20,878 nucleotides of DNA. Source: a virus. The notes under the pieces are model-generated. The model ran no database searches. It was given only the letters and a program-made list of their open reading frames with translations, and was not told the DNA's origin. The stretch is taken from positions 1-20,878 of IMG/VR virus record IMGVR_UViG_3300020213_000130; one strand, given 5' to 3'. Below, one piece after another: positions 1 to 20,878 of this stretch (position 1 is the stretch's first letter; each line of letters opens with the position of its first letter). The position numbers and the translations under genes are program-made.

Positions 1-3000
1 GCCCAGGACGGGTCCGCCGAGCGCGAGGCCTTGGACGCCACGGGAGAGGCGCGGGGACATGCGTCGGAAGTCGGTGGAGGTGAGCCGGTTCTCGTTCAAC
101 CGAGACAGGAAGTCGTATCCCAGTGCGACGGCGGAGGACTTGCGTATGACGAACTCCCCGGGGGTGAGGGCCGCGAGGGTTTTGTCCGTCGAAGGAGCGC
201 CGCGCGGTGCGTTCCAGAGGTTCGGACCACCGACGACCCCGAATTGCCCGCCGTCGGCGAACCCTTGGATGCGGCCACCCGAGGCCGTACCGGCTGCCGC
301 CACGACTGTCCCAGTGCCGAGCAGGGAGGATACGACCTGTGCCGCGAGGGCGTCCGTGACGGCCTTCAGCAACGATGCGCCGAAGCCCGTCACCAGAGAG
401 CGCAACGCTTCGCTGAGACTCTGGTTCGAGTTGGGGTCGAAGGCATTCGCCACGACAGTGAACAGGGAGTCCGAGAGGAACCCTGTGCTCGCTCCGAGGA
501 TGTCGCCAGCGAGGCGTCCACCGATCTGCCCGGGTTGGTTATTTTGACGGAAGTTATCTACGCCTCCCGTGAAACCTGCCTCGAAGTCAGTCTGCTTCTT
601 GGTGTCTAGTCTTCTGCGTTCGAGTTGTAACAACTCGCTTTCGAGATCGATGGATGTCGCTGTAGCCTGGTTTCTTTCCTCGACTGTGATGTTGAGATCT
701 TGGCTCAGTTCTCGTTGCTCTAGCAAGCGACGGTTAACGTCGTCTTGTTGAGCGATGATCGTCTGTAGTTGTCCGATGGACGTGTTTGGGTCGAAGCCAG
801 CGATGTCTTTAGCGGACTGTGCCGATGCGACATCACTCTCGGATGCCTGTACCGAGCGAATGATCCCCTGGGTTCTCTCGTCCAGGTCCTTTGCACGATT
901 GCGATCCTTTACGTCGGCCTCGATGTTTGCCGATTCGATCTGAACGCCGAGGATTCCTTGACGGATCCGGAACTCCTCTTCCAGCGCGGCGACGGCCGCC
1001 TCAATGTCTTCCAGGGCGTTAAAGTCTCCCTCCAAGATTGCATTGAAAGCTGACTCGTCCAGCGCGGCGATGTCGTTGGCGAGGGTGTCCTGCTGCCGGA
1101 GCAGTTCCAACTGATCCTTGAGGATACCTACGCGGTCGTCGTCTGCCTCGTTGATGGTCACTGCCGCTTCCGCGACGGCCAGCTCAACTCGCAGGCGATC
1201 CTGCAACTCGCTGCGATTGTTGCCGACGGTCTCGGTAATACGTCGTGCTTCGACTGAGGCGATCTGGAGTACCGCGCGTTGACGCTTCTCGACGATGTCG
1301 AGGCGTTGTTTCTCCAGATCCAGTACCTTACGTTGGGTTTCGACAGTCCTGGCATCGATTGCGGCCCTGAGCGAAGTCCTATTACCTTCTCCGTCCAGTA
1401 TATCTACGTCGAATGTGCGAATATCCTTTAGATCTTTAACCTGCTTTTCTAGCGCGGCGATCTGCTTGTCCGCTGCATCGAAGTTGAACGAGAATTCTGT
1501 CTGGGAGGTTGCTTTGACGAACTCTGCCGCGAGGTTCGAGAGACCCCGCTGACGTCCAAGGGTCGTAATCTCGTCGCGGAGCTTCCGGACGCTCTTGACA
1601 GCATCCTCGAATACTTTATCAAACTCGTCGAGTCCTTCGAGGAACGGGACGAGTAATCCCTCGCGTGTAAGTTTCTGGCCCTCAACACGCAGGGCTTCGA
1701 GTTGCTTCTTTGCTTCTTTCGAGGCGCTGGATGCGGAATCTCCGAAAAGAGCAAAGGCAAGGGACAGTGCGGCTACGGCGATACCGATGGGTCCGGCCAA
1801 TGCTGCTAGACCCCGGAGACCTCCCGATAACACGCCGGAGGCTAGCCCTGCCTTTAGTGCGGCAGCAGCATACGCATTGGTGGCGGCAGCTAGCGCGACG
1901 TTCACGGCCACCACGGCAACGCCAGCGGAGCGGAGGATGTAGAACGCCGCAGCACCTTTCAGTATCGCCTCGCCGAACTCGCTCTCGACAATAGCCCGTA
2001 AAGCCGTGACCAACGGCTCGACAATCGTGGCCACTACTCCGAGAGCCGTGATGAACACGTCCAAGGCGGGGATGGCCGCCCCGACGAGGATGCGAACGAA
2101 TTCCTCGAATACCTCAGCAATGTTGGTGATGAGACTTGGGCTGAGGCCCGCCACCAGATCTACAAAACCGTCGGTGATCGACGCAAGCGCGCGGCCGATG
2201 CCCGTCAGGGCCGCTGTGGCCGTGCCGTCGTTCAAGCCTTTCTGGAGCAGCGTCGTCAGCCCGATCAACGAGTCGCGTAAGGGATCGAGCGCCCGTGCCC
2301 CCACGAGCGAGAGCGCGTCCAGCGCGTTGGAGAAGGACTGCCCGAGTGTGGTGTTGAGGGACTCGGCGGCCGTTGTGATACCTGACAGGCGCTCTTGAAG
2401 GACGGTGAAGAGAGTGCCCGCCTCGCGCGCGCGCTTGATGTCCTCGTTGTCGATCCCGAGGATGGTGGCGAGGCGGGTGTTCCGTCGGCTGATAGTGCCC
2501 GTGAAGATCGAACGGATTTCCTCGGCCAGTTGGTTCAACGGCAGTCCCACCGCCGCCGCCGCCTGCGCGATCCCGACGGTCAGTTCCCGTATCTCGTCGA
2601 GTCCAAGGTTCGCCGCGAGGCCCGGACCAATTGAGACCTGGAACGCCGAGAGCAACTCCCGGAAGGTCGCGGTGGTCGTGAGAGCATCCACCTGGAGCTT
2701 CTTCGTCTGCTCCTGGGCCACACCCAGCGCCGCACCGAATGCCTCGGCGGGCTTGAGCAACTGACCCTGGTCGTCGATTAGGCGGCCCGTCGAGGCTATG
2801 ATGCCCGCGATTTGGATTTCCGCACGCTCGAACTCGTCCCCGAAGAGAACTCCCTGGCGAATTGCCTCGAAGGCCGCGAAGACTGCCGTGAGAGAGCCCA
2901 CGGAGATGAGGGTGCGGCTGACGGTGTTGAGGACGGTGTTGAAGCGCCGGAAGCCCCCTGACGCCCCGTCGATGCCCTTCTTGATGCGGTTCCCGCCGCC

Positions 3001-4080
3001 TTCGCCCGCGGCGCCTATTGCTTCGAGCCGAGCACGAATCAGGGCGGACTGACGAGCAGGGTCGTCGAATCCCCCATCGTTTCGAAAGAAGATGCTGGCC
3101 CCGGGCGCACTGAATCGTCGAGTGTCTGTACCTTTTTGATTCTCCTCGAACTGCCTAAGGTTGGCGTTGCGCTTGGCGGCAGCTTCGGCTCGTTTGAGTT
3201 CGGCTGAGTTGTCAAGGGCTGCGGCACGCTGGACCGCACTCAGCTTCTCGATCAGTCGGATGGCTTCTGCGATGTCCTCGTTGCTATCCGCGAAGATGTT
3301 GGCCCCGGGCGCAGTGAATCGGGACTGCCCTGTAGTGGTCAGTCGCCGCAGGTTGGCGTTGCGCTTGGCGGCAGCTTCGGCTCGTTCGAGTTCGGCTGAG
3401 TTGTCGAGGGCTGCGGCACGCTGGACCGTACTCAGCTTCTCGATCAGTCGGATGGCGTCTTCGGTGTCGTCGAGCGATCGAGGATCAACCAGGTTCAGTA
3501 CAGCTTGGCGGCGAGAGACTGGGCCCTGGTTGGTGATCTTCCGATTGGCAACGGCTGCCCGCGCTCGGGCAAGCTCGGCCCTGCTCGATAGGGTAAGGGC
3601 GTCCGCGAACCTGCGCTCTGCCTCGGTCTCTTCGCGGCGCAGGCGCGTGCGGAGTTTGCTCTGACCAGGATCCGTCTCTTCTTGCCGAATCTCCCGCTGA
3701 CGGGTGGATACGGCGAGGTTCCGGTTCAACCGGGACGACTGGAAGTTCAGCCGCTCTAGGCGTCGTTCCAGCGCCCCGGCCTCTTTCCGCACCACGGCCA
3801 AAGTGTCGGTGAAGCGGGTGAAGTTCCCGAGGCCCCCGAACTCCTTGACCGTGCGGTTGAGCGTGCGCTGGAGGGTGATGAGATCCTTCGTCTCCTTGGA
3901 GACTTGCTCTACGGCTACGAGGCTCTTCTGTGCTCCCTCCGGCGAGACGAGTCCCTGGCGCGTCTGCGCCTTGAGCGCCTTGGCATCTCCGACGAGTGTC
4001 CGGACGAGCGTTGAAAGCTCGTCCAGTAGTTCCTTACGCAGGACTTGGAACTCGATCGGGAACCGTACGCCGTCGGTCAT
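1..4080 (-). CDS. Tail tape measure protein, C-terminus cut by window edge
   Basis: The minus-strand frame is open for 1360 codons from an ATG at 4080 to the window edge, so the C-terminus is missing. Tape measure proteins set tail length and are released from the tube during DNA delivery. Visible regions are an Arg/Glu-rich helical N-terminus with an internal duplication (about residues 200-330), a tape-measure-like core (about 400-620) with an 'LATILGIDNEDI' stretch, hydrophobic Ala-rich segments (about 705-780) that could be membrane-active, a long charged coiled-coil region (about 780-1160) and a Gly-rich end with 'LTPGEFVIRK', a motif typical of tape measure C-termini. The ATG overlaps the TAA of the upstream chaperone frame by one base (TAATG), suggesting translational coupling. 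Size, position after the chaperones and coiled-coil content make the call secure. Confidence 0.93.
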   Translation of the reverse strand, partial: MTDGVRFPIEFQVLRKELLDELSTLVRTLVGDAKALKAQTRQGLVSPEGAQKSLVAVEQVSKETKDLITLQRTLNRTVKEFGGLGNFTRFTDTLAVVRKEAGALERRLERLNFQSSRLNRNLAVSTRQREIRQEETDPGQSKLRTRLRREETEAERRFADALTLSSRAELARARAAVANRKITNQGPVSRRQAVLNLVDPRSLDDTEDAIRLIEKLSTVQRAAALDNSAELERAEAAAKRNANLRRLTTTGQSRFTAPGANIFADSNEDIAEAIRLIEKLSAVQRAAALDNSAELKRAEAAAKRNANLRQFEENQKGTDTRRFSAPGASIFFRNDGGFDDPARQSALIRARLEAIGAAGEGGGNRIKKGIDGASGGFRRFNTVLNTVSRTLISVGSLTAVFAAFEAIRQGVLFGDEFERAEIQIAGIIASTGRLIDDQGQLLKPAEAFGAALGVAQEQTKKLQVDALTTTATFRELLSAFQVSIGPGLAANLGLDEIRELTVGIAQAAAAVGLPLNQLAEEIRSIFTGTISRRNTRLATILGIDNEDIKRAREAGTLFTVLQERLSGITTAAESLNTTLGQSFSNALDALSLVGARALDPLRDSLIGLTTLLQKGLNDGTATAALTGIGRALASITDGFVDLVAGLSPSLITNIAEVFEEFVRILVGAAIPALDVFITALGVVATIVEPLVTALRAIVESEFGEAILKGAAAFYILRSAGVAVVAVNVALAAATNAYAAAALKAGLASGVLSGGLRGLAALAGPIGIAVAALSLAFALFGDSASSASKEAKKQLEALRVEGQKLTREGLLVPFLEGLDEFDKVFEDAVKSVRKLRDEITTLGRQRGLSNLAAEFVKATSQTEFSFNFDAADKQIAALEKQVKDLKDIRTFDVDILDGEGNRTSLRAAIDARTVETQRKVLDLEKQRLDIVEKRQRAVLQIASVEARRITETVGNNRSELQDRLRVELAVAEAAVTINEADDDRVGILKDQLELLRQQDTLANDIAALDESAFNAILEGDFNALEDIEAAVAALEEEFRIRQGILGVQIESANIEADVKDRNRAKDLDERTQGIIRSVQASESDVASAQSAKDIAGFDPNTSIGQLQTIIAQQDDVNRRLLEQRELSQDLNITVEERNQATATSIDLESELLQLERRRLDTKKQTDFEAGFTGGVDNFRQNNQPGQIGGRLAGDILGASTGFLSDSLFTVVANAFDPNSNQSLSEALRSLVTGFGASLLKAVTDALAAQVVSSLLGTGTVVAAAGTASGGRIQGFADGGQFGVVGGPNLWNAPRGAPSTDKTLAALTPGEFVIRKSSAVALGYDFLSRLNENRLTSTDFRRMSPRLSRGVQGLALGGPVLG
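3091..3472 (-). repeat. In-frame tandem duplication inside the tape measure gene
   Basis: Two direct copies lie at about 3091-3280 and 3295-3472. The core 3161-3264 matches 3353-3456 at 101 of 104 positions with a 192-bp (64-codon) offset. The flanking part, containing 'ggccccgggcgca', has a 204-bp offset, so a 12-bp indel separates the copies. Both encode 'AAALDNSAEL' followed by an 'RAEAAAKRNANLR' helix and an 'SAPGA' or 'TAPGA' segment. A diverged third version of the helix ('SRAELARARAAVANRK') lies upstream in the protein, near 3540-3600. All differences keep the frame open. Confidence 0.9.
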
Positions 4081-4942
4081 TACATCTTCTTCCCGAGCAA
4101 ACTATTCATGTCGTCCGACTTCGGGCGCTCGCCGCCGCGTCGGGTGAGGTTGTCGATGGTCTCCTTGATGCCTTTGCCGGTGCCCTGGGCTGCGGTCGCT
4201 TCGAGACTGACCCGCGTCGCCGCGTCCAGGGATTCCTGGCGCGTGACCTCATCGAAGAGAGCGATCAATGCAACGTGGTCCATGTCCAGGAGGCGGTTCT
4301 CGTTGAAGCCCTTGGTGACGAGGCGGACTACGACCCTTGCAAGTTGAAGGAAGTCGTCTCCGTCGTCGGAGGCTCCTCGGGCACGCTTAGAGCCCTCAGT
4401 AGCTTGTCTCCGGTCTTCTTGGCGAAAGGGCCGAAGGAATCCATGTTGGCGCGGAAGACCCCGATCGCGCACTCGACGAACATGGAAACGGGGAGGGTGT
4501 CTACGAGTTCCTTGGCGTCCTTCGTCGTGAAGGGCTTCTCTTTGTCGCGCGGAAAGTCGTCGCGCATGGAGTCCATGATGCCGAGCGCCAGGGCCTCCAC
4601 CGTCGCGTCGTCGAACGACTCAAAGAGCTGCTCGATCGACTTCATGCGGAACTTGCGGTGAGTCTCGGACAGCGCGGGGGTGGACGGCAGCACCGTCGAG
4701 GTCATCATGTCGCTGCCGACTTGTTTCTGTTGGTTCCGCTCCGACTGGGCTCCCGACTCTTGGGTGTAGTCGTAGAGGATGTCTCGGACGGAAGAAGCAA
4801 TCTTCCCGGCAAGGGAGCGGAAGGCCAGGACACGACGAGTCGAGAGCGGGTAGAAGCTCTTCGGCTTACCCTTGACTTGGGATTCGACCGAGGTGTTGGC
4901 CGCGTCGGAGATGAAGTCTACGGAGCTGAGATCAAGGGGCAT
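4080..4942 (-). CDS. Tail assembly chaperone, -1 frameshift fusion product (gpGT-like)
   Basis: A 287-residue product is predicted by translating from the ATG at 4942, slipping back one base at CCCTTTC (4430 to 4424) and continuing in the -1 frame to the TAA at 4082-4080. It has 173 residues of the first frame and 114 of the second. The second frame has no good start of its own: the ATG at 4472 lies inside the first gene and gives an Arg-rich start that looks like out-of-frame translation. The second-frame end includes 'LDMDHVALIALFDEVTRQ'. In lambda-type phages the fusion binds the tape measure protein and recruits tail tube subunits. Here too the two frames sit between the tube and tape measure genes. 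The frameshift is inferred, not demonstrated. Confidence 0.8.
4328..4942 (-). CDS. Tail assembly chaperone, unshifted product (gpG-like)
   Basis: This 204-residue protein starts at 'MPLDLSSVDF' and ends at TAG after 'FNLQGS'. It contains an N-terminal 'FYPLSTRRVLAFRSLAGKIA' segment and helical stretches such as 'MKSIEQLFESFDDATVEALA'. The small gpG-like protein is usually made in excess over its frameshifted form and coats the tape measure protein during assembly. Assignment rests on position between the tail tube and tape measure genes, on size and on the overlapping -1 frame; the sequence alone is poorly conserved in this family. No Shine-Dalgarno sequence is visible before the ATG; the upstream bases are ACCATACTCC. 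Confidence 0.78.
   Translation of the reverse strand: MPLDLSSVDFISDAANTSVESQVKGKPKSFYPLSTRRVLAFRSLAGKIASSVRDILYDYTQESGAQSERNQQKQVGSDMMTSTVLPSTPALSETHRKFRMKSIEQLFESFDDATVEALALGIMDSMRDDFPRDKEKPFTTKDAKELVDTLPVSMFVECAIGVFRANMDSFGPFAKKTGDKLLRALSVPEEPPTTETTSFNLQGS
4424..4430 (-). promoter_or_regulatory. Programmed -1 ribosomal frameshift site CCCTTTC
   Basis: On the minus strand the heptamer CCCTTTC is read in the first frame as C CCT TTC. After a one-base slip both tRNAs re-pair on CCC TTT, matching the X XXY YYZ rule. The shift leads exactly into the second chaperone frame. It is the only heptamer of this form I found in the 145-bp overlap of the two frames. No strong stem lies 5-9 bases downstream; a perfect 5-bp stem (4358-4362 with 4367-4371) is more than 50 bases away. 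Confidence 0.7.
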
Positions 4943-4972
4943 GGAGTATGGTTTTGTGGGAGGCTCTAACTA

Positions 4973-5006
4973 AGCGGGGCGAGGACTCTACAGCCCTCGC
5001 CCCGCT
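4973..5006 (-). terminator. Strong hairpin after the tail tube gene, likely terminator or attenuator
   Basis: A perfect 12-bp GC-rich inverted repeat (4973-4984 with 4995-5006) encloses a 10-base loop, 22 bases after the tube gene stop. On the minus strand it is followed by TTAGTTAG rather than a full T-run, so it may be a partial terminator that lowers chaperone and tape measure expression relative to the abundant tube protein, or an RNA-stabilising end. Confidence 0.65.
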
Positions 5007-5028
5007 ATGCTACTAGGTCCGGGGAGGA

Positions 5029-6030
5029 TCAGGCGACCTTGCGGAGCGTGAAGAAGCCGCCGCCAGTGGGGTCGGCTGCTTGGTTCCGCTGGAGGGTGCC
5101 CGTGACCGTGAAGCGACCCAGCTCGGTCTCAGCGAACAGCGGGAGGTCGCCGTCCGGACGGAAGACCACCTGGAACATGGTCAACTCGAACAGCTCGTCC
5201 TCGACGAGGTTCGCGCCGTTGATGCCCACGACCTTGAGCGCCAGGGCAAGCTGGTTGCCGGTCAGGCCAGCGACCTCTTCCTGGTTTTGGATCGGGTACG
5301 CACCGATCGTTAGATCGATCGAATGGACGTTGACGGTGCTTGCACCAATGTCCGCGATGATGTCGTTCTCGAAGTTGCTGCCCGAGGCAACGAACAGCAT
5401 CCCCATTTCCTCGTTGACCACGAACTGGGTCACGCTCGGAGAGGTGCCCACAGGTACGCCGGAGTACACGACGGCGTTGGCGGTGATCGTGACGCTACCT
5501 GCCGTGACCCCGTAGAGGCGACGGTCGTGTGTGAGCCCCGCGTGCAGACCGCCGATGGAACTCAGCGGCCCCGCAGCGAGCACACCGAGGTCGTACCAAC
5601 GTCCCCCGATGCGCGAGTCCGCCAGAGGATTGATGACCGTAGCCCCGGGGTTCGGAACGACGAAACCTGTCGCGTTGAGTGCCGCAGTACCCGCAGCGAT
5701 GGCAGAGCCTTCGCCGCGCACGCGCGCCTCGCCGACCATGAACGCTGCGAGGTTCTCGAACATCCACTCGTCGAGCCGAATCGTGACAGTGCCGTCGAGT
5801 TCGGTGATGTATTCCAGGTCCGCCGTCCGCACCTTGCTCAAGCACTGGTAGTGCTTCTCGGTGGCAGAGGTGAGATTCAGAGTCATCTCACAGGTGTTGC
5901 CCATCTCCCGCCAGGCCATCGCGAGGCCCTCACCGACGGTGTTCGGGTTGATGAAGGCGGCCATGAGGTGGCCCTTCAGCAAAGTATAGTTCTTGACCGA
6001 CGGTTGGCCGGTCGTGCTGATTCCTGCCAT
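5029..6030 (-). CDS. Major tail (tube) protein
   Basis: This 333-residue protein begins 'MAGISTTGQPSVKNY'. Residues 40-100 contain an early tube-protein-like segment, 'EMTLNLTSATEKHY' then 'VTIRLDEWMFENLAAFMVGE', similar in pattern to siphovirus tail tube subunits. The rest alternates beta-rich and Gly/Ala/Thr-rich stretches, including 'NEEMGMLFVASGSNFENDI' and a C-terminal beta-rich region ending 'GFFTLRKVA'. It corresponds in position to lambda gpV: after the putative tail terminator and before the chaperones and tape measure. The upstream gap is only 21 bases and has no visible Shine-Dalgarno sequence. A strong hairpin follows the stop. Confidence 0.85.
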   Translation of the reverse strand: MAGISTTGQPSVKNYTLLKGHLMAAFINPNTVGEGLAMAWREMGNTCEMTLNLTSATEKHYQCLSKVRTADLEYITELDGTVTIRLDEWMFENLAAFMVGEARVRGEGSAIAAGTAALNATGFVVPNPGATVINPLADSRIGGRWYDLGVLAAGPLSSIGGLHAGLTHDRRLYGVTAGSVTITANAVVYSGVPVGTSPSVTQFVVNEEMGMLFVASGSNFENDIIADIGASTVNVHSIDLTIGAYPIQNQEEVAGLTGNQLALALKVVGINGANLVEDELFELTMFQVVFRPDGDLPLFAETELGRFTVTGTLQRNQAADPTGGGFFTLRKVA

Positions 6031-6051
6031 GTGAGTAGTGCCTAGGTGGGG

Positions 6052-6531
6052 TTAGCGGGACCGGACTTCAAAGCGAAGATCGAAACTGGAACCGGGGCCG
6101 GGGTCCTGACTCGGCCTCCAGTTGTGATCTACTGAGACCAGGAATGCCTTGCACTCAGGGTCGATGCGATAATTGGTGTCGTTGTTCGATGCAAGGGCGA
6201 TGGGTTCCAGCGCAAGCTCGCCGAAGAGCTGATCGCCCATGACCGAGTTATTGAACCGCAGACGCGCTTCCCAGATCCACTCCGAGCGGAGCTTTCCGAG
6301 GATGGTGCAGTTCGCCTCGGCGAATCGCTCGCGCACCTCGAAGAGGGCGACCTTGGGCGTCTCGTACGTGCCGGTCAGTTCCCGCAGATCCGTATTGGGA
6401 ATGACGCGATAGACCGGGAACGGCAACACAGTGAGAGCGGCGATGAAGCCGTTGTAGAGCTGGAGCGCCTGGGGTACTAGATCGGTCTCCAGCACGGGCT
6501 CTTGACGGTAGAACTTGGCGAGGTAGGTCAA
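6052..6531 (-). CDS. Putative tail terminator / tail completion protein
   Basis: I place the start at TTG 6531, whose bases overlap the TGA of the adaptor gene (TGTTGACC). This gives 159 residues beginning (M)TYLAKFYRQEP; GGGAG lies about 9 bases upstream. The open frame extends upstream to 6693, but that extension is Arg/Gly-rich and antisense-like because it is the adaptor gene read out of frame. The protein is mixed alpha/beta with 'PFPVYRVIPNTDLREL' and a strand-rich C-terminus ending 'SFDLRFEVRSR'. A tail terminator role is inferred from its position between the head-tail adaptor and the tail tube gene, as in lambda U; no diagnostic motif is seen. Confidence 0.6.
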   Translation of the reverse strand: MTYLAKFYRQEPVLETDLVPQALQLYNGFIAALTVLPFPVYRVIPNTDLRELTGTYETPKVALFEVRERFAEANCTILGKLRSEWIWEARLRFNNSVMGDQLFGELALEPIALASNNDTNYRIDPECKAFLVSVDHNWRPSQDPGPGSSFDLRFEVRSR

Positions 6532-7037
6532 CAGCCGAAGCTCCCGTACAAGGAGTGTTGGTGATGTCTGTGCTCGGGGAAGCAGCCCAGGGTCTCGCCC
6601 TCGATGATGAAGCAGTCCACGCCCGCCTCGGACTTGTACGGAATCTTGAGGTCGCCCGCGATCTCGGCCAGGTCGTCCTCGGCCCGACCACACATGCGGT
6701 CAATCAGGGCCGAGCGTTCGTCCTCGTCGAGATGTCGGAACGGGGCTTCCTTGTCGAACCAGTTGTCCATGCCCGCCGAGCCATCGAGGCTGGCGTAGGG
6801 CATGGTCTTAGCCAACTCGCAGAGCACGAGATCGTACTCCACGAGTTTTGCATGGTCCTGGATGAGCACCGACGATGCGCCGACGAGCGTGACTACGTTG
6901 ATGCCCAGCGCGCGCCGGATCGTGACAGAGGCCCGCAGGAGAGCACGCAAGAACATCTCTTCCCCATCCCCGGTCGTCGGCATACCCGACAGCCGGAGCT
7001 TGGCTTTAATGTCTTCGTTGGTGCTGAACAGGCCCAT
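6528..7037 (-). CDS. Head-tail adaptor / connector protein (gp6-like)
   Basis: This 169-residue, mostly helical protein begins 'MGLFSTNEDIKAKLRLSG'. It shows the layout of head-tail connector proteins: an N-terminal helix pair with 'FLRALLRASVTIRRALG', then 'AKLVEYDLVLCELAKTMP', then a charged helix 'HLDEDERSALIDRM'. Such proteins form a ring below the portal and make the docking surface for the tail. Its stop overlaps the start of the next gene, and it lies 13 bases after the preceding stop, consistent with one operon. Family assignment is by pattern and position. Confidence 0.65.
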   Translation of the reverse strand: MGLFSTNEDIKAKLRLSGMPTTGDGEEMFLRALLRASVTIRRALGINVVTLVGASSVLIQDHAKLVEYDLVLCELAKTMPYASLDGSAGMDNWFDKEAPFRHLDEDERSALIDRMCGRAEDDLAEIAGDLKIPYKSEAGVDCFIIEGETLGCFPEHRHHQHSLYGSFGC

Positions 7038-7050
7038 GTGGGTAGCTAGA

Positions 7051-7611
7051 TCAGCGCGTTGAATGGTTCTGGCTCAGGACATCGATGCAACCCTGAACAC
7101 TGTCGGGGGGCGTGACCGACGGGTCCACTTCGACGATCATCGTCTGGAGGGCGTCCAGGTCGTGACCCCTGAGGTTCGACGGGTGATACCCGAACTTCAC
7201 GTCCGGGCGGTTCTGCTGGACTTCCCCTACGCGCGCGTCGCCTTCGTTCGAGCCGGTGGTGTTCCCGAGCACGATGGGGGTCTGGTTACGGCCGAAATGC
7301 TTACCGCCTCGGATGAAACTCTCCATGCTGCGGAACACGAGCGAACCACGCTTGACGAGGCGCGTGATGGACTCTTGGTCCAGCCCGCGTGCCTTGATCT
7401 CGGCCATCGAGCGGAAAATCGTGCCAGACTGAATGATGTGCTGGTCACCGCAGCGGAACTCTTTGCCAAAAAGCTTCTCGTGCGGGTGCGGGCACGGAGC
7501 CGTGTCGTACCAGACGATGCGCTCGACAGCGAGCAAGCGTGCGTCGGGATCCTCGGCTTGGACGGTACGGACTCCCTTGGGAGCCTTGATGGGTTCGAGC
7601 TTCGTGGACAT
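7051..7611 (-). CDS. Unknown protein between capsid and adaptor genes
   Basis: I do not recognise this 186-residue protein ('MSTKLEPIKAPKGVRT' at the start). It contains two Cys-containing stretches ('APCPHPHEKLFGKEFRCGDQH'-type pattern with His residues, about 38-57), a helical middle ('SITRLVKRGSLVFRSMESFI') and a polar C-terminus ('VDPSVTPPDSVQGCIDVL'). The Cys/His cluster C39, H41, H43 and C54 could bind a metal, but this is only a suggestion. Its place directly after the capsid gene terminator and before the adaptor suggests a virion or head-completion role. No Shine-Dalgarno sequence is evident (AACCTCAGAG before the ATG). Confidence 0.75.
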   Translation of the reverse strand: MSTKLEPIKAPKGVRTVQAEDPDARLLAVERIVWYDTAPCPHPHEKLFGKEFRCGDQHIIQSGTIFRSMAEIKARGLDQESITRLVKRGSLVFRSMESFIRGGKHFGRNQTPIVLGNTTGSNEGDARVGEVQQNRPDVKFGYHPSNLRGHDLDALQTMIVEVDPSVTPPDSVQGCIDVLSQNHSTR

Positions 7612-7650
7612 CTCTGAGGTTTCTGGTTTACAGGGAGATCGGGAAGGAAA

Positions 7651-7684
7651 CCCCGTCTGCTACGGACTGACCGAACAGACGGGG
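7651..7684 (-). terminator. Rho-independent-type terminator after major capsid gene
   Basis: A 9-bp perfect stem (CCCCGTCTG at 7651-7659 with CAGACGGGG at 7676-7684) encloses a 16-base loop that can itself pair as CGG/CCG. On the minus strand it is followed by TTTCCTT. It lies 16 bases after the capsid stop at 7700. Partial termination here would let the capsid gene be expressed above the genes downstream. Confidence 0.72.
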
Positions 7685-7699
7685 CCACCTCACAGGAGA

Positions 7700-8806
7700 T
7701 CACAGCACTCGATAAGAGACAACCACGCCCGGGCGAGTCGTGACCGGCAGCGGACGCGACTGGAGCATGATCCACTGGCTCGTCGGGTCCGGCGTGCGCC
7801 AAGACTTGGCAAAGCGTTTGCCGATTGCCATGCCTCCCATGACCTGGGCTGAGTTCGCCATCGACTGGATCGCGTCGAGGTCCGGGATGGCCGCGTAGTT
7901 CATCTCCCAGCCGTTGTTCGGCGCGGCTGAGACGAAGTACACACGGGTCTGATCGAGCAGATTGACCATGCTCCCCCCGATCTCGATGACCATATCGTAC
8001 TCCCAGCACTCGACGCCCATGAAGTTACCGAGGTAACGCATGGTGCCGTCGTTCTGGAAGGCCGTGCCAAACTGGAGATTCGGGCGACCGATCAGATTCG
8101 ACATCCCTCGGTTGTCGAGCAACTGGATAATCGACGCGTTGCGAAGGAATGCCACCGCAGCCGGACGAGACATGATGCAGTGGGTTACCGCAACGTTCTC
8201 TTCCATGGCGATCAGGCGCGCGGCGTCGAGAAACTCGTTTGGCGGGTAGGAGCCGGGTTGGTTCCATTCGCTGCCGCCGCCGACCGCCGTGGTGTGGGAG
8301 CCCGGGCGGCCCAGATCCAGGAAGAACGAATCCTCCCCGAGCACGTCGTAGGTGATGGTGCCGGTATTCATCTCCGAGGCAACCATCCACTCCTCCGTGT
8401 TTTGGATCATGTCCTCCAGATCGGTCATCGTTTCCGCAACATGCGCGGCGAAACGAGCGACGTGGGACGGACGACCACCCCCACCAGATGTGAAGTAGAA
8501 TTCCTCATTCAGCTCCCGTTCGAACATGAAATCGCCCGGGTTGATGCTCCGCTTGATTCGGATATTCGGGGCGGTGAACTGCTCGACGCTGCGATTGCGC
8601 CGACCGACGATCAGTGCCGTCGCGCCCGGGGGCGAGAACGGTGCACCTTGACGGCCTCGGAAGTTGCGGCCAACCTCGATCGTCTGGTTTTGCAGCGTCC
8701 TCTCCCGTTTGATGAGGAGATTCCGAAGGAACCGAGCGGGCATATCGATCTGATCGACGATGCCGTTCAGTGTGACGGTCTCTAGGACCTGGGCGGGGTG
8801 TACCAT
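7700..8806 (-). CDS. Major capsid protein, lambda gpE-like family
   Basis: This 368-residue protein begins 'MVHPAQVLETVTLNGIVDQI'. The C-terminal part 'AKSWRTPDPTSQWIMLQSRP' followed by 'LPVTTRPGVVVSYRVL' matches the pattern of E-family capsid proteins (HK97 fold), as does the N-terminal order with 'PGDFMFERELNEEFYF' near residue 95. The length is close to lambda gpE (341). It assembles the procapsid shell on the scaffold and is expected to be the most abundant virion protein. It lies 15 bases after the putative decoration gene and is followed by a hairpin terminator. The bases before the ATG (CCTACAACAACA) show no Shine-Dalgarno sequence, unusual for such a highly expressed gene. Confidence 0.88.
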   Translation of the reverse strand: MVHPAQVLETVTLNGIVDQIDMPARFLRNLLIKRERTLQNQTIEVGRNFRGRQGAPFSPPGATALIVGRRNRSVEQFTAPNIRIKRSINPGDFMFERELNEEFYFTSGGGGRPSHVARFAAHVAETMTDLEDMIQNTEEWMVASEMNTGTITYDVLGEDSFFLDLGRPGSHTTAVGGGSEWNQPGSYPPNEFLDAARLIAMEENVAVTHCIMSRPAAVAFLRNASIIQLLDNRGMSNLIGRPNLQFGTAFQNDGTMRYLGNFMGVECWEYDMVIEIGGSMVNLLDQTRVYFVSAAPNNGWEMNYAAIPDLDAIQSMANSAQVMGGMAIGKRFAKSWRTPDPTSQWIMLQSRPLPVTTRPGVVVSYRVL

Positions 8807-8821
8807 TGTTGTTGTAGGAAA

Positions 8822-9310
8822 TCAGTGGACGCCCGAGAGGCCCATAACGTGGATGCCGTCTTCGCGGAGACCGGACTTGAGCGCTGACTCGAAGTCGAGG
8901 ATGGTCTCACCCGGGGGGAGGGGGAGTTCGGGGTACCAGACTTGCCCCTGTATGATGACGAGTCCTTGCACCTCATCCGTGGCAGAGAGTTGGAGACGCC
9001 CTGTGGCGTTCATCCCGTGCAAGTACGGCCCGGTGCGACTGGACGTACCCGTCGCGCCCAGGAGGAAGCCCTCGATCGCACGACCAGCGGTCCAGACCTT
9101 CCAGCCGCTCACAACCGAGTCGAAGAAGATCGGGGTCAGGAGCGGCCACGTATCACCCCGGTCCGGCAACGTCGCATCTTCGACGCGCGTGTGGACGAGG
9201 GTGATGGCGGTATCTTCGCTGAACACACCGAGGATGACGTGCCGCGCCTCGTAGCTCTTGAGCGGGTCCAAAGACACCCGCCCGGTCGATAGTTGTCGTT
9301 TGAGGACCAT
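8822..9310 (-). CDS. Putative head decoration protein (gpD position)
   Basis: This 162-residue protein starts 'MVLKRQLSTGRVSLDPLKSY' and has a central 'AGRAIEGFLLGATGTSSRTG' and a C-terminal 'VQGLVIIQGQVWYPELPLPP'. It is strand-rich with no signal peptide or membrane segment. It lies three bases after the protease-scaffold stop and 15 bases before the capsid gene, the slot held by the decoration protein gpD in lambda. Many gpD-like proteins are shorter (about 110-130 residues), so the assignment is by position and general character, not by a clear motif. Confidence 0.55.
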   Translation of the reverse strand: MVLKRQLSTGRVSLDPLKSYEARHVILGVFSEDTAITLVHTRVEDATLPDRGDTWPLLTPIFFDSVVSGWKVWTAGRAIEGFLLGATGTSSRTGPYLHGMNATGRLQLSATDEVQGLVIIQGQVWYPELPLPPGETILDFESALKSGLREDGIHVMGLSGVH

Positions 9311-9313
9311 GGA

Positions 9314-9859
9314 TCACTCGCCTTTCTTGGACTCTTGGCCCTTGACGCGACCGTTGTGGGACTTGAGGAAATCGCCCGCAGACTTGAGGATTTCCTCGTG
9401 ACCGGTCTTATCAGAGGGCTGCATCCACGCCGGACCGGAGGGAGCCATGTGGGTGGGCGTACCGGACTCTGCCCCGAGGAGTTGCTTGCGCAGCGAACCC
9501 CCGGTCGGAGCGGCGACGATGCCGAGCTGGGCGTCCTCTGCCTTGCGAAGCTCGCGCAACTTGACCTGACACTTGGTCAACTCGCGCAGCGCCTGCGCGT
9601 CCTTCATGCAGCCCTCGAACTCCTTACCAAGTTGCATGTCCTCCAGCGCGCGCGTGTGCTTGAGCACGTCGAGTTGGTTCGACATGGAGCCTTTGAAGAT
9701 CGGCCAACCATCGGCGTCCACTGTCGGGGTCGGGGGCGATACCTCGACCTTGACGATCGGCGGGGCCTTGAGTTCGGCGACGCTCTTGGTGAGTTCTGCC
9801 AGCGTCGCTTGGAACGGCGCGAGCATCTTCGCCAGCGCCTCTGCTAGTTTTTCGTCCAT
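9314..9859 (-). CDS. Possible separate scaffold from internal start in protease gene
   Basis: The ATG at 9859 (Met192 of the fusion) lies exactly at the junction between the linker and the coiled-coil region and would give a 181-residue scaffold protein. This mirrors lambda, where Nu3 starts inside gene C. Preceding bases are purine-rich (CCAAAGAAACAC) but do not form a convincing Shine-Dalgarno sequence, so the separate product is only a possibility. Confidence 0.35.
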   Translation of the reverse strand: MDEKLAEALAKMLAPFQATLAELTKSVAELKAPPIVKVEVSPPTPTVDADGWPIFKGSMSNQLDVLKHTRALEDMQLGKEFEGCMKDAQALRELTKCQVKLRELRKAEDAQLGIVAAPTGGSLRKQLLGAESGTPTHMAPSGPAWMQPSDKTGHEEILKSAGDFLKSHNGRVKGQESKKGE

Positions 9860-10432
9860 GTGTTTCTTTGGCGTAGCGGGGTTGCCCTCAGCCGATTTGG
9901 CTACGGGTGGTTGTTCGAGGGATGCCTCGTAGCAGCCCTCGGCGCAGTAGAGAGATACCTCGTTGAGGTTGCCTGCCTTCGCAAGCGCCAGGAGCGCGGG
10001 GTCCTCGATCTTAACGATCATGCCCCATGCGCCGTTGTGCTTGACGGGCAAGCCTTCTCGATCGACCTGGGGGAAACGCGCGTCCTGACCCTGGAGGATG
10101 AAGTGCTCGACCGGGTACGCCTGCTGCTTCGACAGCGGCGTGAAGTCGTGGTGCAGGTCCAACTGGGCACCCGAGCGCATGTGATAGTGCGCGGCGAACC
10201 GGATGTCTTCGGCGCTCATCCACTCGTCCTGCCCGTCCACCTTGTCGGGGACGTAGACGAGGGTATGTAGGAGACCTTCCAGGTCAGCCTTCACCAGCGC
10301 ATGGATGCACAGCGCGCCGTCCTCGCTTTTCAAGAGCGCAGGCTGTTGGTTCGCGCCCTTCGAGACCAGGGACACCAGGGAGACCTGGACTTTCCTCAGG
10401 CGGCGGGGTTTTTTCGAGGGCTGGACGGCCAT
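9314..10432 (-). CDS. Prohead maturation protease fused to scaffold (XkdF / S78-like)
   Basis: From the ATG at 10432 the protein has 372 residues. The N-terminus has 'SLVSLVSKGANQQPALLK', typical of phage XkdF-type proteases. The protease region (about 40-165) includes 'VYVPDKVDGQDEWMSAEDI', a His pair in 'LDLHHDF' (H94/H95) and a Ser in 'NLNEVSLY' (S160), the likely catalytic pair. After a linker, residues about 190-372 form a charged coiled-coil region starting 'MDEKLAEALAKMLAPF', which looks like a scaffold. It would shape the procapsid and then cleave itself and other head proteins. An alternative ATG at 10459 would add nine residues (MDRTLSDRL). I prefer 10432 because a candidate promoter overlaps the longer start. 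The gene is divergent from the portal. Confidence 0.85.
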   Translation of the reverse strand: MAVQPSKKPRRLRKVQVSLVSLVSKGANQQPALLKSEDGALCIHALVKADLEGLLHTLVYVPDKVDGQDEWMSAEDIRFAAHYHMRSGAQLDLHHDFTPLSKQQAYPVEHFILQGQDARFPQVDREGLPVKHNGAWGMIVKIEDPALLALAKAGNLNEVSLYCAEGCYEASLEQPPVAKSAEGNPATPKKHMDEKLAEALAKMLAPFQATLAELTKSVAELKAPPIVKVEVSPPTPTVDADGWPIFKGSMSNQLDVLKHTRALEDMQLGKEFEGCMKDAQALRELTKCQVKLRELRKAEDAQLGIVAAPTGGSLRKQLLGAESGTPTHMAPSGPAWMQPSDKTGHEEILKSAGDFLKSHNGRVKGQESKKGE

Positions 10433-10440
10433 TAGGCGGT

Positions 10441-10468
10441 CTGATAGCGTTCTATCCATGGAAGTCAA
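10441..10468 (-). promoter_or_regulatory. Candidate sigma70-like promoter for the head operon
   Basis: On the minus strand TTGACT (10468-10463) and TATCAG (10446-10441) are separated by 16 bases, matching TTGACA and TATAAT at 5 and 4 of 6 positions. The expected start of transcription (about 10433-10435) falls at the protease ATG (10432), so the message would be almost leaderless. The -35 lies inside the first codons of the divergent portal gene. Confidence 0.4.
10443..10456. repeat. Short palindrome between divergent protease and portal genes
   Basis: GATAG (10443-10447) and CTATC (10452-10456) form a perfect 5-bp inverted repeat around CGTT, one base before the portal ATG (10458) and ten bases before the protease ATG (10432). 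It overlaps the -10 and spacer of the candidate minus-strand promoter. It could be an operator or a start-masking hairpin; it is short enough to arise by chance. Confidence 0.4.
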
Positions 10469-11930
10469 CGAAGAGATCGAGAATCGCACAGGCGAGTCCG
10501 AGTATCGCGTAGGTGATACCGAGCAATCGTGGGTTACCACGATTTCGGGAGGGAGAGGCCCGGATCTCTTCGATGGGGTGATTCCGCCCACCTGGAGTAT
10601 TCGCCAGGCGCTCATGTCCCCGCTGCCGTCCGACGCCAAGAAGGCGCTGACCAAGCTCCTGCTCGCGCCACAGAGCAAGGGTGATGGTGCGTCGCAGAGG
10701 GAGCTGTCCTCCCTCGGTCCGGCCTACCACCCCTTCAACTTCCTGGCAGCGCAGGCGATGGAAAGCCTGTCTCCGCACCACGCCTCATGTCTCGCAACTC
10801 TCGTGGACATGACCGTGGGCCTCGGCCTGCTCGACGAGGAGTTGTACGACACACTGAACCCGCTCACCCCCGACGGCTTCGACAGCCTCATGCGCCAGCT
10901 CGTAACGGACGTGCTGGGCCTCGGTACTGGGTACATCGAAGTGGTGAGAGATCCCGGCTCGCGCCAGATCACAGGACTCCACTGGTTGCCGGGGAGAGAT
11001 ACCTACAAAGTTCTCGACGGGAGGCTCTCGGGGCAGTACCACTTCATGTACACCCAGACGGGTATGCGCGTGGCTCCGTCGGGCTCCAGCTTCGAGTTCG
11101 ATTTCGGGGGGTACATGGACCAGGCCATGTTCGCCAACTTCGCGGACGTGGATCGTCTTGCCTCGGCGCAAGGGACCGAACGTATGATCGACGCCGAGGT
11201 GCTACGTATGCGCCGCTCGCGCAACATGGACCGCGCCATCCCCTTCGTGGACTTCGGCGAGGCAATCCAGATCAAGCTCCCGACGAATCACTGGGACCAC
11301 TACGGCCGCCCGACATGGCTCGGAGCGCAGTCTTACCTGGACCTCTCCTGCGCCCACATCCAGCGCGCGGCGGACTACATGCGCAACCGGGGCACGCCGG
11401 ATCACCTGCTCGTCATGCTCGGGGTGAACCTCACCACCGAGGCGAAGGCGAGTTTGCAGGCATGTATGTCCGCAGGCAAGGGTAGGAACTTCGGCCGCAG
11501 CGCGGCCATTACCATCCCTGGAGCGAGCAATGTCAGCAAGGTCCAACTGGAGAAGTTCTCTGACGGCGTGGACGGTCTCGGCTTCCGCGAGCTTCACGAC
11601 GCTACAGCACTCGCCATCTGCTCGGCTTGGCGTGTTCCCCCGATTCTCGCAGGTATCTCCGTGCCCCGGCCGATGGGATCGGCGAACGAGTTGGTACAGG
11701 CATTGGTGCTAACCCAGACCACCGTAGTTGAGGGTATCCAGCGGCTCGTCTCCACAGCGCTCGGATGTACCTTGGGCGCACGCGGACAAGGCATCCCCGG
11801 GTTCAAGAAGGATTCCTTCCTCTTCAAGAACCTGGTGCAGCACACAGACATCGCGGCGCTGGATACTTTAGCTCGCCAGAAAGACACGAACACGCTCGGG
11901 CGCAGTCCCAAGGATGGACTCAAGAGGTAA
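10458..11930 (+). CDS. Phage portal protein
   Basis: From the ATG at 10458 this encodes 490 residues ('MEVNEEIENRTGESEYRV'). The open frame extends upstream to 10305, but that part lies opposite the protease gene and looks like antisense. Residues about 85-165 include 'LAAQAMESLSPHHASCLATL' and 'MRQLVTDVLGLGTGYIEVVR', and about 275-330 have 'HYGRPTWLGAQSYLDL' followed by 'RAADYMRNRGTPDHLLVML', the stem/wing layout of HK97-type portals. The portal forms the dodecameric DNA channel at one capsid vertex. It is on the opposite strand from all other head genes in the window. Its TAA overlaps the next ATG by one base. Confidence 0.88.
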   Translation: MEVNEEIENRTGESEYRVGDTEQSWVTTISGGRGPDLFDGVIPPTWSIRQALMSPLPSDAKKALTKLLLAPQSKGDGASQRELSSLGPAYHPFNFLAAQAMESLSPHHASCLATLVDMTVGLGLLDEELYDTLNPLTPDGFDSLMRQLVTDVLGLGTGYIEVVRDPGSRQITGLHWLPGRDTYKVLDGRLSGQYHFMYTQTGMRVAPSGSSFEFDFGGYMDQAMFANFADVDRLASAQGTERMIDAEVLRMRRSRNMDRAIPFVDFGEAIQIKLPTNHWDHYGRPTWLGAQSYLDLSCAHIQRAADYMRNRGTPDHLLVMLGVNLTTEAKASLQACMSAGKGRNFGRSAAITIPGASNVSKVQLEKFSDGVDGLGFRELHDATALAICSAWRVPPILAGISVPRPMGSANELVQALVLTQTTVVEGIQRLVSTALGCTLGARGQGIPGFKKDSFLFKNLVQHTDIAALDTLARQKDTNTLGRSPKDGLKR

Positions 11931-12505
11931 TGCCCTTCTCCAACATCCAGATACCCAGCGCCGCTGCGCTCGCGGAGATCAAGTCCCTGCTCCCGCGTGT
12001 GGTCGTGGCGGCCTACCGTCCGTTCGTGGCGCATGCGTCCCAGACACTCGCTGCGGCGCTGCGGGGGAAGGTCACGGAAGGCGGCCCCGATACGATCTTC
12101 CTGGACCTCTTCACGGGTTACTGGTGGTTCGGCGTGCTGGACGATGGGCGTAGATCCACTCGCCCGAAGACCAAACAGGTTCTGGTGTGGTTCGAGAACC
12201 CCAAGGATGACCCCCGCATAAACGGGGGGACGCGCTATCCCAAGAAGTATGAGGGTGCTAGGCGCTTGACCAAGAGGGAGTACGTCGAGGGGCTCGACGA
12301 GAACAAGCGTCGCCGCGCAGCAGGGCAGCCTCCCTTTATGATCGTCCGCGAGTTCGATGCAGGCCCGTTCCCCGGCCGTCACTTCACAGAGAAGGCTACG
12401 GCCAGGGTCTCCGCGGAGATTAGGGAGACTCTGAGAACGATCCTCGTCCCGGACATTCGTCGGCAGGTTACCGCTGAGTTGCAGCAAATGTTCAAGGGGC
12501 TCTAG
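11930..12505 (+). CDS. Putative neck / head-closure protein, gp10-like
   Basis: Starting at the ATG that overlaps the portal stop (TAATG), this encodes 191 residues beginning 'MPFSNIQIPSAAALAEIKSL'. The order of features, a helical N-terminus, a strand region 'TKQVLVWFENPKDDPRI', then 'FMIVREFDAGPFPGRHFTEK' and a C-terminal helix 'IRRQVTAELQQMFKGL', resembles HK97 gp10 and phage virion morphogenesis proteins, where a Pro-x-Arg-x-Phe motif precedes the last helix. These act at the neck or in tail completion. The frame upstream of 11930 is the portal gene read out of frame. The stop overlaps that of the convergent resolvase by four bases (CTAG). Confidence 0.55.
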   Translation: MPFSNIQIPSAAALAEIKSLLPRVVVAAYRPFVAHASQTLAAALRGKVTEGGPDTIFLDLFTGYWWFGVLDDGRRSTRPKTKQVLVWFENPKDDPRINGGTRYPKKYEGARRLTKREYVEGLDENKRRRAAGQPPFMIVREFDAGPFPGRHFTEKATARVSAEIRETLRTILVPDIRRQVTAELQQMFKGL

Positions 12506-13035
12506 TTAATCTCCGTACCCCACCAGAGAGCGATACCGATGGCGTCCCAGACATGCACGGCATCCGTGGGTCGGAAGCCAAAGCGCTTGGCAAGTTGAGC
12601 ATCGGTCATCTCGTAGGTAAACTCGCGGAGCCGGTTGTGCCGGACTTCCTTACCCCATCCCTTAGTCCAGACACCAGGGGGGGCGAAGTGGACCTGGAGC
12701 CCAGACATCATCGCAGCGATGCCCGCAGAAGCTCCAGCGATAAGGGCCAGGTTGAGGATGTTCTGGACCAGGACTTTCGAGCCCTTATCGCTGTAGTGCT
12801 GGCTCTCGATGACCACCGGGCAATCTCGACCATCTAGGATGCCCGGCAGCCTATCCGCGAGTTCCTGGGTCATCCGGACCACCTGCTCGGGACCCTTCAC
12901 TCCCTTCTTTCCAGAGGAAGTGATAATCCCGCAGTCGCGGATATCCCCCTGCTCAGCCCCCAGCACCGCCCAGGCCGTGGTGTTCACATCTGGGTCGATG
13001 CCGACGACAACGGGACTATCAACCGAGAGGAGCAT
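12502..13035 (-). CDS. RuvC-like Holliday junction resolvase
   Basis: This 177-residue protein has the RNase H-like RuvC layout: 'VGIDPDVNTTAWAVLG' with D14, 'CPVVIESQHY' with E77, and the C-terminal 'TDAVHVWDAIGIALWW' with D158, H161 and D164, matching the acidic residues of the RuvC active site and its 'DAADALAIA'-type end. It should cut four-way DNA junctions and branched replication intermediates before packaging. Its start lies inside the end of the upstream small gene (17-bp overlap), so it is co-transcribed with the polymerase. It is convergent with the portal operon. Confidence 0.87.
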   Translation of the reverse strand: MLLSVDSPVVVGIDPDVNTTAWAVLGAEQGDIRDCGIITSSGKKGVKGPEQVVRMTQELADRLPGILDGRDCPVVIESQHYSDKGSKVLVQNILNLALIAGASAGIAAMMSGLQVHFAPPGVWTKGWGKEVRHNRLREFTYEMTDAQLAKRFGFRPTDAVHVWDAIGIALWWGTEIN

Positions 13036-13396
13036 CTTGGAGCCAGAGATGGGCGTGCTTCTCGGTACGTTGGCTTTTCAGGGTCTTACCCTCGGGGAGA
13101 AGATCCTGTCTCGTGAGGTAGTGCTTGACCGCGACGTGGAGCGAGTTTCGGAAGCGGTCAGGGTCCTTGCCTGCTGGCACGACCACGGCGTGAGGTTTCC
13201 TCGTTGTCCCTTTCAGCGCGCCCTTCGCGGCCTCCACGGTGGACAGCAGCGTGGGTCGTCCGATCTGTCCTGTCTGTACCGTGGCGAGGGGCTTGGGTAC
13301 CGTGGCAACCTTGCCCTTCTTCGTGCCCTTCTTCCTGAGGGACGGGGCGACCGGCCGAGCAAGGGGCTTGAGTTTGGGGAGAGCCTTGGTTTTCAT
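13019..13396 (-). CDS. Small basic protein between polymerase and resolvase
   Basis: I do not recognise this 125-residue protein. It starts at an ATG that overlaps the polymerase stop (ATGA), which favours coupled translation. The open frame extends back to 13486, but that part is the polymerase gene read out of frame. The N-terminal half is rich in Lys, Pro and Arg ('LRKKGTKKGKVATVPKP') and probably disordered and nucleic-acid-binding. The C-terminal half contains 'DPDRFRNSLHVAVKHYLT' and ends 'EKHAHLWLQDAPLG'. Tight linkage to the polymerase and resolvase suggests an accessory role in DNA replication or recombination. Confidence 0.75.
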   Translation of the reverse strand: MKTKALPKLKPLARPVAPSLRKKGTKKGKVATVPKPLATVQTGQIGRPTLLSTVEAAKGALKGTTRKPHAVVVPAGKDPDRFRNSLHVAVKHYLTRQDLLPEGKTLKSQRTEKHAHLWLQDAPLG

Positions 13397-15711
13397 GGTT
13401 TTTTGGAGTAAAGGTCTGTGGGGTAGGGGTCGGCTGGGACCAGCCAACCCTCGGAGGTGTGTGATCTCCTCGCGTTCTTGTTCCAACGATACATTGCCAC
13501 GGCCTCGGTGCGGACCGGCATTCCGGTCAGGACTTCGCTCATAGCCGCTTCCATCGTCCGTTGGGCGTGTTTGATTGCTGCGTTGGTCAAAGCATAGTTC
13601 TCGAAGACAGGCACCTCCAAGAGAATTTCATCGTGAATCGGAGCCACGAGGTGCGAGCCGTAGAGGGGGCTTTCTTCGTTGGAGGTCTCCGAGTCAACCT
13701 CCCACTCGGCGATCTTGAAGCCCTCGCCGCTGGGGCTCTGGAGAGCGTTACCGTTGGCCGCCTCGGTATAAACACAGTTGCGTCGAACCATCCCGAGCGG
13801 GGTCGTGTACTGGAACTTCGAGATAGGCTTGTCCTCGGCGTCCAAGTCGGCCTTGTCCCAGACGAGGTCCTTGGCTTCGTTTTGGAGCCAGCCCTTGAGA
13901 TATTCGCGTGCCTCGGGGAAGGTCTGGAGCCAGATGTCCCGTGCGGCCTCGGCCTCTTCCTTCGTGATCCGGACCTGGTACGTGGCCCATGCAAACAGCA
14001 GGAACTTGGCGACGCCCAGCCCCCCTGGGAAGCCAAGCCCGACGGCTTTGGCCATCTTGCGCCACTTCTCGTAATACTCCTCGCCCTTGAGCGTCGCAAA
14101 CTGCTCGTACCGCTCGCGCGGGTCGTGCCCCGTGATAGGTGTATTCGGGTCGGACAAGTACGAGAGTTGTGCCGCGAGGTAGCCGTGGGGGTCCAGCCCA
14201 CTACAGAGAAGGTCGTACAGGACCGAGTAGCCCACACAACGCTTCCAGGTCCACGCGGCCGAGAACAACTCCAGCGCAGCGAAATCGATCGAAACGAGAA
14301 TGTAACCCTCGCGTGCGTAATAGCAGGTGCGAATACGGGGGTCTACCTGGTGGATGTTGACCGAGGGGTACAGGTCGCCGCCGTAGCTCGACGAGCGCCC
14401 AGTGTCTTTCAGCAGGTCGAAGTTCGGGTGGATCGTCTCGGCCCAGCGCACGTCCGCCGTCTCCAGCGTCCACCCCGGCGGTGGGGTCTTCGTCTCGTCG
14501 AGGTACGAAATCGCCTTCTTGCCTGTGATGTTGTGGCCGAAGTCCCAGCACAGCCCGGGGAAGTACGAGGTAACGAGCTTCTCCACCTTGGCGCGCGCTT
14601 GCATCTCGGTCGCTACCGCGTCGTCCATGCCCGCGAGCGTGCCGATCGTGCCCTTACCGGCCGAAGCCCACTCGGGATGCTCGTCGAAGCATTCATGCGA
14701 CGCCGCGACGGAGAGCTTGCGCTCCCCGTAGGCTGACTTGAATCCATCGATGCCCTTGTCTGTGAGGTCGATGCGGATAGCCAGCTCCCGGCCGCGTCGG
14801 ATGACGTGGGCTTGGAGCGTCTTCCTGGACAGGCTCTCCTTCACGGCCCGCTTCATCTTGGGCGTACCGTCCTCGTTCAAGGTGCCCTTGGCGTAGGGCA
14901 TCGGGGGCACCTCGGGGATGACGATGCCTGCTTCGACGAGGAGCGGGAAGTTATCAATGTCCATGTCTTCCTTGGCTTGTCCCCAGAGAACTTCCGCCCG
15001 ATCTGGGTCCAGGAGCAATCCCCGCTGCGTTACGCCTGTGTGGGTGAAATCCGTGCGCAGGTTGACGTACTCGGCGCTGAGTTCCCCGCCTTCCACGGGC
15101 CATTGATGGCCGTAGTCGATGCGTTCTTCCTGCGCGCGCCAGACGTACGTGGCCCAGCGGGAGTCGTCGAGCACGTAGTCCACGGCCTCTTGGGGCCACG
15201 ACGCAAGCGGCACACCCCGTAACTCGCTGTAACGCAAGCGCCAGGAGTCCTTGCCGATCTTCGATGCCTTGATGTCTTTCCCCGAGTAGCGCAGCACCAA
15301 GTCCGCGAGGGAATAGGACTTGGACATCATGCCCCCGTCCGGGGTCGTGTCGAATCCGATGGCCCCGTGTGTGCCAAGATCCAGGAACTTCTCGCGCAAC
15401 GAGGGGTCGCCCACCATGCCGGTGTTGTAGAGCTGCTTCACGAGCGGAAGCAAACTAGGCCAAGCGTTACATGCAACCCGCAAGTCAAACGCGAGGTACT
15501 GGTTGACGAGCCGCGCGTCTCCCCGGATGCATGATTCGAGGATACCCCGCAGGATTCCTTCTACGTCGTGCTCGCCCACCACCAGGAGATCATACTGGTC
15601 CTGCTCCTCGTAGTACGCCGACACGCACACGGGCGGCGGAAACTGCGCAGCGGGGGAGATGATGTCCGTTTCAAAGTCAATTGAGACAATAGGTATCGGG
15701 CAACGTTTCAT
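13393..15711 (-). CDS. polA: Family A DNA polymerase with 3'-5' exonuclease
   Basis: This 772-residue protein has an N-terminal exonuclease domain with 'VSIDFETD' (D12, E14) and a polymerase domain. Motif A is 'ILVSIDFAALELF' (D476), motif B is 'RKMAKAVGLGFPGGLG' (R551, K555) and motif C is 'APIHDEILLEV' (D694), so the catalytic residues are all present. No 5'-3' exonuclease domain is seen. Compared with E. coli Pol I, the residue at 762 is Leu (L559) and that at 766 is Gly instead of Tyr, and the O-helix carries a Pro. Leu762-type enzymes are known from virioplankton. It should be the phage replicase, working with the helicase encoded upstream. Its TGA overlaps the next gene's ATG. The gene symbol denotes the family. 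Confidence 0.93.
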   Translation of the reverse strand: MKRCPIPIVSIDFETDIISPAAQFPPPVCVSAYYEEQDQYDLLVVGEHDVEGILRGILESCIRGDARLVNQYLAFDLRVACNAWPSLLPLVKQLYNTGMVGDPSLREKFLDLGTHGAIGFDTTPDGGMMSKSYSLADLVLRYSGKDIKASKIGKDSWRLRYSELRGVPLASWPQEAVDYVLDDSRWATYVWRAQEERIDYGHQWPVEGGELSAEYVNLRTDFTHTGVTQRGLLLDPDRAEVLWGQAKEDMDIDNFPLLVEAGIVIPEVPPMPYAKGTLNEDGTPKMKRAVKESLSRKTLQAHVIRRGRELAIRIDLTDKGIDGFKSAYGERKLSVAASHECFDEHPEWASAGKGTIGTLAGMDDAVATEMQARAKVEKLVTSYFPGLCWDFGHNITGKKAISYLDETKTPPPGWTLETADVRWAETIHPNFDLLKDTGRSSSYGGDLYPSVNIHQVDPRIRTCYYAREGYILVSIDFAALELFSAAWTWKRCVGYSVLYDLLCSGLDPHGYLAAQLSYLSDPNTPITGHDPRERYEQFATLKGEEYYEKWRKMAKAVGLGFPGGLGVAKFLLFAWATYQVRITKEEAEAARDIWLQTFPEAREYLKGWLQNEAKDLVWDKADLDAEDKPISKFQYTTPLGMVRRNCVYTEAANGNALQSPSGEGFKIAEWEVDSETSNEESPLYGSHLVAPIHDEILLEVPVFENYALTNAAIKHAQRTMEAAMSEVLTGMPVRTEAVAMYRWNKNARRSHTSEGWLVPADPYPTDLYSKKP

Positions 15712-15740
15712 CCGTCAAGGCATTCTGGCAAGGGATAAAG

Positions 15741-15823
15741 ACCCTCCCCCGGCACGCACACTCGAAGGACTCGCCCGAAGAGGGGGTGGCGAGAGGTGGT
15801 TCCTTCGAGTACCGAGGGAGGGT
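15741..15823 (-). terminator. Nested three-stem structured element before polymerase gene
   Basis: Three nested perfect stems are seen: 15741-15748 with 15816-15823 (8 bp), 15760-15769 with 15801-15810 (10 bp) and 15770-15775 with 15788-15793 (6 bp). The second and third stack directly on one side, with a 7-base bulge on the other. On the minus strand the outer stem is followed by CTTTATCC, so it may act as a terminator after the beta-helix gene; it lies in the 174-bp gap that precedes the polymerase gene. It could also be a processing site or a leader structure. Confidence 0.6.
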
Positions 15824-15833
15824 GAAATTACTG

Positions 15834-15867
15834 CTACAAGGGACTCTCGCCCGTGTGTTTCTTGTAG
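15834..15867 (-). repeat. Inverted repeat just after beta-helix gene stop
   Basis: CTACAAG (15834-15840) and CTTGTAG (15861-15867) form a perfect 7-bp inverted repeat with a 20-base spacer, about 19 bases after the beta-helix stop. It adds a second hairpin ahead of the larger nested structure. No T-run follows it on the minus strand (CAGTAATTTC). Confidence 0.4.
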
Positions 15868-15885
15868 AAACTTCCGAACCAGCAC

Positions 15886-17127
15886 CTACTGGATCTCGTA
15901 GCAGCCCAGGTCAATAGCCGCCCCGACGAACCGGGGATTCCCCAGGAGGTCAACGGGGCAGTCTTCGAGGAAGTCCCCGTCGTTGTCCAGGTCGAACACA
16001 TCCGGAGCTGCCGCGCGCATCTGGGTGCCCGTGCCACCCGCGTCGCGCACGGGGGAACCGTCGGTCGGGATGTACGAGCCTTTCATGAGCTGCGGAGGCA
16101 CCAGGAGCGTCTGCGTGCCGTTCGGGTAGAAGAATGCCGGGAGCCCGCCACGCACTAACGAGTGCATGAAGTAGGTGTGCAGGAAGTACCCGCCAAACAT
16201 CTCCGGACCCTGAAAGCCGCTCCAGACCACCATGTTGACAAACTCCATGTGCCCTGGAACTGAAACGGTATTCTCGGAACCCAGCGCATGTCTAGGATTG
16301 ATAGTAGAGGTGGCTTGGTTGTCCACGAGAGTCACCCCGTACATGGAAATGCTCCCGGGGATGCCTCCAATCTCTGCGCGCAGCCCACCTGTCGACTTTC
16401 CCCGGCATCCGTGAATCAGGATGTTCTGACCCACAATCTCCCCATCCCCCGCGACGAAGAGGTGCATGCCCCCCACGCCAGTGTCGCTCGTACAGTTGCG
16501 GACGATTACGTTGCATAGGCTTGTACGATCGGTGCTGCCGACGTACATTCCGCCCGTATAACCGGCGGCCGAGGCGGAACAGTCCATTACCTCGACCCGT
16601 AGCAGATTGAGGGTACCGCCTGAGTTTCCAGCAGAAATACCTTGCCCTCCGTGACAATTCTGCACACGTACGTCCTCCAGTGTTGTAGTGGCGAAGGGTC
16701 CTCCATCGAGCCAGATCCCCCAGATTCCCCCAGAAACCACGACAGACTTGAGTTTGACAGACGAGCCGTAGTTCTGGATCACCACGACAATCTGGCAGAT
16801 GCCGTTGCCTGTAAGCACCGTTGCGTACATTCTCCCCGTAGGGAAACGCCAGTGATCGCCTGACCGATACCCTCCCACCACTGTCGTGTGACGCGGGATG
16901 TTGAACCTGTCTCCCAACAAAGCCCCCGGGGAGTAGCTGCCCTCCGCGACGCAGACTTGATCGGGGCCAGGGGTGAGGTCCGCGCGCAGCAGCGCGTCCT
17001 GAAGGCCCTGGTGAGCGTTCTGCCAGGAAGTACCCGCGCCACCAGGGGAGGCGTTCGAGTCCACGTAGATGATGTCCGCGTGCGCGGGGACGACTAGCGC
17101 CAGGAGCACGGTGAGGATGTGTTTCAT
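15886..17127 (-). CDS. Exported right-handed parallel beta-helix protein
   Basis: This 413-residue protein has a Sec signal peptide (MKHILTVLLALVVPAHA, likely cleaved before Asp18). The mature part starts 'DIIYVDSNASPGGAGTSWQ' and then 'NAHQGLQDAL', the opening of beta-helix proteins with 'YVDx..GTSWxxA..LQxAL', and continues with repeated short strands ('LNLLRVEVMDCSAS', 'SLCNVIVRNCTSDT', 'GQNILIHGCRGKST'). Near the end it has 'DLDNDGDFLEDCP', an Asp-rich loop like calcium-binding dockerin or thrombospondin loops, and 'AAIDLGCYEIQ'. Several Cys residues suit an oxidising compartment. I know such proteins as secreted or surface proteins of Planctomycetota, Verrucomicrobiota and similar bacteria. 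Within a phage replication block it looks like cargo, possibly altering the host surface. A tail-spike role is less likely given the signal peptide. Activity is unknown; no lyase residues were identified. Confidence 0.8.
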   Translation of the reverse strand: MKHILTVLLALVVPAHADIIYVDSNASPGGAGTSWQNAHQGLQDALLRADLTPGPDQVCVAEGSYSPGALLGDRFNIPRHTTVVGGYRSGDHWRFPTGRMYATVLTGNGICQIVVVIQNYGSSVKLKSVVVSGGIWGIWLDGGPFATTTLEDVRVQNCHGGQGISAGNSGGTLNLLRVEVMDCSASAAGYTGGMYVGSTDRTSLCNVIVRNCTSDTGVGGMHLFVAGDGEIVGQNILIHGCRGKSTGGLRAEIGGIPGSISMYGVTLVDNQATSTINPRHALGSENTVSVPGHMEFVNMVVWSGFQGPEMFGGYFLHTYFMHSLVRGGLPAFFYPNGTQTLLVPPQLMKGSYIPTDGSPVRDAGGTGTQMRAAAPDVFDLDNDGDFLEDCPVDLLGNPRFVGAAIDLGCYEIQ

Positions 17128-17151
17128 GGAGTTGTCTTTCGGGAGGAAGGT

Positions 17152-17181
17152 GGGGGGACCCCGTCAACACAGGATCCCCCC
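17152..17181 (-). repeat. GC-rich inverted repeat upstream of beta-helix gene
   Basis: GGGGGGA (17152-17158) and TCCCCCC (17175-17181) form a 7-bp perfect inverted repeat with a 16-base spacer, in the 97-bp gap between the beta-helix start and the preceding stop. A second smaller one, GCCCG (17192-17196) with CGGGC (17206-17210), lies next to it. Neither has a T-run on the minus strand, so a terminator is uncertain. Confidence 0.45.
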
Positions 17182-17224
17182 GTGCGCGCCAGCCCGAATG
17201 AGAAACGGGCGGCTCGCAGGACGA

Positions 17225-17839
17225 TCACTCGAAGGTAGCCTCGTCGCCGTAGGTAATCCGCGTGACGTGTACCCCATTATCCGTGGTGTACGGATAGAAC
17301 GTCATCTCGAAGCAACGACCCTCATACACGCCGTCCAGGACGGCATCGAGCAGATCCGGTCCGAGCGTCTGTTCATCATCAGGCAGCTCGGAATCAGCGA
17401 CCATCTGCTCTTCGCTCGGCTTACCGAGTCCGAAGGTGATCTTCGCCATCTCGGTCTTGTAAACGTCCATGTTCTTCGTCGTGAAGAGAATGGTAAACTT
17501 GTACCCGACGGACTTGTTACCCGTCGTATCGAGGCTCTCCATAACCACGCACTCTTGACGGAACACGTCGCCGGTGTTGTCTCGGTTGCGGAACATCTCG
17601 GCCTTGCCGAGACGAATCAGGTAACGCCCCTCCATATCGAAGTGGGCAGGATGGCGGTCCGCACCGGGCACGACCCCTCGAAGGAAGTCGCCGCGACGAG
17701 GGGGCTCGGCAGGAGCAGGAGCAGGGGCTTGGCGACGGGTAGACGTGGTAGGGGCAGACGCGGGCTTGTTGGCGGCACCCGGCAACTTCGCAGCGGAGGC
17801 ACCCGGGAGCGGGCGCATGTTCGGACGATTGGTAACCAT
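17225..17839 (-). CDS. Possible single-stranded-DNA-binding-type replication protein
   Basis: From the ATG at 17839 this encodes 204 residues. The first 55 are a Pro/Ala-rich, probably disordered tail ('ASAPTTSTRRQAPAPAPAEP'). The rest is a compact strand-rich domain: 'HFDMEGRYLIRLGKAEMFRN', then 'FRQECVVMESLDTT' and 'VGYKFTILFTTKNMDVYKTE', an acidic helical insert, and 'GRCFEMTFYPYTTDNGVHVT' with an acidic end. The pattern (a 'GRYLIRLGKAE' strand, an extended middle, an acidic tail) suggests an OB-fold-like binding protein such as those encoded beside phage polymerases and helicases, but I see no diagnostic motif. It is the first gene after the promoter at 18022-18049. AGAGA lies eight bases before the ATG, a weak ribosome site. 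Confidence 0.6.
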   Translation of the reverse strand: MVTNRPNMRPLPGASAAKLPGAANKPASAPTTSTRRQAPAPAPAEPPRRGDFLRGVVPGADRHPAHFDMEGRYLIRLGKAEMFRNRDNTGDVFRQECVVMESLDTTGNKSVGYKFTILFTTKNMDVYKTEMAKITFGLGKPSEEQMVADSELPDDEQTLGPDLLDAVLDGVYEGRCFEMTFYPYTTDNGVHVTRITYGDEATFE

Positions 17840-17878
17840 GATGTATCTCTTTTTTCTTGGGTAACTGGTACTTGCCCC

Positions 17879-17953
17879 GGGACACACGTCCCGCGGCGTC
17901 TATCGAATCAGAGGAGATTCTTGCGGGTCGGATCGAAGCCCGGCTGACCGGGC
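17879..17953 (-). other. Structured 5' leader with three small hairpins
   Basis: Within the 225-bp gap between helicase and the next gene, three perfect inverted repeats follow the candidate promoter: 17938-17953 (6-bp stem, TCAG loop), 17905-17920 (5-bp stem) and 17879-17892 (5-bp stem, GTGT loop). The leader of about 175 bases contains no coding region I can support. Confidence 0.45.
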
Positions 17954-18021
17954 GTCGGGGGTGCTGAGGGTTTGTGAGTTGTCTTGCGGCATGTGAGTGA
18001 TAGGGCAGTTGGCCCGGGGAC

Positions 18022-18049
18022 ATCGTAACTCCCCGCGACGGAAGGTCAA
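18022..18049 (-). promoter_or_regulatory. Candidate sigma70-like promoter for replication operon
   Basis: On the minus strand TTGACC (18049-18044) and TACGAT (18027-18022), separated by 16 bases, match the consensus hexamers at 5 and 4 of 6 positions. The promoter sits just after the helicase stop (18065), in the largest intergenic gap of the window, so it could drive the DNA-binding, beta-helix, polymerase and resolvase genes independently of the helicase. Confidence 0.55.
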
Positions 18050-18064
18050 GGGGTTTTCCTCGAA

Positions 18065-20071
18065 TTATTGAGCAAACCTCTGGAGCAGCTCGCGCTGCTG
18101 CTCGTCGGTAAGCATCGCCACGTTCGGGATGCGCTCGGCGAGCATCTGCGGGGGGTAGAGGTGCGGGGGCTTCACGAACGCGGCGGACATGAGGCGACGA
18201 CTGGAGCGGGTGGTCTGCTGGACGTACAGGGAATCTACCAAGGTTGCAGCGAAAAGCATCTGGTCGAAAGCTATTTCTTCGTCGCCATAGTCCCTCTCGG
18301 GGGCAAGTAGGGTATAGACCGTTACCTCGTCTTCCTCCTGACCCTGGCGGTGTTGCCTACCTATAGCCTGTTCCACGACATCCTCCCCCCGTGGCCACTG
18401 GAGGAACGCGGCGGTCGAGCCCCACTGAAGGTCCAGCCCTTCCCGCCAGCCGTTGTAGTTGAGCACGTAGAACCTCTCCGGGGTCTTAATGGCCTCGGTC
18501 TCGGTCAGGAGGATAGCGACGCGCTTGTCCCCGCTGGGGCAGTCGAGCACGTCGAGCCCTTCGGCCTTGAGCCGCTCGGCTGCCCATACGCGCATCTCGT
18601 TGTGCCCGACCCACACGAGCGCGCCGCGCTTCTCGTCGTTCGCATGCTGCACAGCCCACTTGGCCAGGGCATCGACCTTGTACGGCGACACACGCACCGG
18701 CACGGACTTCCTTTCGATGAGTCCTTGGAAGTCCGCGAGTTCCTTGGCTTCCTTCCAGAGCCGGTACAACTCGGCCGCGAGCTGCCCGCGCCCCTTCATG
18801 CGCCGGAAGTGACTGCCCACTAGGAAAGGCGTATCCAGCCCATCCTTCGGAAAATCTAGGTAAACCCGAAGGAGCTTGTGGTAACGCTGCAACGCCTCGT
18901 GGTGGTCCTGCGAACGCGCGAGATCGTCCACGCGGTCCGATGCGATCTTATCTGGCCAGCGGAGATCGTTATAGAAGCCCGCCGACAACTCCAGCATCCA
19001 CTTGTATTTGTGGAGCGCGAACTCGATCTCATCGCCGCTCGGGGTAACCCCAAGGTGTTGCACACCGTACATGAGTTCCGCGAGGTTATCTGGGATCCCC
19101 CCCGGCGCGATGTTATCTATGATGAGCGGACAAGGCAAGTCCCCTGGTGGTGACGAAATGACCCCGAGGGTACTCGTGAGCCGGAGGTTGAACGCACGAC
19201 GGACCTGGGTTTGCTTGTCTTCCCCCAGGTTCTCCTCGGTATACATCACCTTGGCCCAGTCCACTAGCGGGGTCAACTCGCGGATCATGCCCTGTGTGTC
19301 CCAGATTGCGTTGGCGAGAAACTGGAACGAAGAGCCCTTGGCGTCGATGACCGCGCCCCAGCGTTGCGCCTCCGGGAAGGACAACGGCAGCGGGGACATG
19401 CCCCCGAGCACGACGGCGGCGAGGTGGAAGTAGTCCTTGAGCCCCCGGCGAGTCATGGTGCCGGACAAGAACGCGATGGACAGGAACTCCGAGTCAATCG
19501 TCTTGATGTAGCTGAACAAGCGACGTGATCCCGCAGCCCTTGCGTTACGGAGTCGGTGGGCCTCGTCGCAGATGATGGCTGTTGGCTTGATCGCCGCGAG
19601 GAACGCGGCGGTGTCTTTCAGGCTGAGGTGCGAGTACGGCAGGATGTACACCCCAGGGCGCGCGAGCTTGGCCATCGCATTCCGTTGCGCCACAGACTTA
19701 CCGGAGGTCGTGTGGATTTGATGCTTGAACCCTAGCCACTCCGCTGCCTCGCGCCTGCCCTTACTGAGAAATTGAGTGATAACATTATTGGGGGTGAGGA
19801 TCAGAACCCTCTCGTGACCTTGCTCCTTGACGGCGATCTGTGCGCAGCCATAGGCAATGGCGGTCTTACCCACGCCGACGCCACAGAGAACAAACGCCGA
19901 ACGGGTAGACGCAAAAGTTTCCAGGGCTAGAGCCTGTTGTCCGTTAAGGCCCTTGAACTTACCTCGAACGGCTCCAGCGGGGCATCGCTCATGTGTGACC
20001 TCTGCGATCCACTCGGGGGTTAGTTCATCGAGTACAGGTAAATCGAGGACCCGCTGGAGTTCTTGGTTCAT
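18065..20071 (-). CDS. SNF2-type superfamily 2 helicase
   Basis: This 668-residue protein has helicase motifs in order: Walker A 'CGVGVGKTAIAYG' (64-70), 'LILTPNNVITQF' (motif Ia region), DEAH box 'AIICDEAHRLRN' (169-172), motif III 'FLSGTMTRR' (203-205), and a C-terminal domain with 'NYNGWREGLDLQWGSTAAFL' and motif VI 'QAIGRQHRQGQ'. It should be an ATP-driven DNA translocase or helicase in phage replication or recombination. Similar SNF2-like proteins are common next to phage DNA polymerase genes. Its ATG overlaps the TAA of the upstream gene (TAATG), and GAGGG lies eight bases upstream, one of the few ribosome-site-like sequences here. Confidence 0.9.
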   Translation of the reverse strand: MNQELQRVLDLPVLDELTPEWIAEVTHERCPAGAVRGKFKGLNGQQALALETFASTRSAFVLCGVGVGKTAIAYGCAQIAVKEQGHERVLILTPNNVITQFLSKGRREAAEWLGFKHQIHTTSGKSVAQRNAMAKLARPGVYILPYSHLSLKDTAAFLAAIKPTAIICDEAHRLRNARAAGSRRLFSYIKTIDSEFLSIAFLSGTMTRRGLKDYFHLAAVVLGGMSPLPLSFPEAQRWGAVIDAKGSSFQFLANAIWDTQGMIRELTPLVDWAKVMYTEENLGEDKQTQVRRAFNLRLTSTLGVISSPPGDLPCPLIIDNIAPGGIPDNLAELMYGVQHLGVTPSGDEIEFALHKYKWMLELSAGFYNDLRWPDKIASDRVDDLARSQDHHEALQRYHKLLRVYLDFPKDGLDTPFLVGSHFRRMKGRGQLAAELYRLWKEAKELADFQGLIERKSVPVRVSPYKVDALAKWAVQHANDEKRGALVWVGHNEMRVWAAERLKAEGLDVLDCPSGDKRVAILLTETEAIKTPERFYVLNYNGWREGLDLQWGSTAAFLQWPRGEDVVEQAIGRQHRQGQEEDEVTVYTLLAPERDYGDEEIAFDQMLFAATLVDSLYVQQTTRSSRRLMSAAFVKPPHLYPPQMLAERIPNVAMLTDEQQRELLQRFAQ

Positions 20072-20878
20072 TACCGAATCCCTCGAACGACTCGCGCCGC
20101 CTTGGCTTCAAGCACGGACACGAGCAGAGCCATGTCGAGATCGGGCACGGCACACACGAGGAACGAACCCGGCTCCAGGTCGGCGATGATGTTGTCCGCC
20201 GTCTGCACGAGCAAGTCCTTACGCTTCCAGGTATCCATCGCCCAGTAGTTCGAGCCTGATTGAGTGCCCAACTCCTCGCGGATCTCGTGGACGATCCTGG
20301 TCAGGTCTGTCCCCACGACTCCCGACAGGGCAGCGCCCAGGACAAGCGTGAAGTCCGCCGCAACCGCTTCCCCAGCCAGCTCCACCTTAGGCGTCGTCCT
20401 CGTGACGCGCTCCAGGTAGGCCGGGGCGGCACGCGGTACCGCGCCTGCCGGCGGCACGGAGGTCTTGTTCTTCGCACCCTTGGGGCGGCCGGGGCCCCGC
20501 TTGACGGGCGCGGTCTCCAGCTCAACCTCTTCGTAGGTTGTCTCCGAGACCTCTGCTGCGGCCGGAGCTTCCTCGGCCTCGCCTTCCTCGATCTGGTTGC
20601 ACTCCCACTCGCCCATCGGGTTGAACCCCACATGCCAGTTGGTCGGGAGATCGCCGTCGCGGTCGTCCTGCTGCGAGGTCCAGTTGATGCAAGCGTTACA
20701 CGGCGCGAGGTTCTTGGTGACGCCCACGCCACCGCAAGAGACGCATTCGGGGTTGCGCCAGGGCACGAGCCCCACGCGGCGCACGCCGCCCACTTGCTGG
20801 AGGCTGTAGACGTTGTAGCGGTAGTCGCCGTCCGGACCGGTCTCCAGCAACTCGGGCTTCACAGGGGCAACCCTGACG
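20071..20878 (-). CDS. Zinc-finger / AT-hook protein, possibly cut at window edge
   Basis: The frame is open to the window edge. A GTG at 20862 would give 263 residues, but the true start may lie outside. Residues 40-58 (counted from that GTG) hold a C-x2-C-x11-C-x2-C cluster ('CVSCGGVGVTKNLAPCNAC'), a likely zinc-binding site. Residues about 90-120 are acidic, and 121-133 are an AT-hook ('KRGPGRPKGAKNK') that binds the minor groove of AT-rich DNA. The C-terminal part ('NYWAMDTWKRKDLLVQTAD') is an unrecognised helical domain. A DNA-binding accessory to the helicase it is coupled to by a one-base overlap is plausible; function is not known. Confidence 0.72.
   Translation of the reverse strand, partial: VRVAPVKPELLETGPDGDYRYNVYSLQQVGGVRRVGLVPWRNPECVSCGGVGVTKNLAPCNACINWTSQQDDRDGDLPTNWHVGFNPMGEWECNQIEEGEAEEAPAAAEVSETTYEEVELETAPVKRGPGRPKGAKNKTSVPPAGAVPRAAPAYLERVTRTTPKVELAGEAVAADFTLVLGAALSGVVGTDLTRIVHEIREELGTQSGSNYWAMDTWKRKDLLVQTADNIIADLEPGSFLVCAVPDLDMALLVSVLEAKAARVVRGIR

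Follow-up and report, generated by a model that had tools for sequence, protein, structure and literature searches.

A secreted-type, choice-of-anchor-Q-like beta-helix protein encoded within the replication operon of a tailed phage

Why should a gene for an apparently exported beta-helix protein lie among the replication genes of a phage? The question is raised by a window that comprises an entire IMG/VR virus record (20,878 bases); the phage is known from DNA alone. An earlier note on this DNA had read the gene as cargo taken from the host that changes the surface or envelope of the infected cell. The gene belongs to a leftward operon with the order unknown gene (20071-20862), SNF2/DEAD helicase, g17225, beta-helix gene, family-A polymerase and RuvC-like resolvase. 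To the left of the operon lies a tailed-phage set of portal, protease, capsid E, tail tube and tape measure genes. The operon features are as follows.

18065..20071, minus strand: SNF2/DEAD helicase (family search)
17225..17887, minus strand: upstream gene g17225, ssDNA-binding-like by synteny only, with no family match of its own
17152..17181, minus strand: upstream hairpin of 13 bp with a 4-nt loop, 24 nt before the start codon
15886..17127, minus strand: exported choice-of-anchor-Q-type beta-helix gene, 413 aa (ORF call, homology, AlphaFold2)
15741..15823, minus strand: long downstream hairpin, before the polymerase
13393..15711, minus strand: family-A DNA polymerase, next downstream of the beta-helix gene (family search)
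12502..13035, minus strand: RuvC-like resolvase (family search)

The gene is thus flanked, as had been described, by a putative DNA-binding gene (g17225, so assigned by synteny only) and by the polymerase; the true start of g17225 is probably near 17842. The portal gene (10305-11930, plus strand) is divergent from the capsid and tail genes and converges on the replication operon. Most window genes have no clear Shine-Dalgarno sequence ahead of the start codon. The encoded protein was divided into the following parts.

17077..17127, minus strand: signal peptide MKHILTVLLALVVPAHA, residues 1-17 (rule-based test; leaderless tail versions; homology from residue 18)
16804..17076, minus strand: conserved N-terminal unit, residues 18-108 (alignment)
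16090..16803, minus strand: beta-helix body, residues 109-346 (AlphaFold2, VIA-align)
16405..16656, minus strand: cysteine ladder, with codons for C158 (16654-16656), C183 (16579-16581), C212 (16492-16494) and C241 (16405-16407)
15889..16089, minus strand: C-terminal choice-of-anchor-Q-like region, residues 347-413 (NF041518, 18.8 bits; cut-off 25)
15973..15993, minus strand: DLDNDGD loop, residues 379-385, recurrent in the family

Export was assessed with a rule-based signal-peptide test, not with SignalP; 4 of the 216 ATG frames of the window satisfy the rule. The leader MKHILTVLLALVVPAHA, followed by D, combines a positively charged n-region with a hydrophobic core and an A-x-A site (AHA), and its peak 9-residue hydropathy is 3.24, compared with at most 1.7 in 12 other window genes. 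In the relatives described below, the homologous domain starts at about residue 18 of the phage protein, which is where the leader ends. Two phage proteins with the same domain, L140 (starting MATIYVKYDATG...) and L141 (starting MAIIYVSNLATG...), begin directly at the domain (M-A-x-I-Y-V) and have no leader; the leader has therefore been added in the secreted form only. The signal peptide with its AHA site, as first noticed, was therefore confirmed from three sides, and the presence of an export signal is supported.

Structure prediction with AlphaFold2 on 44 sequences (the phage protein and its relatives) gave a right-handed beta-helix with pLDDT 80.5 and pTM 0.85. A single-sequence model was poor (pLDDT 43) and was discarded, its PDB matches being meaningless. 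AlphaFold2, Foldseek and VIA-align agreed on the beta-helix that had been recognised from the repeated strands. When the structures listed by Foldseek were compared with the predicted model by VIA-align, the best matches were BT_1002 (Z 25.3, 287 aligned, 3.3 Å), a PL6 lyase (Z 24.6, 289 aligned, 3.1 Å), Pel9A (Z 23.7, 306 aligned, 3.8 Å) and a rhamnogalacturonan lyase (Z 23.4, 298 aligned, 3.1 Å), with tailspikes at Z about 20. The most similar solved structures (Z 23.4-25.3) are thus mostly glycan enzymes, as would be expected if the protein were a secreted polysaccharide-active enzyme (lyase, hydrolase or esterase) degrading extracellular glycan of the host or of its neighbours. But identity to these structures is only about 10-14% and many families score alike, because of which the matches to the predicted model are read as a generic fold that gives no pointer to function. 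The helix body also lacks conserved catalytic-type residues: conservation across the family falls on turn Asn, Gly and hydrophobic residues, and the only conserved acidic site, position 127 (D in 95% of the family), is Lys in the phage protein, a substitution that speaks against a shared active site. No Pfam or NCBIfam enzyme family matched the beta-helix protein. An enzymatic role is accordingly judged unlikely.

Both ends of the protein bear features of its family. The N-terminal unit carries the motif YVD..A..G.SW.NA..LQDAL...VAEG.Y.P...GGY...R...T.LTG, and the exact C-terminus matched profile positions 21-58 of the 58 in NF041518 (choice-of-anchor Q) with 18.8 bits and E 0.0014, below the 25-bit cut-off. 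The same profile was matched by 41 of the 44 members of the family alignment, and homology to domain-carrying bacterial proteins spans the whole mature unit, with 21-32% identity in full-length alignments. The phage protein is a divergent single-unit member of this bacterial type of secreted beta-helix protein. In the C-terminal region D393, R399 and G408 are invariant and G396, D406 and E411 nearly so. The DLDNDGD loop seen at the outset is present; it is a regular trait of family C-termini (DLDGDG..P.D...PR) rather than a binding loop of a special kind. The protein ends ...DLGCYEIQ, with no sorting or anchor signal beyond the domain. Its bacterial relative L094 likewise stops at the C-terminal motif, so an anchor is not required in single-unit members. 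Literature searches did not find an established function of choice-of-anchor-Q proteins, nor anything relevant on phage-borne choice-of-anchor proteins or on planctomycete phages.

Single-protein searches of phage records, viral contigs and genome collections returned no relative; relatives were reached by alignments alone. A plasmid match in Runella led to multi-unit Runella proteins, each unit of which aligns with the whole mature phage protein. An alignment-based genome scan found at least 216 relatives; most of the best 80 belong to Planctomycetota and Bacteroidota, and some to Chloroflexota and further phyla. Choice-of-anchor-Q matches numbered 3 to 100 per genome in six genomes, all Planctomycetota by title. 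The best single full-length match, L094 (58 bits), is a stand-alone protein of 433 aa with a signal peptide from a Planctomycetota genome. Matches occurred in 17 of 61 genomes of the family of L094, whereas a Planctomycetota sample gave 27 of 294 and the Runella phylum 14 of 296. Within a 77-unit tree the phage protein, on a long branch of its own (1.72), grouped with L094, L114 and L115 (support 0.934); these are stand-alone proteins of one planctomycete family, of 433, up to 488 and 454 aa, and leaders are evident in L094 and L115. The nearest full-length relatives are hence bacterial, as the proposal of a host-derived gene had led one to look for. Since the planctomycete family was sampled for the tree because the best hit came from it, planctomycete descent is taken as likely only.

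The host was also approached through prophages. A SNF2 profile found nothing in 294 Planctomycetota genomes, a search run without a positive control and of little weight, and capsid searches yielded 1 weak hit in 294 genomes of Planctomycetota and 2 hits in 296 genomes of the Runella phylum.

Nine Cys residues were counted in the beta-helix protein, where several had been remarked upon. Four of them (C158, C183, C212 and C241) occupy the same ladder position on consecutive rungs, after the strands (V-R-V-Q-N-C, V-E-V-M-D-C, V-I-V-R-N-C and I-L-I-H-G-C), and the fifth rung (V-T-L-V-D-N) keeps N270. Columns 183 and 212 hold Asn in 43 of 43 relatives, and column 241 in all 36 that have a residue there; column 158 lies in a poorly aligned stretch. 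The chance of Cys at three given sites is about 8e-6 (nine Cys in 396 residues), a figure that is indicative only, the sites having been noticed first. Judged from the alignment, Cys in place of the Asn ladder has no counterpart among the relatives examined, and Cys stacked in this way would be suited to forming disulphides outside the cytoplasm.

Whether the gene is an addition to the operon was examined in phages with the same replication order. SNF2 helicase, a small gene and polymerase follow one another in ctsHD2 (MW202816.1) and in viral contigs L090-L093, which are distant relatives with 24-30% identity; in ctsHD2 the small gene is ssDNA-binding-like (phrog_378, weak). The beta-helix gene is absent from the slot before the polymerase in all five. 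In its place ctsHD2 has small ORFs, one of them annotated RelE-like, L090 a DNA methyltransferase-like gene (phrog_56; D12 class below the Pfam cut-off), L092 a winged-HTH gene and L093 a phrog_24928 gene; in L091 the slot is empty. Because four of the five hold different small genes there, the slot is a variable cargo site, and the view of the gene as cargo gains from both its absence and this variation. In L093 a 65-bp direct duplication of the polymerase start (63/65; 2781-2845 and 3380-3444) encloses the phrog_24928 gene, possibly an insertion scar at the same cargo slot. In ctsHD2 a gene annotated as pectate lyase (L086:2103-3434), with no obvious signal peptide and no PHROG match, lies beside the replicative helicase.

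Inverted repeats in both flanks had been taken to fit a separately inserted unit. Hairpins are indeed present (z about -3 and -4.4), each folding on its own; the two do not form a single inverted-repeat pair. As marks of insertion they are ruled out by equal or stronger ones at 7612-7699 (z -5.1, after the capsid gene) and 4943-5028 (z -5.5, after the tail-tube gene), and such hairpins seem to punctuate the genes of this phage as a matter of course. At 24 nt from the start codon, the upstream hairpin leaves little promoter room, and no sigma-70-like site was found in those 24 nt. A 15-nt direct repeat flanking the gene (15754-15768/17221-17235, 13/15) is near chance by a rough estimate.

With no relative in other phages that share the replication module, and no close one in the collections searched, the gene might be a passenger without a role for the phage, by recent capture or as an assembly chimera. 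But foreign composition was sought and none was seen: GC is 0.608 against 0.615 for the phage, and the codon score lies inside the range of the other window genes, near its low end. The ORF is moreover intact and on the same strand inside the operon, and we consider a mere passenger very unlikely.

The domain itself is not confined to bacteria; five viral contigs carry it. The domain protein of L138 adjoins a major tail protein gene, in L140 a gene nearby matches tail spike and virion structural families, and L141/L142 encode a large domain protein whose neighbours have no clear role; a structural protein of Cellulophaga phi4:1 matched weakly. In L005 (6987-9464), a phage-like fragment that is probably a prophage edge in a planctomycete, portal/capsid-like and transposase-like genes lie beside a beta-helix protein with a LEPRLLLS motif, which is known from planctomycetes. 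Virion use of the choice-of-anchor-Q domain is plausible in these other phages, which keeps alive the explanation that the present protein is a fibre, spike or decoration of the virion whose gene stands by chance among replication genes. Tailspikes among the fold-similar beta-helices, and several phage structural proteins among the BFVD matches, agree with it. The signal peptide, missing from L140 and L141, does not, nor does a mature protein that is one secreted unit throughout; the gene, too, lies outside the structural module and is missing from phages with the same replication genes. None of the traits of tail fibres and tailspikes (virion-attachment domain, tail-module location, leaderless start) was found in the protein. 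A leaderless tail version, which the earlier note had named as evidence against cargo, was seen in phages unrelated to this one (L138, L140, L141) and not among its relatives. We regard a virion protein as quite unlikely.

Taken together, the gene very probably encodes an exported accessory protein of bacterial type, and the envelope, not the virion, is probably where that protein works. Accessory envelope cargo of bacterial descent is the best overall explanation, to which we give about an even chance. The gene would be a moron-like accessory gene in a variable slot of the replication operon, encoding a single-unit secreted beta-helix of bacterial, probably planctomycete-type, descent. The protein would be synthesised alongside the replication proteins and pass through Sec, with cleavage after AHA17 and folding outside the cytoplasm, where the four stacked Cys could pair between neighbouring rungs. 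As there is no sorting signal or membrane anchor past the C-terminal motif, the mature protein is expected to stay in the periplasm, to be released or to be attached loosely to the surface. There it might bind or mask an envelope polysaccharide or receptor without enzymatic action, so that competing phages would be excluded or the infected-cell surface changed. Surface masking or superinfection exclusion specifically is a tentative proposal, favoured because the protein is predicted to be exported, lacks conserved catalytic-type residues and is of a surface-protein type. That all parts hold at once, with a captured planctomycete-type protein bearing a cysteine ladder, made during replication and remodelling or shielding the infected-cell surface, is doubtful; if true, choice-of-anchor-Q proteins would be a new class of phage envelope-modifying cargo. 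A phage exporting such a protein during infection would give a handle on the function of that family, and, within this replication module, the cargo slot preceding the polymerase would merit a survey.

Among known systems, the choice-of-anchor Q proteins (NF041518; Planctomycetota, Bacteroidota, Chloroflexota) share with the phage protein the N-terminal YVD..GxSW..A motif, the beta-helix body, the C-terminal D..G..R......D.G.YE motif and a signal peptide. Unlike them, the phage protein is phage-borne, consists of one unit without a further sorting region, has Cys for Asn in four rungs and matches NF041518 below the cut-off. The tail-region proteins (L138, L140, L141/L142 and, weakly, Cellulophaga phi4:1) have the same domain and are also found in phages, but are large, stand in or near tail regions of unrelated phages and have no signal peptide where the start is visible (L140, L141). 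The replication module of ctsHD2 is alike in SNF2 helicase (24%), ssDNA-binding-like gene, family-A polymerase (27%), RuvC and their order, and differs in having small ORFs (one RelE-like) and no beta-helix protein before the polymerase. The Ltp lipoprotein of Streptococcus thermophilus phage TP-J34 is an example of a superinfection-exclusion surface protein (PMC3952083). Unlike Ltp, the present protein has no lipobox or anchor, and no lysogeny genes were seen in the 20,878-base fragment. Phage morons and superinfection-exclusion proteins of this sort resemble the present protein in being phage-encoded, exported and accessory, with a predicted action in the envelope.
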